Source: an uncultured Gammaproteobacteria bacterium
GTDB taxonomy: Bacteria > Pseudomonadota > Gammaproteobacteria > Magnimaribacterales > Magnimaribacteraceae
DNA: 64,000 bases
NCBI GenBank assembly: GCA_913031395.1
Contig: CAJWDT010000001.1
Span: forward strand, 1 to 64,000
Reading direction: 5' to 3'
Shown: positions 1 through 64,000 of the stretch, piece by piece
How positions within the stretch are numbered: the first letter of the stretch is position 1
How the letters are laid out: each line of letters opens with the position of its first letter
Program-made: the position numbers and the translations under genes
The notes under the pieces: generated by a model
The model's database searches: none
Seen by the model: the letters and a program-made list of their open reading frames with translations, nothing else
What the model was told of the DNA's origin: nothing

Positions 1-100
1 CATTTTTATTTTTGGCTTCATGATATAGCCAAAAGAAGACAGCCAAAGGCACAATTATCCCAGTGGATATTCCTGCAAGCGGTATTATATTTGGGTCCAT
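1..100 (-). CDS. Partial small membrane protein, truncated by window edge (MDPNIIPLAGISTGIIVPLAVFFWLYHEAKNKN...)
   Basis: Open frame on minus strand from ATG at 100 to window edge; hydrophobic segment typical of a small membrane protein. Confidence 0.5.
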   Translation of the reverse strand, partial: MDPNIIPLAGISTGIIVPLAVFFWLYHEAKNKN

Positions 101-180
101 AATTTTTCCTTAAAATTTGTATATGTAACGTAAACTTAACATTAAATATTAGAGAAGTAAAGGTTACACAAAAATTAATC

Positions 181-189
181 TGTTATAAT
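181..189 (+). promoter_or_regulatory. Candidate extended -10 promoter element (TGTTATAAT)
   Basis: TG-n-TATAAT 28 nt upstream of the ATG at 217; no clear -35. Confidence 0.4.
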
Positions 190-216
190 CGACATTAACA
201 ACATTCATACTGCGCA

Positions 217-1593
217 ATGGATAGAAGAAAGTTTTTAAAAGTTTCAAGCTTAAGTCTTGGTGGTTTAGCTGCAGCTGGAATAGGAGTAGATATGTCAGGT
301 ATTTCGACTAAAAAGAATTATTACTTACAGGGGAACTATGCACCTGTTAATAATATTATTTCAGAAACGGATCTCAAGGTAACAGGACAGATCCCTAAAG
401 ATCTCTCCGGTCTTTTGTTAAGAAATGGCCCAAATCCTATGTCCTCAGTCAACGAGAAAAAACATCATTGGTTTTTGGGAGAAGGGATGCTTCATGGAAT
501 TAGATTGGATTCTGGAAATGCGCTCTGGTACAAAAATAAGCTGGTAGATGGTAATGATTCTGTAGCAAATACTAGCGTCATTTCCCATTCAGGAAAAATT
601 TATGCCATTGTCGAAGCCGGTGGTTATCCTGTAGAAATTGACCAGGAGCTTAACTCACTAAACACAAAGCCATTTTACGGTGATAGAAACGCAGGCTTTA
701 CCGCTCATCCTAAAATTGATCCTGACACTAATGAGATGCATGCCATGTGTTACGACTACGCAAATAATTTTGACACTATTGATTACGTGGTAGTTGATGA
801 AAATGGATCACACAAAAAAACTCAATCAATACCTTTTGAATCTAGATCTATGCTGCATGAATGCGCTATTACTAAAAACTATATGCTGGTATTTGATCTC
901 TCTGTAGCTTTCGATTTATACAAACTCGGTAGAGGTTATTTCCCTTTTTCTTGGGACGATAATCACTCCGCAAGAATAGGCTTATTGGACAGAAAAGGAA
1001 ATTCAAATGAAGTTAAGTGGTTTGAGATAGATAGCACGTATTTTTTTCATACATTTAATGCCCACGAAGATTCAAACGGTAATGTGATAGTGACTGCTGC
1101 AGCCTATGACAGATTATTTGATACTGACTGGAATGGTCCCTTTACTGAATCTCCCCCGCAACTTACTCGTTGGGAGTTAAATATATCTTCTGGCCTTGCC
1201 ACGAAATCACAGTTGGATGACAGGGCTGTCGAGTTTCCGAGAATTCATCCAAACTTTACAGGTAAGTCTAATCAATATGGTTATGCGCTAGCATCTTCTA
1301 ATACATCTCAACCTGATTTTAAAGAAATTGTTAAGTACGACTTCAAGAATGACAAATCTGAAGTTTATGAATATGGACCTGGAAAATTTGGTGCTGAACC
1401 TGTATTTGTAGCTGCGGAAGGTGCTCAGTCCGAAGACGAAGGATACTTACTATCACTGATATATAATCAAGAATCTGATAAAAGTGATTTAATAATTTTA
1501 AATGCCAAAGAACCTAAATCAGGTCCATTAGCTACAGTACACTTACCTCAGAGAGTTCCATATGGATTCCATGGGGAATGGGCAAAAATTTAG
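217..1593 (+). CDS. Carotenoid oxygenase / lignostilbene dioxygenase (RPE65) family protein with Tat signal
   Basis: RNGPNP motif; candidate iron-ligand His in TAHPKID, SMLHECAIT, FFHTFNAHED and C-terminal YGFHGEW; N-terminal DRRKFLK Tat motif followed by hydrophobic stretch. Confidence 0.88.
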   Translation: MDRRKFLKVSSLSLGGLAAAGIGVDMSGISTKKNYYLQGNYAPVNNIISETDLKVTGQIPKDLSGLLLRNGPNPMSSVNEKKHHWFLGEGMLHGIRLDSGNALWYKNKLVDGNDSVANTSVISHSGKIYAIVEAGGYPVEIDQELNSLNTKPFYGDRNAGFTAHPKIDPDTNEMHAMCYDYANNFDTIDYVVVDENGSHKKTQSIPFESRSMLHECAITKNYMLVFDLSVAFDLYKLGRGYFPFSWDDNHSARIGLLDRKGNSNEVKWFEIDSTYFFHTFNAHEDSNGNVIVTAAAYDRLFDTDWNGPFTESPPQLTRWELNISSGLATKSQLDDRAVEFPRIHPNFTGKSNQYGYALASSNTSQPDFKEIVKYDFKNDKSEVYEYGPGKFGAEPVFVAAEGAQSEDEGYLLSLIYNQESDKSDLIILNAKEPKSGPLATVHLPQRVPYGFHGEWAKI

Positions 1594-1616
1594 ATAATAA
1601 AAGGGGAGAATAAAAA

Positions 1617-2102
1617 ATGCCAGAGATGACATTATTGGGGTGGTTTCATACTATCTTGGGAGTATTAGCTGTGTTGAGTGGGTTTTATACCTTATATAAG
1701 TATCGTGTTATCTCATACGATGTAAGCTCAGGAAAATTATATATTTTAGTTACCTTGCTGGTCGCAGGATCTGCGCTGGGTATTTATAACCAAGGTGGTT
1801 TCGGTGTAGCACATATATTGGCTGTCCTTACGCTTATTGCTCTTGCGGGTGGATATATCATGGAGCGTTATAAATGGTTTGGATCTTTTTCAAAGTACTT
1901 TCAAGCATTGGGTTATACCTCTACATTGCTTTTTCACATGATTCCTGCAATTACAGATTTTCTTAGAAGATTGCCAGTAGGGGATACGTTCATAGACTCT
2001 TTTGAAGATCCTTTATTGCTGAACTTTCATCTAGCTTTCCTCATTATTTATGTAGTAGGCATTATTGCTCAAATGATTTGGTTAAAGAGACAGGCAGCTT
2101 AG
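1617..2102 (+). CDS. Multi-pass membrane protein (DUF2306-like)
   Basis: Four or more hydrophobic segments with conserved-looking His; ORF with RBS aaaggggag. Confidence 0.6.
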   Translation: MPEMTLLGWFHTILGVLAVLSGFYTLYKYRVISYDVSSGKLYILVTLLVAGSALGIYNQGGFGVAHILAVLTLIALAGGYIMERYKWFGSFSKYFQALGYTSTLLFHMIPAITDFLRRLPVGDTFIDSFEDPLLLNFHLAFLIIYVVGIIAQMIWLKRQAA

Positions 2103-2133
2103 AAAGCTTTTAATTATTTCTTAAATTTATCGT

Positions 2134-3021
2134 ATGAACGAAATCGTTTTGAGTCTTTATGACACCAATCCAGGTGCGTGGGTTTCTATGGGCATTGTTA
2201 GTTTATCTGTCTTAACCTCATGGGCATTAAATTATAGTTCGCCGCACGTCAGGGTATTTGGAACGGTTCTCGCCGGACTAGGTTGTTTGATAGTCGCTGC
2301 TTGGTTTTTTTTATTTATTATCAACTCCGGTGTACTGGAAGACCCCAAGCCAAATCAAACCCCACTTGACTCAGCGAAACCTTCTTTATTATGGATCCAA
2401 TCAGTATCTGCCCTACTAACAGGCGTGTTTCTTCTGTATGTCGCTAAGCGTCAAAGACTAAATTCTTCTGTATTAGTTTTAACAGCAAGGAATGAAGATA
2501 ATCGTTACGGTAAGGTGTCTCGTATGCTTCATTGGACAATAGCTATTCTATTTATAGCTTTAATCCCAATGGGAATTTTTACTTCTATGATCCCTGAAGA
2601 TGCGGACTATAGAAATGCTTACTATGTTGTTCATAAGAGCTTAGGAGTAACTATCTTTTTATTGGTTTTAGTTAGATTAGTCTGGAATAAATTATCTCAA
2701 CGTCCTTCCCTAGACAATGCTCTGACAGCTAGAGAAGAAAAGCTTGCCCATAGGGCCCACAATACGCTTTATTTTATGATGCTGGCTATACCAATTACGG
2801 GTTTTATGATGACTAGTTATCATGGTAAAGAAACTTATTTCTTTTTCTGGGAGATTCAGCCGTTATGGGAAGAAAGTGATATTTATAAAGTTTGGGGCGG
2901 TTTTCATAAGTACCTTCTACCTTATCTTCTTTATATCGTTTTAGGGGCTCATATCTTAGGTGCTCTAAAACATCAATTTCTAGATAAACATCAGAATGCT
3001 TTTAAGCGTATGGTTTCATGA
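2134..3021 (+). CDS. Cytochrome b561 family membrane protein
   Basis: RMLHWTIAILFIALIPMG ... HKSLGVTIFLLVLVRLVW ... AHILGALKHQF, typical b561 heme-ligand pattern; N-terminal extra TM domain. Confidence 0.8.
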   Translation: MNEIVLSLYDTNPGAWVSMGIVSLSVLTSWALNYSSPHVRVFGTVLAGLGCLIVAAWFFLFIINSGVLEDPKPNQTPLDSAKPSLLWIQSVSALLTGVFLLYVAKRQRLNSSVLVLTARNEDNRYGKVSRMLHWTIAILFIALIPMGIFTSMIPEDADYRNAYYVVHKSLGVTIFLLVLVRLVWNKLSQRPSLDNALTAREEKLAHRAHNTLYFMMLAIPITGFMMTSYHGKETYFFFWEIQPLWEESDIYKVWGGFHKYLLPYLLYIVLGAHILGALKHQFLDKHQNAFKRMVS

Positions 3022-3071
3022 ACAAAATATAAAGTATTGAATTTAATAATCCAAATAATAGGAGAGAATTA

Positions 3072-4085
3072 ATGGAAACAGTCTTAGTCACAGGCGGAAC
3101 GGGATTTATAGGACTTCATTGTCTTCAACAGTTGCTTGATAAAGGATACAAAGTTAGGACTACTATAAGATCAGAATCGAGGAAACAAGAAGTGATGGAT
3201 GCTATGAAAAAGCATTCTTCAAATTGTGAAAACTTAGAGTTTTTTATAGCAGATTTATTAAATGACGATGGGTGGAAAGAAGCTGTTGAAGGATCGAAAT
3301 ATGTTTTACATGTTGCCTCTCCATTCTTTCTTGGCGAACCAGAAAATGAAGATGTATTTATCAAGCCTGCTGTTGAAGGTACTCTCAGGGTTTTAAAAGC
3401 GTGTGCTGACGCCGATGTTGAAAAGGTTGTGTTAACCTCATCCTTCGCTGCTGTGGGGTATGGGCACCCCAGAGAAAAAGAAGTTTACACTGAAGAAGAT
3501 TGGTCCAGTGTAGATGGAGAAATCTCACCATATGCAAAAAGTAAAACTCTTGCTGAGAAGGCGGCATGGGAGTTTGTTAAAAATTTAGAAGAATCAAAGA
3601 AATTCGAACTTACTGTTATTAACCCAGTTGCTGTTACCGGCCCAATGCTCACCAATGATATTGGTAGTTCAAACGATTTTTTACTTAAATTAATTTCAGG
3701 ATCTATGCCTGCATGCCCCAAGATACATATGGGTTATATAGATGTAAGAGATGTGGCTAAGGCACATATATTTTCAATGACTGAAGAGAAGACCAATGGA
3801 GAAAGAATTATAGTAAGTGAAAATGAAATGTTTTTTGCTGAGGTCGGGAAAACCTTAAATGAAGCTGGGTTCAAAAAATCACCCACCAAAGAAATGCCAA
3901 ATTTTCTTGTTAAAATAATGTCTTTATTTGTAGGGGAATTGAAGACCCTTTTATCTGCACTTAACCGAAAAGGAGATATAGATAAAACAAAGGCTAAAAG
4001 TTTTTTTAATTGGGATTATATTTCTACTGAGCAGTCAGTAACTGAAACAGCCCAACAATTACAAGATATGGGATTAACTAAATAG
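3072..4085 (+). CDS. NAD(P)-dependent epimerase/dehydratase, dihydroflavonol-4-reductase-like
   Basis: VLVTGGTGFIGLH Rossmann motif; SPYAKSKTLAEKAAW (YxxxK). Confidence 0.88.
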   Translation: METVLVTGGTGFIGLHCLQQLLDKGYKVRTTIRSESRKQEVMDAMKKHSSNCENLEFFIADLLNDDGWKEAVEGSKYVLHVASPFFLGEPENEDVFIKPAVEGTLRVLKACADADVEKVVLTSSFAAVGYGHPREKEVYTEEDWSSVDGEISPYAKSKTLAEKAAWEFVKNLEESKKFELTVINPVAVTGPMLTNDIGSSNDFLLKLISGSMPACPKIHMGYIDVRDVAKAHIFSMTEEKTNGERIIVSENEMFFAEVGKTLNEAGFKKSPTKEMPNFLVKIMSLFVGELKTLLSALNRKGDIDKTKAKSFFNWDYISTEQSVTETAQQLQDMGLTK

Positions 4086-4087
4086 TT

Positions 4088-5071
4088 ATGCAACAAAGAC
4101 AATTTAAGCCCTTTGACTCAGTAAGCGCTCTGACTTTGGGTGGCGGAGGGCTAGGTCAGGTTTGGGGCGAGACTACAAGAGAGGAAGCAGTTGCAACTGT
4201 GAATCTTGCTATAGAAAAAGGCGTAACTCACCTCGATGTTGCACCAATGTATGGAAAAGGAGAGGCTGAGAGAGTTGTAGGTGAGGTTTTTAAAGGAAAG
4301 GACTTAGGTGATGTAAAAATTACAACTAAATGCAGATTAGGAACGTTACCAGATGACGAAGTATATGAGCGTTTGAACTCCTCTCTCAACAAAAGTCTTG
4401 ATAACCTCAATATGAAAAGAGTTGATCTTTTTTTGCTTCACTCTCAATTAATACAAGACAACTTCCAGCTATATACACTTAATGAGTATCGAGATACTAA
4501 TACCACTTCGCTTTCTTGTTATTACAATGCAGTTATACCAGCCTTTGAAAGATTAAAAGAAGAAGGCAAGATTGGTAGCTGGGGAATCGGTGGTTTGGGT
4601 CAAACTCAAGCCATCATCGAGGCTTTAAACCATTCAAATCTACCAGAAGCAATTCAGTGTGTTGTTAACCCCTTGAACTCAGCTGGAGCTATCGGCTACG
4701 TCGATGAAAAATTTGATCCTTATAAAATCCTTAGAGAGAGTCAAAAGGTAGGGGTACCTATATTAGGAATAAGAGCTGTTCAGGCGGGAGCATTAACCTT
4801 AGAAATGGACAGAGATCCACATCCTTCTGGTTTTGATATAAAAGATTTTGAAGATTACGATAGAGCAGAACCCTTCAGGAGTTTGGCTTCTGATTGGGAA
4901 ATCAACCCTTCGGTCCTTGCTCATAGATATGCTCTGAGTGCAGAAAAAGTTTCTTCAGTGATTTTAGGAGTCAAAAATAGAGATGAACTTTTAGACTGTT
5001 TAGATGCCGAATCAGCGGGACCACTCACACAGCAACAAATCACTGAAATAGATAAGGCTTTATCTAAATAG
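4088..5071 (+). CDS. Aldo/keto reductase
   Basis: GVTHLDVAPMYGKGEAERVVG, RVDLFLLH, IGSWGIGGLG. Confidence 0.88.
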   Translation: MQQRQFKPFDSVSALTLGGGGLGQVWGETTREEAVATVNLAIEKGVTHLDVAPMYGKGEAERVVGEVFKGKDLGDVKITTKCRLGTLPDDEVYERLNSSLNKSLDNLNMKRVDLFLLHSQLIQDNFQLYTLNEYRDTNTTSLSCYYNAVIPAFERLKEEGKIGSWGIGGLGQTQAIIEALNHSNLPEAIQCVVNPLNSAGAIGYVDEKFDPYKILRESQKVGVPILGIRAVQAGALTLEMDRDPHPSGFDIKDFEDYDRAEPFRSLASDWEINPSVLAHRYALSAEKVSSVILGVKNRDELLDCLDAESAGPLTQQQITEIDKALSK

Positions 5072-5080
5072 AATAAATTA

Positions 5081-6052
5081 ATGAAAAGATTTATTCTTCC
5101 ATTATTGCTATTCTCAACCTTAATGATGCCAAACGAGAGATTTAAGAATACTAATGAAGAGGCTGCAGGAAAGTCTTTTAGAGATTTTTTAAAATGGACG
5201 TTTACCAATAAAAAACCTGAACTTGTAGCGATCGATTCTTCTGATGAGTGGAAAGAATTAGATTCTGGATCTACTGATTACATGGTGTGGATAGGGCATG
5301 CAACATATCTTATAAATAAAGATAATCTAACCATTCTTACCGATCCCGTTTTCTCAAAAAGAGCTTCTCCCGTCAGATTTGCAGGACCCAAAAGGCTTAT
5401 ACCTCCGGCAATCCCTATAGATAAGCTTCCTAAGATAGACGTCATTACAGTTAGCCATAATCACTACGATCATTTGGATTTAAGAAGTCTCAAGAAGATC
5501 TATAAAGCAAATCCTAATGCAATATTCTTAGTTCCCAAGGGAGATAAGAGGAGACTTGAGAGAAGAGGAATTGAGAACGTAATAGAATTTCTTTGGTGGG
5601 AAGAGATAGAGATTAAAGGATCAAAATTTACCTTTACTCCTGTTCAGCATTGGTCTGCAAGAGGTATTGCTGATAGAAATAAAAGTCTTTGGGGTGGATG
5701 GTTCATGAATCTTAAGACAGAGACTATTTACCATGCTGGAGATACTGGTTATTCCAAAGACTTTATTGAAACAAAAAAACGACTAGGTTCGCCTTCTATT
5801 AGTTTGATTCCTGTCGGTGCTTACGCGCCTAGGTGGTTCATGAAAACAAATCATGTAAATCCACCTGAAGCGATTCAAATAGCTATAGATCTAGAGTCTG
5901 AAAGGAATTTTGGGATGCATTGGGGGACCTTTCAGTTAACAGATGAGGAGATCTTAGAACCACCAAAACTGTTAAAGGAATCTTTGAGGGATCAGGGCTT
6001 GCCTGATAATTTTTTTAATATCTTAAGGCCTGGTCAGATTGTAGAGCTTTAG
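5081..6052 (+). CDS. MBL-fold metallo-hydrolase (UlaG / NAPE-PLD-like)
   Basis: WIGHATYLI, SHNHYDHLD, HAGDTGYSKDF, GMHWGTF. Confidence 0.88.
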   Translation: MKRFILPLLLFSTLMMPNERFKNTNEEAAGKSFRDFLKWTFTNKKPELVAIDSSDEWKELDSGSTDYMVWIGHATYLINKDNLTILTDPVFSKRASPVRFAGPKRLIPPAIPIDKLPKIDVITVSHNHYDHLDLRSLKKIYKANPNAIFLVPKGDKRRLERRGIENVIEFLWWEEIEIKGSKFTFTPVQHWSARGIADRNKSLWGGWFMNLKTETIYHAGDTGYSKDFIETKKRLGSPSISLIPVGAYAPRWFMKTNHVNPPEAIQIAIDLESERNFGMHWGTFQLTDEEILEPPKLLKESLRDQGLPDNFFNILRPGQIVEL

Positions 6053-6474
6053 AATCTTGGTTGGAAGACAACTAATACAACAATTATCAATAATAATATT
6101 GTTGGTAATTCATTTATAACTCTAAAAAATTTTTCTGATTTCATATTGGCATCATTTTCAAAGCCCTTCCTCAAAAAATTAAGGTATAGATGAAAGAGGG
6201 TCATTCCCATAACAAGAAACATTTTTAAAACCAGCCAAATTTCTAGACCTTTATAACTTAAAAGAACAAGCCCAGAGATCCAAACAAACACAAGGGATGG
6301 ATTGCCTATGATCTTCAGGAGTTTAGACTCCATTACTTTGAAGGTTTCGGAAGAGTCTGAGCCTATCTCTTTTGTTGAGTGATATACGAAAAGTCTTGGA
6401 AGGTAAAATAGGGCGGCCATCCAAGTTATTACAGAGATAATATGAATGGTTTTAAAGATTAAGTAGGTGTTCAT
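6049..6474 (-). CDS. hemJ: Protoporphyrinogen IX oxidase HemJ (CopD-like membrane protein)
   Basis: FKTIHIISVITWMAALFYLPRLFVYH; last gene of heme cluster. Confidence 0.85.
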   Translation of the reverse strand: MNTYLIFKTIHIISVITWMAALFYLPRLFVYHSTKEIGSDSSETFKVMESKLLKIIGNPSLVFVWISGLVLLSYKGLEIWLVLKMFLVMGMTLFHLYLNFLRKGFENDANMKSEKFFRVINELPTILLLIIVVLVVFQPRF

Positions 6475-7287
6475 TTAATCCCATTTGGCATTTGGTGGCA
6501 TGGACATCAATATGGCATCTGAATTCCCGCCAGTTTTTATACCAAAAGCAGTACCTCTGTCCCAAAGAAGATTAAATTCAACATAACGACCTCTTTTAAT
6601 GAGCTGTTGTTCTTTTTCATCTTTAGTCCATTTTTCATCTTTTAGGTTTCTGATAATAGTCGTTATAGCTTTTAAAGTTGATAAACCCACTTCTTTTATA
6701 AAGTTAAAATCCTTATTCCAATCGTCAGTTTTTAGATGGTCTATAAATATCCCACCTTCACCTCTTGCCTCCGATCTATGTGGAAGATAGAAATATTCAT
6801 CACAAGCCTTTTTATATGTTTCGTAATATTCAGGATCAGCAGAATCACAAGCTTCTTTCATACATTGATGAAAAAATTTTATTTCATCATCTTTCTTAAT
6901 GGTTGGCGTTAAATCTCCTCCGCCACCAAACCACGAATCTCCAGTTACGATATATCTCGTATTAAAGTGAAAGGCTGGCACTTTAGGAGATTGCATATGT
7001 GCTACAAGGCTAATGCCGCTTGCCCAATAATTTGGGGCTTGTTCGGTTCCTTTAACTTCAGATTTAAAGTCGTTATCAAATTTCCCAGATACCGTAGATA
7101 TATTGACACCAACTTTTTCGAAGACGTCTCCTTTCATGAGGCTCATTTCCCCGCCACCTTCAAACTTATGATCCCAGTTTTTTCTTTCAAAACTTCCGCC
7201 ATCTATGTCTATAAATTCCTCACAGAACATATCTCTTAGTTCTTTAAACCAAGATGAAGTTAGGGATTTTTTTTCTTCAATATCCAT
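6475..7287 (-). CDS. hemF: Oxygen-dependent coproporphyrinogen III oxidase
   Basis: HFNTRYIV, WFGGGGDLTP, EARGEGGIFIDHL, GRYVEFNLLWDRGTAFGIKTGGNSDAILMSMPP. Confidence 0.96.
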   Translation of the reverse strand: MDIEEKKSLTSSWFKELRDMFCEEFIDIDGGSFERKNWDHKFEGGGEMSLMKGDVFEKVGVNISTVSGKFDNDFKSEVKGTEQAPNYWASGISLVAHMQSPKVPAFHFNTRYIVTGDSWFGGGGDLTPTIKKDDEIKFFHQCMKEACDSADPEYYETYKKACDEYFYLPHRSEARGEGGIFIDHLKTDDWNKDFNFIKEVGLSTLKAITTIIRNLKDEKWTKDEKEQQLIKRGRYVEFNLLWDRGTAFGIKTGGNSDAILMSMPPNAKWD

Positions 7288-7293
7288 AGAGCT

Positions 7294-8313
7294 TTAGAAA
7301 GCTTCTCTAATCCTTGTTACAAATTCTTTGACATTCTTTTGTGGTGTGGTTTTTAGAACACCATGTCCAAGCCCACAGACCCAACCCAGCCTTTCTTCAG
7401 GTCCTAAATCAGACAACTGAAGAATATAGTCCTCCAGTTTTGGTAAAAATTCTTCAGAGGGAAGCGTAAGAAAATGCTCACTAAAATTTCCTTGAATAAA
7501 GCCATCACCTGTCTTATTGAAATAATCTCTCAGATCGATATTAGAATCCAGTCCCATCCCGGCTAGTCTGATATTTTCATTATTCTTTTTTGAAATGATA
7601 GTTTCATAATTCACGCCATCTTTAGCGTAATAACCTACTTTATTAGGAAAATCTTTAGCCAAAGCATTAAATGTTTTATCTAAGTACAGAATTAAATCTT
7701 CATCAGCTAATTGGTGGGCTGTAGAGTCAAAAATCATCACTATTTCTGCTCCAGCATCGAGCTGCAATTTAATGTTCTCTTTTAGTAGAGGTAGGATTAC
7801 ATTATCCAACAAGCCCAATTGAAAATTATTTAAAGAGATATTTCTTAATTCCTTATCAACATGGCAAGCATAGGCAATCAAAGTCCAAGGTCCACCGACA
7901 AATCCTATTAGTGATTTGTCACCAGGGAGTCTTTCTAATGTCCTCTCTATGGCCTCTCCTTGAAAATCCATAAAACTTATTGGGTTCGAGTTTGTGAGCA
8001 AGTTAGCGGCATTTTCTTCATCAAGATGAAGGCCAAACTGAGGTCCTGGATTATATGAAAGATCCATACCAAGAGCCTCAAGAGGAAATAAGATATCACT
8101 AAAAAGAATCGCTACATCAAAATCAAATTCATTGATTGGTCCCATGGCCGTTTCTGCCGCAAGATTTGGTTTTTTACAAAGCTCTTCAAAGGTATAGTCT
8201 TTTTTCAGATTCTGATAATGATCATGGTATCTTCCAGCTTGACGCATGAGCCACACTGGAGGACAAGCTTGAGGTCTTCTTTCCAGGGCATTTATAAATT
8301 TGGTATTTGACAA
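7294..8313 (-). CDS. hemE: Uroporphyrinogen decarboxylase
   Basis: PPVWLMRQAGRY signature; AILFSDIL; GFVGGPWTLIAY; GLGHGVL. Confidence 0.97.
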   Translation of the reverse strand: MSNTKFINALERRPQACPPVWLMRQAGRYHDHYQNLKKDYTFEELCKKPNLAAETAMGPINEFDFDVAILFSDILFPLEALGMDLSYNPGPQFGLHLDEENAANLLTNSNPISFMDFQGEAIERTLERLPGDKSLIGFVGGPWTLIAYACHVDKELRNISLNNFQLGLLDNVILPLLKENIKLQLDAGAEIVMIFDSTAHQLADEDLILYLDKTFNALAKDFPNKVGYYAKDGVNYETIISKKNNENIRLAGMGLDSNIDLRDYFNKTGDGFIQGNFSEHFLTLPSEEFLPKLEDYILQLSDLGPEERLGWVCGLGHGVLKTTPQKNVKEFVTRIREAF

Positions 8314-8319
8314 GGTGGT

Positions 8320-9315
8320 TTATTGATTTAACTTTACTGCTACTTCATTGGCGGCATAGGTTAAAACGCAATCTGCACCGGCACGCTTGAAGCTTAATAG
8401 TGACTCAATTAATACATCTTCAACCAACCATTCATTTTGAATTGCTGCTTTAAGCATCGCATACTCACCACTGACTTGGTAAGCAAATGTAGGAACTTTA
8501 AAAGTTTCTTTCACAGATTTTATGACATCCAAATAAGGCATTCCTGGCTTCACCATAACTATATCCGCACCTTCCTCGAGATCCATTCTTACTTCGTGAA
8601 GCGCTTCATCAATATTTGCTACAGACATTTGATAAGTGTCCTTGCTACCTACACCTAAGTTTGAAGAAGAGCCAACTGCATCTCTAAAAGGTCCATAGAA
8701 TTTAGAACTATATTTTGCTGCATAGGAAAGAATGATGGTATTGACGAATCCGTTATTTTCAAGCGAATCTCTAATACTAGCAATTCTTCCATCCATCATA
8801 TCCGATGGTGCAACCATGTCTGCCCCTGCTTTAGCCAGAGTCATTGCCTGATCAGTTAGAGTAGCTAGGCTTCTATCATTATCTACATAGCCTGATTCAT
8901 CTAACAAGCCGTCGTGACCATGAGATGTGTAGGGATCAAGAGCAACATCTGCAATCACAGCCAGATCTGAGTTCTTTTTAATTTGCTTTATCGCTTCACA
9001 CACCAGATTATCTTCATTTAAAGATTCGGTCCCTTGTTCGTCTTTTTTATTAGGGTCTATTACAGGAAAAATAGCTACAGCATTAATCTTATTATTCTGA
9101 ATTTTTTCTATTTCTAAATCTAGTGCATTAAGCCCATACCTATTAATTCCTGGCAATGAATTAATGGCTTCGAAACCGTCTAGACCTTCTTTGACAAATA
9201 TTGGTTGGATTAAGTCATTAACCGTAAGGTCGTTTTCAGCAATAAGATTTCTTATAGAAGCTGTAAATCTAGTGCGCCTTAATCTTGATTGAGGGAATTT
9301 TCTCGATGCGTTCAT
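8320..9315 (-). CDS. hemB: Delta-aminolevulinic acid dehydratase (porphobilinogen synthase)
   Basis: RLRRTRFTASIRNLIAEN; VALDPYTSHGHDG; VMVKPGMPYLDVI; YQVSGEYAMLKAA. Confidence 0.97.
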   Translation of the reverse strand: MNASRKFPQSRLRRTRFTASIRNLIAENDLTVNDLIQPIFVKEGLDGFEAINSLPGINRYGLNALDLEIEKIQNNKINAVAIFPVIDPNKKDEQGTESLNEDNLVCEAIKQIKKNSDLAVIADVALDPYTSHGHDGLLDESGYVDNDRSLATLTDQAMTLAKAGADMVAPSDMMDGRIASIRDSLENNGFVNTIILSYAAKYSSKFYGPFRDAVGSSSNLGVGSKDTYQMSVANIDEALHEVRMDLEEGADIVMVKPGMPYLDVIKSVKETFKVPTFAYQVSGEYAMLKAAIQNEWLVEDVLIESLLSFKRAGADCVLTYAANEVAVKLNQ

Positions 9316-9361
9316 ACTTATTGAAAAAAAAGATAATTATACCTTACGCTAATGGTGTGTT

Positions 9362-10861
9362 TTATTTTATCTTCTTACTTATTTCTTCTTTCCAGTTTTC
9401 ATAACTTAGAAATGCAGAAGTATTAGGTGCTACGGCCTGAATGAGATCAAAAGTCTTACCAAGGCCACATGCGTGATTTCTATTTATAATTTCAGGATAT
9501 TGCTTGGTTGCTAACTTAAAAGAGCTAGCACTCATCCAGTAAAAATATTCACATTCCTTCAACCTACTAGAGATATCTAGTGGTGTTAATTTATATGTTG
9601 CAAGCAATTCCTTAGAATCATCTAAGTTGTCTTTGTGTGAAATTTTAAGCCAATTTACTTTCTTAAAAGGGCTTTCCTCTTTAGAGTTATCTTCTCCTAA
9701 ACTATCAGAAGAACCATTCACCCAATACCCTTTTTTTGCTAAAGACTTCCAAGTATCTATACCGCTTGTCCAGATGATATTCGATTTATCAATTAAATTT
9801 GGAGTTTCTAAGGTATTGGATCTACTTACATAAATGCCATAATTTTTTAAGGCCTTAATGCGCTCATTCGCCTCAGAAAGTGGTTCCCGCTTAAAAAATT
9901 GTTGTTCTGTCTTATCTTTAGGAAAAAAGTTTTCTGCATTTACTGAATCGAAATATCCATCAGTAGCATCAGCATTGAAAAATCTTTCTGAAATCTCTTT
10001 GCCATCTTCAGTCTCTCCTTTGACAGTTAGTACATTGCCACTTTTTAGAGATTCATTACTTACTCCAATCTTCTGATGACAGCCACCCCCATAAGATTTT
10101 AATATGCTTCTCTCAATCTCCACTGCATTGAAGTCGCTTTGGTTAGAGATTTTGGCTATAACCTCTTTCACAGCTCCATCATTTTGCCTAGCTTCAATAG
10201 CTAATGCTCCTTGAGCAGCCGCACAAGGATTTTGTGAGAGAGGGAGAACCATCCAGTTTAAAGATTCCACTATCTCTAATAATTCTTCCTTTTCATTCTT
10301 GAACTCATCACTTTTACTTCCAATAAATCTATCTATTGCTGCCTTAGCAACAACTAGCGCATCTTCCTCACCTGCTATAAGTTTTTTTAATCTAGTATGA
10401 ATATTGCCTCTAACATCTTTAAATGAAATTTCTGCTTGAAAGGGCAGTGCAATTGGCAAGAAATTAGATAAGTTTTTTTCTCTTCTTGGAGAAGAACTTA
10501 AAATAATAAGATCTTTTTTTTGCATACTCCCTTTTTTTAAGAAGAGCATATCCCGCATGTCAGCCCTTTCTGTAGTCCCGACTATTTCAGTTCCTTCTTC
10601 TAGCTCCACAGGAAGATCTTTCCACGAATGAACAGCAATATCTGCCTCTCCAGAAAGAAGGTCATCTCTTATGTCATTTGTGAAAACACCAATATCCGGC
10701 ATCTTATTAAGCGGTGTAGTTAAGTCAGCATCACCTAGAGTTGATTTAAATAAATGTTGAATTTGAATATCAGGAGAGGATTGAGAAATTTTTTCAGCTA
10801 CAAGAAGTGCTTGTATCCTTGCAAGAGGACTTTTCCTTGAGACTATTTTTAGGGTTTTCAA
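9362..10861 (-). CDS. hemC: Hydroxymethylbilane synthase with C-terminal extension resembling part of uroporphyrinogen-III synthase (HemC-HemD-like)
   Basis: N-terminal SRKSPLARIQA, VHSWKDLP, DVRGNIHTRLKKL, dipyrromethane Cys in SYGGGCHQKIG; then about 190 aa beyond normal HemC with IWTSGIDTWKSLAKKGYWVNG and FYWMSASSFKLA...ACGLGKTFDLIQAV. Confidence 0.88.
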   Translation of the reverse strand: MKTLKIVSRKSPLARIQALLVAEKISQSSPDIQIQHLFKSTLGDADLTTPLNKMPDIGVFTNDIRDDLLSGEADIAVHSWKDLPVELEEGTEIVGTTERADMRDMLFLKKGSMQKKDLIILSSSPRREKNLSNFLPIALPFQAEISFKDVRGNIHTRLKKLIAGEEDALVVAKAAIDRFIGSKSDEFKNEKEELLEIVESLNWMVLPLSQNPCAAAQGALAIEARQNDGAVKEVIAKISNQSDFNAVEIERSILKSYGGGCHQKIGVSNESLKSGNVLTVKGETEDGKEISERFFNADATDGYFDSVNAENFFPKDKTEQQFFKREPLSEANERIKALKNYGIYVSRSNTLETPNLIDKSNIIWTSGIDTWKSLAKKGYWVNGSSDSLGEDNSKEESPFKKVNWLKISHKDNLDDSKELLATYKLTPLDISSRLKECEYFYWMSASSFKLATKQYPEIINRNHACGLGKTFDLIQAVAPNTSAFLSYENWKEEISKKIK

Positions 10862-10874
10862 TTTCTAAACTAAA

Positions 10875-10889
10875 TGAGAATAATTCTTA
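10875..10889. promoter_or_regulatory. Fur-like operator candidate TGAGAATAATTCTTA in divergent hemC/hemA promoter
   Basis: 12/15 matches to the 7-1-7 Fur motif TGATAATNATTATCA; 14 nt upstream of hemC start. Confidence 0.45.
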
Positions 10890-10906
10890 AGAACACACAA
10901 CATTGG

Positions 10907-10923
10907 GTATTGTTTTACAATAC
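10907..10923. promoter_or_regulatory. Perfect 7-3-7 inverted repeat GTATTGT-TTT-ACAATAC, candidate operator
   Basis: Perfect palindromic arms in the 109-bp divergent intergenic region. Confidence 0.5.
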
Positions 10924-10970
10924 TTTCCGCTTCAACCTTAATTATATTAACTTTTATCAATAATTAATTC

Positions 10971-12221
10971 ATGAACTATAAAAAATTCTTCTCGGACGAA
11001 CTGGTTTCACTTAAATCACAAGGCCTTTATAGAAAATTTAGAGCCATCAATAGAAACAAATCTAGTTTCCCCAAGGCAACCGAACGTTTCGAGGGGCAAC
11101 AGAGAGAAGTTGAAGTCTGGTGTAGCAATGATTATTTAAATCTGAGCCAACACCCTGAAGTAACTAAAACTTCTATAGAAGTTATTAATGAACTTGGAAC
11201 AGGATCAGGTGGAACTAGAAATATTTCTGGCACTTCAACATATCATGTAGATCTTGAAAACCTATTGGCAGACCTCCACAACAAAGAATCAGCACTACTT
11301 TTTCCTTCAGCATATACCGCTAATCAGTCAACTTTATGGACTCTTTGTAAGAACCTAGAAGGTGTAGAAATATTTTCTGATGAACTAAACCATGCATCAC
11401 TAATTCAGGGAATTAAGAATGCAAATGTTGAATGTCATGTTTTTAGACATAACGATACTGAGCATCTAGAAGAACTTATAAATAATGCTAATGCTAATTC
11501 TCCAAAAATTATTGTTTTCGAATCTTTATACTCAATGGAAGGATTGCGATCTCCATTACAAAAAATTATTGACATAGCGAAGAAATATAACGCTCTCACT
11601 TATTTAGATGAAGTTCATTCGGTTGGGCTCTATGGGCCGGAAGGAAGGGGTATAACTGCGGAAAAAGGACTAGAGGATGATATAGATATTATTAATGGAA
11701 CACTCTCAAAGGCTTTTGGACAAATGGGTGGGTACGTTGCCGCTAGCGCAGATATTATTGATTACATCAGAAGCTTTGCACCCGGTTTTATTTTTACATC
11801 TTCAATGAATCCTTCCGTAGCAGCTGCATCTATAACTAGTATCAAGGTAGCAATGGAATCTGAAGACTTGAGAGAAAATATAAGAGTAAACTCTGACCGC
11901 ATAAGAGCAGGCCTAAGAGACCTTCAAATACCGTTTCTTGAAAACGATAGTCATATTATTCCTATCCATCTTTATGACCCGAGGCTATGCAAGGAAGCGG
12001 CTAATTTATTGCTTGAGAGGCATGGGATTTATATACAGCCTATTTTCTTCCCTACCGTACCTAAAGGCGATGAAAGGTTCAGGGTTACCATTACGCCACG
12101 TCACGAAGCTAATGATATAAATAATTTCTTAAACGCTTTAGATGATGTATGGAAAACGATGGATTTGAGAAGATCTGACTCTATTGAAGAGGAAAAGCCT
12201 GCTGTTTCAAGAATTTATTAG
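10971..12221 (+). CDS. hemA: 5-aminolevulinate synthase (C4/Shemin pathway)
   Basis: N-terminal [62 protein letters not shown]-terminal [26 protein letters not shown], which is ALAS-specific among alpha-oxoamine synthases. Confidence 0.92.
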
Positions 12222-12635
12222 TTAGAGATCTCCTTTAACTCTGACTTCACTTTGGTTGATGGTGAATTGCTCACCATACCTTGCTTCTAATTTTTTCTGG
12301 TTCTCAGCGATTACCTCAACAGGGTTAAGCCCTAAAGCCATACAAGCAGTTACCCAATACCACATGACATCTCCAAGCTCTCTTTTCATATGAAAAATAT
12401 TATCCTCATCTGCAGGCTTTCCTTGCAAAATCATCTTCTTCACTATTTCTACAAATTCTCCAGTCTCGCTACCTAGACCCAAGGCAGCTGTTAGCAATCT
12501 TGGAGTATCAATGTCAGAATTTTCCTGGATATTATCGAGTGACTTTTTTAAATCTTCTATCTTGAGACTTGGATCGCTCGTAACTTTTGTTACAAAATCA
12601 CAGTAAGTTTCAAAAAATTTTTCAGCATTTTCCAT
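12222..12635 (-). CDS. MazG-like nucleotide pyrophosphohydrolase domain protein
   Basis: GLGSETGEFVEIVKK...KRELGDVMWYW (EExxE-type/ExxD pattern). Confidence 0.82.
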   Translation of the reverse strand: MENAEKFFETYCDFVTKVTSDPSLKIEDLKKSLDNIQENSDIDTPRLLTAALGLGSETGEFVEIVKKMILQGKPADEDNIFHMKRELGDVMWYWVTACMALGLNPVEVIAENQKKLEARYGEQFTINQSEVRVKGDL

Positions 12636-12760
12636 TACTCAATGATACCGAAAGATTAAGATATTCATAGATCCTTTAATTAATTTTATCTTTGATATTT
12701 TTTTTAAAAGAAAGACCAATTACCCAAGAATGAAAAACAAATCTTCGTTAAAATAAGCAT

Positions 12761-14926
12761 GTGGATGTATCAGAAATTTTTGAAAGCTTAAACGAACCCC
12801 AAAGAAATGCAGTAACATCTGAATCAAAGAATTTATTAGTCTTGGCAGGAGCTGGCTCCGGTAAGACTAGAGTAATTGCTCATCGTGTTGCCTGGCTGAT
12901 CAAGGCTGAAAATATCAATCCTCATTCAATTTTAACTGTAACTTTTACAAATAAAGCTTCAAGAGAAATGCGAGGAAGAATTGAAGATATAGTTCAAGAA
13001 GAAATGGGGAATTTCTGGTGCGGAACTTTCCATGGTATTTCCCACAGGTTATTGAGGACACATTGGGAAGAGGCGGGCCTTAGAAAGGAGTTCGCCATCC
13101 TCGATTCAGAAGATCAATTCAGAGTGATTAAGCGCGTAGTAAAATCTATGGGTTTAGATGATACAAAGTGGCCTCCCAGGCAAATTCAGTGGTTTATCAA
13201 TAAGCAGAAAGATGAATGCAGGAGATCAAAAGATGTAGAAGTATCAGATGATTACTTTGCAGAAAAAATGACGGATGTTTATAAAGCCTATGAAGAACTT
13301 TGCGAGCGTGAAAGTTTAGTAGATTTTGGTGAGCTTTTGCTAAGAGTTTATATATTACTTAAGAGTAATGAAGAGGTTCTTAAGCACTATCAAAGAAGAT
13401 TTAGTCATATATTGGTTGATGAGTTTCAAGATACAAATGAAGTTCAGTATCAATTTTTAAGATTATTGGCCGAGGGCGGAGCAAAATTCATGTCGGTTGG
13501 TGATGATGATCAATCTATCTATGGATGGAGGGGCGCAAAAAGTGAAAATATAAATAGGTTTACCACAGATTATGACAACACCGAGATAGTAAGACTTGAA
13601 CAAAACTATAGATCTACCTCTGTAATTCTAGGCGCTGCTAATGCAGTAATTAAGAATAATCAAGGTCGAATGGGTAAGGAGCTATGGACGGACCAAAAAG
13701 AGGGAGAGCCAATTTCTATTTATTCCGCCTATAACGAGGATGATGAGGCGCGATATGTTGTTGGAAGTATCCAAAATTGGATCAATCAAGGCAGAAGCCT
13801 AGATGAAGTAGCAATCCTTTATAGGTCCAATGCACAATCTAGAGTATTGGAAGAGGCTATCTTAAGAGAATCACTGCCTTATAAAATCTACGGCGGACTA
13901 AGGTTCTATGAAAGAGCAGAAATTAAAAATGCCATGAGTTACCTTAGGCTTGTTTATGGAAGGGAAGATGATGCTGCATTCGAAAGAGTTATTAATATTC
14001 CTCCTAGAGGTATTGGTGCTAAAACAATAGATATTATTAGAGCCAAAGCCTCAGAAAAAGGCTTTTCTTTATGGAAGGCATGTGAGGAGTTATTGGATAT
14101 TGAAGGACTGACTCCTAGAGCAGCACAAGCTATACAAGGTTTTATGTCGAGTTTTAATTCTCTTGAATCAGAAACTAAAGATCTACAACTCAGAGATATT
14201 GTAGACATGACAATAGAAAGAAGTGGGCTGATTGAATATCACAAGAAAGAAGCAGGAGAGAAAGGAAGAACAAGAGTCGAAAATTTATCTGAATTAGTCG
14301 GAGCTGCAAGAGATTTTGAACCTGACTCTTTTGATGAGTTAGAGGAAAGTGCGCTTAAAATGTTTATCGATCATGCGGCACTTGATGCTGGAGACACACA
14401 AGCTTCTGAGCATGAGTCAGCTATCCAGCTAATGACTTTGCATTCTGCAAAGGGATTGGAATTTCCTCTTGTTTTCATTACAGGATTTGAAGAAGGTCTT
14501 TTCCCTCACAAACTATCAATTGAAGATCCCAATCAACTTCAAGAAGAGAGAAGACTTTGTTATGTAGGTATGACTAGATCAATGGAGAAGCTTTTTGTAA
14601 CTCATGCAGAGATGAGAAATTTATATGGGTCTGAAAACTTTAATCCAGCTTCAAGATTTCTAAGAGAAATTCCAGAGGAATTAACAGTAGAAGTCAGGAC
14701 AGGAGGAAATGTTCCTAGAAACTCCAAACCATCTCCAAAAAGACCATCAGGCGAAGTTCCTGATACTGAATTTAAGTTAGGCCAAAGAGTTTTTCATGAG
14801 GCCTTCGGAGAAGGTGTCATTCTTAATTATGAAGGACAAGGGTCAAATGCAAGAGTAGAAGTAAATTTTGATTCTAGTAAAACTAAATGGCTGATGGTTT
14901 CTTACGCTAAACTACAGCAGATATAA
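12761..14926 (+). CDS. uvrD: DNA helicase II (UvrD/PcrA family); GTG start
   Basis: LNEPQRNAV, LAGAGSGKTRVI, LVDEFQDTNEVQY, GDDDQSIYGWRGA, TLHSAKGLEFPLVF. Confidence 0.95.
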   Translation: MDVSEIFESLNEPQRNAVTSESKNLLVLAGAGSGKTRVIAHRVAWLIKAENINPHSILTVTFTNKASREMRGRIEDIVQEEMGNFWCGTFHGISHRLLRTHWEEAGLRKEFAILDSEDQFRVIKRVVKSMGLDDTKWPPRQIQWFINKQKDECRRSKDVEVSDDYFAEKMTDVYKAYEELCERESLVDFGELLLRVYILLKSNEEVLKHYQRRFSHILVDEFQDTNEVQYQFLRLLAEGGAKFMSVGDDDQSIYGWRGAKSENINRFTTDYDNTEIVRLEQNYRSTSVILGAANAVIKNNQGRMGKELWTDQKEGEPISIYSAYNEDDEARYVVGSIQNWINQGRSLDEVAILYRSNAQSRVLEEAILRESLPYKIYGGLRFYERAEIKNAMSYLRLVYGREDDAAFERVINIPPRGIGAKTIDIIRAKASEKGFSLWKACEELLDIEGLTPRAAQAIQGFMSSFNSLESETKDLQLRDIVDMTIERSGLIEYHKKEAGEKGRTRVENLSELVGAARDFEPDSFDELEESALKMFIDHAALDAGDTQASEHESAIQLMTLHSAKGLEFPLVFITGFEEGLFPHKLSIEDPNQLQEERRLCYVGMTRSMEKLFVTHAEMRNLYGSENFNPASRFLREIPEELTVEVRTGGNVPRNSKPSPKRPSGEVPDTEFKLGQRVFHEAFGEGVILNYEGQGSNARVEVNFDSSKTKWLMVSYAKLQQI

Positions 14927-14940
14927 GAAAGGTTAGAAGT

Positions 14941-16038
14941 ATGAAAAAAATATTATCAATAGGATTAATTGCAGTAATTGTTGCGTGTTCTGGTGTAGAA
15001 GAACCCTTAGTTCAAGATCAGGAGTGTTTTTCTAGTGGTGATAGAACGATTAAGTGGACAATGGTTACCACTTGGCCAAAGAATTTTCCTGGCTTGGGAA
15101 TGGGTCCTGAAAATTTTGCAAAGTATGTTGATGAAATGACTTGTGGAAGAATGAAGATAAAAGTTTACGGAGCTGGAGAATTTGTTCCTGCGCTTGGAGT
15201 TTTTGACGCTGTATCACAAGGCAATGTCCAACTTGGACATGGCGCTTCTTATTATTGGACTGGAAAAGTTAAGTCTTCACAGTTTTTTACCGCTGTCCCT
15301 TTTGGTCTCACAGCACAGGAAATGAATGGCTGGTTAAACTATGGCGGTGGTATGGAACTTTGGGAGGAGGCTTATGCTCCTTTTAATCTTATTCCGCTTG
15401 CAGGAGGTAATTCGGGTGTTCAGATGGCTGGGTGGTTTAAAAAAGAAATTAACTCTTTGGATGACCTTAAGGGATTAAAAATGAGAATACCAGGATTGGC
15501 AGGAGAAGTTTTCACTAGAGCTGGGGCTGAGACAGTAACATTACCAGGCAATGAAATTTTTCTCTCTCTCCAACAAGGCGTAGTTGATGCCGCTGAGTGG
15601 GTAGGTCCTTATAATGATCTTACTTTTGGATTCCATCAAGTTTCTGATTTCTACTACTATCCCGGATGGCATGAACCAGGCTCAACTCTAGAATTCATTA
15701 TTAATAAAGATGCTTATCAAACACTTCCAGATGACCTAAAGGCCATCATTAAATATGCTGCAAAATCTGCAAATCAAGAAATGCTTGATGAATATACTGC
15801 TAGAAACAACAAAGCTCTCACAGAGCTTATAGACAAACATAATGTAGATTTGAGGAAGCTTCCCGATAGTGTCTTGAGAGAATTGAAAAAGATTACCGAG
15901 GAGGTGATGAAAGATTTTATTGCAGATGACCCTATGGCACAGAAAGTCTATAAATCTTATTCTGAATTTAAAGAACAAGTTATCAATTATCATAGAATTT
16001 CTGAAAAAGCATATATAGACACAAGGGAATTAGATTGA
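14941..16038 (+). CDS. TRAP transporter substrate-binding protein (DctP family), predicted lipoprotein
   Basis: WTMVTTWPKNFPGLGMGPENFA; GLKMRIPGLAGEVFTRAGAETVTLPGNEIFLSLQQGVVDAAEWVGP; lipobox-like IVAC at signal peptide end. Confidence 0.9.
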   Translation: MKKILSIGLIAVIVACSGVEEPLVQDQECFSSGDRTIKWTMVTTWPKNFPGLGMGPENFAKYVDEMTCGRMKIKVYGAGEFVPALGVFDAVSQGNVQLGHGASYYWTGKVKSSQFFTAVPFGLTAQEMNGWLNYGGGMELWEEAYAPFNLIPLAGGNSGVQMAGWFKKEINSLDDLKGLKMRIPGLAGEVFTRAGAETVTLPGNEIFLSLQQGVVDAAEWVGPYNDLTFGFHQVSDFYYYPGWHEPGSTLEFIINKDAYQTLPDDLKAIIKYAAKSANQEMLDEYTARNNKALTELIDKHNVDLRKLPDSVLRELKKITEEVMKDFIADDPMAQKVYKSYSEFKEQVINYHRISEKAYIDTRELD

Positions 16039-16649
16039 AGGGAGCTGAGATAAAAGACTTAGGTCTCATGCATTATGACAAAGCATGGGAAATGATGTCT
16101 CATGCCGTAAGGGATCGATCACCAGAACAAGCTGATGAGATATGGTTAGCAGAACATCATCCTGTGTATACTCTTGGATACGCAGCCTCAGATGCAAATA
16201 TTATTTCTAATAAAGACATACCGGTTATAAGGACAGATAGAGGAGGTCAAGTGACCTACCATGGTCCAGGCCAACTTATGATTTACTTCCTGCTTAATCT
16301 TAAAAGATTGAAATGGGGGCCTAAAAAATTAATTTGCGAACTCGAAGATCTCTTAATTAAGTTTTTAAAGAATAATGGAATTAAGGGAGAAAGAGTTCTG
16401 GGAGCTCCTGGTATTTATGTTGACGGCAAGAAGATTGCTTCAATAGGCTTAAAGATAAAAAAAGGTTTTTGTTACCATGGAATTAGTTTAAATGTCGACT
16501 TAGATCTAATGCCTTTTGACAACATAGTGACGTGCGGTATAGATTCTTTGGAGGTTACACAGATGAAGAATTTTTTAGACATATCAATAGATAAGGTCAA
16601 ATTAGATTTAATCAATTTACTAAAGGATCAACACCACAAAGCTGCTTGA
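16035..16649 (+). CDS. lipB: Octanoyl-ACP:protein N-octanoyltransferase
   Basis: [66 protein letters not shown]. Confidence 0.95.
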
Positions 16650-17605
16650 TGAATAATCTCATACCTACAAAAACAATTAAAGAAAATGGAATAGTTGCTA
16701 TAAAAAATGGCATTAAACCTAATCCTAATAAACTCGTCCCAATAGAAAGAAAACCAACTTGGCTTCGAGTTAAATCTCAGAATTCTCCTAAATTTAGAGA
16801 ATTAAAAAATATTGTTTCAGAAAAAAAACTTCATACTGTTTGTGAAGAGGCAATGTGTCCAAATATTCAGGAGTGCTGGAGTCATGGAACTGCAACTTTC
16901 ATGTTGTTGGGATCTGTTTGTACCCGCGCATGTAAATTTTGTGCCGTAGATACTGGTAATCCCAAGGGTCGTCTAGATAAAGATGAGCCTTTAAAGGTAG
17001 CAACATCAATATCCCATATGAATTTAAAGTACGCAGTTCTTACTTCTGTCAATAGAGACGATTTAAAAGATGGAGGAGCTGAGCATTTCTCAGATACTGT
17101 AAAAGCAATCAAAGAAAAGGCGCCACAAGTTTTAGTTGAGGCTTTAGTTCCTGACTTCTTAGGAAACAAGTTATCGATAGAAACGCTATTGAATTCTCAA
17201 CTAGAGGTATTCGCGCAAAATTTAGAAACTGTTAAAAGACTGACTAAAAAAGTAAGAGATCCACGGGCAGGATATGATCAAACACTTGATGTATTATCTT
17301 ATGCCAAAGAGTATTCTCCTTCTGTAATAACGAAGTCAAGCCTGATGTTGGGGTTAGGCGAAACAGAGCAAGAGATAACATCGTCATTTTTAGATCTGCG
17401 AAATGCAGGAGTTGATGTTCTAACGCTTGGCCAATATATGAGACCTACAATTAATCATTTACCAGTTGAGAAGTGGTATTCCCCTGAAGAGTTCAAGTAT
17501 TTTGAGAGATTGGCAAATGAAGTCGGATTTCTTGAGGTTGCATCAGGACCTATGGTGAGATCCTCTTATAGAGCAGATAAGATTGCTCATCTTATTAAAG
17601 ACTAA
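16649..17605 (+). CDS. lipA: Lipoyl synthase
   Basis: [28 protein letters not shown] radical-SAM motif; overlaps lipB stop (TGATG). Confidence 0.96.
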
Positions 17606-18975
17606 TTTCCATAGACAGCTTCCGGTAGTGCGGTTACAAGCTCCGGGAATAAGGCTAGTACAAACAAGACACCTATTTGAATCAAAATAAAAGGTAATAC
17701 TCCTCTGTAAATATCTTTCGTGGCTAATGTATCTGGAGCCACTCCTCTTAAATAAAAGAGTGCAAAACCAAAAGGAGGCGTAAGAAATGATGTTTGTAGG
17801 TTAATTGCAATCATTATTCCAAGCCAGATAGGATCAACACCTAACATCAATAGAGCAGGACCCACTATTGGAACTACGACTAAGGTGATCTGGATGAAAT
17901 CTAAGATAAAGCCTAATAGAAATATTATGATCATTACAACCAAGACGGCTCCAAAAGCCCCACCTGGTAACTCGGTAAATATTCCTGTTATTAAGTCATC
18001 GCCACCAAAACCTCTAAATACAAGAGAAAAAATTGAAGAGCCAAGAAGTATCATGAACACCATGGCTGTTATTTCCGCAGTAGTCTCCACTGCCTCGGTT
18101 AAGTTCTTTCGGTTCAAACTACTTTTACTCATCGCTAGAAGGATTGCTCCTAATGCACCCACTCCTGCTGCCTCGGTAGGCGTAGCAATACCAAGGAGTA
18201 TAGAGCCGAGTACTGATGAGATTAATGCAAATGGAGGCAGCAGAGAAGAAAGTAAAATTTTCCATCTACCCGAAACAATAGTAGTCTCTTGGGCAGGAGC
18301 CATTTTCGGTGAAAGGTATGCCCTGATAATTACATAAAGCGCGTAGCAAAACACTAACATGAGGCCGGGAACTATCGCTCCCATAAACAAGTCTCCAACT
18401 GATACTGTTCTTGCAGAAAAGTTTCCAATACTTAATTGAGATTGCTGATAGGCTGCTGACAAGACATCACCCAGAATAACGAGTGCAATTGAAGGAGGGA
18501 TAATTTGACCTAAAGTGCCAGTAGCACAGATTGTTCCAGCTGCAAGACTTGGATCATAATTTCTGGAAAGCATGATGGGTAATGAGATCAGCCCCATTGC
18601 AATGACGGTTGCTCCGACGATACCAGTACTTGCAGCGATTAGAGCCCCAACAAATATTACGGAAATGGCCAAACTACCCCTAAAGCCACCTATGACTTCA
18701 GCCATATTGCTTAACAAGTCTTGTGCTAGATTAGATTTTTCAAGGAGTACGCCCATAAAAACGAATAAAGGTACTGCTACTAATGTCATGTTGGTCATAT
18801 CTCCATATAACCTATTAGGTATTGCACCAAGAAATGCACTTTCAAAAGTTCCAGTTAAGACTCCGCCAGCTGCAAATATTAGCGCTGTACCCGCAAGTGA
18901 AAAAGCCACAGGAAATCCTGCTAATAGAACTAAGCAGATTACTCCAAACATCAACAAAGGAATAAACTCAACCAT
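17602..18975 (-). CDS. dctM: TRAP transporter large permease (DctM)
   Basis: Multi-[45 protein letters not shown]-type repeats. Confidence 0.92.
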
Positions 18976-19465
18976 GCTTAATAATTAGGAGTGATTTAAG
19001 AATCTCAGAGATGCTCTGCAGTGCCAGTAATATTGCAACAACAATCAGTAAAGATTTCTGAACATAAACAAATGGAAGTCCATCAGGCTCGGGTGATACC
19101 TCCATTATGCGCCAAGAAAATTCTACATATCCCCAAGAGTAAAGAAGTATAGTCCAGCAAATAGGCTGTAAGAAGATTAGATTACCAAGTAAATCAACTA
19201 GAGCCTTTTTAGAAGTAGAAAAATTTCTATAAAAAATATCTACTCTTACATGCGCCCCTCTTTTCAGGGCAAAAGCTGCTCCAAGCAGGAAAAGGCCTCC
19301 ATGAAGATATAAGACGACATCTTGTAAAAAAACAGATCCCATATCAAGACCATAACGCATAACAACAACCAGGCATGTCACAAGAACCATTAAAGCTACA
19401 AACCAAGAACAAATCTTGCCTGTCATTTCAGAAAAGCTATCTAAATATTTACTAATTCTTTCCAA
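18968..19465 (-). CDS. dctQ: TRAP transporter small permease (DctQ)
   Basis: Four TM segments, FLLGAAFALKRGAHVRVDIFY motif; overlaps dctM. Confidence 0.9.
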   Translation of the reverse strand: MERISKYLDSFSEMTGKICSWFVALMVLVTCLVVVMRYGLDMGSVFLQDVVLYLHGGLFLLGAAFALKRGAHVRVDIFYRNFSTSKKALVDLLGNLIFLQPICWTILLYSWGYVEFSWRIMEVSPEPDGLPFVYVQKSLLIVVAILLALQSISEILKSLLIIKHG

Positions 19466-19519
19466 GTTGAATCTATTTTTGTTAGTGACGATTTGAATTA
19501 TAATTAAGGAGAGGTATAT

Positions 19520-20731
19520 ATGAACTTACAATTTACACAAGAAGAACTAGATTTTCAAAAAGAAGTTAGAGATTGGATTAAAGAAAATTATCCTGATGAC
19601 ATGAAAGAGAGGCTTATGAATGCTCCTAATGGTCATGTAACTAAAGAAGAGCATGTTAAGTGGCAGCAAGCTTTATATTCTAAAGGATGGGCAGGTATCA
19701 ATTGGCCTAAAGAATATGGGGGTGCATCTTTTACAGCTTCCCAAAAATATCTTTTTAGTAAAGAAATGGCAGCAGCAAGGGCACCAGGATTTACAGCCTT
19801 TGGCATCTCTATGGTATCCCCTGTAATAATGGCTTTTGGAACAGACGAGCAAAAGAAAAAATATCTTCCAGATATTTTATCTTCCAAGGTTTGGTGGTGT
19901 CAGGGATATTCTGAACCTGGATCCGGGTCTGATCTTGCTTCGCTCAAGACCAAAGCCGAAGATAAAGGAGACCATTATTTAGTTAATGGTGCTAAGACAT
20001 GGACCACCATGGCACAACATGCGGATATGATCTTTTGTTTAGTCAGAACAAGTCAAGAAGATATCAGACAAAAAGGAATTTCTTTCTTGCTTATAGATAT
20101 GCATTCAGAAGGCATTGAGGTTCAACCTATAAATACTTTAGATAGTACGCCCATAGGTCATCATGAAGTCAATACTGTTTTCTTTGAGGATGTAAAAGTT
20201 CCTAAAGAGAATCTCGTAGGAGAAGAGGGTAAAGGATGGACTTACGCAAAATATTTACTTGAGTTTGAAAGAGGGAATGGTTACTCCTCTGAGCTTTATC
20301 AGCAACTTCAACAACTGAAAGCAAAAGCAGCAATAGAAGATGCTAGTGGAAGTAAGTTATCAGAAGATCTAAATTTTATGGAGTCAATCGCTAAATTAGA
20401 AGTTCAAATTAATGCCATGGAAGCAACAGAACTTAGAATACTAGGAAGTTTAACAGCTGGTCAAAATGTAGGACCTGAATCTTCTCTTCTTAAAACAAGA
20501 GGTACTGAGATAGGTCAGGCTATAACTGAGTTAGCTGTTGAGTTGGTAGGTTATTATGGAATTCCTTTCAATAATCCGGGACCAGAAATTGGAAATAATG
20601 AACCGGCTATAGGAAGTTGGTTTGCCAATACCGCAGCTCCTAGATATTTTAATTACAGGAAGGCCAGTATTTATGCGGGTTCAAATGAAATTCAAAGAAA
20701 TATTATGGCTAAGTTAGTACTAGGTTTATAA
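19520..20731 (+). CDS. Acyl-CoA dehydrogenase
   Basis: WCQGYSEPGSGSDLASLKTKAE; YAGSNEIQRNIMAK. Confidence 0.94.
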   Translation: MNLQFTQEELDFQKEVRDWIKENYPDDMKERLMNAPNGHVTKEEHVKWQQALYSKGWAGINWPKEYGGASFTASQKYLFSKEMAAARAPGFTAFGISMVSPVIMAFGTDEQKKKYLPDILSSKVWWCQGYSEPGSGSDLASLKTKAEDKGDHYLVNGAKTWTTMAQHADMIFCLVRTSQEDIRQKGISFLLIDMHSEGIEVQPINTLDSTPIGHHEVNTVFFEDVKVPKENLVGEEGKGWTYAKYLLEFERGNGYSSELYQQLQQLKAKAAIEDASGSKLSEDLNFMESIAKLEVQINAMEATELRILGSLTAGQNVGPESSLLKTRGTEIGQAITELAVELVGYYGIPFNNPGPEIGNNEPAIGSWFANTAAPRYFNYRKASIYAGSNEIQRNIMAKLVLGL

Positions 20732-20734
20732 ATT

Positions 20735-21508
20735 ATGTTAGTTCTTGTTTCGCCTGCGAAAACTTTGGATTATGAATCTGATTTATCCATTAAAGATTTT
20801 ACAGTAGCTTCTCACCTGTCAGATAGTAAGCTTCTTATTGATGAACTTCAAAAAAAGAGTCCCGATGATCTTTCCTCTTTAATGGGACTAAGTGAAAAGT
20901 TGTCCCAACTAAATTTTGAAAGAAATATGAACTGGGTAAGGCCTTCTAAGCCTAGCGAGACAGCGCGACAAGCTATTTTTGCTTTTAAGGGAGATGTTTA
21001 TCAGGGTCTGGATGCCATCTCACTATCAAAGGCAGAAATAAATTATACCCAGAAGAATTTATGTATTTTGTCCGGGCTTTACGGATTTCTTAAACCACTA
21101 GATTTGATGTATCCCTATAGGCTCGAGATGGGAACAAAGATGCAGAATAAACGTGGCGAAAATCTTTACGAATTTTGGGGTTCTAAAATAACCAAATCTA
21201 TTAATAGCCTTGCAAAAGAAAATAAATCTAAAGCCATAGTAAATTTAGCCTCTGTTGAATATTTTTCTGTTCTAAAAAGAGATCAATTAGATTTACCTAT
21301 AATTAGTCCTATCTTTAAAGATTATAAAAATGGTCAATATAAAATTATCAGTTTTTTTGCTAAAAAAGCTCGTGGCACTATGACAAGGTTTATCATGCAA
21401 AATAAAGTCAAAAAAATAGAAGATTTAAATGACTTTAATTTAGATGGATATCGTTATAGCAAGAAAGACTCCGAAAAGTTTTCCCCTGTGTTCTTAAGAA
21501 AAGCTTAG
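20735..21508 (+). CDS. yaaA: Peroxide stress protein YaaA (DUF328/UPF0246)
   Basis: MLVLVSPAKTLDYES; LSGLYGFLKPLDLMYPYRLEMGTK; FFAKKARGTMTRFI. Confidence 0.94.
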   Translation: MLVLVSPAKTLDYESDLSIKDFTVASHLSDSKLLIDELQKKSPDDLSSLMGLSEKLSQLNFERNMNWVRPSKPSETARQAIFAFKGDVYQGLDAISLSKAEINYTQKNLCILSGLYGFLKPLDLMYPYRLEMGTKMQNKRGENLYEFWGSKITKSINSLAKENKSKAIVNLASVEYFSVLKRDQLDLPIISPIFKDYKNGQYKIISFFAKKARGTMTRFIMQNKVKKIEDLNDFNLDGYRYSKKDSEKFSPVFLRKA

Positions 21509-22356
21509 GCGCTAAATTCACCGTCGAGGTACTTTCTTCTCGGAAGCATGTCCTCAAACACAGGCTCAGTTTTTTCAGCTTTTGCCTTAAAAGCAACAGA
21601 CATCTCGTCTCCTATACCCACTGCAGTATTCCACAGAGCAATATGGTTTAGAGACTCCTCAACGGTATGATCTCTTCCATAATTCAGTGACTCTTTTGTA
21701 CCAGCTATAGCCAAGGGACCTTTTGAAGCAATCTCTTTTGCTATTTCCATGACTTTTTCCATCATGTCTTCTTTTGTATCAAATATCTCATTAACCAAGC
21801 CGTGACTTTTTGCTTCTTCTGGAAGGAATCTTCTTCCTGTGTAGGCTAATTCTCTAACTACACCTTCAGGTATCAGTCTTGGTATTCTTTGAAGTGTGCC
21901 GACATCTGCAGCCATCCCAATATTAATCTCCTGAATGCAAAAGAATGCATCTTTAGTGCAATATCTCATATCTGTAGCTGTCGCTAGATCAACACCACCA
22001 CCAACACAAGCTCCTTGAATTGCAGCAATGACTGGGATTCTCGCTTTTTCTAAGCATGTAATTGTATGCTGTAAGTCTAGTGTTACTCTATAACCTGACT
22101 CTTTTCTCATGCCCATGTGAGCATTAGGTTGCTTATCAGAAGGTGAGAAGTTTGCTAAATCCATTCCAGCACAGAAGTGTTTGCCTTCTCCGGATAAAAC
22201 GATCACTCTTGCTGCTGCATTATCTGAGATATCTTCAATTAAATGCGGTAATTCAGACCAAAAAGCTTTATTCATAGAGTTAAATTCTTCAGGTCTGGAT
22301 AATTTTATATGTGCGATCTTTTCATTTATTTCGTAATCAAAGCATGTGTATTCCAT
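21505..22356 (-). CDS. Enoyl-CoA hydratase/isomerase (crotonase) family
   Basis: GEGKHFCAGMDL; AIQGACVGGGVDLATATDMRYC. Confidence 0.92.
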   Translation of the reverse strand: MEYTCFDYEINEKIAHIKLSRPEEFNSMNKAFWSELPHLIEDISDNAAARVIVLSGEGKHFCAGMDLANFSPSDKQPNAHMGMRKESGYRVTLDLQHTITCLEKARIPVIAAIQGACVGGGVDLATATDMRYCTKDAFFCIQEINIGMAADVGTLQRIPRLIPEGVVRELAYTGRRFLPEEAKSHGLVNEIFDTKEDMMEKVMEIAKEIASKGPLAIAGTKESLNYGRDHTVEESLNHIALWNTAVGIGDEMSVAFKAKAEKTEPVFEDMLPRRKYLDGEFSA

Positions 22357-22374
22357 TTTTATCTCCTTAATTTA

Positions 22375-22542
22375 TTAGACAGTTTCAGCCAGTTCTATAA
22401 TTTCATCAACTTTTGCTTTTAGTTGATCGACATGATCAAAAGCTTTGTTGTGAGGCATAACAACTTTTCTTTCCCTGCTTAGAAGGTTTAAACCTTTTTT
22501 TAGTTCTTGAACTCTTTCTAATAACTTTTCTTTATTTTCCAT
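22375..22542 (-). CDS. Small ORF, 55 aa, charged helical protein (MENKEKLLERVQELKKGLNLLSRERKVVMPHNKAFDHVDQLKAKVDEIIELAETV)
   Basis: Complete ATG-to-TAA frame immediately upstream of and co-directional with the crotonase gene; below the 60-aa cutoff of the supplied track; composition looks coding. Confidence 0.55.
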   Translation of the reverse strand: MENKEKLLERVQELKKGLNLLSRERKVVMPHNKAFDHVDQLKAKVDEIIELAETV

Positions 22543-22601
22543 ATTAATTTTTCATATGATCTTAGAATGATATATTGTAGAAGAAAAGATAGTTTCAAGA
22601 A

Positions 22602-23411
22602 ATGGAAGTTTTAAAATTAAAAGAAATCTCGAATATAGTTCTTGATGCTGTAGAAGAAGCTTCAAAAGAAGTTATGGTCATTTATAACTCAGACGAATTT
22701 GAAGCTGAAGATAAAGAAGACGGATCTCCAGTCACTATAGCAGATAAGGTTTCTCATCAGATTTTAGTCTCTTCTCTAGAATCAATAGATGACAGTATTC
22801 CTGTTTTGTCTGAAGAAGGCGATAGTTTCAATTATGAAGTAGATTTGTTTTGGTTGATAGATCCTCTTGATGGCACTAAAGAATTTATAAACAAAAACGG
22901 AGAATTTACAGTTAATGTCGCTTTAGTTGAGAATGGAATCCCAATCTTAGGTGTTGTCTCAGCACCAGCTATAAATGAGACTTTTATAGGATTTGCTAAC
23001 GAAGCTTATAAAGTAATAAATAAAGAACATCGGAAAATAACTTCACGAAAACAATCAACCGATCATTGTCTTGTAACGGTTAGTAAAAGTCATAAAAGTG
23101 AAAAGGATCAGTTATTTATAGATCTATGTCACAAAGAATTCGGAAGTATAGAGGAGCTGCCGACTGGTAGTTCTCTTAAGCTATGCAGAGTGGCGGAAGG
23201 AAAGGCAGATATTTACAGCAGATTAGGGCCAACTTATCAGTGGGATATAGCCGCAGGACAGGCAGTCGCTGTTGCTGCTGGTGGAGTTGTATCTGATTTA
23301 AGTGGAAGACCCTTAAGATATGAATTTAAATCCTCTACAAAAAATCCTCAATTTTTTTGCGCAGGAGACAATTCTTTTTCTTGGAAAGATGTCTTTCTAA
23401 AGTTAGTTTAA
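22602..23411 (+). CDS. cysQ: 3'(2'),5'-bisphosphate nucleotidase CysQ (inositol monophosphatase family)
   Basis: DGSPVTIADKVSHQI; LSEEGD; FWLIDPLDGTKEFINKNGEFTVNVALVENG; QWDIAAGQAVAVAAGG. Confidence 0.92.
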   Translation: MEVLKLKEISNIVLDAVEEASKEVMVIYNSDEFEAEDKEDGSPVTIADKVSHQILVSSLESIDDSIPVLSEEGDSFNYEVDLFWLIDPLDGTKEFINKNGEFTVNVALVENGIPILGVVSAPAINETFIGFANEAYKVINKEHRKITSRKQSTDHCLVTVSKSHKSEKDQLFIDLCHKEFGSIEELPTGSSLKLCRVAEGKADIYSRLGPTYQWDIAAGQAVAVAAGGVVSDLSGRPLRYEFKSSTKNPQFFCAGDNSFSWKDVFLKLV

Positions 23412-24365
23412 GGTAAGAATAATTTTACCTATATTTTCATTTGATTCCATAATTGCATGGGCTTCATTACATTCAGACAAAGGCAAGGCTTTATAGACTA
23501 TAGGCTTAAGTTCACCAGACTCAAAAAGGGGAATAACTTTTTTAGATAGATCTTTCATAACTTGATTTTTCTTATCAATACTTCGAGCCCTGATCGTAGA
23601 GCCAATAATCTTTTGTCTCTTAATCATTAAATGCCCTAAGTTAACCTTAGTCTCAATACCGCCCATTAAACCTATTATGATTAATCGACCTTCTATCCCA
23701 AGTACTCCTAGATTATTTTCGAAATACTCGGCACCAACCGGATCAAGAATGATATGAACACCTTCAGGTGCCCAAGACTGAATTTTAGAAAATATGTCTT
23801 TTGATCTTACTTCGCCATCAGATGCTCCTAGATCAATACATTTTTTGATTTTGTCTTCTGACCCTGCTGTAACAAAACTTTCACAGCCAAATGCTTTAGC
23901 CAATTGTATTCCAGCCGTTCCTATACCGCTTGCTCCTGCATGGAAAACTACTTTTTCTCCTTTAGTCATTGAAGCCTCCATAAAAAGGTTTAACCAACAA
24001 GTTGCGTACACCTCTGGAATCGAAGCACTTTCTACCCAATCAAGATTTTTGGGTTTGTTTATTGCGTGGAATTCGGGACAAGAAACAAATTCTGCATAAC
24101 CACCACCCCCTAGAAGCGCCATAACCTCATCACCAACCTTCTTCGAAGTAACTTTCTTACCTATTCCTTCTATTATTCCACTGCACTCTAGTCCTAGAAT
24201 TTCACTAGCCCCAGGCGGCGGCGGGTAAAGCCCTTTTTTTTGTGCTAGATCAGCTCTATTAAGTCCAGCAGCCTTTACTTTTATTAAAACTTCATCATCT
24301 TTAAGTTCAGGTATTGGAAGTTCTGAAATTATAAGATTATTCTCTACTACTTCTATTGCCTTCAT
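23403..24365 (-). CDS. NAD(P)H-quinone oxidoreductase (zinc-less MDR / PIG3-like)
   Basis: AAGLNRADLAQKKGLYPPPPGASEILGLECSGII; HAGASGIGTAGIQLAKAFG. Confidence 0.92.
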   Translation of the reverse strand: MKAIEVVENNLIISELPIPELKDDEVLIKVKAAGLNRADLAQKKGLYPPPPGASEILGLECSGIIEGIGKKVTSKKVGDEVMALLGGGGYAEFVSCPEFHAINKPKNLDWVESASIPEVYATCWLNLFMEASMTKGEKVVFHAGASGIGTAGIQLAKAFGCESFVTAGSEDKIKKCIDLGASDGEVRSKDIFSKIQSWAPEGVHIILDPVGAEYFENNLGVLGIEGRLIIIGLMGGIETKVNLGHLMIKRQKIIGSTIRARSIDKKNQVMKDLSKKVIPLFESGELKPIVYKALPLSECNEAHAIMESNENIGKIILTLN

Positions 24366-24466
24366 ATTCTTTTCTATTTATAAACCCATTATTTATTTGA
24401 TTAAAACTTTAATCTTTATCTAAATTTGCACGAATATTAGCTAAAAATGTAAAATTCGCATTGATT

Positions 24467-25360
24467 ATGCCTAAAAAAGAACTCAAAAGTGAAAATTCTA
24501 TAGGAACTGCACTCCAAGAAATGGAGGCACTTGCTCCTGGAGGAGACTTACAGGCTTATATAAATTCTGTTCACAGTATTGGAATTTTAACCCCAGAAGA
24601 AGAAAGAAAACTTGCAGAAGATTTATATTACAGAAATGACCTAGACGCAGCTAGGAAGCTTGTTTTAGCTCATTTGAGGTTTGTTATTTACATAGCTAAA
24701 ACCTACTCTGGATATGGTCTATCAGAGGCTGACCTTATACAAGAAGGTAATGTTGGTTTGATGAAGGCTATAAGAAAATTTAATCCTGAAATGGGGGTTA
24801 GACTAGTTTCATTTGCAGTTCACTGGGTCAAAGCTGAAATACATGAATATGTCCTTAAAAACTGGAAAATTGTAAAAATTGCAACTACTAAAGCTCAAAG
24901 AAAACTATTTTTTAATCTAAGAAGTAAAAAGAAAGGTCTAGGCTGGTTAACAGAAGAAGAAGTTGAAGCTATGGCTAAAGATCTTGGAGTCAAACCGTCT
25001 GAAGTTAGAGAGATGGAAAAAAGACTAAGTGGAATAGACATGCCTTTTGACCCATTATCAGATTCAGATGATGATGAAGCATCATTTTCTCCTTCTCAGT
25101 ATCTAGAGGATATGGATGCAAACCCAGCTGATATTTTTGAAAAAGAAACTTTTGATGAAAATAATGCTAACCAACTTTATGAAGCGATCAATCAACTCGA
25201 CGATAGAAGTAGAGATATTTTACAAGATAGATGGTTGGCCGATCAAAAGCTAACACTGCATGAACTTGCAGAAAAATATGAGATTTCTGCAGAGAGAGTT
25301 CGCCAAATAGAAAAAAATGCAATGAAAAAAGTTAAACAGTCTTTCTCGGAAGGGGACTAG
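24467..25360 (+). CDS. rpoH: RNA polymerase sigma factor RpoH (sigma-32)
   Basis: Region 2 [85 protein letters not shown] (RpoH box); ATG at 24467 within the longer TTG-initiated track ORF. Confidence 0.95.
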
Positions 25361-25361
25361 A

Positions 25362-26024
25362 GTGTTAACGGAAGAGCATCAAAAAAGTTTTGTACTTAGA
25401 CGTGGTCGTATAACTTCAAATCAAAAAAATGCATTAGATACACTTTGGGATAGATATGTATTGAAAGAAGGTGAGAATGTCGATAGTTTTTTATCCGATA
25501 AACACTCCGTTCTTGATATTGGCTTTGGAGCTGGAGAAACTACAACCTACTTAGCTAAAAATATGCCAAATAGTTCTATTTTAGGAGCTGAAGTATACCT
25601 TTCAGGAATAGGCTCTACATTAAGTCGGTCTAATGAAGAAAAGCTAACTAATATTAAAATCCTTAATAGTGATATTGTCCCTTTTTTAGAAGAAAAAATC
25701 TCTGATTGCTCATTTGATTTGGTCCTGATGTTTTACCCAGATCCTTGGCCTAAGCGCAAACACCACAAACGCAGATTGTTTCAAGAAGGATTTATTAATT
25801 TGATTCAAAGAAAATTAAGAAAAGACGGTATTTTTTACTTTAAAACAGATTGGAATCACTATTACGAGGAAGCCAAAAAACTTCCTTTTGAAAAGAAAAA
25901 ATGGAAAGTTTTAGACGAGGGTCAACTTGATATCCTTTTGCAGGAACTTCCAGAGACATCCTTCGAAAAAAAAGCCTTAAAAGCAAAGAGAGATTTAAAT
26001 AAGATTATCCTTCAAAAGGTCTAA
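25362..26024 (+). CDS. trmB: tRNA (guanine-N7-)-methyltransferase; GTG start
   Basis: RRGRITSNQKNAL; LDIGFGAGETT; MFYPDPWPKRKHHKRRLFQ. Confidence 0.95.
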   Translation: MLTEEHQKSFVLRRGRITSNQKNALDTLWDRYVLKEGENVDSFLSDKHSVLDIGFGAGETTTYLAKNMPNSSILGAEVYLSGIGSTLSRSNEEKLTNIKILNSDIVPFLEEKISDCSFDLVLMFYPDPWPKRKHHKRRLFQEGFINLIQRKLRKDGIFYFKTDWNHYYEEAKKLPFEKKKWKVLDEGQLDILLQELPETSFEKKALKAKRDLNKIILQKV

Positions 26025-26602
26025 CATATTAGTTTGGGTATCTCTTTTAGAAGTTTAGTGAAAGCAGCCGATCTATGAGAGATTAAATTTTTCTCTTCTT
26101 TTTTAAGTTCGGCAAGATGGAATCCGCTTTTAGTAATAAAAATTGGATCATATCCAAAACCATTCTCCCCTTTAAACTCTGTAGATATTTCTCCATCTAA
26201 AGATCCAAAGCTTTTTATGATTTTTCCTTTATAGAAGCCTACTAAGCAGCATTTGAATCTTGCTGTCCTCTGAGGATCTTTGATTGCTTTAAGATTCTCA
26301 AGAAGTTTAAGGCAATTATCTCTATCTTGGCCCGAATCAGCATACCTGGCAGAATAAATTCCTGGTTCACCATTTAGAATATCAACTTCGAGACCTGAAT
26401 CGTCTCCTATGGCAGGAACTTCAAGAGTATCTGAAATAAATTTTGCTTTAATGAGTGCATTCTCATAGAAAGTTTTCCCAGTTTCGGGTGGAAGGGATTC
26501 TATATTTGCGGGAATAGGAAAAAACTCATATTGAGTATTCTTGGCAAGTTCTTGAAATTCTTTTAATTTACCTAAGTTTTTCGTAGCAATAGCTATTTTC
26601 AT
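26021..26602 (-). CDS. rdgB: XTP/dITP diphosphatase (RdgB/HAM1)
   Basis: MKIAIATKNLGKLKEFQ; TFYENALIKAKF; GDDSGLEVDILNGEPGIYSARYA; GENGFGYDPIF; LISHRSAAF. Confidence 0.96.
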   Translation of the reverse strand: MKIAIATKNLGKLKEFQELAKNTQYEFFPIPANIESLPPETGKTFYENALIKAKFISDTLEVPAIGDDSGLEVDILNGEPGIYSARYADSGQDRDNCLKLLENLKAIKDPQRTARFKCCLVGFYKGKIIKSFGSLDGEISTEFKGENGFGYDPIFITKSGFHLAELKKEEKNLISHRSAAFTKLLKEIPKLIC

Positions 26603-27186
26603 TTTGAAATCTTATACATTGCTGTAGAAGCAAAGATATTTGGTAAAAAAGCTGTCAAAAAGTTCTCATTACCAGCGTTACTGAAAAATCTTTTTTCTAT
26701 TATATTGATACCGCAATCTTCACATAGCAACTCAAAGTCTGAAATTGTACAAAGGTGAATGTTAGGCGTGTTGTGCCACTTATCTGGAAGGGAACTGGTA
26801 ACTGGCATTTTTCCTGAGAGCAAAAGATTAATTCTAGTAGACCAATGACCAAAATTAGGGATGGTCACTATGCTCTCCCTGCCAATTCTAGTGACTTCTA
26901 ATAAAGCCTTTTTGGGCTCTTTTAATACCTGGATTGTTTGACTCATGATTACAGTATCGAAACTCTCATCTTTAAAATTATCTAATCCTTCATCGATATT
27001 TTGCTGAACAACGTTTAGTCCGGACTGGATACAGTTATTTATATTGGATTGATCAATTTCTATGCCCAAAGAAGAGGTATTGAGTTTTTCAGATAAATAT
27101 TTAAGAATTTCACCTTTTCCACACCCAAGATCCAGGATATCGGAATCTTTTTTTACCCAGTTTCTGATAACTTCTAATGTATTCAT
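26599..27186 (-). CDS. metW: Methionine biosynthesis protein MetW
   Basis: VLDLGCGKGEIL-type motif; VVQQNIDEGLDNF; VIMSQTIQVLKEPKKALLEVTRIG; VTIPNFGHWSTR. Confidence 0.95.
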   Translation of the reverse strand: MNTLEVIRNWVKKDSDILDLGCGKGEILKYLSEKLNTSSLGIEIDQSNINNCIQSGLNVVQQNIDEGLDNFKDESFDTVIMSQTIQVLKEPKKALLEVTRIGRESIVTIPNFGHWSTRINLLLSGKMPVTSSLPDKWHNTPNIHLCTISDFELLCEDCGINIIEKRFFSNAGNENFLTAFLPNIFASTAMYKISK

Positions 27187-28296
27187 TTAATTCTCTAAAA
27201 ATGACGAGAGACCATTCACATAATCTTTATCGGCGAACAAAAAAGAATCATGTCCATGCGGACTTTCAATTTCTAAATAACTTACATTTTTTTTAGCCTC
27301 AATAAGCGCATTAACTATTTCTTTAGACCTATCTGGAGAAAACCTCCAGTCTGTAGAAAAAGAAATGACCATTACTTGAGCTTCAATTTCTTGAAATGCC
27401 ATAGATAAATTTCCGTTGAATTTTTCGGCAGGATCAAAATAATCTAATATTTTTGTCATTAAAAGATAGGTATTAGCATCAAAGGACTCAGAAAATACAT
27501 CACCTTGATACCTTAGATAACTTTCTATCTCAAACTCGGCATCAAAACCAAAATTTAATTTATCTTCTTTGAGTTCTCTTCCAAATTTACTCCTCATGGC
27601 CTCTTCAGATAAGTAGGTTATATGACCAATCATTCTTGCTAGTCCTAAACCTTTTTTTGGAGATTTATTTTTTTCTAAATATCTTCCTGACTCAAAATCA
27701 GGATCATTAATTATTGCTTGCCTTGCAACCTCATTGAAGGCGATATTTTGGGCACTAAGCTTTGGTGCAGCGGCTACTATTCCCGCCTTCTTTATTCTTT
27801 TTGGAAAAAGACGCGACCATTCTAGAGCCTGCATACCTCCTAAGCTTCCGCCAACGACTGCATGCCATATTTTTATACCAAGAGAATCAGAAATCATGCT
27901 CTGACATTTAACCCAGTCTTGCACGGTTATGATGGGAAAGTCGGGTCCATAAGTTTCATTCGTTTCTTTATTTATCGAGCTGGGTCCTGTAGATCCATGA
28001 CATCCGCCAATATTATTTGGGCAGACTACGAAAAACTTTTCTGTATCAATTGCTTTTCCGGGTCCTATAAGTGAATCCCACCATCCAGGTCTGTCTTCAT
28101 CATCATAAGTCCCAGCAGCATGATGATTTCCACTAAGAGCATGACAAATAAGAATAGCATTTGAAGCTTCTGAGTTGAGGTCTCCATAGGTTTCGTAGAC
28201 TATATCTATATTGCTAAGGGTCTGACCACATTCAAGATCAAGATCTCCATCAAGAGATAACTTCTTAGCTTCTACGTTTCGTATTGAATTACTCAT
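27187..28296 (-). CDS. metX: Homoserine O-acyltransferase MetX
   Basis: CHALSGNHHAAG; GGCHGSTGPSS; VVGGSLGGMQALEWS nucleophile elbow; ATG at 28296 is preferred because the longer track ORF (TTG 28314) reads through a terminator hairpin. Confidence 0.95.
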   Translation of the reverse strand: MSNSIRNVEAKKLSLDGDLDLECGQTLSNIDIVYETYGDLNSEASNAILICHALSGNHHAAGTYDDEDRPGWWDSLIGPGKAIDTEKFFVVCPNNIGGCHGSTGPSSINKETNETYGPDFPIITVQDWVKCQSMISDSLGIKIWHAVVGGSLGGMQALEWSRLFPKRIKKAGIVAAAPKLSAQNIAFNEVARQAIINDPDFESGRYLEKNKSPKKGLGLARMIGHITYLSEEAMRSKFGRELKEDKLNFGFDAEFEIESYLRYQGDVFSESFDANTYLLMTKILDYFDPAEKFNGNLSMAFQEIEAQVMVISFSTDWRFSPDRSKEIVNALIEAKKNVSYLEIESPHGHDSFLFADKDYVNGLSSFLEN

Positions 28297-28297
28297 A

Positions 28298-28330
28298 AAA
28301 AAACCCGTTCGCAAAAGCTAAACAGGCTTA
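28298..28330 (-). terminator. Intrinsic terminator-like hairpin of metX leader (CCTGTTTAGCTTTTGCGAACGGG followed by T7)
   Basis: Minus-strand CCUGUU/AACGGG stem with inner GC/GC and UUUU loop, followed by seven U just before the ATG. Confidence 0.65.
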
Positions 28331-28336
28331 ATTAAA

Positions 28337-28388
28337 GGCATTAGCTGTATTTTAATTAAACGCCCGCAAGCTATGTCAAATCGGCGTT
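28337..28388 (-). ncRNA. SAM-II-like riboswitch aptamer upstream of metX
   Basis: Minus strand AACGCC-GATTTGACATAGCTTGCG-GGCGTT-TAATTAAAATACA-GCTAATG: 6-bp P1 (AACGCC/GGCGTT), loop CATAGC forms pseudoknot with 3' GCTA(A)TG; GATTTgAC and GCTAA match the SAM-II core. Confidence 0.82.
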
Positions 28389-28393
28389 AAACT

Positions 28394-28422
28394 ATTATAT
28401 TTGAACTATGCTTAGAAACCAA
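28394..28422 (-). promoter_or_regulatory. Predicted sigma-70 promoter for the metX leader (TTGGTT-N17-TATAAT)
   Basis: -35 at 28417-28422, -10 at 28394-28399, spacer 17; predicted start site lands at the first base pair of the aptamer P1. Confidence 0.6.
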
Positions 28423-28987
28423 CCGATAGCCAGACCGGCAATCCTGACTCTATTGCAAATTGCACAAATAAAACTTGTAAAAAATTTAATGCAATAAATG
28501 CAAAAATAGGTGAAAAGTCTAACCCTCCCATGGGCGGAAGTAACACTCTAAAAGGCTTAAACATTTGGTCGGACATTTGTCTAATTAAGCTAATGGCTGG
28601 ATGAAAATTACTCCCAGCCACAAAGCTGATAATTATTCCTCCAAGAAGGATCCACCAGATCATTTTTAGAGTCAGCAACATAACTGAATAAGTAGACCAG
28701 AGAAGAATTTTTGAGGGAACATAGTCTATAGAGCCAGTCATGGCAGCTACATAAAATGCTCCGGCTTGGATAAAAATTGCGACTAAAAAAGAAGAAAGAT
28801 CAATGTTGCGAATTGGTTTTATAAAGGAGCGCAAGGCTTGACTTGGCACATCAACAGCACGAATTATTCCTTGAACTAAAGGATTATAGTAATCAACTTT
28901 CAATAATCTGAATAAGAAATTAAAGACCACTCCAATAGTAAAAATATCCATTAACGCTTTAAAAAGAAAGAGAGTTGCTTCAGACAT
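28412..28987 (-). CDS. yggT: YggT family membrane protein
   Basis: Two repeats of hydrophobic YggT domain with NPLVQGII and NFHPAISLIRQMSDQMFKPFRVLLPPMGGLDFSPIFAFIAL. Confidence 0.92.
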   Translation of the reverse strand: MSEATLFLFKALMDIFTIGVVFNFLFRLLKVDYYNPLVQGIIRAVDVPSQALRSFIKPIRNIDLSSFLVAIFIQAGAFYVAAMTGSIDYVPSKILLWSTYSVMLLTLKMIWWILLGGIIISFVAGSNFHPAISLIRQMSDQMFKPFRVLLPPMGGLDFSPIFAFIALNFLQVLFVQFAIESGLPVWLSVGF

Positions 28988-29805
28988 TACTTTTCTCCAA
29001 GTTCAATAGATTTCTTTTCAGCCTCATCCATACACTTTTTAATTATTTCCTTCATTCCATATTTTTCAAACTCTTCAATTGCCTTTTGAGTTACTCCACC
29101 AGGAGAAGTGACTTTTTTCCTCAGCACCTCAGGAGAGTCTGGTGAATTCTTTGCTAAATTAGCAGAACCAGCAATCATTGCAGAAATTAAATTAACTTTT
29201 TCTTCTTCAGGGAGTTTTAAATTTTTTGATGATTCAAGCATCGCCTCTATTAAATAAAAAATATAAGCAGGACCCGAGCCAATTAATGCAGTGAAAATAT
29301 CTATATTAGTTTCATTTATTTCAGTAACTTTTCCTGCACATTCAAAGAGGATTCTTGCTTTAGCGACATCCTCTGACAAGGCGCTATTATTAGAACATAA
29401 CGCTGTAACTCCTTCCATAATGCTAGCAGGAGTGTTTGGCATGGCCCTGATAATTCTTTGATCAACCCCAAGAAGAGTTTCGATTTTTTCAATTTTAATA
29501 CCTGCGGCGATAGAAATAAGTAAAATATTTTTCTGTTTAATGCTTATCTTTATTTCATTTATTACTTCTTCAATGATATTAGGCTTTACTGCCAAAATAA
29601 TAATATCTGCTTTATTAATAATTTCTTGATTGTCATTACACGTATTAATTTTAAAGGCTTCTGATAATTTCTGAAGATGTTCCTTCTCTGGTGATGAGGC
29701 AATAATCTTGGTAGGACTAAAGTTGCTATTGATAAGTCCTGATATTAGGGCAGTAGCCATATTGCCCGCTCCTATAAATCCGATTTTCTCATTCAAATTA
29801 TTCAT
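28987..29805 (-). CDS. proC: Pyrroline-5-carboxylate reductase
   Basis: IGFIGAGNMATALISGL; RAMPNTPASIMEGVTAL; TSPGGVTQKAIE. Confidence 0.96.
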   Translation of the reverse strand: MNNLNEKIGFIGAGNMATALISGLINSNFSPTKIIASSPEKEHLQKLSEAFKINTCNDNQEIINKADIIILAVKPNIIEEVINEIKISIKQKNILLISIAAGIKIEKIETLLGVDQRIIRAMPNTPASIMEGVTALCSNNSALSEDVAKARILFECAGKVTEINETNIDIFTALIGSGPAYIFYLIEAMLESSKNLKLPEEEKVNLISAMIAGSANLAKNSPDSPEVLRKKVTSPGGVTQKAIEEFEKYGMKEIIKKCMDEAEKKSIELGEK

Positions 29806-30479
29806 TTCCTTAAACCAAAAATTCCTGTTCCTATCCTTACCATTGTAGACCCTTCTTTAATAGCAGGACCATAGTCAGATGACATGCCCATTGATAGCGT
29901 ATCTATTTTAATATTCTTTTGATTCAATGAATCAAAAATCCCTTTCACTTTTTTAAAGATTTCGTGTTGATCTTGTATAGAGTTTCTCGGTTTAGGAATA
30001 ACCATCAAGCCCCTAACTTCAATATTTTTCAAATCACTACATTCTGAAAGAAACACTTCTATCTCACGACTACTAATACCTGATTTAGAAATCTCTTCAT
30101 CAATATTTAATTGAATACAGACTTTAAGGGGTCCTTTTGTTTTAGGTCGTGAGTCATTGAGTTTTTTTGCAACTTTTAGTGAATCTACAGCATGAACCCA
30201 ATCAAAAATCTCAGCAATTTTCTTTGCCTTTCTTGTTTGAATTGATCCGATAAAATGCCAGGTTATATCTTCTTGAAGAGATTTGATTTTGAGCTCTGCT
30301 TCTTGAAGATAATTTTCACCAAAGTTTTTAATTCCTCCATCGAAGGCTTCTTTTATCTTTTCAAGCGATTGTGACTTACTCGCCCCAAGAATAGTGATTT
30401 CATTAACATCTTTATCTAGATTTTTACAAATCTGTTTTATTTCCCTATTAACTTCTATAATTTTTTCTGATATCTCCAC
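29802..30479 (-). CDS. yggS: YggS family PLP homeostasis protein
   Basis: GENYLQEAELKI; WHFIGSIQTRKAK; VHAVDSLKVA; LSMGMSSDYGPAIKEGSTMVRIGTGIFG. Confidence 0.95.
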   Translation of the reverse strand: MEISEKIIEVNREIKQICKNLDKDVNEITILGASKSQSLEKIKEAFDGGIKNFGENYLQEAELKIKSLQEDITWHFIGSIQTRKAKKIAEIFDWVHAVDSLKVAKKLNDSRPKTKGPLKVCIQLNIDEEISKSGISSREIEVFLSECSDLKNIEVRGLMVIPKPRNSIQDQHEIFKKVKGIFDSLNQKNIKIDTLSMGMSSDYGPAIKEGSTMVRIGTGIFGLRK

Positions 30480-30480
30480 T

Positions 30481-32226
30481 TTACATTTCTTCTGGTGCTT
30501 TTATACCCAAGATTGAGAGGCCATTAACTAACACCTGCTTTACACCTTTGAGTAGGAATAATCTTGATGCCATCAACTTTTTATCTTCAATGATAAATTT
30601 TTCACTATTGTAATAGCTATGGAATAATCCAGATAAATCTTTCAGATAGTAGCAAAGAAGATGCGGCTCGCTAGACTTTGCAGCGCGTTCAATAAGGGCA
30701 GGGTATTGATTTAAAGTTTTTTGTATCTCAATCTCTTTTTCTGTATCTAACAAAGTTAGATCAGCGCGTTCTAAATCCATGATCTGAGCATTTGATTTCT
30801 TCAATACACTGCAAATTCTGGCATGTGCATACTGGATATAGTACAAGGGATTGTCTTTAGATTGATCCTTGGCAAGATCAAGATCAAAATCAAGATGCTG
30901 ATCGGCTTTTCTGTTTATATAAAAGAATCTAGCAGCTTCGGTTGTAACTTCATCCATAAGCTCTCTCAGGGTTATGAATTCACCGCTCCTCGTAGACATA
31001 GTAACTTTTTTTCCGGCACGCAAAAGATTTGCAAACTGAATATAAACAATTTCAAGTTTCTCTGGGTCTCTGTTGGTTGCTTCCATGGCAGCTTGCACTC
31101 GAGGTGTATAGCCGTGATGATCAGACCCCCAAATATTAATTACTCTATCATATCCACGGTCATATTTTTTTGAGTGATATGCTACATCTGAAGCAAAATA
31201 AGTATATTCACCATTGCCTCTTTTCAAGACTCTATCTTTGTCATCCCCAAATTCTGAAGATTTGAACCAGAGGGCATTTTCTTTTTCATACACAAAGCCC
31301 CTAGATTTTAAATCTTCAATTGCAAGGTCAACTTGGTTTATTTTATTTTCTTTAATGTCATAAAGTGAAGATTCTGAAAACCAGAAGTTGTGCTCAACAC
31401 CAAAGTCTAATAGATCTCGTTTGATCAATTCTAGAATTGCTTGAAGAGCAAAATCCCTTAAAAAATTAAAATCGTTTTCTAGAGCAGATTGAATAGCTAC
31501 AACTACGCTGTCTGTAAAAATCTCATCATCTTGAATCTCGGTCTTTAATAGTTCAACAATGGAATCATAATTTCTATAAAATTTATCCGAATGATCTTCT
31601 TTTAACTTTTCCGCTATAGAAATCAAATACTCTCCTTGATATCCATTTTCAATCATAGTGATTGACTCATTAAAAAGTTGGGCATACCTTAACCACAAAC
31701 TAGCAGCTAGAATATTCATCTGCCTTCCAAAATCATTTACATAATATTCTTCATCAACCTTAAATCCCGCTTCTTTTAGTAAAGCTCCAAGGACAGATCC
31801 AAATGCAGCCCCCCGACCGTGTCCCACGTGCAATGGCCCAGTGGGGTTACTTGATACATATTCAATCAGTACGTTTTGGTTTTTAGTTTCTGATTTTCCA
31901 AAAAGCTCTTTTTTTGCAGAAATTTCATTAAGAACTTCACTATGAGTTTTGGTAGATAAAAAGAAGTTAATGAAACCTGGTCCTGCTACCTCTATTTTCG
32001 TTATCTCCTCATCGGTGATGAAAGAATCTTTTATCGAGTTGGCAATTTCTTGTGGATTTTTTTTAAGAGGTTTAGCTAATATTAATGCAATATTCGAGGC
32101 TAGGTCACCATGTTTCTTATCATTATTTTCCTGTAGATTAATCTTAAGCTCATCTATATTTAGATGAGAGTCGCCGTATAAGTCTTCTAATATCCTTACA
32201 AGATTTGATTGAATCTTTTCTATCAT
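30481..32226 (-). CDS. argS: Arginyl-tRNA synthetase
   Basis: VEYVSSNPTGPLHVGHGRGAAFG; DYVxxDYG-type VNDFGRQM; GADHHGY-type WGSDHHGYTPRV; KMSTRSG. Confidence 0.97.
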   Translation of the reverse strand: MIEKIQSNLVRILEDLYGDSHLNIDELKINLQENNDKKHGDLASNIALILAKPLKKNPQEIANSIKDSFITDEEITKIEVAGPGFINFFLSTKTHSEVLNEISAKKELFGKSETKNQNVLIEYVSSNPTGPLHVGHGRGAAFGSVLGALLKEAGFKVDEEYYVNDFGRQMNILAASLWLRYAQLFNESITMIENGYQGEYLISIAEKLKEDHSDKFYRNYDSIVELLKTEIQDDEIFTDSVVVAIQSALENDFNFLRDFALQAILELIKRDLLDFGVEHNFWFSESSLYDIKENKINQVDLAIEDLKSRGFVYEKENALWFKSSEFGDDKDRVLKRGNGEYTYFASDVAYHSKKYDRGYDRVINIWGSDHHGYTPRVQAAMEATNRDPEKLEIVYIQFANLLRAGKKVTMSTRSGEFITLRELMDEVTTEAARFFYINRKADQHLDFDLDLAKDQSKDNPLYYIQYAHARICSVLKKSNAQIMDLERADLTLLDTEKEIEIQKTLNQYPALIERAAKSSEPHLLCYYLKDLSGLFHSYYNSEKFIIEDKKLMASRLFLLKGVKQVLVNGLSILGIKAPEEM

Positions 32227-32234
32227 TAGGTGAA

Positions 32235-32798
32235 CTATTTACGTCCCTGGTACTCACCATTTCTTGTATCTATGGTTACAACCTCTCCTTCTGAGACAAA
32301 TAATGGAACCTTTATAATTGCTCCAGTAGAAACAGTAGCAGGCTTAGAGCCTCCTGTTGCTGTATCACCCTTTACCCCCGGGTCTGTTTGGGTTACTTCG
32401 AGCTCAACAAAAGTTGGAGCTACTACAGAAATTGGTTTATCGTTCCAAAGAAGTATTTTGCATATGTCTTCCTCTGTTACCCATTTATCTAGCTCTCCAA
32501 GAGTCTCAATGCTTACGGGTATTTGCTCATAGGTCTCTGGATGCATGAAGAACCATGCATTTCCATCACTATAAAGAAATTGCATATCTAGCTCTTCTAC
32601 ATCTGCAGCCTCTAAAGATTCTCCGACTTTGCAGGTTTTTTCTCCAACCCTGCCTGTAAGATAGTTTCTAAATTTTATTTTGCTAAATGCTTGCCCCTTT
32701 CCGGGTTTATTAAACTCTTCGTCAATGATCACACACGGATCGTTATCAATGATTATTTTTAAACCAACCTTGAAGTCGCTAGTAGAGTAAGTTACCAA
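32235..32798 (-). CDS. efp: Translation elongation factor P
   Basis: EEFNKPGKGQAFSKIKFRNYLTG; DTRNGEYQGRK. Confidence 0.96.
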   Translation of the reverse strand: MVTYSTSDFKVGLKIIIDNDPCVIIDEEFNKPGKGQAFSKIKFRNYLTGRVGEKTCKVGESLEAADVEELDMQFLYSDGNAWFFMHPETYEQIPVSIETLGELDKWVTEEDICKILLWNDKPISVVAPTFVELEVTQTDPGVKGDTATGGSKPATVSTGAIIKVPLFVSEGEVVTIDTRNGEYQGRK

Positions 32799-32806
32799 AT
32801 TTTTAC

Positions 32807-33637
32807 CTATAAATTTTTAAGTGAAATTAATTCTGCTCCAAATTTTACCCGCTTCTTTTGGTTCAAGGAATCTAAATCTAATTTCTTTGTATCCTCAAAT
32901 AGAAGAATCACAGTAGAGCCCATTTTAAAATGAGCCAATTCATCTCCTTTTTTCATAGAACTCTCGCTTTCGTCAGGTCCTCGGTTCCATTCCCTTATAA
33001 GATTATTTCTTGAGCTAGTCTTTTGAGATCCCCAGAAGGGAACAATACTGCCAACTACCGATGCCCCAACAGAAACTAAAGCGTAGTCAAAAATATTTGA
33101 GCTTAAATGCAGTACCGACCTTTCATTCTTTATGTAAAGTTTAGGAATTGTTTCTTGGGCTTTTTTATTGACACTAAAAAGAGAACTCCCCAAATGAATA
33201 GATCTCCTTATAACGGCCTCGTACGGACAATGGATCCTGTGATAATCAGTAGGAGCTAGATAAATTGTTACAAAGTAGCCTTCATTAAATTTATCAACAC
33301 TTTCTTCTCCTAGGAGCTCTTCAAGTGAATATTCATACCTTTTTGCTTGAATCAAATTTTTATCTTTAATGTATCCATGGTCAACGATTTCTCCATCAAC
33401 CGGAGAAATAAAGGTCTTTTCTGATTTATCTATATCTCTTTTCTTTAGCTTCCGCGTGAAGAAGTCATTATAAGAAATATAGTTATCAACATTAGAATGA
33501 ATAGCTTCCCCCAGGTCTGGTTGATAAAGATATATAAATGAATTTATTAATAGTCTTTTTAAGAAGCGATTCTCGCTCTCAGCTAGATATCCCATAAGAG
33601 AAGTTATCAATAAATGAGGAATAAAACTCTGTAACAT
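32807..33637 (-). CDS. psd: Phosphatidylserine decarboxylase proenzyme
   Basis: FFTRKLK; SPVDGEI; LAPTDYHRIHCP; autocleavage region FKMGSTVILLFE. Confidence 0.95.
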   Translation of the reverse strand: MLQSFIPHLLITSLMGYLAESENRFLKRLLINSFIYLYQPDLGEAIHSNVDNYISYNDFFTRKLKKRDIDKSEKTFISPVDGEIVDHGYIKDKNLIQAKRYEYSLEELLGEESVDKFNEGYFVTIYLAPTDYHRIHCPYEAVIRRSIHLGSSLFSVNKKAQETIPKLYIKNERSVLHLSSNIFDYALVSVGASVVGSIVPFWGSQKTSSRNNLIREWNRGPDESESSMKKGDELAHFKMGSTVILLFEDTKKLDLDSLNQKKRVKFGAELISLKNL

Positions 33638-34407
33638 TATTTAAAGCGAACTAATTTTGGAACTCTTTTTGAATACTCGCTGTAGTCAGGAAACTTATCC
33701 ATTAAAGCATTTTCCATACTTGGTATTAAATTCTTGAAGATTATAAGGCCCGTCAAGAAAAATCCAAAGATGGACCAAAAGGCACTAATAGCATTAAGTG
33801 CAATAACTTGAATTCCAAAAAAGAATAAAAACATACCTATCAAATTTGGATTTCTACTTATTGACCATAGGCCCGATTCAACAACCTTAGTTTTATTAAG
33901 AGAATAATTTTTCAGTTCTTTCTCACTTAGCATTTCTATAAATAAACCTATAAAGCAAATCACGAAACCAGTTAAATCTGAAAACTTAAGATGCTGAGAA
34001 CCGCTTAGGTAATTAGTTGATAAAGCAGAACTAAAACACAACAACTGGATTAGAGATACTTTAAATATGAGATTAAAAATTTTAAAGTAAGTTTTTTTGT
34101 ATATTGCTCTCTTTATATCATCCAAAACACTTGATAGTAGTATGATTTTTATCGAGTTATACGAAACAATAGATTTTAAACACCAAGCAAACAATAAAAT
34201 ACTTACTAATAACTGCCTATTCGAAAATATAGAAGTTTCCATATACTCTTGAAGAGCTAAGCCTATTAAGAAGGTTAAAAGGATAGGCATAAATAAAAAT
34301 CTCATCAGCGCTCTTGGACTTTTTTTATTGATGCTTCTTATCACAAGAAGGGTCAAACCTAAGCAATTAGCTAAATAGGAGAAGAATATGAATTCTGCGT
34401 TTGACAT
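33637..34407 (-). CDS. Membrane protein, DUF1295/ICMT-like methyltransferase family
   Basis: C-terminal VESGLWSISRNPNLIGMFLFFFGIQ ... YSEYSKRVPKLVRFK pattern. Confidence 0.75.
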   Translation of the reverse strand: MSNAEFIFFSYLANCLGLTLLVIRSINKKSPRALMRFLFMPILLTFLIGLALQEYMETSIFSNRQLLVSILLFAWCLKSIVSYNSIKIILLSSVLDDIKRAIYKKTYFKIFNLIFKVSLIQLLCFSSALSTNYLSGSQHLKFSDLTGFVICFIGLFIEMLSEKELKNYSLNKTKVVESGLWSISRNPNLIGMFLFFFGIQVIALNAISAFWSIFGFFLTGLIIFKNLIPSMENALMDKFPDYSEYSKRVPKLVRFK

Positions 34408-34578
34408 CTTAGATAACTATAGTAGGACTGTATTTATTTAACATTGCATTGGTTCTATTTTGTCTCTATAGTTTACTCGTTCGTCTTGGGGAAGGTGAAA
34501 AGATTTGTTGAAAAACAGGTTATTTTCACTTACTTTACGAATAGAATTATTAAGAATTTAGAAAATTAGGAGATAGCT

Positions 34579-35343
34579 ATGACGCGTCTTTGTAAATTTG
34601 TTTTTATGCTGGCTGGAATATCAGTTTCTGGTCTTATGTTTAGTGATCAAATTCAACCTCTTTTAGATGTTGGACAAGCTAGACAAGTTGCAGAAAAAAC
34701 ATCTCAATCAAAAATTGATGAAATGGATGAACAAACATCTGTGATAGTCAGCGAGTTCAAAACTGTTAGTAAACAGATAGAAGGATTAAGAGTCTACAAC
34801 GCCCAAATGAAGCAACAAATTCAGCGTCAAGAAGAACGTTTGAAAGAAATTGATAAAACAATGAAAGAAGCACAAGTAATGCAAAGGCAAATACCACCTT
34901 TCACTAGAAGAATGCTTGCTGGTATTGAGACTTCGATAGAGCTTGATCTTCCTTTTCATCTTGCTGAAAGAAAAGAACGTATCGCTTTCGCTAAAGCTGC
35001 TCTAGACAACCCAACTGTTTCGCCTGCAGAAGGTTTAAGACAGGTTTTGGAAGCTTTTAATGTTGAAGCTGAATACGGTAGAAAACTTGATGCTTACAAA
35101 GACAGTATCGTTATAGATGGTGAGTTAAGAGAAGGAAACATCCTTAGAGTGGGAAGATTGGCTATGGTTTTCCAAACTACTGATGAGACTCAAACACACG
35201 CATGGGATAACGACTCAAGATCTTGGAAAGAACTTGATAATAGCTATAGAAACCCTACTAGAAGAGGTTTAAGAATAGCGAATAAACTTGCAACAGTAGA
35301 TTTAATGGAATTACCGTTACCAGCACCTACGGAGGCTAACTAA
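34579..35343 (+). CDS. DUF3450 family protein (TonB-system associated, secreted coiled-coil)
   Basis: Signal peptide; coiled coil; PPFTRRMLAGIETSIELDLPFHLAERKERI; first gene of ExbB/ExbD/TonB cluster. Confidence 0.88.
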   Translation: MTRLCKFVFMLAGISVSGLMFSDQIQPLLDVGQARQVAEKTSQSKIDEMDEQTSVIVSEFKTVSKQIEGLRVYNAQMKQQIQRQEERLKEIDKTMKEAQVMQRQIPPFTRRMLAGIETSIELDLPFHLAERKERIAFAKAALDNPTVSPAEGLRQVLEAFNVEAEYGRKLDAYKDSIVIDGELREGNILRVGRLAMVFQTTDETQTHAWDNDSRSWKELDNSYRNPTRRGLRIANKLATVDLMELPLPAPTEAN

Positions 35344-35344
35344 A

Positions 35345-36733
35345 ATGAATAAAATAAAACTTTTTATATTTCTTCTCAGTTTTGGTTTAGTTTCATCTAC
35401 TTCATTTGCTGAAGATGGAGAAGAAGCTGTACAGCCTTCAAACCCTCAAGAGCTTTTAGAAATCGTAAAGCAAGGTCAATTTGCTGACACTCAACAACAA
35501 AGAGATAGAGAATCTCAGTTTCGTAATGAAAAAAACAAGCAAGCCAAAATGCTTTCTGATGCTAAAGATGAAAGGGCACGATTAGAGAGAGAAGCGGCTA
35601 GACTTGAACAAAAATTTGAAGCAAACGAAGCGCTCCTTGTAGTAGCTGAAGAGCAGTTAAGGGAAAGACTTGGTTCGCTAAATGAGATATTTGGTCATCT
35701 AGCTGGGAATACTACGGAAGCTCGTAACATCATGGAGCAATCTATAACTGCAGCTCAATTTGGTAAGGACAGGGAAGAATTTATGAGAGCTTTGGGCTCA
35801 AAAATGAATGAAGGAATTAAGCTCGCTTCCATAGATGAACTGGAAACTTTATGGTACGAACTTCAAAGAGAAATCAATGCCTCTGGTGAAGTTGTTAAAT
35901 TCAATGCGGAAGTTATCACTACAGATGGTAATGTAGAAAATAGAGATGTCGTGAGAGTAGGAAACTTTAATGTCGTTTCTGACGGACAATATCTTACATA
36001 CTCTCCAACACGTGGTGCATATGCAGAATTGGGTTCACAACCTGCAGGTAGATATACCGCACAATCTTCCGATATTTTAAATGGAGAAACTTTCCCAGTT
36101 CAATTTGCCGTAGATCCAACAGGACCCCAAGGTGGTTCGCTATTGGCAAGTTTGATCTCAATGCCTAGTACCTGGGGAAAAATGCAAGAAGGTGGTTTTG
36201 TAGGAACCGTACTAATGATTATTGGTTCATTAGCTACTTTACTTTTCATTTGGAGATTTTATGAATTGTGGACAATCAGAGGGTCGGTCATAGCGCAAGC
36301 AGGATCGGCGACCTTAACCGATGATAATGCTCTCGGTAGAATTTTAAAAATAGCGGAAGACGATAAAGAGGCAGACACAGAAACTTTAGAGTTAAAGATG
36401 GCTGAGCAAATTCTTAAAGAAAGACCAACAGTAGAAGGGTTAAATTGGGTGCTTAAGATTGTCTCAGTAGTTGCTCCGTTGATGGGTCTTTTCGGAACGA
36501 TTATCGGTATGATTGAAACATTTACCATGATCACATTGTTTGGTACTGGTGACCCTAAAACAATGGCAAGTGGTATTTCCACTGCTCTTGTAACAACTTG
36601 GTTAGGTCTGATGGTAGCTATACCAACTACATTTATGTACGCAACAGTAAATAATATTTCAAGAGGAGTATTGGGTACTATAGAGGAACACAGTACAGGA
36701 ATGGCAGCGAAAAGATCAGAAGGAACACAATAA
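35345..36733 (+). CDS. MotA/TolQ/ExbB proton channel family protein with long periplasmic N-terminal domain (TtpC-like)
   Basis: Signal peptide, coiled coil, then C-terminal ExbB core VAPLMGLFGTIIGMIETFTMITLFGTGDPKTMASGISTALVTTWLGLMVAIP. Confidence 0.88.
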   Translation: MNKIKLFIFLLSFGLVSSTSFAEDGEEAVQPSNPQELLEIVKQGQFADTQQQRDRESQFRNEKNKQAKMLSDAKDERARLEREAARLEQKFEANEALLVVAEEQLRERLGSLNEIFGHLAGNTTEARNIMEQSITAAQFGKDREEFMRALGSKMNEGIKLASIDELETLWYELQREINASGEVVKFNAEVITTDGNVENRDVVRVGNFNVVSDGQYLTYSPTRGAYAELGSQPAGRYTAQSSDILNGETFPVQFAVDPTGPQGGSLLASLISMPSTWGKMQEGGFVGTVLMIIGSLATLLFIWRFYELWTIRGSVIAQAGSATLTDDNALGRILKIAEDDKEADTETLELKMAEQILKERPTVEGLNWVLKIVSVVAPLMGLFGTIIGMIETFTMITLFGTGDPKTMASGISTALVTTWLGLMVAIPTTFMYATVNNISRGVLGTIEEHSTGMAAKRSEGTQ

Positions 36734-36753
36734 GAATATTAAAAAATTAATCT

Positions 36754-37278
36754 ATGCAGTTTTTTTATAACTTCTCTGATGCCCTCTTTGCTTTCATGCA
36801 AAGAGGCGGAGATGTTCTTTATCTAATAGGGCTTTTAGCTTTTGTTATGTGGTTCCTTATCTTTGAGAGAATGTGGTTTTATTATCTTTCTCACAAGAAT
36901 TATCTTGCTGTTTCAGTTTCTGAATGGGAAAAAAGACAGGATAGGGCATCTTGGAACTCAAAAGCCATAAGAGATATGCTCATTTCTGAGAACGAAATAA
37001 GGATAAACCAAAACCTTAGTTTAATAAAAATGTGCGTAGGAATAGCACCTCTTTTTGGTTTATTTGGGACTATTACAGGGATGATAGAAGTGTTTCATTT
37101 GTTGGCTGTAACTGGAGGGGGAGATGCCAAGGCAATGGCAGGTGGTGTTTCAAGATCAACTATACCGGCTATGGCTGGATTGGCTGTTGCGTTAACTGGA
37201 ACATTGGCAAATCAATTCTTAGTTAATAAAGCCCAAAAAGAAAAAGATTTATTAGTCGACAGATTAGTCGCAGAATAG
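36754..37278 (+). CDS. exbB: ExbB/TolQ proton channel family protein
   Basis: IAPLFGLFGTITGMIEVFHLLAVTGGGDAKAMAGGVSRSTIPAMAGLAVAL. Confidence 0.92.
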   Translation: MQFFYNFSDALFAFMQRGGDVLYLIGLLAFVMWFLIFERMWFYYLSHKNYLAVSVSEWEKRQDRASWNSKAIRDMLISENEIRINQNLSLIKMCVGIAPLFGLFGTITGMIEVFHLLAVTGGGDAKAMAGGVSRSTIPAMAGLAVALTGTLANQFLVNKAQKEKDLLVDRLVAE

Positions 37279-37288
37279 GAAGTAAATT

Positions 37289-37699
37289 ATGAGAAGATCA
37301 CCGATAAGTAGTGCTGTAGCTGAAGAGGAAGATATTAATTTAACACCCATGTTAGATGTGGTATTCATTCTTTTAATCTTTTTTATAGTAACAGCAAATT
37401 TCATCAAAGAACCTGGTTTAGAGGTTAATAGACCAGACGCAGAGACTTCTAATATTCAAGAAAATGCTGCAATACTTATAGCGATTGGTGCAACAAACGA
37501 TATCTGGATTGATGGAAGAAGAGTTGATGTAAGGCAGGTAAAAGCTAATATTACTAAGTTACTTGCTGATAATCCTCAAGGTTCAGTAGTTATTCAGGCG
37601 GATGAGAAAGCTCAAGCCGATGCTATTATTCAGGTCATGGATCAATCTAGGGAAGCTGGAGTTTATGCAATCTCGTTAGCATCCGAACCTAAGTTTTAA
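37289..37699 (+). CDS. exbD: Biopolymer transport protein ExbD
   Basis: INLTPMLDVVFILLIFFIVTANFIKEPGLEVNRPDA. Confidence 0.94.
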   Translation: MRRSPISSAVAEEEDINLTPMLDVVFILLIFFIVTANFIKEPGLEVNRPDAETSNIQENAAILIAIGATNDIWIDGRRVDVRQVKANITKLLADNPQGSVVIQADEKAQADAIIQVMDQSREAGVYAISLASEPKF

Positions 37700-37706
37700 T
37701 ATAGCT

Positions 37707-38348
37707 ATGGGATTTTTTGCAGAACAAAATCTTAAAATGTTAGGGGCAACTCTAACCTCATCTCTTTTATTAACTGTTGTTATTTTCTATGTCATGCAAG
37801 CACTGATTGATGTTGGTGACGTTGAACTTGATGATAAGTCTTTTAAGATTGCTGATGTGACAATGCCTGAAAGAGAGCTCGAATTAATGATGGATATGGA
37901 GCGTCCTCAAGAAGAAGAGCCCCCACCAGAAACAATGCCACCAGAGTTTGACATGACACCACCTGCCGACTTAGACAATGCATCCGCAAGACCTAATTTA
38001 AGCTTTAAAGGAAAAAAAGCAGGCGTCTTTGCAGATGGTTCTTATGTTCCTATTTTCCAAGTACCTCCTGTATATCCTCGAAGGGCACTGGAGAGGGGCA
38101 TTGAAGGATGTGTAATGTTAAAATTTACAGTCACAAAAGTAGGGTCTACAAAAGAACCTGAAGTGGAGTGGTCAGTTCCTCCTGGAATTTTTGATAGAGC
38201 TGCCATGAGATCAGCTTTAAAATATAAATATAAACCTCAGATTAGAGACGGTGAAGCCATTGAAGTGCCAAATGTCAGAACAATTATAGTATTTAAGATT
38301 GATGATCCTGGTAAGCCCGCTGATTACACACCTGAGGGATGTGCATAG
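37707..38348 (+). CDS. tonB: Energy transducer TonB
   Basis: N-terminal TM, proline-rich EEEPPPETMPPEFDMTPP, C-terminal PVYPRRALERGIEGCVMLKFTV TonB_C domain. Confidence 0.93.
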   Translation: MGFFAEQNLKMLGATLTSSLLLTVVIFYVMQALIDVGDVELDDKSFKIADVTMPERELELMMDMERPQEEEPPPETMPPEFDMTPPADLDNASARPNLSFKGKKAGVFADGSYVPIFQVPPVYPRRALERGIEGCVMLKFTVTKVGSTKEPEVEWSVPPGIFDRAAMRSALKYKYKPQIRDGEAIEVPNVRTIIVFKIDDPGKPADYTPEGCA

Positions 38349-38354
38349 AACGTT

Positions 38355-39818
38355 ATGATTAGAATAAGTTATCCCCTAAAAGTATTACTAATTGCTACGG
38401 TAATAAGTTTATTGCCAGTCACTCTGGGTGTTTCACCCTTAGATTATAAAGGCAATTCCCTGGAAGCAGCAGAAGACGAAAAGAAAAAGAAAAAAAAGAG
38501 AAGACGTACTAAATTACCTAGTAAGAAGATGCAAAGGATTCTTCAAACGATTGTTCCATTTATAGAAGCTGAGCAGTGGGAAGAAGCATTATTGGCGCTA
38601 GAGCCTGTAGCTGTTATTGATTCCAAGTTCACAAGCACAGATAGATCCAAAATGTATTACTATCAAGGTTATATATTCTTTTCTAAAGAACAATACGGTC
38701 TTGCTGAAACTGCCTACAAAAATCTAATGGCCGAGGAAGATTCCACTGACCAAGAAAGATTAGGTGCTCTTTACTCATTATCACAACTTTCTTATATAGC
38801 AGAGGATTATAAATCTGCTATCAATTACTTATTGGAATGGCTCGAACTAGAAGAGCTCCCGAGTTCGGATGGTTATGGTTTGCTTGCACAAGCTTATTAT
38901 CAAATTGAAGATTTTCAAAAATCTGTTGAGGCTATTGATACGGCAATTAATATCCAAGAATCCCAAGATATAAAGATAAAAGTTCCTGTTCTTGATGCTG
39001 AAGGAAATGAAACAGGAGAAATGATAGAAACAGGTGAGACTAGGAAAGGAGTTGCTAAAGAGAATCATTATCTTCTTAAGATGGCACTATATTCGGAACT
39101 GAAGAAAGATTTAGAGGTTTTACCTATCTATGAAATTTTAGTTCAGTATTACCCAAAGAAAAGATACTGGACCAATCTATCAGGTCTTTACGGGCAAAGA
39201 GATAGACAAATGGACCAGATGGGAGCTTTAGAGGCTGCTTATGATGATCGTTTGCTTGATAAGCAAAGAGAGTTCACAGCTCTATCACAATTACTTTTTA
39301 TGTTTGAGAATCCACGCAAGGCCGCTCGAGTTATTGAAGATGGTTTAAATCAAGGGATTGTCAAAAAAGAAGAGAAAACTCTCAAAGCTGCTGCACAATA
39401 TTGGCATGCTTCCAAAGAACTAGAAAAAGCTAAACCCTATTACGAAAAAGCAGCCATAAAATCCAAAGAAGGTGAATTGTATATATTTCTTGGTCAAGTC
39501 CACTTTAGTCTTGATGAATTCTCAGATGCAGAAAATGCCATTCGTTTAGGTATTAAGAAAGGAAAGCTTAAAGACGAGGCCGCCGCTTACATGTTGCTGG
39601 GTCAGATAAACTTTGAGAATCAAAAATGGAATTCTGCTATAGAGGCATTTAGAAAGTGTATTGATGTAGCTGAAAAGCAGTTCGACGATAAGAAGAAAAA
39701 ACAAAAAGAAAAGAAGAAAAGAGTTCAAGATCAGGCTAGAAAATGGGTCACTTACACTGAAGGTGAAGAGGAAAGGGTAGAGGCGCTTAAACTTAAAAGA
39801 AAAGCTTTAGGGGTCTAG
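38355..39818 (+). CDS. Tetratricopeptide repeat protein of TonB cluster
   Basis: Signal peptide plus TPR helices; lysine-rich tracts DEKKKKKKRRRTK and KKKKQKEKKKR. Confidence 0.85.
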   Translation: MIRISYPLKVLLIATVISLLPVTLGVSPLDYKGNSLEAAEDEKKKKKKRRRTKLPSKKMQRILQTIVPFIEAEQWEEALLALEPVAVIDSKFTSTDRSKMYYYQGYIFFSKEQYGLAETAYKNLMAEEDSTDQERLGALYSLSQLSYIAEDYKSAINYLLEWLELEELPSSDGYGLLAQAYYQIEDFQKSVEAIDTAINIQESQDIKIKVPVLDAEGNETGEMIETGETRKGVAKENHYLLKMALYSELKKDLEVLPIYEILVQYYPKKRYWTNLSGLYGQRDRQMDQMGALEAAYDDRLLDKQREFTALSQLLFMFENPRKAARVIEDGLNQGIVKKEEKTLKAAAQYWHASKELEKAKPYYEKAAIKSKEGELYIFLGQVHFSLDEFSDAENAIRLGIKKGKLKDEAAAYMLLGQINFENQKWNSAIEAFRKCIDVAEKQFDDKKKKQKEKKKRVQDQARKWVTYTEGEEERVEALKLKRKALGV

Positions 39819-40294
39819 GCTCTAATATATTCTAAAAAGCTGAATTCAATATCATTTTCAGAGCTTTTAACTCTAGATACCTCTTTCCAGTCTTCAGCCT
39901 TCCATTTAGGAAAATAAGCGTTAGGTGAATCTATATCTAACTCAATCTCAGTAATGAGTAATTTGGTTGCTATAGGTAAAAACTCTTTATAGATATATTC
40001 TCCACCAATAATATTTATTTTACCTGAAAAAGATTTAGCTTCATTTATAGCCTCTTCAACAGAAGAGACTTCGAAAACTCCTTCTCTATCTTGAGGAGAT
40101 CTAGTCATGACTATATTCTTTCTTTTTGGAAGAGGCCTACCTATAGAATCAAAAGTGGCTCTGCCCATAATAATTGCACTATCCTCAGTTTTTTTTCTAA
40201 AGAAATTAAGATCTTCTTTTATATCCCATGGAATTTTACCGTTTTTCCCTATGGCCAAATTCCTATCAACTGCGGCAATTAGGATAATTTCCAC
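39815..40294 (-). CDS. folA: Dihydrofolate reductase
   Basis: IAAVDRNLAIGKNGKIPWDIKEDLNFFRKKT; GRATFDSIGRPLPKRKNIVMTR; INIIGGEYIYKEF. Confidence 0.96.
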   Translation of the reverse strand: MEIILIAAVDRNLAIGKNGKIPWDIKEDLNFFRKKTEDSAIIMGRATFDSIGRPLPKRKNIVMTRSPQDREGVFEVSSVEEAINEAKSFSGKINIIGGEYIYKEFLPIATKLLITEIELDIDSPNAYFPKWKAEDWKEVSRVKSSENDIEFSFLEYIRA

Positions 40295-41199
40295 TAGACC
40301 GCTATAGGTGCACTAATAAAAGGATGTGATTCATAGCCTAAGAGCTCAAAGTCTTCATACACATAATCAAAGAGAGACTCTTTTTCATTTATTTTAATCT
40401 TAGGTAAAACATGTGGATCTCTAGAAAGTTGCTCTGTTACTTGATCTAAGTGATTGAGATATATATGGGTATCTCCAAGTGTATGAATAAATTCTCCCGG
40501 CTCCAGGTTTGTCACAGAGGCAATCATATAAGTCAACAATGCATAAGAGGCAATGTTGAAGGGAACTCCTAGAAATACATCGGCACTTCTTTGGTATAGC
40601 TGACACGAAAGCTTTCCTTCGCTTACATAGAATTGGAATAAAGTATGACATGGCGGAAGCCCCGACTCTACCATCATGGGTATCTCTTTGGGATTCCAGG
40701 CAGAAACTATGTGCCTCCTTGAATTTGGATTATTCTTTAGATCTTCTACCACTTGATTAAGCTGATCTACTCCTTCAAAGTCTCTCCACTGTTTTCCGTA
40801 GACAGGCCCAAGATCCCCAAAGTCTCTGGAAAACTGAGCATCATTCTTTATGAATTCTATAAATTCAGCTAATTTAATTTTCCACTCCTCAGAGTGCATG
40901 ACAAGACCATTAGCCTGACCGGTTTTTTCTAGCCAGCTTTGAAATGGCCATTCATTCCATATATTTACTTTATTTTTAACTAAATACTCTATATTTGTTT
41001 CACCTCTTATGAACCATAGAAGTTCATGTAATATCAAATCAAAGTTAACCTTTTTTGTTGTAACAAGAGGGAAGCCGTCCTGAAGATTAAATCTCATTTG
41101 ATGACCAAAAATACTTATAGTACCAGTGCCTGTTCTGTCATCTTTTTGGACGCCCTTAGTTTTAATTTCTTTGAGTAATTCTAGATATTGTTCCATCAA
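40294..41199 (-). CDS. thyA: Thymidylate synthase
   Basis: [53 protein letters not shown]. Confidence 0.97.
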
Positions 41200-41200
41200 T

Positions 41201-41971
41201 TCAATTCTGTTTTCTATATGAATAATAAATTAGAAGCATACCAATTACTATCATAGGTATGCAAAGTAACTGTCCCCTGGTTAACACTTCAAATGCAGAA
41301 AACCCAATATGCTGATCAGGAGTTCTAAAAAATTCTGTTACGAATCTTATTAGGCCATATCCAACGAGGAAGTGACCTGAAATATTCATTCTTGGTTTGG
41401 GTTTTTTTATTACCCAAAGCATATAGAAAAAGAGCAAAATTCCTTCGCCAATTGCTTGATACAGTTGAGATGGATGCCTTGTTAAGCCAAGAGGATCGCT
41501 AGGAAAAATCACCCCCCAACTCATGTCAGTGGGTCTACCTAGTAATTCAGAGTTCATAAAATTACCCAGCCTAACTAAGCCTAAACCTGGCGGGACAAAA
41601 GGAGCTACTCTGTCCATAAGCCAAAAGAAATTCACCCCCCATCCTCGTGATATCCAAAGACAAGCTACGAGAACTCCGAGCAATCCTCCGTGAAAAGATA
41701 ATCCTCCTTCCCAAATGAAGAATATTGAAAGGGGATTATCAAAAAATTGATTGATAGAGTAAAAGAATACATATCCAGCCCTACCTCCAATTATTGCTCC
41801 CAGAAGGCTATAAAACATTAGATCATTAACTTGATCTGCATTCAGATCCTTTTGATATCTTTTTATTAGGATATAAATTGTGTAAAACGCAGCCAACCAA
41901 GTAAGTCCATACCATCTAACCGCAATTGGTCCAATTTGAAAAATGATCGGGTCTATTTCTGGAAGAATCAT
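41201..41971 (-). CDS. lgt: Prolipoprotein diacylglyceryl transferase
   Basis: [63 protein letters not shown]. Confidence 0.96.
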
Positions 41972-43719
41972 TATGGCTTTCTGATTTCGTCTATCATTTT
42001 AAATACTGCCTCAGGGGGCGGTTTAGTTATACTCGATATGATAAGAGCTATAATAAAATTTAATATCATGCCAACACACCCAATTCCTTCTGGCGAGATT
42101 CCCATAATCCATGAATCGGCATTGTTCATCTCAGGATTAATAAATTTAAAGTAGATTATGTAGGAAGCGGTAAATAATAGACCCCCTAGCATTCCTGTAA
42201 TTGCACCTTCCTTATTTAATCTCTTGTAAAAGATGCCTAGAAAAAGTGCAGGGAAGAAAGTGGCAGCCGCTAAACCAAAAGCAAAAGCAACGACTTGAGC
42301 AACAAAGGCCGGTGGATATATTCCAAAAATACCAGCTATGCCTATTGCCACTGCTGCAGATAGTCTTGCATATCTAAGTTCTTGTTTTTCGGTGATCTGG
42401 GGCATGTAAGTCTTCTTTAGAAGGTCATGTGAAATTGAGGAGGATATAACTAACAATAGTCCAGCTGCAGTGGATAGAGCTGCTGCCAAGCCTCCAGCAG
42501 CAACTAATGCTATAACCCATCCTGGTAATTGAGCTATTTCAGGATTGGCTAAAACGATAATATCTCTATCTATATAAACCTCATTCTCATTAGATTGATT
42601 TGGGTTATTCTCTACCAATCTTTCTCCATAGCTCCCTTTTTCATCAAGATAATTTGGTTTAACACCCTCAAGAGCATTTCCAGAAGAGTATCTTATCTTC
42701 CCATCTTCATTTTTATCTTTCCAGGCGATTAAGCCTATTTCTTCCCAGTTTTTAAACCAAGATGGAGAAGAGCTGTAGGGTTGATCTTGGATTGAGTCAA
42801 TTAAATTCATTCTGGCAAAGGCTGACACAGCTGGGGCTGTTGTATACAGAAGGGCTATAAATATTAATGCGTAACCCGCTGATTGCCTTGCAGCTCCTAC
42901 ATTAGGTACAGTAAAGAATCTTACAATCACATGAGGCAGACCAGCTGTTCCAAACATTAAGGCCGCTGTAATACAAAATACATCTATATTACTTTTTACA
43001 TTTTCAGTATAAGCGACAAAACCCAGATCCCTAGTCACTTGATCCAGTTTATCAAGCAGGTAAACCTGGCTATCAACAAGCGTGCTACCAAATCCAATTT
43101 GTGGAATAACTTCTCCAGTCATTAAAATCGAAATAAATATTGCTGGAACGAGATATGCAAAAATTAGTACACAATATTGCGCTACTTGAGTGTAGGTTAT
43201 ACCTTTCATACCCCCTAAAACAGCATAGAAAAAAACAATCGCCATCCCAATAATTACACCTGTATTTATATCTACTTCTAAGAATCTTGAAAAGACAATA
43301 CCAACTCCCCTCATCTGACCCGCAATATATGTAAATGATATAAAGATTAGACACAAGACAGCCAGTTTCCTTGCTGTAGATGAATAGTATCTTTCACCTA
43401 TAAAATCAGGGACAGTAAACTTTCCAAATTTTCTTAGATAAGGAGCTAGTAATAAGGCTAATAGAACGTATCCACCCGTCCATCCCATTAAGTAAACTGA
43501 GCCATCTTTTCCTAAAAAAGCTATCAACCCCGCCATGGATAAAAAAGAAGCTGCTGACATCCAGTCAGCCGCAGTCGCCATTCCATTTGCTATTGGATGA
43601 ACTCCTTTTCCTGCAACATAGAAGTCATTTGTTGATTGCGCCCTAGACCATATTGCTATGCCAATATACAACGCGAATGTTATACCAACAAAAATGTAGG
43701 TTAAGAACTGAGTGCTCAT
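41971..43719 (-). CDS. Sodium:solute symporter family protein (acetate permease-like, VC_2705 type)
   Basis: NDFYVAGKGVHPIANGMATAADWMSAASFLSMAGLIA; GGLAAALSTAAGLLLVISSSISHDL; extracytoplasmic insertion with DKNEDGKIRY. Confidence 0.9.
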   Translation of the reverse strand: MSTQFLTYIFVGITFALYIGIAIWSRAQSTNDFYVAGKGVHPIANGMATAADWMSAASFLSMAGLIAFLGKDGSVYLMGWTGGYVLLALLLAPYLRKFGKFTVPDFIGERYYSSTARKLAVLCLIFISFTYIAGQMRGVGIVFSRFLEVDINTGVIIGMAIVFFYAVLGGMKGITYTQVAQYCVLIFAYLVPAIFISILMTGEVIPQIGFGSTLVDSQVYLLDKLDQVTRDLGFVAYTENVKSNIDVFCITAALMFGTAGLPHVIVRFFTVPNVGAARQSAGYALIFIALLYTTAPAVSAFARMNLIDSIQDQPYSSSPSWFKNWEEIGLIAWKDKNEDGKIRYSSGNALEGVKPNYLDEKGSYGERLVENNPNQSNENEVYIDRDIIVLANPEIAQLPGWVIALVAAGGLAAALSTAAGLLLVISSSISHDLLKKTYMPQITEKQELRYARLSAAVAIGIAGIFGIYPPAFVAQVVAFAFGLAAATFFPALFLGIFYKRLNKEGAITGMLGGLLFTASYIIYFKFINPEMNNADSWIMGISPEGIGCVGMILNFIIALIISSITKPPPEAVFKMIDEIRKP

Positions 43720-43973
43720 GAATCTTCTTCTTCGGAAAAGGCCTTATCTAGCCTAGACATCAACCAGACGTAAACAAAAACTAGTATCACAAACACATAA
43801 ATGCTTCCTTGCTGAGCAAACCAGAATCCTAATTTAAAACCGCCAAATTTAATTTGATCTAGATAGTCTGAGAAAATAATTCCGAATCCAAAAGAGGAAA
43901 TAAACCAAACAGTAAGAAGTGAAAAAACTATTTTTAGATTTGCTTTCCAGTATTTACTATTCTTATTAGCCAT
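43716..43973 (-). CDS. DUF4212 sodium/substrate symporter small subunit
   Basis: WFISSFGFGIIFSDYLDQIKFGGFKLGFWFAQQGSIYVFVILVFVYVWLM; adjacent to symporter. Confidence 0.9.
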   Translation of the reverse strand: MANKNSKYWKANLKIVFSLLTVWFISSFGFGIIFSDYLDQIKFGGFKLGFWFAQQGSIYVFVILVFVYVWLMSRLDKAFSEEEDS

Positions 43974-44759
43974 TTATCGCATTAGAAGATTTAATGCCAT
44001 TATCATAACTAAAAAGGCAAAGGCTATTCTTAATTTTTTTTGTTTCATTCTATGGGCAATATTTACACCAATCTTTGCCGTCAAGGAGCTCATTACACCT
44101 ACTATAATTGTGGCAGGCAAATAGATATAACCGAGACTATAATCTGGTAGATTAATATTTTCGAAGCCAATAAAAATATATGAAATAGAACCAGCTAAAG
44201 CTATTGGTATTCCGCATGCAGCTGAGGTGCCAATAGCGTTCATCATTTTTAGGCCTCTATGATAAAAATAAGGAACTGAGAAAATACCACCTCCGATCCC
44301 AAAAACACCGGAGAGCCATCCTATTCCTCCACCAGCAATAACTGGACCAAGCAAATTAGTTTGAGGGTTTTGTGATGGTGGAGGAAATTCAAATATTAAT
44401 TGAACAGAAGCTACAACTAGAAATAAAGAAACCAACCCCTGAAGAGTATTACTTTCTAAATAACCTGCTGTTAGTCCACCAAGACTAGATCCAATTATTA
44501 TGCTTGGAGCAACAACTTTTATTAATTTCCAATTTACCGCTCCTTTAGCACTATGAGAAAAGGTAGAAGATAGAGAGCTAAAGACAATAACTCCTAACGA
44601 ACTACCTAAAACTATATGTGATAGAATTTCTTCAGGAAAACCAAGATAAGCAAATATATAAAAAAATGTTGGAATGATTATTATTCCACCACCTATGCCG
44701 AACAAACCAGCAAGGATTCCTGAGAATGAACCAAGTAAAAAATAAAGTAGAATTTCCAA
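43974..44759 (-). CDS. TSUP / TauE-SafE family membrane protein
   Basis: GSFSGILAGLFGIGGGIIIIPTF and second repeat GGGIGWLSGVFGIGGGIFSVPY. Confidence 0.92.
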   Translation of the reverse strand: MEILLYFLLGSFSGILAGLFGIGGGIIIIPTFFYIFAYLGFPEEILSHIVLGSSLGVIVFSSLSSTFSHSAKGAVNWKLIKVVAPSIIIGSSLGGLTAGYLESNTLQGLVSLFLVVASVQLIFEFPPPSQNPQTNLLGPVIAGGGIGWLSGVFGIGGGIFSVPYFYHRGLKMMNAIGTSAACGIPIALAGSISYIFIGFENINLPDYSLGYIYLPATIIVGVMSSLTAKIGVNIAHRMKQKKLRIAFAFLVMIMALNLLMR

Positions 44760-44801
44760 TTCTTCATTTTACCATCAAGTCGATGCTTGCCCTTTAATTA
44801 T

Positions 44802-45575
44802 ATGTGTTTAATTGCACTATCTGTTGAGAAAGCTAAGGATTGGAACGGAAAAGATAGTTATTTTTTTAAAATTCTAGCTAATCGTGATGAATATCATGAT
44901 AGAGAAACCATTCAAATGCATTGGTGGGGAAATAAATCTATCCTTGCAGGAAAGGATGAAGTAGCTGGCGGTACATGGCTTGGTACAAACAAAGAAGGAA
45001 AATTCGCTGCAATTACAAACCTTAAAGAAAATTCAGATATTAATTACAAAATCTCTAGAGGCTCATTAATAACAGGTTTTTTAGAGTCTAAATTATCAGC
45101 TAAATCTTATCTAGAAGAAATAGAACCCGAAAAAGAAAAGTATGCAGGCTTTAATCTTATCGTCGGTGATAAAGATGGCCTCTTTTACTTATGCAATCGA
45201 CTGGAAGGAATTTTTTTTATATCTGAAGGAGTTCATGCACTTGGAAACTTGACATTAAATGCGAATACCAAAAAAGCTGAAGCTATTAAAAATGATCTTA
45301 ACGACCTTTTACATTCAGGCTTCTCAGCTAAAAAGGCTTTTGGGATTATGAAAAAAGATTATGGAAGCCTTCATGAAAAAACTAAGAGGGAACTCAAGAT
45401 TAGAGATGGCGAAGAAATACCTTATAGATTTATTCGTTCACCTGTTTATGGTACGAGGTGCTCGACTGTTTTTACTTCAGATGTATCTGGAATGATTACT
45501 GTTCAAGAGCAAACATATTTGAAAGAAGGTATAGAAGGCCCTTCAGTAGACTTCTCTTTCAGTATTAAAGATTAG
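44802..45575 (+). CDS. NRDE family protein (TANGO2-like)
   Basis: N-terminal MCLIALSVEK with Cys2; LANRDEYHDRE; AGGTWLGTNKEGKFAAITN. Confidence 0.92.
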   Translation: MCLIALSVEKAKDWNGKDSYFFKILANRDEYHDRETIQMHWWGNKSILAGKDEVAGGTWLGTNKEGKFAAITNLKENSDINYKISRGSLITGFLESKLSAKSYLEEIEPEKEKYAGFNLIVGDKDGLFYLCNRLEGIFFISEGVHALGNLTLNANTKKAEAIKNDLNDLLHSGFSAKKAFGIMKKDYGSLHEKTKRELKIRDGEEIPYRFIRSPVYGTRCSTVFTSDVSGMITVQEQTYLKEGIEGPSVDFSFSIKD

Positions 45576-46078
45576 TTCTTCTTAAGAGCCTTATTATAAG
45601 ATGATAAGAAGTCGTTCAATACTTTTCTATAAGCATCCCTCTTGAAGACTACTCCAGCCGCAACCGGATGCCAGTAACTTGACCATGTCCAGTCTGTAAA
45701 TTCAATCTGGTTATGGAGATTTAGATTTATCTCATGGTCTTCACCTAGAAATCTAGCTAAAAACCATTTTTGGCGCTGGCCCTTGAAGTTTCTATTTTTT
45801 AAAGAAAAGTACTTTGGAATTTTTTCTTTTGGAACATCATATTCAATCCATCTTTCATTTTCTTTAATAATTTCAATATGTTTTGACTGAAGACCAACTT
45901 CTTCATAAGTCTCTCTTAGAATAGCATCTTCTGGTGATTCCCCTTCATCAATACCGCCTTGAGGAAATTGCCAACCGTCTCCAGTTTTTCTTTTACACCA
46001 AAGCAATTTACCTTTCTTATTAAAAATAATAATGCCTGCATTTGGCCTGTATAATGTCGCTTCTTTGGTTATATTCAT
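45572..46078 (-). CDS. rppH: RNA pyrophosphohydrolase (Nudix)
   Basis: YRPNAGIIIFNKKGKLLWCKR; WQFPQGGIDEGESPEDAILRETYEEVGL Nudix box. Confidence 0.95.
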   Translation of the reverse strand: MNITKEATLYRPNAGIIIFNKKGKLLWCKRKTGDGWQFPQGGIDEGESPEDAILRETYEEVGLQSKHIEIIKENERWIEYDVPKEKIPKYFSLKNRNFKGQRQKWFLARFLGEDHEINLNLHNQIEFTDWTWSSYWHPVAAGVVFKRDAYRKVLNDFLSSYNKALKKN

Positions 46079-46101
46079 AGTTGCCTATAATAATAAAAAA
46101 A

Positions 46102-46749
46102 ATGAAATTAGTTCTATTTGATTTAGATGACACACTATTCGATGGGGATACAGAAGGTGAATGGGTGACTTATATGGATAACAATGGCCTTATAAATAAT
46201 CCAACTTTTTTTAACCAGATGGAAAACTTTGGCGAAAGTTATAGAAAAGGTGAGTTAGATGTGATGGATTATTCAGAGTTTCTTTTAAGTCCCGTCAAGG
46301 GTATGAGCCTTAAGGAGCTTGAAGAGCCTATATCTGTATTTACCGATTCTGTTGTTAATAAATTGACTGATGATTTGACAAAAAAACTTCTTAAAGATCA
46401 CCAAGATAATAAGAAGATCCTTACCTCAGGATCCCTATCATTTCTTGTCCATAAAATTGCTAATCATTTGGGAATAAAAGATAGTTTTGGAACTGATCCT
46501 GAATTTTTGCATGGAAAATTTACTGGTAAGGTTAGCGGAACACCTAACTTTTCAGAAGAAAAGGTGCGAAGAATCAAATCCTGGATGGGTTCAAGTAGCT
46601 TTGAAAAAATTTACGCTTATTCGGACTCTATTCACGATCTGCCCTTACTTCAGTTTTCAGATGTTCCAGTGGCAGTTAATCCAGATCAAAAACTCAGAAA
46701 AGAGGCAGAAGATAACTGCTGGTTAATTGAAGATACTAGAATCTCTTAA
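46102..46749 (+). CDS. HAD-superfamily hydrolase, subfamily IB (phosphoserine phosphatase-like)
   Basis: [45 protein letters not shown]. Confidence 0.88.
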
Positions 46750-49574
46750 TCATAGTCTTCCATAGAAGGGCAACTACAGACTAGATTTCTATCACCATAG
46801 ACATTATCTACTCGACCCACTGGAGGCCAATACTTGTTCTCATAGAGTGTTTCAATGGGATAGGCAGCTTCTGAGCGATTATAGTTATTATCCCAAGTAT
46901 CGGAGGTCATGTATTTAGCTGTATGTGGTGCGTTTTTCAATAAATTATTTTCTTTAGAAGAGATACCATTTTCGATATCTCTTGTTTCTTCTCTAATTTT
47001 TATCATGGCATCACAAAATCTATTTAATTCTTTCAACGATTCACTTTCTGTAGGTTCTATCATTAATGTCCCTGCAACCGGCCAGGACATAGTAGGTGCA
47101 TGAAAGCCATAATCAATTAGACGTTTTGCTATATCTTCGACTTCTATACCTGCAGTATCTTTAAGAGGCCTGATGTCTATAATACATTCGTGCGCAACTA
47201 GACCATCCTTACCTTTATATAAAATTTCATAATGACCTTTAAGTTTTGCAGCTATGTAGTTTGTATTTAAAATGGCATTTTGTGTGGCTCTAACAAGGCC
47301 ATTTGTACCCATCATTTTTATGTACATCCAACTTATAGGTAGAATACTAGCGCTTCCCCAATCAGTACCTGAAACTGGACCTACTGTTCTCGTTAGATCA
47401 TGATGGGATGGGATAAAGTCTTTTAGTTTATCTACGACACCTATTGGTCCTATGCCTGGGCCTCCGCCTCCATGAGGAATACAAAATGTCTTATGCAAGT
47501 TTAGGTGTGAAACATCTCCACCAAACGCACCTGGATAACATAAACCAACCATCGCATTAAAATTAGCACCATCAATATAAACAAATCCTCCATGAGAATG
47601 AATAATTTCGCAAACTTCATTCACTGAAGTTTCAAATACTCCATGTGTAGAAGGGTAGGTAATCATCAAGGAAGATAGGTTATCGGAGTGTGTTTCAGCT
47701 TTTTCTTTAAGATCTTCTATATCTATATTTCCATCTTCATCGCAATTAACCGGAACTACTTTCAAACCAACCATTTGAGCTGAAGCAGGATTAGTACCGT
47801 GTGCCGATTTAGGAATTAGGCATATATTTCTGTGGGCTTCATTATTTTCTTTGTGAAAAGCATCAATTGCCAGTAAACCGGCATATTCACCTTGCGATCC
47901 TGCATTAGGTTGAAGGGATATTGCAGAATAGCCTGTAAGCAAAGCTAGCATCTCTTCCATCTCTTCAACTAACCTGGCATATCCAACTAATTGATCTTTA
48001 GGGGCAAAAGGGTGAATATTGGAGAACTCAGACCAACTTACAGGTATCATTTCAGACGTGGCATTGAGTTTCATTGTGCAAGAACCTAGAGGAATCATGG
48101 CTCTATCTAATGCAATATCTTTATCTCCTAACTTCCTTATGTATCTCAACATTTCGGTCTCTGTATGGAATTGTTTAAAGATATTATGCTCTAGAAAATC
48201 TGATATTCTCACTAGGTTTTTAGGAATAGATGATGTCTTAGATTCTTTTAAACTAATTTCTTTTCCGGAGAATATCTCTAATAATTTACTTATATCTTCA
48301 AGAGTAGTAGTTTCATCAAGAGAAACCCCTATAGAATCTGAATCTACTTGTCTTAAATTTATTTCATTTTGTACTGCTCTTAAATGAATGGCACTTGTCT
48401 CAGACTTTGTATGGATAAGTAGAGTATCAAAAAAATCATCATTTTTAGTCTCGAAACCTAACTCTTCTAGATTGCCTTTAAGACTTACCGTTAGTGCATT
48501 TACCTTTTCTGCTATTTCTACCAAACCTTCCTTTCCATGATACAAGGAATAGAAACCAGCCATGATCGCGAGTAAAGCTTGAGCTGTGCAAATATTGCTT
48601 GTAGCTTTCTCTCTCCTGATATGTTGTTCCCTTGTCTGTAATGCCAGTCTATAAGCTAAGTCGCCGGCACTATCAACTGAAGCACCAACTATTCTTCCAG
48701 GTAGTGATCTTTTTAAATCTTCTTTAACAGACATGAATGCAGCATGAGGACCTCCGCAGCCCAAAGGTACTCCAAATCTTTGAGAAGAGCCTATGACAAT
48801 ATCAGCACCCATTTCACCTGGAGGTTTTATCAAAGTTAGGGCTAATAAATCTGTAGCAAAAACAGCAATACCTTTTTTTGCATGAATTGATTCAACCACT
48901 TTTTGATAATCTTGAATAATGCCATCCGAACCTGGGTATTGAATAAAAACCCCATAACAATCGGAATCTGAAGCAGTTTCTATGGGTCCCACTTCTATCT
49001 TAATTCCTAAAGGCTTAGCTCTAGTTTCTAGAACATTTATTGTATTTTGAAAACTATTTTCATCTACATAAAAAATATTAGAGGAGGATTTTGATGTTCT
49101 TTTTGCAAGAGTCATAGCTTCAGCAGCTGCTGTAGCTTCATCTAAGAGAGAAGCATTAGCTATATCCATTCCAGTAAGATCACTCACCATAGTTTGAAAG
49201 TTTATAAGTGCTTCCAGTCTTCCTTGGGATATTTCTGGCTGATAGGGTGTATAAGACGTATACCATCCAGGATTTTCAAAAATGTTTCTTAGAATTACTT
49301 TTGGTGTGTGGGTACCGTAATGGCCTTGTCCGATGAAGCTTTTAAAGACCTTGTTTTGTTTGGCTATTTCTTTTAATTCGAGTAAGGCCTCTTCTTCAGT
49401 TTTTTCAGCACCCAGATCAATCTTATTTTTTTCTAGAATATTTGCAGGTATTACTGTGCTTATAAAGTCATCCATGGAATCAAAGCCAAGAGATTTAAGC
49501 ATAAACGCATTATCTTCGGCATTGGTTCCAATATGTCTTTTAGAAAAAAGGTTATTTCTTTTTGAATCAGTCAA
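46746..49574 (-). CDS. gcvP: Glycine dehydrogenase (decarboxylating), P protein
   Basis: [75 protein letters not shown]. Confidence 0.97.
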
Positions 49575-49587
49575 TTTTTATCTAGAG

Positions 49588-49971
49588 TTATTCTTCACAA
49601 GAGGCGTTATATTCCTCTTCAGTCATTAAGTTTTGGAAGGCTTGGCTATCATCTAATTTAATTTTAAAAAACCATCCTTCTTCTAGAGGGGAGCTATTTA
49701 CAATCTCAGGTTCATCGAATAATTTTTCGTTTACCTCGATTACTTCTCCAGATAAAGGAGAATAAACATCAGAAGCAGCTTTTACAGACTCTACTATCGC
49801 AGATTCTTCTTCCGCATCTAATTCTTTTCCTAAATCAGGAAGTTCAACAAAAACAATATCGCCTAGTAAATCTTGAGCATGTTCGCTTATCCCGACTGTC
49901 AAAACACCTTCTTCGTCTATTCTTCCCCATTCGTGACTAGCAAGAAACCTTATTTCATTAGATGCACTCAT
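49588..49971 (-). CDS. gcvH: Glycine cleavage system H protein
   Basis: HEWGRIDEEGVLTVGISEHAQDLLGDIVFVELPDLG; ESVKAASDVYSPLSGEVIEVN. Confidence 0.96.
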   Translation of the reverse strand: MSASNEIRFLASHEWGRIDEEGVLTVGISEHAQDLLGDIVFVELPDLGKELDAEEESAIVESVKAASDVYSPLSGEVIEVNEKLFDEPEIVNSSPLEEGWFFKIKLDDSQAFQNLMTEEEYNASCEE

Positions 49972-51065
49972 AATCTTTCCTTAAATATTTCTTTACCTTC
50001 CTTAACAAATCGTGGTGTTCCTATTTTAGCAAAAATCTTTTTATCTCTCACTTCTGCGAAACATTTTTTACTATCTTTTTTTGGAATTCTTGCCAATCCG
50101 ATTGGCTTTTTGAGGGTGGGGGAATAGGTACCACTTGTAACAACACCTTCAAGAGTTTTGTCTTCATCAAAATAAAGCTTTTGACCTTGTCTTAATATTG
50201 CTCTTTCTTCCAGCATAATACCAACTAACTCAAATTCCTTTCTAGTGGTTCTAGACTTCAGGAGAGCATCTTTACCATAGAAATTTCGATCATTATCGTT
50301 TAAATCAACCGTCCATGACATGTTACATTCAAAAGGAGAGATAGAATCATCCATCTCAAACCCGTAAAGATTCATCCCGGCTTCTAACCTCAGTGTATCT
50401 CTTGCAGCTAAGCCAACAGGCATAGCACCTGCATCAAGGGCATTTTGCCAAAGATTAATAGCCTGATCATGCGGCAGTATCACCTCAAACCCTAATTCCC
50501 CTGTATAGCCGGTTTTAGCAGCAAACATATCATTACCAGATACACCTTGTTGGCGTTTTTTTGATTCTAAAAGTTTAACGATTGGAGCAGGGCACTCTGA
50601 TAAAACTTCAGACGACTTAGGCCCTTGCACGGCGATCATAGACAAATCATCTCGCTCTTGCATGTCAACTCGATAATCTCCTTTCTTAGAAGAAATCCAT
50701 TTAAGGTCTTCACCTCTTGTTGCACAGTTAACCACTAGCCTATAACCAAAATCCATCTTGTAGGCTATGAGATCGTCTATTACAAACCCATTATCATTAA
50801 GCATGGCAGAGTAGAGACCTTCGTAGTCTTCAGAGAGTTTATTTATATCGTTCGCTATGAGCTTTCGAATGAACTGATTTACTTCTTTTCCTTTGAAGTC
50901 AAGAATTGTCATGTGAGAAACATCGAACATGCCACAATTCTCTCTAACGCTATTATGTTCATTGATTTGAGAGCCGTAATTTATTGGCATAGACCACCCA
51001 TGGAAATCCACCATTTTGGCATCAAGGTCTAAGTGATTTTGGTAAAGAGAAGTTTTTTTAGTCAA
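49968..51065 (-). CDS. gcvT: Glycine cleavage system T protein (aminomethyltransferase)
   Basis: MVDFHGWSMPINYGSQINEHNSVRENCGMFDVSHM; RDTLRLEAGMNLYG; TSGTYSPTLKKPIGLARI. Confidence 0.96.
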   Translation of the reverse strand: MTKKTSLYQNHLDLDAKMVDFHGWSMPINYGSQINEHNSVRENCGMFDVSHMTILDFKGKEVNQFIRKLIANDINKLSEDYEGLYSAMLNDNGFVIDDLIAYKMDFGYRLVVNCATRGEDLKWISSKKGDYRVDMQERDDLSMIAVQGPKSSEVLSECPAPIVKLLESKKRQQGVSGNDMFAAKTGYTGELGFEVILPHDQAINLWQNALDAGAMPVGLAARDTLRLEAGMNLYGFEMDDSISPFECNMSWTVDLNDNDRNFYGKDALLKSRTTRKEFELVGIMLEERAILRQGQKLYFDEDKTLEGVVTSGTYSPTLKKPIGLARIPKKDSKKCFAEVRDKKIFAKIGTPRFVKEGKEIFKERL

Positions 51066-51128
51066 TGTTCAATTATTAAGGGAGAATTGTACTATTTCTC
51101 ATTTCACTTGTCTGTTAGATAGAGGCAA

Positions 51129-51151
51129 TTATCCACTAGAAATGTGGATAA
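51129..51151. promoter_or_regulatory. Inverted pair of DnaA-box-like sites TTATCCAC-TAGAAAT-GTGGATAA
   Basis: Perfect 8-bp inverted repeat; right arm TGTGGATAA is an exact reverse-strand DnaA box (TTATCCACA), left arm TTATCCACT is 8/9. Confidence 0.45.
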
Positions 51152-51288
51152 GTTTGTTAATTGATTACTAAGATGCAGTGCTAGTAGCCATCAATCTATA
51201 TTGTACAATTATTAACCAATTTTTTTATTAACCTAATCACTACATGCAATGTTAATATCTTGTTTTTTTAATTATCTAGTGACAGTAA

Positions 51289-52488
51289 ATGGACTACACA
51301 TCTAAGTTTGAAGCATTCAAAGAAATGGACCTTTCTTTGGATTTAACTAGAGGCAAGCCTTCAGCTGATCAGCTAGATCTATCCAATAGTCTTGTAAAAT
51401 ATGATGAGAATGACCTTATCCTTAATGGTCTCGATCTAAGAAACTATGGAGAAATCAAAGGATTAGAATCTTGTAGAGAGCTTGGAGCAGAAGTTCTTGG
51501 ATGTAAAAAAGACTACGTGTGGTCGGGAGGGAATAGCAGCCTTTCTTTAATGTCGCAGTTTCTTACCTTTCTTTTTGTGCAGGGCAATGGTGAGAGCCCT
51601 TGGAATAATAAAGAACGCGTATCAATTCTGTGCCCAGTGCCCGGATACGATAGGCATTTTAAGCTCTGTGAGACTTTTGGTATCAATATGATTCCTGTTG
51701 GAATGACAGGAGAAGGTCCAGACCTCGAAGAAGTAAAACAACTTGTAGAAACAGATGATTCTATTCGAGGCATATGGTGTGTACCAAAATACTCTAATCC
51801 TACTGGTGAAGTTTATAGCCTTGAAGTAACTAAAGGCCTTTTGGATATATTTGGACAATCTAAATATAAAAGTGTAATTTTTTGGGACAATGCCTATGCG
51901 GTTCATGATTTATCGGATCAAACACCTCTACCCGATATTTTTAGTATCGCAGAAGCAAGAGGGTTTGAAGATTTAGTCGTACAGTTTGGATCAACTTCTA
52001 AAATAACCTTTGCAGGTGCTGGAATAGGATTTATTGCAATGTCTCAAGCTAATCAGGATTTGTTCCTTCCTTTTTATTCTGCGTTGATGATTGGTCCTGA
52101 TAAATTAAATCAGGCCAAGCATGTAAGATTTTTTGAAGAGAATAATCTTTCAGAACACATGAGAAAACATGCAGATATTGTAAAACCTAAGTTTGATCTT
52201 GTAGATGCTAAGCTTAGACAGCAAAATTTTGGGACTTGGACTACTCCAAAAGGAGGTTATTTTCTTCTTTATAAGGCCAAGGAAGGTTTTGCTAAAAAAA
52301 TTATTTCATTGGCAGGAGAAATTGGACTTAAATTAACTCCGGCAGGTGCTACACATCCCTACGGAGTTGATGGTGAAGATGCTTATATTAGAATAGCTCC
52401 AACTGCTTGTAGTCTAGAAGAACTCAATACGGCAATGGATGTATTTTTATGTTGTGTGGGCGTTGCTGAGGACCAAGCAAGCAAGTAG
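51289..52488 (+). CDS. PLP-dependent aminotransferase (aspartate aminotransferase subgroup Ic-like, PF12897-type)
   Basis: LDLTRGKPSADQLDLSN; CPVPGYDRHF; GSTSKITFAGAGIGF. Confidence 0.9.
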   Translation: MDYTSKFEAFKEMDLSLDLTRGKPSADQLDLSNSLVKYDENDLILNGLDLRNYGEIKGLESCRELGAEVLGCKKDYVWSGGNSSLSLMSQFLTFLFVQGNGESPWNNKERVSILCPVPGYDRHFKLCETFGINMIPVGMTGEGPDLEEVKQLVETDDSIRGIWCVPKYSNPTGEVYSLEVTKGLLDIFGQSKYKSVIFWDNAYAVHDLSDQTPLPDIFSIAEARGFEDLVVQFGSTSKITFAGAGIGFIAMSQANQDLFLPFYSALMIGPDKLNQAKHVRFFEENNLSEHMRKHADIVKPKFDLVDAKLRQQNFGTWTTPKGGYFLLYKAKEGFAKKIISLAGEIGLKLTPAGATHPYGVDGEDAYIRIAPTACSLEELNTAMDVFLCCVGVAEDQASK

Positions 52489-52490
52489 AT

Positions 52491-52823
52491 CTAGTTCTTA
52501 CTATTTTCTAATATCTCGTAGGATGCTCCATCAAAACCGCCAAAAAATACTGGCACATCCGGATGTTCAACAGGTATGTTGCTATCATCTACTAAGAGGT
52601 TCTGCTGAGAAACATAGGCTGAATAAAATACTTGATCATTCTCTGCAAACACATGATAGAAAGGTTGATCTTTTTTTGGTCTTATAGCTGCAGGAATAGA
52701 TTGATACCATTCCTCGGTATTATTAAATTCAGGATCTACATCGTAGATGACTCCCCTAAAATCAAGGTACTTGTGCTTAACAACTTGGCCGAGGGCATAT
52801 TCAGTATTTATTGTTTTCTTCAT
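52491..52823 (-). CDS. hspQ: Heat shock protein HspQ (hemimethylated-DNA-binding YccV-like)
   Basis: YALGQVVKHKYLDFRGVIYDVDPEF; QPFYHVFAENDQVFYSAYVSQQNL. Confidence 0.92.
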   Translation of the reverse strand: MKKTINTEYALGQVVKHKYLDFRGVIYDVDPEFNNTEEWYQSIPAAIRPKKDQPFYHVFAENDQVFYSAYVSQQNLLVDDSNIPVEHPDVPVFFGGFDGASYEILENSKN

Positions 52824-54034
52824 TCAATTAGATCGTTTAGGTTTGTGTCCGGGTTTGAAATTTGTTCAGCTTTTATTTTAACTTTATTTGTCACTAGCTT
52901 TCTACTTATTAAGAACTCTTTTGAATTATTGACTGCATCAACTGCTATAAGTTCTTCGCTTTTTGTGTAGAAGAGCATGAACTTTGATTCGCTTATATTT
53001 CCTCTGACAGTAACTTTATCATGTTCTCCTGAGAGTCCAACTATCTGTAATTTGTGATCGTACTGATCAGACCAGAACCAAGGAATTTGATTATATTCTA
53101 TGGGCTCATTCAATAGTCCGGAAGCAACAGTTTTTGATTGCTCCATTGCATTATGGACTGACTCTAATCTAATTTTTTTATTGAGCAGTTTATTCGGATG
53201 ATTTGTGCAATCGCCGCATGCAAAAATATTTTCATGACTAGTCTTACCAAATTCATCTACTATTATTCCATTATCGCAACTCACACCAGCACTTTCAGCT
53301 AATTCTGTGTTTGGCAATATGCCTGCCCCTATGATCACCATATCTGCTTTAATTTCTGAGCCATCAGAGCAAAGAACCTTTTCAGGATGTTTTGTTCCGA
53401 TAACCTCTTTAAGGCTTGTATTAAATTTAAATGAAACACCATTTTCCTTATGTAATTCTAAGTAATAATCAGAAATCTGAGGATCAACCGTTCTGTTCAT
53501 GACCCTATCAGCCATTTCTATGACGGTTACTTTTTTATTCTTTTTTGCAGCAATCGCAGCTACTTCCAGGCCTATATATCCTGCCCCTACAACAACAATT
53601 TCTTCGCTAGTTTCAATATCTGATTTAATTGATAAGGCATCATCAAGACCCCTAAGATAGTGAATAGAATTCAATGTATTACCAGGAAAGTCGAGCTTTC
53701 TAACTCTACTTCCAGTTGAAAAAACCAATTTATCAAAAGGTAGCGAAGAATTATCAGACAGAAGGATCTCTCCGTTCTCAATATCTACCTCTCTCGCTTT
53801 AATACCAAGCTTAAGTTGAATTTTATTTTCAACAAAATAATCTAGTTTTTTGAAGTAAAGTCTATCGTTGCCAATTGAATCTTCAAGAAATCCTTTGGAT
53901 AGAGGAGGTCTTTGATATGGGAGATGTTCTTCTTCACCAACAAGGGTTATCGACCCGGTATAGCCTTCTTTTTTTAAAGAAGTAATACATTGGATAGCAG
54001 ACTGACCTGCTCCAATTAAAACTAAATGCTCCAT
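52820..54034 (-). CDS. FAD-dependent ferredoxin/rubredoxin reductase family oxidoreductase
   Basis: LIGAGQSAIQCI; LPYQRPPLSKGFL; VVGAGYIGLEVAA; FACGDCTNH. Confidence 0.92.
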   Translation of the reverse strand: MEHLVLIGAGQSAIQCITSLKKEGYTGSITLVGEEEHLPYQRPPLSKGFLEDSIGNDRLYFKKLDYFVENKIQLKLGIKAREVDIENGEILLSDNSSLPFDKLVFSTGSRVRKLDFPGNTLNSIHYLRGLDDALSIKSDIETSEEIVVVGAGYIGLEVAAIAAKKNKKVTVIEMADRVMNRTVDPQISDYYLELHKENGVSFKFNTSLKEVIGTKHPEKVLCSDGSEIKADMVIIGAGILPNTELAESAGVSCDNGIIVDEFGKTSHENIFACGDCTNHPNKLLNKKIRLESVHNAMEQSKTVASGLLNEPIEYNQIPWFWSDQYDHKLQIVGLSGEHDKVTVRGNISESKFMLFYTKSEELIAVDAVNNSKEFLISRKLVTNKVKIKAEQISNPDTNLNDLIE

Positions 54035-54108
54035 GCTTAAAAAAGTTCTCGATTATTTTTTTGAAACTATCTAAAGTCTACATCTAAATTAAAAATAAGG
54101 GAGAAAAA

Positions 54109-54390
54109 ATGATAGGAATTGTTGCAACTTTAAAGATTAAGGAAGGATCTGGAGCAGATTTTGAGGCTGTTGCTAGTCAACTAGTTGAGAAAGTTAATGC
54201 TAATGAAGATGGTGTTGTATATTACGATCTATATAAAGAGGATGACACAACTTATGTCTTCTTAGAGAGATACAAGGATCAAGAAGCACAAGACGCACAT
54301 GGCAAAACAGACTATTTTAGAGAGCTTGGTGCTCAAATGGGAGGTTTTATGGCAGGCGCGCCTGAAATTAAGGTATTACAGTCTGTTTAA
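54109..54390 (+). CDS. Antibiotic biosynthesis monooxygenase (ABM) domain protein
   Basis: IGIVATLKIKEGSGADFEAVASQLVEKVNANEDGVVYYDLYK...FLERYKDQEAQDAH. Confidence 0.9.
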   Translation: MIGIVATLKIKEGSGADFEAVASQLVEKVNANEDGVVYYDLYKEDDTTYVFLERYKDQEAQDAHGKTDYFRELGAQMGGFMAGAPEIKVLQSV

Positions 54391-55449
54391 TTAAATTAAA
54401 TGAGGTTTTGAGAGATACTCTCTCGACCTCATTTCTTCTAGTCTGCTGATCGTCCTTTTGAAGGGCTCAATAAGTCTATCTCCAGCATAGAGACTATCTA
54501 AATCTGATTCTAGAGATAGTATAAGATTTACATTTCTTTCATAGCATTCATCTATTAATGCAATGAACCTTCTTGCAGAATCATCGCTTTCTCTTCCAAG
54601 AATAGGAATGTGGGACACAAATAGGGTATGAAATTCACTGCAAATTTCAATATAGTCTTTTGCGCTTCTTGGGCCCTCGCAAAGTTCTTTAAAGGATAGC
54701 CAAACAGAACCTTTTGATAGCTTGATTGTTTTTATCTTCCTCCCCAATATTTGAATATTCCTGTCTTCTTGATACTCATTATTTGTCAATTCAGAGAAGT
54801 TTGAGTTCAGTTCTTCCACGCCCCCATCTTCTTTATTAATAAGAAATATTTCTAATTGTTCAAGTGTTCTTAATCGATAATCTTGAGCAGAATTAAGCTC
54901 AAAAACCTCGCAATTTTCTTTAATGGACTCAATCGCTGACAGAAATCTACTCCGATGAAGACCATCTTTGTAGAGATGATTAGGATGAGTATTTGAAGTG
55001 GTTATTAAGGTGACTTTATTCTCAAATAGCTCGTTAATGAACCTGCCAAGGAGCATGGCATCTCCAATATCTTCAACATAGAATTCATCAAAACACAGCA
55101 CCTCCGTTTCTCTAGAGATATTTCTAGCTGCAATTTTTAGAGGGTCTTTTTGTCCAGAAATATTATCAAGTTCATCATGAAGATTTTTCATAAATCTATG
55201 AAAATGAACTCTCCTTTTTTTTTCTACATCAAGCGTTTCAAAGAAAATATCCATCATTTGAGTTTTCCCTCTGCCAACCTCACCTCTTATATAAAGTCCT
55301 TTTATTTTTTTTCTTACAAACCAGGACTTTGATCGTTTTGTTAGGGCGTGTCCCAACTCATCAAACTTTTTTAATAGTATGCTCTGCTCTTCGTCGAAGC
55401 TTAACTGTCCATCTTTTATTAAGCTGGAGTACAGATCCGAGGGTTTCAA
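54391..55449 (-). CDS. zapE: Cell division protein ZapE (AFG1-like ATPase)
   Basis: GLYIRGEVGRGKTQMMDIFFE; CFDEFYVEDIGDAMLLGRF; TSNTHPNHLYKDGLHRSRFLSAIE. Confidence 0.94.
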   Translation of the reverse strand: MKPSDLYSSLIKDGQLSFDEEQSILLKKFDELGHALTKRSKSWFVRKKIKGLYIRGEVGRGKTQMMDIFFETLDVEKKRRVHFHRFMKNLHDELDNISGQKDPLKIAARNISRETEVLCFDEFYVEDIGDAMLLGRFINELFENKVTLITTSNTHPNHLYKDGLHRSRFLSAIESIKENCEVFELNSAQDYRLRTLEQLEIFLINKEDGGVEELNSNFSELTNNEYQEDRNIQILGRKIKTIKLSKGSVWLSFKELCEGPRSAKDYIEICSEFHTLFVSHIPILGRESDDSARRFIALIDECYERNVNLILSLESDLDSLYAGDRLIEPFKRTISRLEEMRSREYLSKPHLI

Positions 55450-55452
55450 TGC

Positions 55453-55875
55453 TTAAGCGAAGTCAGGATTGTGAGTAAAGCTATGGATAGTCTCATCAGC
55501 AGGAGACCACTGGCATGCTGTAGAGCTCCAGAAGTTCGAATCTGCATTAATCCATGAAGAATCATCTATGCTTCCAGCTTTTATAAATTTAATATCTGAG
55601 TTTTCCTGTACAAAGGAAATTAATGGCGAGCCACACTCTGAACAAAAACCTCTTGATATGTGTGATCCTCCCGAGCCAGTTACAGTAAAATATTTTAATT
55701 CTCCTTCAACATTTAGTGAGCTATCTGGAATTAAAAGAATAGTGGCTTTTCCACTTCCCGTACTTTTTTGACAATCCTTACAATGGCAGTGATGTGCTGA
55801 TAAAGCTTCTGATTTATTAAAACTATATTTAACTTTTCCACATAAGCAGCCACCACTTTGTTGATCTTCACTCAT
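55453..55875 (-). CDS. GFA family (glutathione-dependent formaldehyde-activating-like) protein
   Basis: GGCLCGKVKYSF; HCHCKDCQKSTG; FCSECGSPL. Confidence 0.92.
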   Translation of the reverse strand: MSEDQQSGGCLCGKVKYSFNKSEALSAHHCHCKDCQKSTGSGKATILLIPDSSLNVEGELKYFTVTGSGGSHISRGFCSECGSPLISFVQENSDIKFIKAGSIDDSSWINADSNFWSSTACQWSPADETIHSFTHNPDFA

Positions 55876-55891
55876 ATTTATTCCTTGATTT

Positions 55892-56761
55892 CTATTTACT
55901 TGGTTTTTTTAACATTAAAGAGGGAGTTTTGTTCATATAGTCGACATATTCAGGATCCGACCCCCATTTCTTTTGGCCCCTATTTTCTAGCATAGGTATC
56001 CCGCTAATTCTTGTTAACAATATATATACAAAAATTGGCGATATTAATGTGACTAGTTGCCAGCCACTTAAGACTGGCAGTGCTATTAGAGTTAAACCCA
56101 ACCAGAGTGTTATTTCTCCAAAATAGTTAGGATGTCTGGACCAGGCCCATAGGCCGCTAGTAATAAATTCTTTGTCTTTATCTTGCTGCTTTTTGAAATT
56201 TCTTTTTTGTCTATCAGCTATGACTTCAATAGAAAAACCAAAGATCCATAAAGCCAGTCCTAAATATGCCATTCCACCTAGAGGAATATTTACATTAGAA
56301 GTAATCGCAGCCAAGCCAGCAGCCATGGTTAAGAACACCCAAAGACCGCCTATTGTCCATGTCATGATGTACCAATGAAATTGTGTTTTCATGACAGTAA
56401 ACCTATTATCTTTTCCATCTTGCTTAACCCTCAAAAAGAGAAATGACCCCAGTCTAAGAGCCCAGATAACTATCAATGAACCGATCAATAGATCTCTAGG
56501 GTCCATGGATGGATTGAGATAAAACCCGAGACCTATTGCCGCAAGATAAGAAATTGAACCGGTAAGATCAAAATAATGCTCAGTTTGGAAGATATACGAA
56601 GGTATGAAGATTATCCAATGCAGCACATAACTGACAGATGCACATAGGGCAAATAATGCTATTCCATTATAAATTTCAGATCCTTGGCTTCCTGCATAAG
56701 CGATGATTACTCCTAAAAGGATAGAGATAATTGTGGCTGGTATGGTTACAGTTCTTTTCAT
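55892..56761 (-). CDS. DUF1295 family membrane protein (steroid 5-alpha reductase-like)
   Basis: ITSGLWAWSRHPNYFGEITLWLG; DYMNKTPSLMLKKPSK. Confidence 0.9.
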   Translation of the reverse strand: MKRTVTIPATIISILLGVIIAYAGSQGSEIYNGIALFALCASVSYVLHWIIFIPSYIFQTEHYFDLTGSISYLAAIGLGFYLNPSMDPRDLLIGSLIVIWALRLGSFLFLRVKQDGKDNRFTVMKTQFHWYIMTWTIGGLWVFLTMAAGLAAITSNVNIPLGGMAYLGLALWIFGFSIEVIADRQKRNFKKQQDKDKEFITSGLWAWSRHPNYFGEITLWLGLTLIALPVLSGWQLVTLISPIFVYILLTRISGIPMLENRGQKKWGSDPEYVDYMNKTPSLMLKKPSK

Positions 56762-56825
56762 ATTTATTTAAATTTATTGATAGTCTATTAGAAGAGACAA
56801 TAACTTACTTTTCAAGTCATTTAGA

Positions 56826-57494
56826 TCAAGAATTCTTTGAAACCTTTTCTACTAAAGTAAGTCCTATACCGACACAAGGCCCTATACCAAAAACAAATAG
56901 AATTGTCCCTATCCCAACAACTCCGCCAAGAAGCCATCCTGAAATAACTGCCAAGAGTTCAATAATCGTCCTAATTGCTGGTAGTGAAGCGTTTGTTTGT
57001 TTTTGCAGGCCTATCATGAGGCCATCTCTTGGTCCTGGACCTAAATTACTACATAGATATATTCCGCTGCCAAGGCCTACTACTAGAATACCAAAACAGG
57101 CTTGAATTATTTTAAAGGTAATGTCATCTGGTTGGGGCAAATATGGAAGTGTTAAATCTATAGCTGAAGCGATAATTATTGCATTTAGTATTGTTCCGAT
57201 ACCAGGCACCTGTTTTAAGGGTATCCAAAAAATAAGAATGGCAATGCTAATAAAAAAAGTAGCCATACCAATAGAGAAGTCGGAACGCTTTGAGATGCCT
57301 TGAGCTAATACTGTCCAAGGGCTTACCCCCGAGCCGCTACCTATAATTATTGCTTCCCCTAAACCGAACAAAAAAAGTCCAATTACCAACATGATCATAG
57401 TTGTAAGCCTAGGTTTAGGATTCAGTGGAAAGTCTGAACTCCAGCTTAGAGAAGGGACCGCTTTGATAGAGAAAATTCTACTTAGAAACCTCAT
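56826..57494 (-). CDS. YczE/YitT-like membrane protein
   Basis: GLGEAIIIGSGSGVSPWTVLAQGIS; YLCSNLGPGPRDGLMIGLQ. Confidence 0.85.
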   Translation of the reverse strand: MRFLSRIFSIKAVPSLSWSSDFPLNPKPRLTTMIMLVIGLFLFGLGEAIIIGSGSGVSPWTVLAQGISKRSDFSIGMATFFISIAILIFWIPLKQVPGIGTILNAIIIASAIDLTLPYLPQPDDITFKIIQACFGILVVGLGSGIYLCSNLGPGPRDGLMIGLQKQTNASLPAIRTIIELLAVISGWLLGGVVGIGTILFVFGIGPCVGIGLTLVEKVSKNS

Positions 57495-57568
57495 GATGCT
57501 TTTAAATTATGGTTTAAATCGGGATAAATGTAGTTTACTCTGATGACGATTAACAAAGGAAATTTATT

Positions 57569-57931
57569 ATGATTACATTAATTCTTCTGGCTTTAGTATT
57601 AACCTTGATTCAACTTATGACTCCAGCATTTCTTAACAGTAAAAACTTGGAGTTTCTTATTTCAAATAGAGAAGGTTCTGTTGAAGAAGCACCTATTGTT
57701 GGTCGAACCAGAAGAGCTGGATCGAATATTCTGGAAACCCTCCCTGCCTTTTTAGCCTTAGCTATACTCTCGATGATGCTCGAAGTGGAAAACTATAATC
57801 TAGCAATGTTCTGGATAGGCTCTAGAGTAATTTATTACTTCTCCTACATGTTTGGTGTTTTATATTTAAGAACAATAATTTGGTTTGTATCAATAGTTTG
57901 TTTGGCAATGATGGGTATTGCGCTTATCTGA
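57569..57931 (+). CDS. MAPEG family membrane protein
   Basis: RRAGSNILETLPAFLALAILSMML; FWIGSRVIYYFSYMFGVLYLRTIIWF. Confidence 0.88.
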   Translation: MITLILLALVLTLIQLMTPAFLNSKNLEFLISNREGSVEEAPIVGRTRRAGSNILETLPAFLALAILSMMLEVENYNLAMFWIGSRVIYYFSYMFGVLYLRTIIWFVSIVCLAMMGIALI

Positions 57932-57937
57932 AGTTAA

Positions 57938-58714
57938 GTGAGTTATTTCTTTTCTGAAAAAGAACAACAAAAATATCTTGATGATGGGTTTGTTTGTAGA
58001 GAAAGTCAGTTCTCTCAAAAAGAAATTATTTCTTTTAGAAAAATATTTGAGAGTACTGTCAAGAAAGCACATTCAATATCAGACACAGGAAAGGAATATT
58101 TCTTAGATAAAAAGAGATTTGTCGATATCGATTGTCTGACTCTTCAGTATGAACCTGAGCCTCATAACCAGTTTTTGAAGGTAATAGAGCCAGCACACTC
58201 CCTAAACGATGGCTTAGATGAAATAACTTCAGATAGAAGAATAACTGATCCAATTAAATCCATTCTCTCCACAAACGAAATAAGTCTTTGGACTGATAAG
58301 TTAAATCTTAAAAGACCTAAAGTTGGATCAGGATTTGGTTGGCATCAAGATTCTCCATACTGGGTTCATGATAGTGAGGATGTAGAGTCTCTTCCTAATG
58401 TTTATATTTGTCTTGATAATGCCAATCAATCTAATGGATGCTTCAGTGTTATCAAAGGAAGTCATAAAGAGGGTTGTTTACCTGGAACATTTGATAATTC
58501 TCAATTAGGAGGGTTTTATACAGATAAGGATTGTTTTGATATCAAGGATGCTGTTGACCTTGAAGCAAGTGAAGGATCGCTCATATTTTTTAATCAGCAC
58601 ATAGTTCACGGATCAACCGCAAATCACTCTGATCAAGAGAGAAGGGCATACATAGTTACCTATCAACCCAAAGATAGAGCAATGTTGAAGTCCGGAAAAA
58701 TAAAGAATATTTAG
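57938..58714 (+). CDS. Phytanoyl-CoA dioxygenase (PhyH) family protein; GTG start
   Basis: DDGFVCRESQFS; GFGWHQDSPYW (HxD); NGCFSVIKGSHKEG; FNQHIVHGSTANHSDQERRAYIVTYQ. Confidence 0.9.
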   Translation: MSYFFSEKEQQKYLDDGFVCRESQFSQKEIISFRKIFESTVKKAHSISDTGKEYFLDKKRFVDIDCLTLQYEPEPHNQFLKVIEPAHSLNDGLDEITSDRRITDPIKSILSTNEISLWTDKLNLKRPKVGSGFGWHQDSPYWVHDSEDVESLPNVYICLDNANQSNGCFSVIKGSHKEGCLPGTFDNSQLGGFYTDKDCFDIKDAVDLEASEGSLIFFNQHIVHGSTANHSDQERRAYIVTYQPKDRAMLKSGKIKNI

Positions 58715-58719
58715 ACAGT

Positions 58720-60069
58720 CTAAGAGGTTTTTCTCCAAGCTCCTCTTTTTATTGAAATAAAGATGGTGAGTCCGAAGACCATCATGGCAATAGAAGAAGA
58801 AAGAAATATTGATTCTATTCCGAGCCCTAACCAATAAATAGCAATACTCCCTCCAATACTAGCAATTAAAAATCTTGCTATTGTGGCAATCGTTGGCCAT
58901 TTCATGGCGTTAGCACCTTGCGATGCAAAGTAGAGTGAAAGCCCTATGCCTTGAAAAACATAAAATGGGCCAACAAGCTGAATATACATCGTTGTTACTG
59001 CAGAAGCTTTTGGATCATCAGTAAAATACTGAATCCATAGATCAGGAAATAGTGCCAAAGTGAGTCCTATAAAGACTGAAACTATTCCCGCTAAAGAGCC
59101 TCCATAGATTCCAACAGTTTCAGCTCTTTCGATATTGTTAGCTCCTATATTTGCTCCAACAATTGATGTCATGGCAGTTCCTATACCAAAAATTAATGGA
59201 ATCATTAAAAATTCAACCCTTGATCCAATTCCAAAGCCGGCAAGTGCTTCGGTGCCAAATGTTCCAACTAATCCGGTAAGCACTAATATTGTTCCTACTG
59301 TAAGAAGAGGAGAAGCTGATGCAGGTACTGCAACTTCAAATATATTAGAGAAAAGCTTCTTGCTTAGAATAAATTGATTTCTTTTTAGTCGAGCTGGCAC
59401 AGACTTACTAAAAAGTTTCAAGAAGATTATCGAAACCATTAATGAACTACTTATTAAAGTCGCTATAGCAGCGCCAGATACACCAAACTTAGGAAAGCCA
59501 TACCATCCTAAGATAAACCCTCCTGAGAGTACCACTTGAAGTAAAGACGAGACGATCATTAAAGTAGCTGGAAAACGCATATTTCCCATACCTCTTAGTA
59601 CCGCACTTAAGCTCCCAGAAAGCCATAGAAGCAGACCTCCAAAGAAGAGAATTGAACAATAGGCATAGGATTCTTGAAGAATCTCATCTCTTCCGCCTAA
59701 AAGATATAAAAGATCGTATCCAAATAGAAGAAATAAAATGAGAAAAGTCACCGCACCACATAATGAGATCACGATAGAATGCCAGATTAGCTTTTCAGCT
59801 TTATCGATATCATTTGCACCCATACTTCTTGCTATGGCTGAACTTATTGCGCCACCGAGCGCACCACCAGACATGGTCTGAGTGAGCATTAATAATGGAA
59901 ATGCTAGAGCTACAGCAGCAAGAGACTTTGTTCCTAATTTACTGATAAACCAAACTTCTGTAAGCACGACTATAGCCTGAATAAAAAATGCAATAGTATT
60001 TGGAGCAGACATCCTTATCAGCAGGGGCACTGGAGGTTGTGTAAGGAACTCTTGGGTTCTGTTATCCAC
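58720..60069 (-). CDS. MATE family efflux transporter
   Basis: 12-TM; GGALGGAISSAIARSMGANDIDKAE; VGANIGANNIERAE. Confidence 0.93.
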   Translation of the reverse strand: MDNRTQEFLTQPPVPLLIRMSAPNTIAFFIQAIVVLTEVWFISKLGTKSLAAVALAFPLLMLTQTMSGGALGGAISSAIARSMGANDIDKAEKLIWHSIVISLCGAVTFLILFLLFGYDLLYLLGGRDEILQESYAYCSILFFGGLLLWLSGSLSAVLRGMGNMRFPATLMIVSSLLQVVLSGGFILGWYGFPKFGVSGAAIATLISSSLMVSIIFLKLFSKSVPARLKRNQFILSKKLFSNIFEVAVPASASPLLTVGTILVLTGLVGTFGTEALAGFGIGSRVEFLMIPLIFGIGTAMTSIVGANIGANNIERAETVGIYGGSLAGIVSVFIGLTLALFPDLWIQYFTDDPKASAVTTMYIQLVGPFYVFQGIGLSLYFASQGANAMKWPTIATIARFLIASIGGSIAIYWLGLGIESIFLSSSIAMMVFGLTIFISIKRGAWRKTS

Positions 60070-60081
60070 TAATCCTTTAGT

Positions 60082-60972
60082 TTATTTTCTTGTAGATTCT
60101 TTGACTAAATCCTCAGGGGTTGCAAGTTTTTCATACTTGTCTCGCGATTCACCAAAAATTTTTTCTGGAGAGACCGATTCTAATTTACCTTCTTTATCTT
60201 CTGGGTCAGAGAAGAAGCCCAAAACATAACCTCCTTTTGAATAGCCGATAAGAGAGCGAAGTTCAGGACTAAAATCTTTAGCCACCTCTGGCGGACATGA
60301 TAAGTACTGATTTTCTTCTTGCCTTAACCAACCAGGTGCATAGTGGAGGAAGACACCCAATCTGGAGCTATTTGTATTATTTGTTCCGCCACCGTGTAGA
60401 ACAGATCCTGTGTATATAAAGACTGATCCTGCCTTCATTTCAGCATAAGCTATTTCATCTTGAAGTGGTTGTCTGTTTTTATCCCATTTATGAGAGCCAG
60501 GCACAACCTGAGTGGCTCCATTTTCTTGAGTGAAGTCGTTAATTGCCCAAACAGTACTTAATTGTGTTTCTATTCTTCTTGGAATAAATCCACCCCACAC
60601 ACCTCTATCTCTATGAAGAATTTGGCTAGATTCACCTGGACCAATTTGTATAGCTGAAGTGAAATGTAATTGATAATCTTCACAATGAGGACCTAAGAAA
60701 CTATCTGCCATCTTATTAATTAATGGATTTAATGCTAAGTCCTGACAGGTTTTTGACCTAGCCATAAGGGCTCCTACTCTCTTCGTTTCAAACCCAGTAA
60801 ATTCATCTTGTCCATTTCTTGTTACGTTTAAATAAGGCTTTAAATCGTCTTTTATTGCATCAATGCTTTCCAATGAAAGAAAGTCATCAATAATCAAGCC
60901 GGCATCTTCTTCTAAAATAGCCAGCATATCTTCAATAGATGTGTCAGTTGATACGTGCTTAATTTTCCCCAT
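60082..60972 (-). CDS. Phytanoyl-CoA dioxygenase (PhyH) family protein
   Basis: QILHRDRGVWGG (HxD); NGATQVVPGSHKWD; SVLHGGGTNNTNSSRLGVFLHYAPGWLRQEENQYL. Confidence 0.92.
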   Translation of the reverse strand: MGKIKHVSTDTSIEDMLAILEEDAGLIIDDFLSLESIDAIKDDLKPYLNVTRNGQDEFTGFETKRVGALMARSKTCQDLALNPLINKMADSFLGPHCEDYQLHFTSAIQIGPGESSQILHRDRGVWGGFIPRRIETQLSTVWAINDFTQENGATQVVPGSHKWDKNRQPLQDEIAYAEMKAGSVFIYTGSVLHGGGTNNTNSSRLGVFLHYAPGWLRQEENQYLSCPPEVAKDFSPELRSLIGYSKGGYVLGFFSDPEDKEGKLESVSPEKIFGESRDKYEKLATPEDLVKESTRK

Positions 60973-61027
60973 TAATCCAGTTTAAACCAAATATAGTGAA
61001 TTGAAAATTTAAGTACCTAAGTAGAAG

Positions 61028-62098
61028 TTATCTAAAAAACTCTATGATTTCTTTATTCATGAATTCAACGTCTTCCGACGAGAATCCTGCCCCAGCAATA
61101 TGACCCCATAAAGAAGGAATTACTCTTAATTTTACTCCCGAGATTAATTGAGCCTCTTTAGTCAAGGCATCTATGTGGAAGTACATATCAGTTTCACTGG
61201 GCATATAGAGTACTTCGGCTTTTATAGAGGCAAGAGCTTTGACATAGTCGCCATTAAATCCCGTTGTGTTTCCTATATTATTAGTCTGCCAAGTTCTCGC
61301 AAGGGCGATGAGGTTATTTGCGTCCCATGTCAAAACAAAATCTTCAAACCAACTAACCACCTCGAGTGGATTATTTAGTCCCATCTCTCTATAAAGTTTC
61401 AATCTAAACCATTCTTGCGACCATCCCCAACTGGCCCAATGTGCTCCTCCAGCTCTCAACCCAGTTTCTGGAGGATATTTATAATTTCCTTCATTAAATG
61501 AACTGTCTGCTTTGATTGCAGATATAAAACCTTCTAGTCTGACAATACCATGAGGGTATTCAACAGCTGAACCAGCTATACCTACTATTTTTTTTACAAA
61601 ATCAGGATAACTAACGCCCCATTGGAAAGCTTGTTGTGCTCCCATGGAAAAGCCAACAACTCCATATATCTCTTTAACTTTGAAGACCTCAGTAACCAAT
61701 CTATAGCCAGCATTAACATTATCTCGAGTAGAAATTAAAGGAAAATTTGGACCATTGAAAGGAGGTTCGGTATTGCTTGGAGAACTCGATAAGCCATTTT
61801 GGAACATATCTGTGGCTACAATAAAATATTTATTTGGGTCTAAAGCTTTTCCTTTGTCGATTAAGAAGTCAAATCCATGATGGTCTCCAAGATAAGCTGA
61901 AGGTACAACGATAAGATTATTCTTTTCTTTGTTTAATTTTCCATGTGTAACATAAGAAAGTTTAGCTTCAGGAAGTACAACACCACTTTCAAGAAAAAAA
62001 TCTCCTAAATTAAATATTTTATGTTCACCCTCTGAGAAAAAAATTGATGAATAAGTTAAGAAAAATAAGAAGAATATATGTTTTATAAGGTCTTTCAT
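61028..62098 (-). CDS. Secreted alpha/beta hydrolase related to homoserine O-acetyltransferase (MetX-like)
   Basis: Signal peptide; LPEAKLSYVTHGKLN; GVVGFSMGAQQAFQWGVSYPDFVKKIVGIAGSA; C-terminal GHIAGAGF. Confidence 0.85.
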   Translation of the reverse strand: MKDLIKHIFFLFFLTYSSIFFSEGEHKIFNLGDFFLESGVVLPEAKLSYVTHGKLNKEKNNLIVVPSAYLGDHHGFDFLIDKGKALDPNKYFIVATDMFQNGLSSSPSNTEPPFNGPNFPLISTRDNVNAGYRLVTEVFKVKEIYGVVGFSMGAQQAFQWGVSYPDFVKKIVGIAGSAVEYPHGIVRLEGFISAIKADSSFNEGNYKYPPETGLRAGGAHWASWGWSQEWFRLKLYREMGLNNPLEVVSWFEDFVLTWDANNLIALARTWQTNNIGNTTGFNGDYVKALASIKAEVLYMPSETDMYFHIDALTKEAQLISGVKLRVIPSLWGHIAGAGFSSEDVEFMNKEIIEFFR

Positions 62099-62134
62099 TA
62101 AGGATTGATGGTTTTAATTAATATTAATTTGAGA

Positions 62135-63097
62135 TTAGTTATTAGAAAATTTATTTGTTGCTTCTATCAATAGATGGGTAATTTCTTTTTCAAAAGCAGA
62201 ATGACCTGAAAAAGGTGCAATTTTTAATTCTGTTTCTGGCCATCTAGAATGTAGCTCATAGGCCGTAGTGGGAGGACAAACTACATCATATCTTCCTTGG
62301 ACAATAACAGTTGGAATATGTCTAATTTTATCTAAGTTATCGAGAAGCTGATTTTCATATTCTAAGAACCCTTTATTAACAAAGTAATGATTTTCAATAA
62401 GCGCAAAGGCTAAAGCAAATTCTGCATTTACAGAATCTTTTACTGCTTCGGGATTGTGATTAATGAAACTTGTAGAAGCTTCCCACTTCGACCAGGCTTT
62501 AGCTGCAGAAAGCTTTTCTTCTTCATCATCACCTGAAAATATAAGCCTATAGGCATCTATCAGATCTGATCGTTTATTTGCAGGTATTTCATTGATAAAC
62601 CCTTGCCAAGCTTCAGGGTATATTTCGCTAGCACCATATTGGTAAAACCATTGAAGCTCTTTTTCTCTAAGCATAAAGATTCCCCTCAGAACCAGCTCTG
62701 TAACTCGATTTGGATGAGTCTGTGCATAAGCTAAAGCAAGCGTGCTTCCCCAAGAGCCTCCGAAAACAAGCCAATCTTCAATTTCTAATTTTTCTCTTAT
62801 TGATTCAATGTCTTCTACCAAATGCCAAGTAGTATTGTCTTCTAAGCATGTATGCGGTTTGCTTTTCCCACAACCCCTCTGATCAAAAAGAATAATTCTA
62901 TATTTCTTCGGATCAAAAAATCTTCTTGAAAAACTTCCAGCTCCACCTCCTGGACCGCCATGCAAAAAGACCGCAGGTTTACCTTTTGGATTTCCGCATT
63001 GTTCATAATAAATCTCATGGATACCTTTTTTAATAAAACCTGAATCGAAAGGCTGGATCGCCGGAAATAGTTTGTTATCTTTTTTAAAAAAATTCAT
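62135..63097 (-). CDS. pip: Prolyl iminopeptidase
   Basis: YYEQCGNPKGKPAVFLHGGPGGGAGSFSRRFFDPKKYRIILFDQRGCGKSKPH; FGGSWGSTLALAYAQTHP; GRYDVVCPP. Confidence 0.95.
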   Translation of the reverse strand: MNFFKKDNKLFPAIQPFDSGFIKKGIHEIYYEQCGNPKGKPAVFLHGGPGGGAGSFSRRFFDPKKYRIILFDQRGCGKSKPHTCLEDNTTWHLVEDIESIREKLEIEDWLVFGGSWGSTLALAYAQTHPNRVTELVLRGIFMLREKELQWFYQYGASEIYPEAWQGFINEIPANKRSDLIDAYRLIFSGDDEEEKLSAAKAWSKWEASTSFINHNPEAVKDSVNAEFALAFALIENHYFVNKGFLEYENQLLDNLDKIRHIPTVIVQGRYDVVCPPTTAYELHSRWPETELKIAPFSGHSAFEKEITHLLIEATNKFSNN

Positions 63098-63975
63098 TCG
63101 TTTTCTTTAAAGAATCTGACCATATCTTCAACTACTACAGGCAAAACATCAGGAGGTAAATTATGTCCCATATCTCTATAGACTTTGAATTCAGAGTCCT
63201 TTATTAATTCAGCAGTATGCTTCCCATGATCAACCGGCAATAGAGTATCGTTTTCTCCATGCTGAACTAATGAAGGAACTTTAATCTTTCTTATAATATT
63301 TGATCTATCACCAGCCTTGAATATGGCAGTTAACTGACGTGGCATGGCCTCTGGGAAGAAACCGTAAGCTTCTGCTCCAGCAACGTCTATATCTTCAACA
63401 TTACTAAAGTTTTCTTCATCACTATCAGACATTTGTGACAGATGAGGTGCGCCAGTAGAAGACATAATTGAGACTAGGCTCTTGGTTTTTTCAGGATAAT
63501 TTGAAGCTATCATTTGGGCAATCATTCCCCCCATTGATGCTCCGACAACATGCGCCCTATCAATTTGTAAGTGATCGAGTAAGGCAACTCCATCATCTGC
63601 CATATCTAAAAGAGTGTATGGTGCGCTAAAATTAAAACCAATACTGCTTACAAAGAATTTCCAATAAAGATTTGGCTTACCTAACCTATCTAGTTTTTCT
63701 GAATTACCTGTATCTCGATTATCAAAAAGAATAACTCTATACCCAGAGCCAACCAAGCTATTAACTATTTCTTCTCCCCAAACTTTGTGTGATGCCATGA
63801 GTCCCATGATCATTAATACAGCTGGGTCTTCTTCATTCCCAGCAACAGTATAGGCAATGGAAACTCCATTTAAATTAACTGAGGTTGTTTCTTGATCAAC
63901 GCTGTAATCTGCGAAAGCCTCAAATGAAATTAATAACCAAAAGACTATTGCGATAAATCTATTCATAACGATCAT
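63094..63975 (-). CDS. Alpha/beta hydrolase with signal peptide
   Basis: N-terminal signal sequence; VVGASMGGMIAQMIASNYP nucleophile elbow; QHGENDTLLPVDHG. Confidence 0.9.
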   Translation of the reverse strand: MIVMNRFIAIVFWLLISFEAFADYSVDQETTSVNLNGVSIAYTVAGNEEDPAVLMIMGLMASHKVWGEEIVNSLVGSGYRVILFDNRDTGNSEKLDRLGKPNLYWKFFVSSIGFNFSAPYTLLDMADDGVALLDHLQIDRAHVVGASMGGMIAQMIASNYPEKTKSLVSIMSSTGAPHLSQMSDSDEENFSNVEDIDVAGAEAYGFFPEAMPRQLTAIFKAGDRSNIIRKIKVPSLVQHGENDTLLPVDHGKHTAELIKDSEFKVYRDMGHNLPPDVLPVVVEDMVRFFKENE

Positions 63976-64000
63976 GACTCCTTAGATATAAAATTCTTCA

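Follow-up and report, generated by a model that had tools for sequence, protein, structure and literature searches.

A divergent SAM-II switch upstream of metX

The leader of the metX-metW-rdgB operon in this SAR86 genome probably carries a divergent SAM-II riboswitch that would sense SAM and switch the operon off, mainly via transcription termination—a reading to which, on the sequence comparisons set out below, we assign a probability of about 0.68. It draws support from a family-specific covariance model, covariation in stem P1, the retention of 12 of 13 pocket bases, conservation of the aptamer, a compensatory change in the terminator and an antiterminator fold common to 20 of 20 leaders, as well as from the SAM_alpha matches that the genome has at two other sites, one of them 5' of metY. 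Pointing the other way are the lack of an Rfam match at the site, a U in place of A47, a P1 of 4 bp in close relatives and the statistics of the antiterminator. SAR86-cluster bacteria occur in large numbers in surface seawater, and the metX copy of the switch represents a natural substitution at an otherwise invariant SAM-contacting base, with a normal copy present in the same genome; the metX/metY pair is a ready-made test of how much the A47 contact matters.

Operon and leader organization

The window—the whole 64,000-nucleotide stretch analysed—comes from a 1.08-Mb draft genome. Within it, metX, metW and rdgB form a tightly packed operon whose gene identities are backed by family models (Table 1), with the MetX protein passing the succinyltransferase model. 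Control of these three genes by the predicted switch, as proposed in the first-pass annotation, is supported. Read on the minus strand from yggT to metX, the leader comprises TTGGTT, 17 nt, TATAAT and AACGCC GATTTGACATAGCTTGCG GGCGTT TAATTAAAATACA GCTAATGC, followed 3' of the aptamer by the hairpin GCCTGTTTAGCTTTTGCGAACGGG, T7 and the metX ATG. All of the motifs listed in that annotation (TTGGTT-17 nt-TATAAT, AACGCC...GGCGTT, GATTTG, GCTAATG and the hairpin with T7) were found as read. The -10 box is perfect and conserved; TTGGTT is weak, as it fits the -35 consensus at only 3/6 positions. A consensus scan for promoters and terminators returned neither the leader promoter nor the terminator, the former because of this partial -35 fit. 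Elsewhere in the window, a second MetX-like protein with 32% identity to MetX is encoded at 61163-62020 on the minus strand, and many genomes of the genus have one.

Table 1. Features of the metX leader and operon (positions in the window)
Feature	Position	Strand	Remarks
metX	27187..28296	-	starts at ATG at 28296; NCBIfam MetX_succinyl, 603 bits
metW	26599..27186	-	NCBIfam TIGR02081, 236 bits
rdgB	26021..26602	-	NCBIfam TIGR00042, 183 bits
-35-like TTGGTT	28417..28422	-	within the last yggT codons; weak
-10 box TATAAT	28394..28399	-	identical (100%) across 15 members of the genus
P1 5' strand AACGCC	28383..28388	-	predicted transcription start
L1 GAUUUG	28377..28382	-	carries three pocket uridines (SAM-II U10-U12); invariant in 29 leaders
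P2 (pseudoknot) 5' strand GCUUGC	28366..28371	-	alignment and pair counts
P1 3' strand GGCGUU	28359..28364	-	R1 match, pair counts
L3	28346..28358	-	13 nt, against 11 nt in both ordinary SAM-II and the g2 and g3 metX leaders
P2 3' strand GCUAAUGC	28338..28345	-	alignment and pair counts
U at SAM-II A47 position	28340	-	A47 contacts the methionine part of SAM
Predicted antiterminator 5' strand	28351..28372	-	overlaps P2 5' strand, P1 3' strand and L3; lowest-energy SAM-free fold
Predicted antiterminator 3' strand	28316..28336	-	overlaps terminator 5' arm
Terminator hairpin GCCUGUUUAGCUUUUGCGAACGGG	28304..28327	-	paired in all genera
Terminator U-run	28297..28303	-	immediately 5' of the metX ATG

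Assignment to the SAM-II class

Searches of the window with RF00521 (SAM-II, listed as SAM_alpha) and RF01826 (SAM-V) gave no match up to E=10, and the Rfam search returned no SAM family either at gathering thresholds or at E<=10, where hits to mir-19, MicC, BSnc119 and other families were rejected as chance-level. The gathering cut-off of RF00521 is 36 bits; the window element stays below it, and many accepted-looking relatives also lie just under it (26-36 bits). A different picture emerged from a covariance model, R1, trained on 20 SAM-II elements from the same bacterial family with all metX leaders excluded. Across the whole genome, R1 scored the window site at 28.8 bits (E=1.3e-4), ranking it third behind two other SAM-II copies and well separated from the fourth match at 14.8 bits; against the window alone, the E-value was 7.5e-6. 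The model matched the metX leaders of the family in 29/29 cases, with 59-66 bits in g2 and g3 and 19-31 bits in g1, g4, g5 and g7. Moreover, RF00521 itself picks up the metX leaders of the sister genera g2 and g3 (32-36 bits), with weak RF01726 matches as well, and all six P1 pairs covary among the SAM-II copies of the family.

By the R1 matches and the RF00521 matches of the g2 and g3 leaders, the window element is orthologous to ordinary SAM-II switches but has diverged from the model. On this comparative evidence, the metX leader is classified as truly belonging to the SAM-II family, though divergent and missed by the standard models, and the class proposed in the first-pass annotation is upheld. 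That annotation had named, as grounds against itself, the joint lack of any RF00521 or RF01826 hit and of compensatory substitutions in homologous leaders. The hits are indeed lacking, but the SAM_alpha matches in g2 and g3, the P1 covariation and a compensatory G-C to U-A change in the terminator count against the second point. Assignment to SAM-V or to the SAM/SAH riboswitches instead appears highly improbable: SAM-V is frequent in marine bacteria and has nearly the same fold, pocket and pseudoknot as SAM-II (PMC6061858), but it acts translationally and has other stem lengths, and up to E=10 neither RF01826 nor RF01727 matched the window region or any metX leader that was tested, whereas the sister-genus leaders match the SAM-II model.

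Comparison of the 29-leader alignment with the published pocket (PMC3764141) showed that U10-U12, U20-C23 and G42-A46 are all present and invariant, so that the window element holds 12 of the 13 pocket bases listed there as completely conserved. The exception is A47; because this base is replaced, the element was filed as a SAM-II-derived variant rather than a standard SAM-II—an established type of switch whose pocket is unusual.

Stem P1 and the pseudoknot across relatives

Leaders of g1 and g4 differ from ordinary SAM-II at four points, namely the outer part of P1, the length of L3, the outer part of P2 and A47 (alignment of 29 family metX leaders, with pair counts from the same set). The perfect 6-bp P1 stem noted in the first-pass annotation is real in the window, yet each of the 22 other leaders of g1, g4 and g5 has U.U in place of both outer A-U pairs; the conserved P1 core is 4 bp (CGCC/GGCG), and the full 6 bp are kept only in the window, g2 and g3. 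The outer P2 pairs in g1 and g4 are GC/GC, as opposed to CC/GG in ordinary SAM-II. With regard to the pseudoknot, the register proposed earlier (CATAGC/GCTAATG) can be drawn in the window but proved to be the wrong one: its three outer pairs are unpaired in 14, 10 and 8 of the 29 leaders, plus 2 gaps, and it uses the adjoining AGC—which is AGA in many metY copies—in place of UUGC. All 29 leaders, in contrast, keep the SAM-II register (UUGC with GC(U)AA) unbroken. Since the inner P2 is invariant throughout this set, it carries no covariation support of its own.

The pocket position A47 and its maintenance

The replacement of A47, a feature absent from the first-pass annotation, was found to be rare and confined. 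Position 47 is U in the window and in g1 and g4 (C in one genome, G018), and A in g2, g3, g5 and g7. Among 119 proteobacterial loci with a similar aptamer, 118 have A at this position, the sole exception being this SAR86 genus. In a class sample of 387 genomes, the A47 pattern occurred at 68 sites in 64 genomes and another base at 47 only at the window site, with the qualification that both patterns require identical flanks and so pass over aptamers that have diverged further. In the MetX tree, the g1+g4 clade is supported at 89/88, which is consistent with a single A47 change, and the metX copy alone is altered, the metY copies retaining A47. In SAM-V, A50 binds the aminoacyl end of the ligand (PMC6061858).

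Conservation figures indicate that the altered element is maintained rather than decaying: aptamer identity among the g1 genomes (n = 15) reaches 97.0%, compared with 41.3% at fourfold metX sites and 47.1% in the 6-nt spacer 5' of P1. On these figures, decay of the element was rejected, and selection keeps the altered pocket in place. For the same reason, we regard it as improbable that the leader is a ligand-blind SAM-II remnant now serving as a plain constitutive attenuator. The lost pocket base, the shortened P1, the longer L3 and the loss of the U-run in three genomes would fit such a remnant, but neither the ligand-pocket positions in L1 nor those in the inner P2 show any variation.

A further possibility is that the switch still controls metX while the A47-to-U change has altered its ligand or affinity, for instance towards a related molecule whose side chain differs from that of SAM. 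The near-invariance of A47 elsewhere and the selection on a U47 variant limited to the metX copy favor this idea, as does the precedent of spermidine-sensing SAM-I variants, in which the contact bases of a SAM aptamer are changed (PMC10853860). Those variants, however, have another fold, several altered contacts and a polyamine gene context (PMC10853860), whereas metX is the usual SAM-II gene context and the remaining pocket bases are all kept here; in addition, the C in one genome could mean that the site is merely relaxed. A changed ligand or affinity therefore seems rather unlikely next to SAM sensing by the divergent SAM-II switch. We are equally doubtful about the broader scenario of a stable SAM-II variant arising in a SAR86 lineage, with A47 replaced and specificity or affinity altered at metX only, the antiterminator rebuilt and the metY pocket left normal.

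Terminator, antiterminator and proposed mechanism

Every genus keeps the terminator stem; substitutions within it include one compensatory G-C to U-A change and several G-U changes. In three genomes (G001, G006 and G014), the U-run is replaced by UUUAAUU and the stem is retained. The 3' arm of this stem contains the only SD-like bases 5' of metX, which suggests a translational component.

When the leader is folded up to, but excluding, the terminator 3' arm, the lowest-energy structure contains the same long stem in 20/20 leaders of g1 and g4. In essence, AGC-GCGGG-UUUAAUU pairs there with AAUUAAA-CCUGU-AGC, and a consensus fold was computed for it. This stem competes simultaneously with P1, P2 and the terminator. 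Its substitution support is modest, consisting of one-sided, pair-preserving changes only; a covariation test on the short 8-bp part of the antiterminator stem could not be separated from shuffles, and the stability of the shortened leader is not unusual (z -0.79). In the metY copy, the P2 3' strand GCUAAAUAGG folds against CCUGUUUAGC as a 10-bp stem. An equivalent GCUAA/UUAGC antiterminator suits this copy and many other loci, but it is broken in part of g1 and was rejected for the metX leader in favor of pairing through the P1 3' strand and L3. The complement of GCUAAAG occurs in 32/90 distinct proteobacterial terminators, the top value among permutations of the same letters (mean 1.5). It thus seems a general property of transcriptional SAM-II switches that the pseudoknot strand competes with a terminator arm, the comparison suggesting a general antitermination mechanism, and the SAR86 metX clade seems to have moved the competition to the P1/L3 strand.

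Under the proposed mechanism, the first P1 base would be the transcription start. As long as no ligand is bound, the P2 5' strand, the P1 3' strand and L3, together the 3' half of the aptamer, would pair with bases before and within the terminator 5' arm, and the resulting antiterminator would let the polymerase continue into metX. With SAM present, P1 and the pseudoknot would close, freeing the terminator arm so that the hairpin could form ahead of the U-run that ends at the metX ATG. As the hairpin would mask the only SD-like bases, translation would probably be blocked as well; a translational mode would also fit the three relatives with the hairpin but no U-run.

Relation to known systems

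SAM-II representatives such as A. tumefaciens metA and S. meliloti metZ share with the window element one stem plus a pseudoknot and the GAUUUG, UUGC and GCUAA core, in addition to a promoter near P1, a terminator and a methionine-gene context (PMC1273637, PMC9373788). The window element departs from them in scoring below detection with RF00521, in having U at position 47, a 13-nt L3 and GC/GC rather than CC/GG outer P2 pairs, and in a predicted antiterminator that employs the P1 3' strand and L3. The promoter-aptamer-terminator layout is nothing out of the ordinary: a promoter beside P1 and terminators were already described as usual for SAM-II in 2005, together with a few members beyond the alphaproteobacteria (PMC1273637). 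For S. meliloti metZ, termination was predicted and a fitting RNA of about 100 nt observed (PMC9373788).

Using Rfam, Leyn et al. 2014 placed SAM_alpha only in Rhizobiales and Rhodobacterales, and they described a new metXZ element with a pseudoknot and a terminator 5' of metXW and metZ in beta-proteobacteria (PMC4239095). This element has in common with the window leader the pseudoknot, two alternative conformations, the terminator and the position 5' of metXW or metZ; as described there, it is a new element and not SAM-II (PMC4239095). Our pattern-found loci reproduce the metX/metZ split, with metZ in Nitrosospira and Methylophilaceae and metX elsewhere, and they keep A47. Given this split and the RF00521 and R1 scores of these loci, the published metXZ element appears to belong to SAM-II.

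Other copies and distribution

The same genome contains a SAM_alpha match of 36.0 bits 5' of metY and another of 25.6 bits 5' of a TonB-dependent receptor gene (L002, G000:C8:38704-38777, minus strand). In relatives, SAM-II copies also precede OmpW-family proteins and homocysteine S-methyltransferases. SAM_alpha matches were detected in 34/35 family genomes (E<=0.01) and in 91/151 sampled genomes of the order (E<=0.001), nearly all under the Rfam cut-off, and 64 of the 387 sampled class genomes have a close relative. The earlier suggestion that such a switch is unusual in gammaproteobacteria is not sustained by this last figure. The one paper found to name both the SAM-II riboswitch and SAR86 concerns Pelagibacter.

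The pattern-found loci precede metX, metZ, metY, metH, metK, metN, metA and aspartokinase/hom (names read from translations). Where tested, RF00521 gives them 26-42 bits; R1 gives 35-66 bits, with the SAR86 locus L084 at 20 bits. Since they were selected with the P1 core and loop ends of the window element, only L3, position 47 and the terminators count as independent evidence. Tandem pairs of SAM-II matches were observed at L087:4229-4405 and L180:2415-2590, the latter 5' of a metK-like gene, and a SAM-II-like aptamer lies 5' of a metN-like transporter gene on a contig from a viral collection (L188:10233-10259), which may be a bacterial stretch. Finally, RF02424 (Bp2_287, 'Burkholderia sRNA') gave repeated sub-threshold matches on the strand opposite SAM-II elements (L079, L087, L106, L108, L113, L133, L196, L198, L209 and L211), and this family may be a wrong-strand record of the SAM-II riboswitch.

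Follow-up and report, generated by a model that had tools for sequence, protein, structure and literature searches.

The window, the 64-kb stretch of DNA analysed here, belongs to an assembly with relatives among the SAR86 cluster bacteria, a marine group that is abundant, has small genomes and has scarcely been brought into culture. On its minus strand, to which all features described below belong, metX (27187–28296) encodes a homoserine O-acyltransferase of 369 aa (NCBIfam MetX_succinyl, 603.5 bits with a cutoff of 560) and is followed in the operon by metW (26599–27186; TIGR02081, 236.2 bits). The gap between yggT and metX comprises 115 nt (28411–28297). Read 5' to 3', the sequence and its comparison with relatives place in it a TATAAT box, a SAM-II-like aptamer, a 14-nt spacer, a terminator-like hairpin, and a U7 tract directly at the metX ATG (28296–28294). 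The TATAAT sequence (28394–28399) is a candidate -10 box just upstream of P1, the first stem of the aptamer, and almost every metX leader of the genus has a matching -10-like box in the same position. It was not listed by a consensus promoter/terminator scan, because a good -35 element is absent.

The aptamer (28335–28389) is a diverged form of the SAM-II riboswitch and was recognised with two covariance models. Model R1 scores the leader at 62.5 bits, the leader being itself part of the R1 training set. Model R2, built only from other leader types without the metX-type leaders of the genus, matches positions 28341–28387 with E=1.4e-6, which is its sole significant match in the 64-kb window (the next one has E=0.64). 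The 5' strand of P1, AACGCC (28383–28388), pairs with GGCGTT (28364–28359). The L1 segment, GATTTGACATAGCTTGCG (28365–28382), carries the UUGC (28369–28366) that forms P2b with GC(U)AA, and the 3' strand of the pseudoknot is AGCTAA (28341–28346), as read from the sequence and the alignment. Among the 41 aligned aptamers, P1 covaries, with two-sided changes at all six pairs; P1 and P2a together show 53 cells with such changes (15.5 in shuffles) and a covariation score of 0.311, compared with 0.140 for shuffled alignments and reached by none of 500 shuffles. P2a also covaries and is 86.6% paired in this set; the leader under study is able to form only one of its two pairs. The motifs GATTTG, TTGC and GCTAA are invariant in 41/41 aptamers, but these bases had been partly fixed by the search pattern used for the collection, and the invariance of P2b is not independent evidence.

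Rfam contains no entry anywhere in the 64-kb window, and its SAM-II model, RF00521, gives no match in the metX leader up to E=10 and does not reach the gathering score. The miss reflects the reach of the library model and is not a structural criterion of the SAM-II class; in the same genomes, many metY leaders also fall narrowly short of the cutoff of this model. The SAM-V identity was considered and rejected, as RF01826 gives no match at the site even at E≤10. The SAM-II aptamer is present in all 33 SAR86-family metX leaders compared; in the window it sits upstream of the methionine genes metX and metW. Model R1 finds matches in 35/35 genomes of the family and in 121 of the 199 genomes of the order; in its more distant families the metX genes examined are without SAM-II, and other methionine genes do carry it. 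On sequence and structure taken together, the metX leader is established as a member of the SAM-II class.

The leader shares with the SAM-II family RF00521 (SAM_alpha; PMC1273637) the P1 stem, the GATTTG loop and the UUGC/GC(U)AA pseudoknot, as well as the promoter-like box beside P1, a terminator between P2 and the gene, and downstream methionine genes. Promoters beside P1 and terminators after the pseudoknot were already part of the first SAM-II description (Corbino et al. 2005, PMC1273637). It differs from RF00521 in falling below detection (E>10), in having two extra linker bases and a weak A-U rather than C-G P2a, and in the U tract that touches the ATG. For the SAM-II riboswitch of Sinorhizobium meliloti metZ, likewise followed by a terminator and found in another bacterial class, formation of the terminator on SAM binding was predicted and a terminated RNA of ~100 nt was seen in cells (PMC9373788). 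Leyn et al. 2014 (PMC4239095) presented the metXZ element of betaproteobacteria as new and suggested for it a terminator/antiterminator mechanism, with an arm of the terminator pairing with conserved GC-rich stretches. That element shares the gene (metXW), the aptamer core and the terminator with the SAR86 metX leader, and lacks the A-T palindromic linker and spacer of the latter. Five betaproteobacterial metX leaders (L043, L044, L046, L047, L049) score 26.8–38.7 bits with RF00521, two of the five above the cutoff, which suggests that the metXZ element is the same riboswitch, SAM-II. SAM-V has a nearly identical SAM-binding fold and is common in marine bacteria, but it controls translation through its own P2a (PMC6061858).

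The terminator-like hairpin, CCTGTTTAGCTTTTGCGAACGGG (28304–28326), has the form CCTGTT-TAGCTTTTGCG-AACGGG, with an energy of -8.7 kcal/mol for the isolated hairpin 28326–28304, and is followed directly by the U7 tract (28297–28303). Among the metX leaders of the family, the arms CCTGTT/AACAGG are kept, with a single compensatory replacement of GC by UA that three relatives show, and U7–9 is present in every leader compared except for one clade of three. In genera g2, g5 and g7 the metX start codon lies further from the hairpin and the U7–9 is retained, so the hairpin does not serve solely for contact with the start codon. The hairpin is missing from the output of the promoter/terminator scan because the scan allows loops of no more than 8 nt. 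Most SAM-II riboswitches have been described as transcriptional (PMC6061858; PMC2258182).

The first-pass annotation had described the locus as a SAM-dependent switch in which the pseudoknot strand AGCTAA (28346–28341), once free, pairs with TTAGCT (28321–28316) inside the hairpin. The complementarity is exact, TTAGCT being the complement of both AGCTAA and the AGCT in L1, and U7 and the ATG follow directly as had been read. When the hairpin is shuffled by dinucleotides, an exact 6-nt Watson-Crick match of the AGCTAA core turns up in 1.2% of cases, and in 1.9% for the 12-nt strand ACAGCTAATGCC, rising to ~11–21% if G-U pairs are allowed; for a single leader such rarity is suggestive and not decisive. 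The proposed extension by ACAG/CTGT fails on geometry: it is not collinear, as CTGT lies 5' of TTAGCT where 3' bases would be needed, and the last two bases of ACAG are also the first two of AGCTAA, making the two helices mutually exclusive. Conservation in relatives, on which the annotation had staked its model, also speaks against the pairing. Of the 33 metX leaders, 18 keep the UUAGC partner of GCUAA as a Watson-Crick match, 3 keep it by way of G-U and 12 have lost it; mapped on the metX tree, the losses correspond to about five separate, uncompensated changes. The expected number of AGCUAA/UUAGCU pairs is 0.0 in the leader under study at every length tested, and 0.0–0.1 in the metX leaders of genera g1 and g4. 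Measured by conservation, the annotation's model is weakened for metX and strengthened for the metY paralog described below.

A different pairing predicted within the same leader appears better suited as the antiterminator. The linker, TTTAATTAAA (28351–28360), and the spacer, TTTAATTAAG (28327–28336), are near-palindromes, which the annotation had mentioned in passing as a further competing hairpin; they form the 5' and 3' strands of an alternative hairpin, and positions 28360–28351 are predicted to pair with 28336–28327 in every metX leader of genera g1 and g4. In the alternative fold, 9 bp between UUAAUUAAA and UUUAAUUAA are continued by GCGGGC/GCCUGU and then by AGCU/AGCU, which takes up L1 and the 3' strand of P1, thus excluding the aptamer, and covers the 5' arm of the terminator. 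Folds of nested leader lengths, the check suggested in the first-pass annotation, adopt it from ~68–72 nt on and leave AGCUAA/UUAGCU unused. At 76 nt, before the 3' arm of the terminator is made, the predicted energy is -17.0 kcal/mol, against -9.8 kcal/mol for P1 combined with AGCUAA/UUAGCU; at 92 nt it is -25.6 against -16.9 kcal/mol for P1 with the terminator. The probability of the terminator in the free RNA is 0.00, whereas its mean is 0.77–0.88 when the upstream part is shuffled and the hairpin kept (p=0.02; the comparison uses free-RNA values, as the constraint imitating the bound state gives ~1 by construction). Folding at 20 °C leaves the result for this leader unchanged. The choice of antiterminator is based on a nearest-neighbour energy model that leaves out pseudoknots.

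Throughout the genus the core of this helix persists: its seven linker/spacer pairs can all form in 20/20 distinct leaders, with three single changes that all lead to G-U pairs. In these 20 leaders the helix shows no formal covariation and no compensatory change, and shuffles do as well; the p values of single g1 and g4 metX leaders against shuffles range from 0.01 to 0.34. In several relatives the completed terminator is favoured in the free RNA too, and there the order of synthesis must matter, as in a kinetic switch.

The second SAM-II aptamer of the same genome lies upstream of a metY gene encoding an O-acetylhomoserine sulfhydrylase-like protein (G000:C28). In this leader a 10-bp helix between GCUAAAUAGG and CCUGUUUAGC is possible, which in nested folds forms and later yields to the terminator; an antiterminator of 10–11 bp has p ~0.001 in shuffles. 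Before the 3' arm is made, this helix has an expected 8–10 pairs in almost every metY leader, as it has in genus g2 metX, with P1 mostly kept. With G-U pairs counted, GCUAA/UUAGC is kept in all terminator-bearing metY leaders compared. The spacers vary in the opposite sense. The metX spacer has a mean identity of 0.93 (5 distinct among 19) and the loop beside UUAGC varies; in the metY leaders of the same genus CCUGUUUAGC is fixed and the spacer varies after its first bases, with a mean identity of 0.63, an underestimate since two of the 17 rows (G006 and G013) were the neighbouring ompW leader. The remaining 15 metY spacers are all distinct. Such mirror-image conservation is as expected if metX uses its spacer and metY its pseudoknot strand. 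Judged by the predicted folds, AGCUAA/UUAGCU is probably a short form of the strong metY antiterminator, the main one in metY and not in metX. The switch proposed in the first-pass annotation thus stands as to its SAM-II aptamer and the terminator at the start codon, and its GCUAA/UUAGC antiterminator is supported as a device used more generally in the family, most clearly in metY, but not for this metX gene.

We therefore read the metX leader as a SAM-II riboswitch that would switch metXW off by transcription termination, with the linker/spacer helix as the antiterminator, and assign this reading a probability of roughly 0.6. In the SAM-bound RNA, P1 and the pseudoknot would hold L1, the 3' strand of P1 and GCUAA, the terminator could form, and RNA polymerase would halt at the U tract. 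In the absence of SAM, the linker UUUAAUUAAA would pair with the spacer UUUAAUUAAG and the helix would extend from the 3' strand of P1 and L1 (GCGGG, AGCU) onto the 5' arm of the terminator (CCUGU, AGCU), so that the terminator is blocked and metX is read. In metX, AGCUAA/UUAGCU would be a short helix that excludes this one and may play a passing role while the RNA is being made. What sequence and prediction offer is a stem with a U tract and an alternative fold overlapping the aptamer, as in terminator riboswitches. The P1 of a studied SAM-II remains formed without SAM (PMC10907184), which counts against the proposed mechanism, in which P1 must open.

The competing explanations differ in what they make of the hairpin and its complements. 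Pairing of the free strand AGCUAA with UUAGCU as the element that breaks the terminator, with SAM acting by sequestering AGCUAA, seems unlikely for metX: the exact complementarity found in only 1–2% of shuffles, and the near-certain prediction of this pairing at 9–10 bp for almost every metY leader and for the g2 metX leaders, are set against its absence from the predicted folds of this leader, a duplex energy of -6.1 kcal/mol compared with -15.3 kcal/mol in metY, and the repeated uncompensated losses. That the hairpin is an ordinary constitutive terminator or attenuator unlinked to the aptamer, with complementarities arising by chance, is very improbable. Short complements are indeed common in AU-rich sequence, as the frequency of the 6-bp match with G-U pairs illustrates, but in the family's metX leaders a terminator, adjacent to a SAM-II aptamer, stands right before a biosynthetic start codon, the literature assigns transcriptional control to most members of the SAM-II class (PMC6061858), and metY of the same genome has the 10–11-bp antiterminator with its low p value.

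Translational control, in which the ribosome would have no access to the 3' arm of the hairpin or to the start codon, and the U tract would be incidental or secondary, is somewhat less likely again than the AGCUAA/UUAGCU alternative. It draws on the hairpin reaching the ATG and on three leaders, L010–L012 (G001, G006, G014), which form the sister clade of the source genome on the metX tree. There the U7 has decayed to UUUAAUU (TTTAATT), the arms have changed together from CCUG/CAGG to CCUU/AAGG, and AAAGG stands 7 nt before the AUG; in this clade a change to translational control, as one event in three close genomes, is plausible from the sequences. The arm AACGGG of the source genome contains no Shine-Dalgarno-like word, a crude count shows no clear Shine-Dalgarno enrichment over random for the genes of the 64-kb window, and U7–9 is kept in the other leaders, including those of genera g2, g5 and g7 with a distant ATG. 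The suggestion of the annotation that one hairpin acts at both levels finds no recognisable Shine-Dalgarno sequence in the arm of this gene. Returning to termination through the linker/spacer helix, we advance only tentatively the wider scheme in which one genome would hold two sister SAM-II riboswitches with closely similar aptamers, the metY one using the released pseudoknot strand as antiterminator with P1 kept, the metX one a linker/spacer palindrome that opens P1, and in which the metX of the sister clade, its U tract lost and its hairpin now covering a ribosome site, would have switched to translational control.

The search also returned further SAM-II loci. In L124, L128, L129, L137 and L148 a SAM-II aptamer is followed within ~100 nt by SAM-I/IV (RF01725, 51.6–69.2 bits), and a similar SAM-I/IV sequence motif was seen by eye after SAM-II in L066, L074 and L125. 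These tandems precede genes of OmpW-like outer membrane proteins and, at L125, a Cys/Met-metabolism enzyme gene; seven examples of the tandem type are already published (PMC9481103). Two consecutive SAM-II aptamers, ~108–112 nt apart, occur at L150 (G184:C29:1844-2003) and L151 (G143:C1:8817-8980), an arrangement also already known (PMC9481103). By sequence, a SAM-II-like element precedes putative TonB-dependent receptor genes at L002/L134 (G000:C8:38704-38777, in the source genome; 25.6 bits with RF00521, 35.6 with R1) and L138, making a SAM-controlled uptake gene possible. A short SAM-II-like element lies upstream of a 77-aa protein at L132 (G018:C6) and L133 (G005:C1:1279159); the L132 protein has no Pfam match. 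A SAM-II subtype with a GTCG/CGAC-like P1, GATTTGATCC and GCTAAAACGG is found at L080–L084, L146, L147, L149 and L152, several of these loci standing before BHMT-like or homocysteine S-methyltransferase genes, with a clear terminator absent.

In general, the combination of SAM-II with a terminator was known, and the new elements are an unannotated, diverged member, a probable antiterminator and the contrast with metY; no description of a SAR86 metX SAM-II was found in the literature searched. The paired metX and metY leaders offer a natural comparison of two wirings of one aptamer to a terminator. SAM-II is present in most of the SAR86 genomes searched and its metX copy is invisible to Rfam, and methionine regulation is therefore under-annotated in SAR86 genomes.
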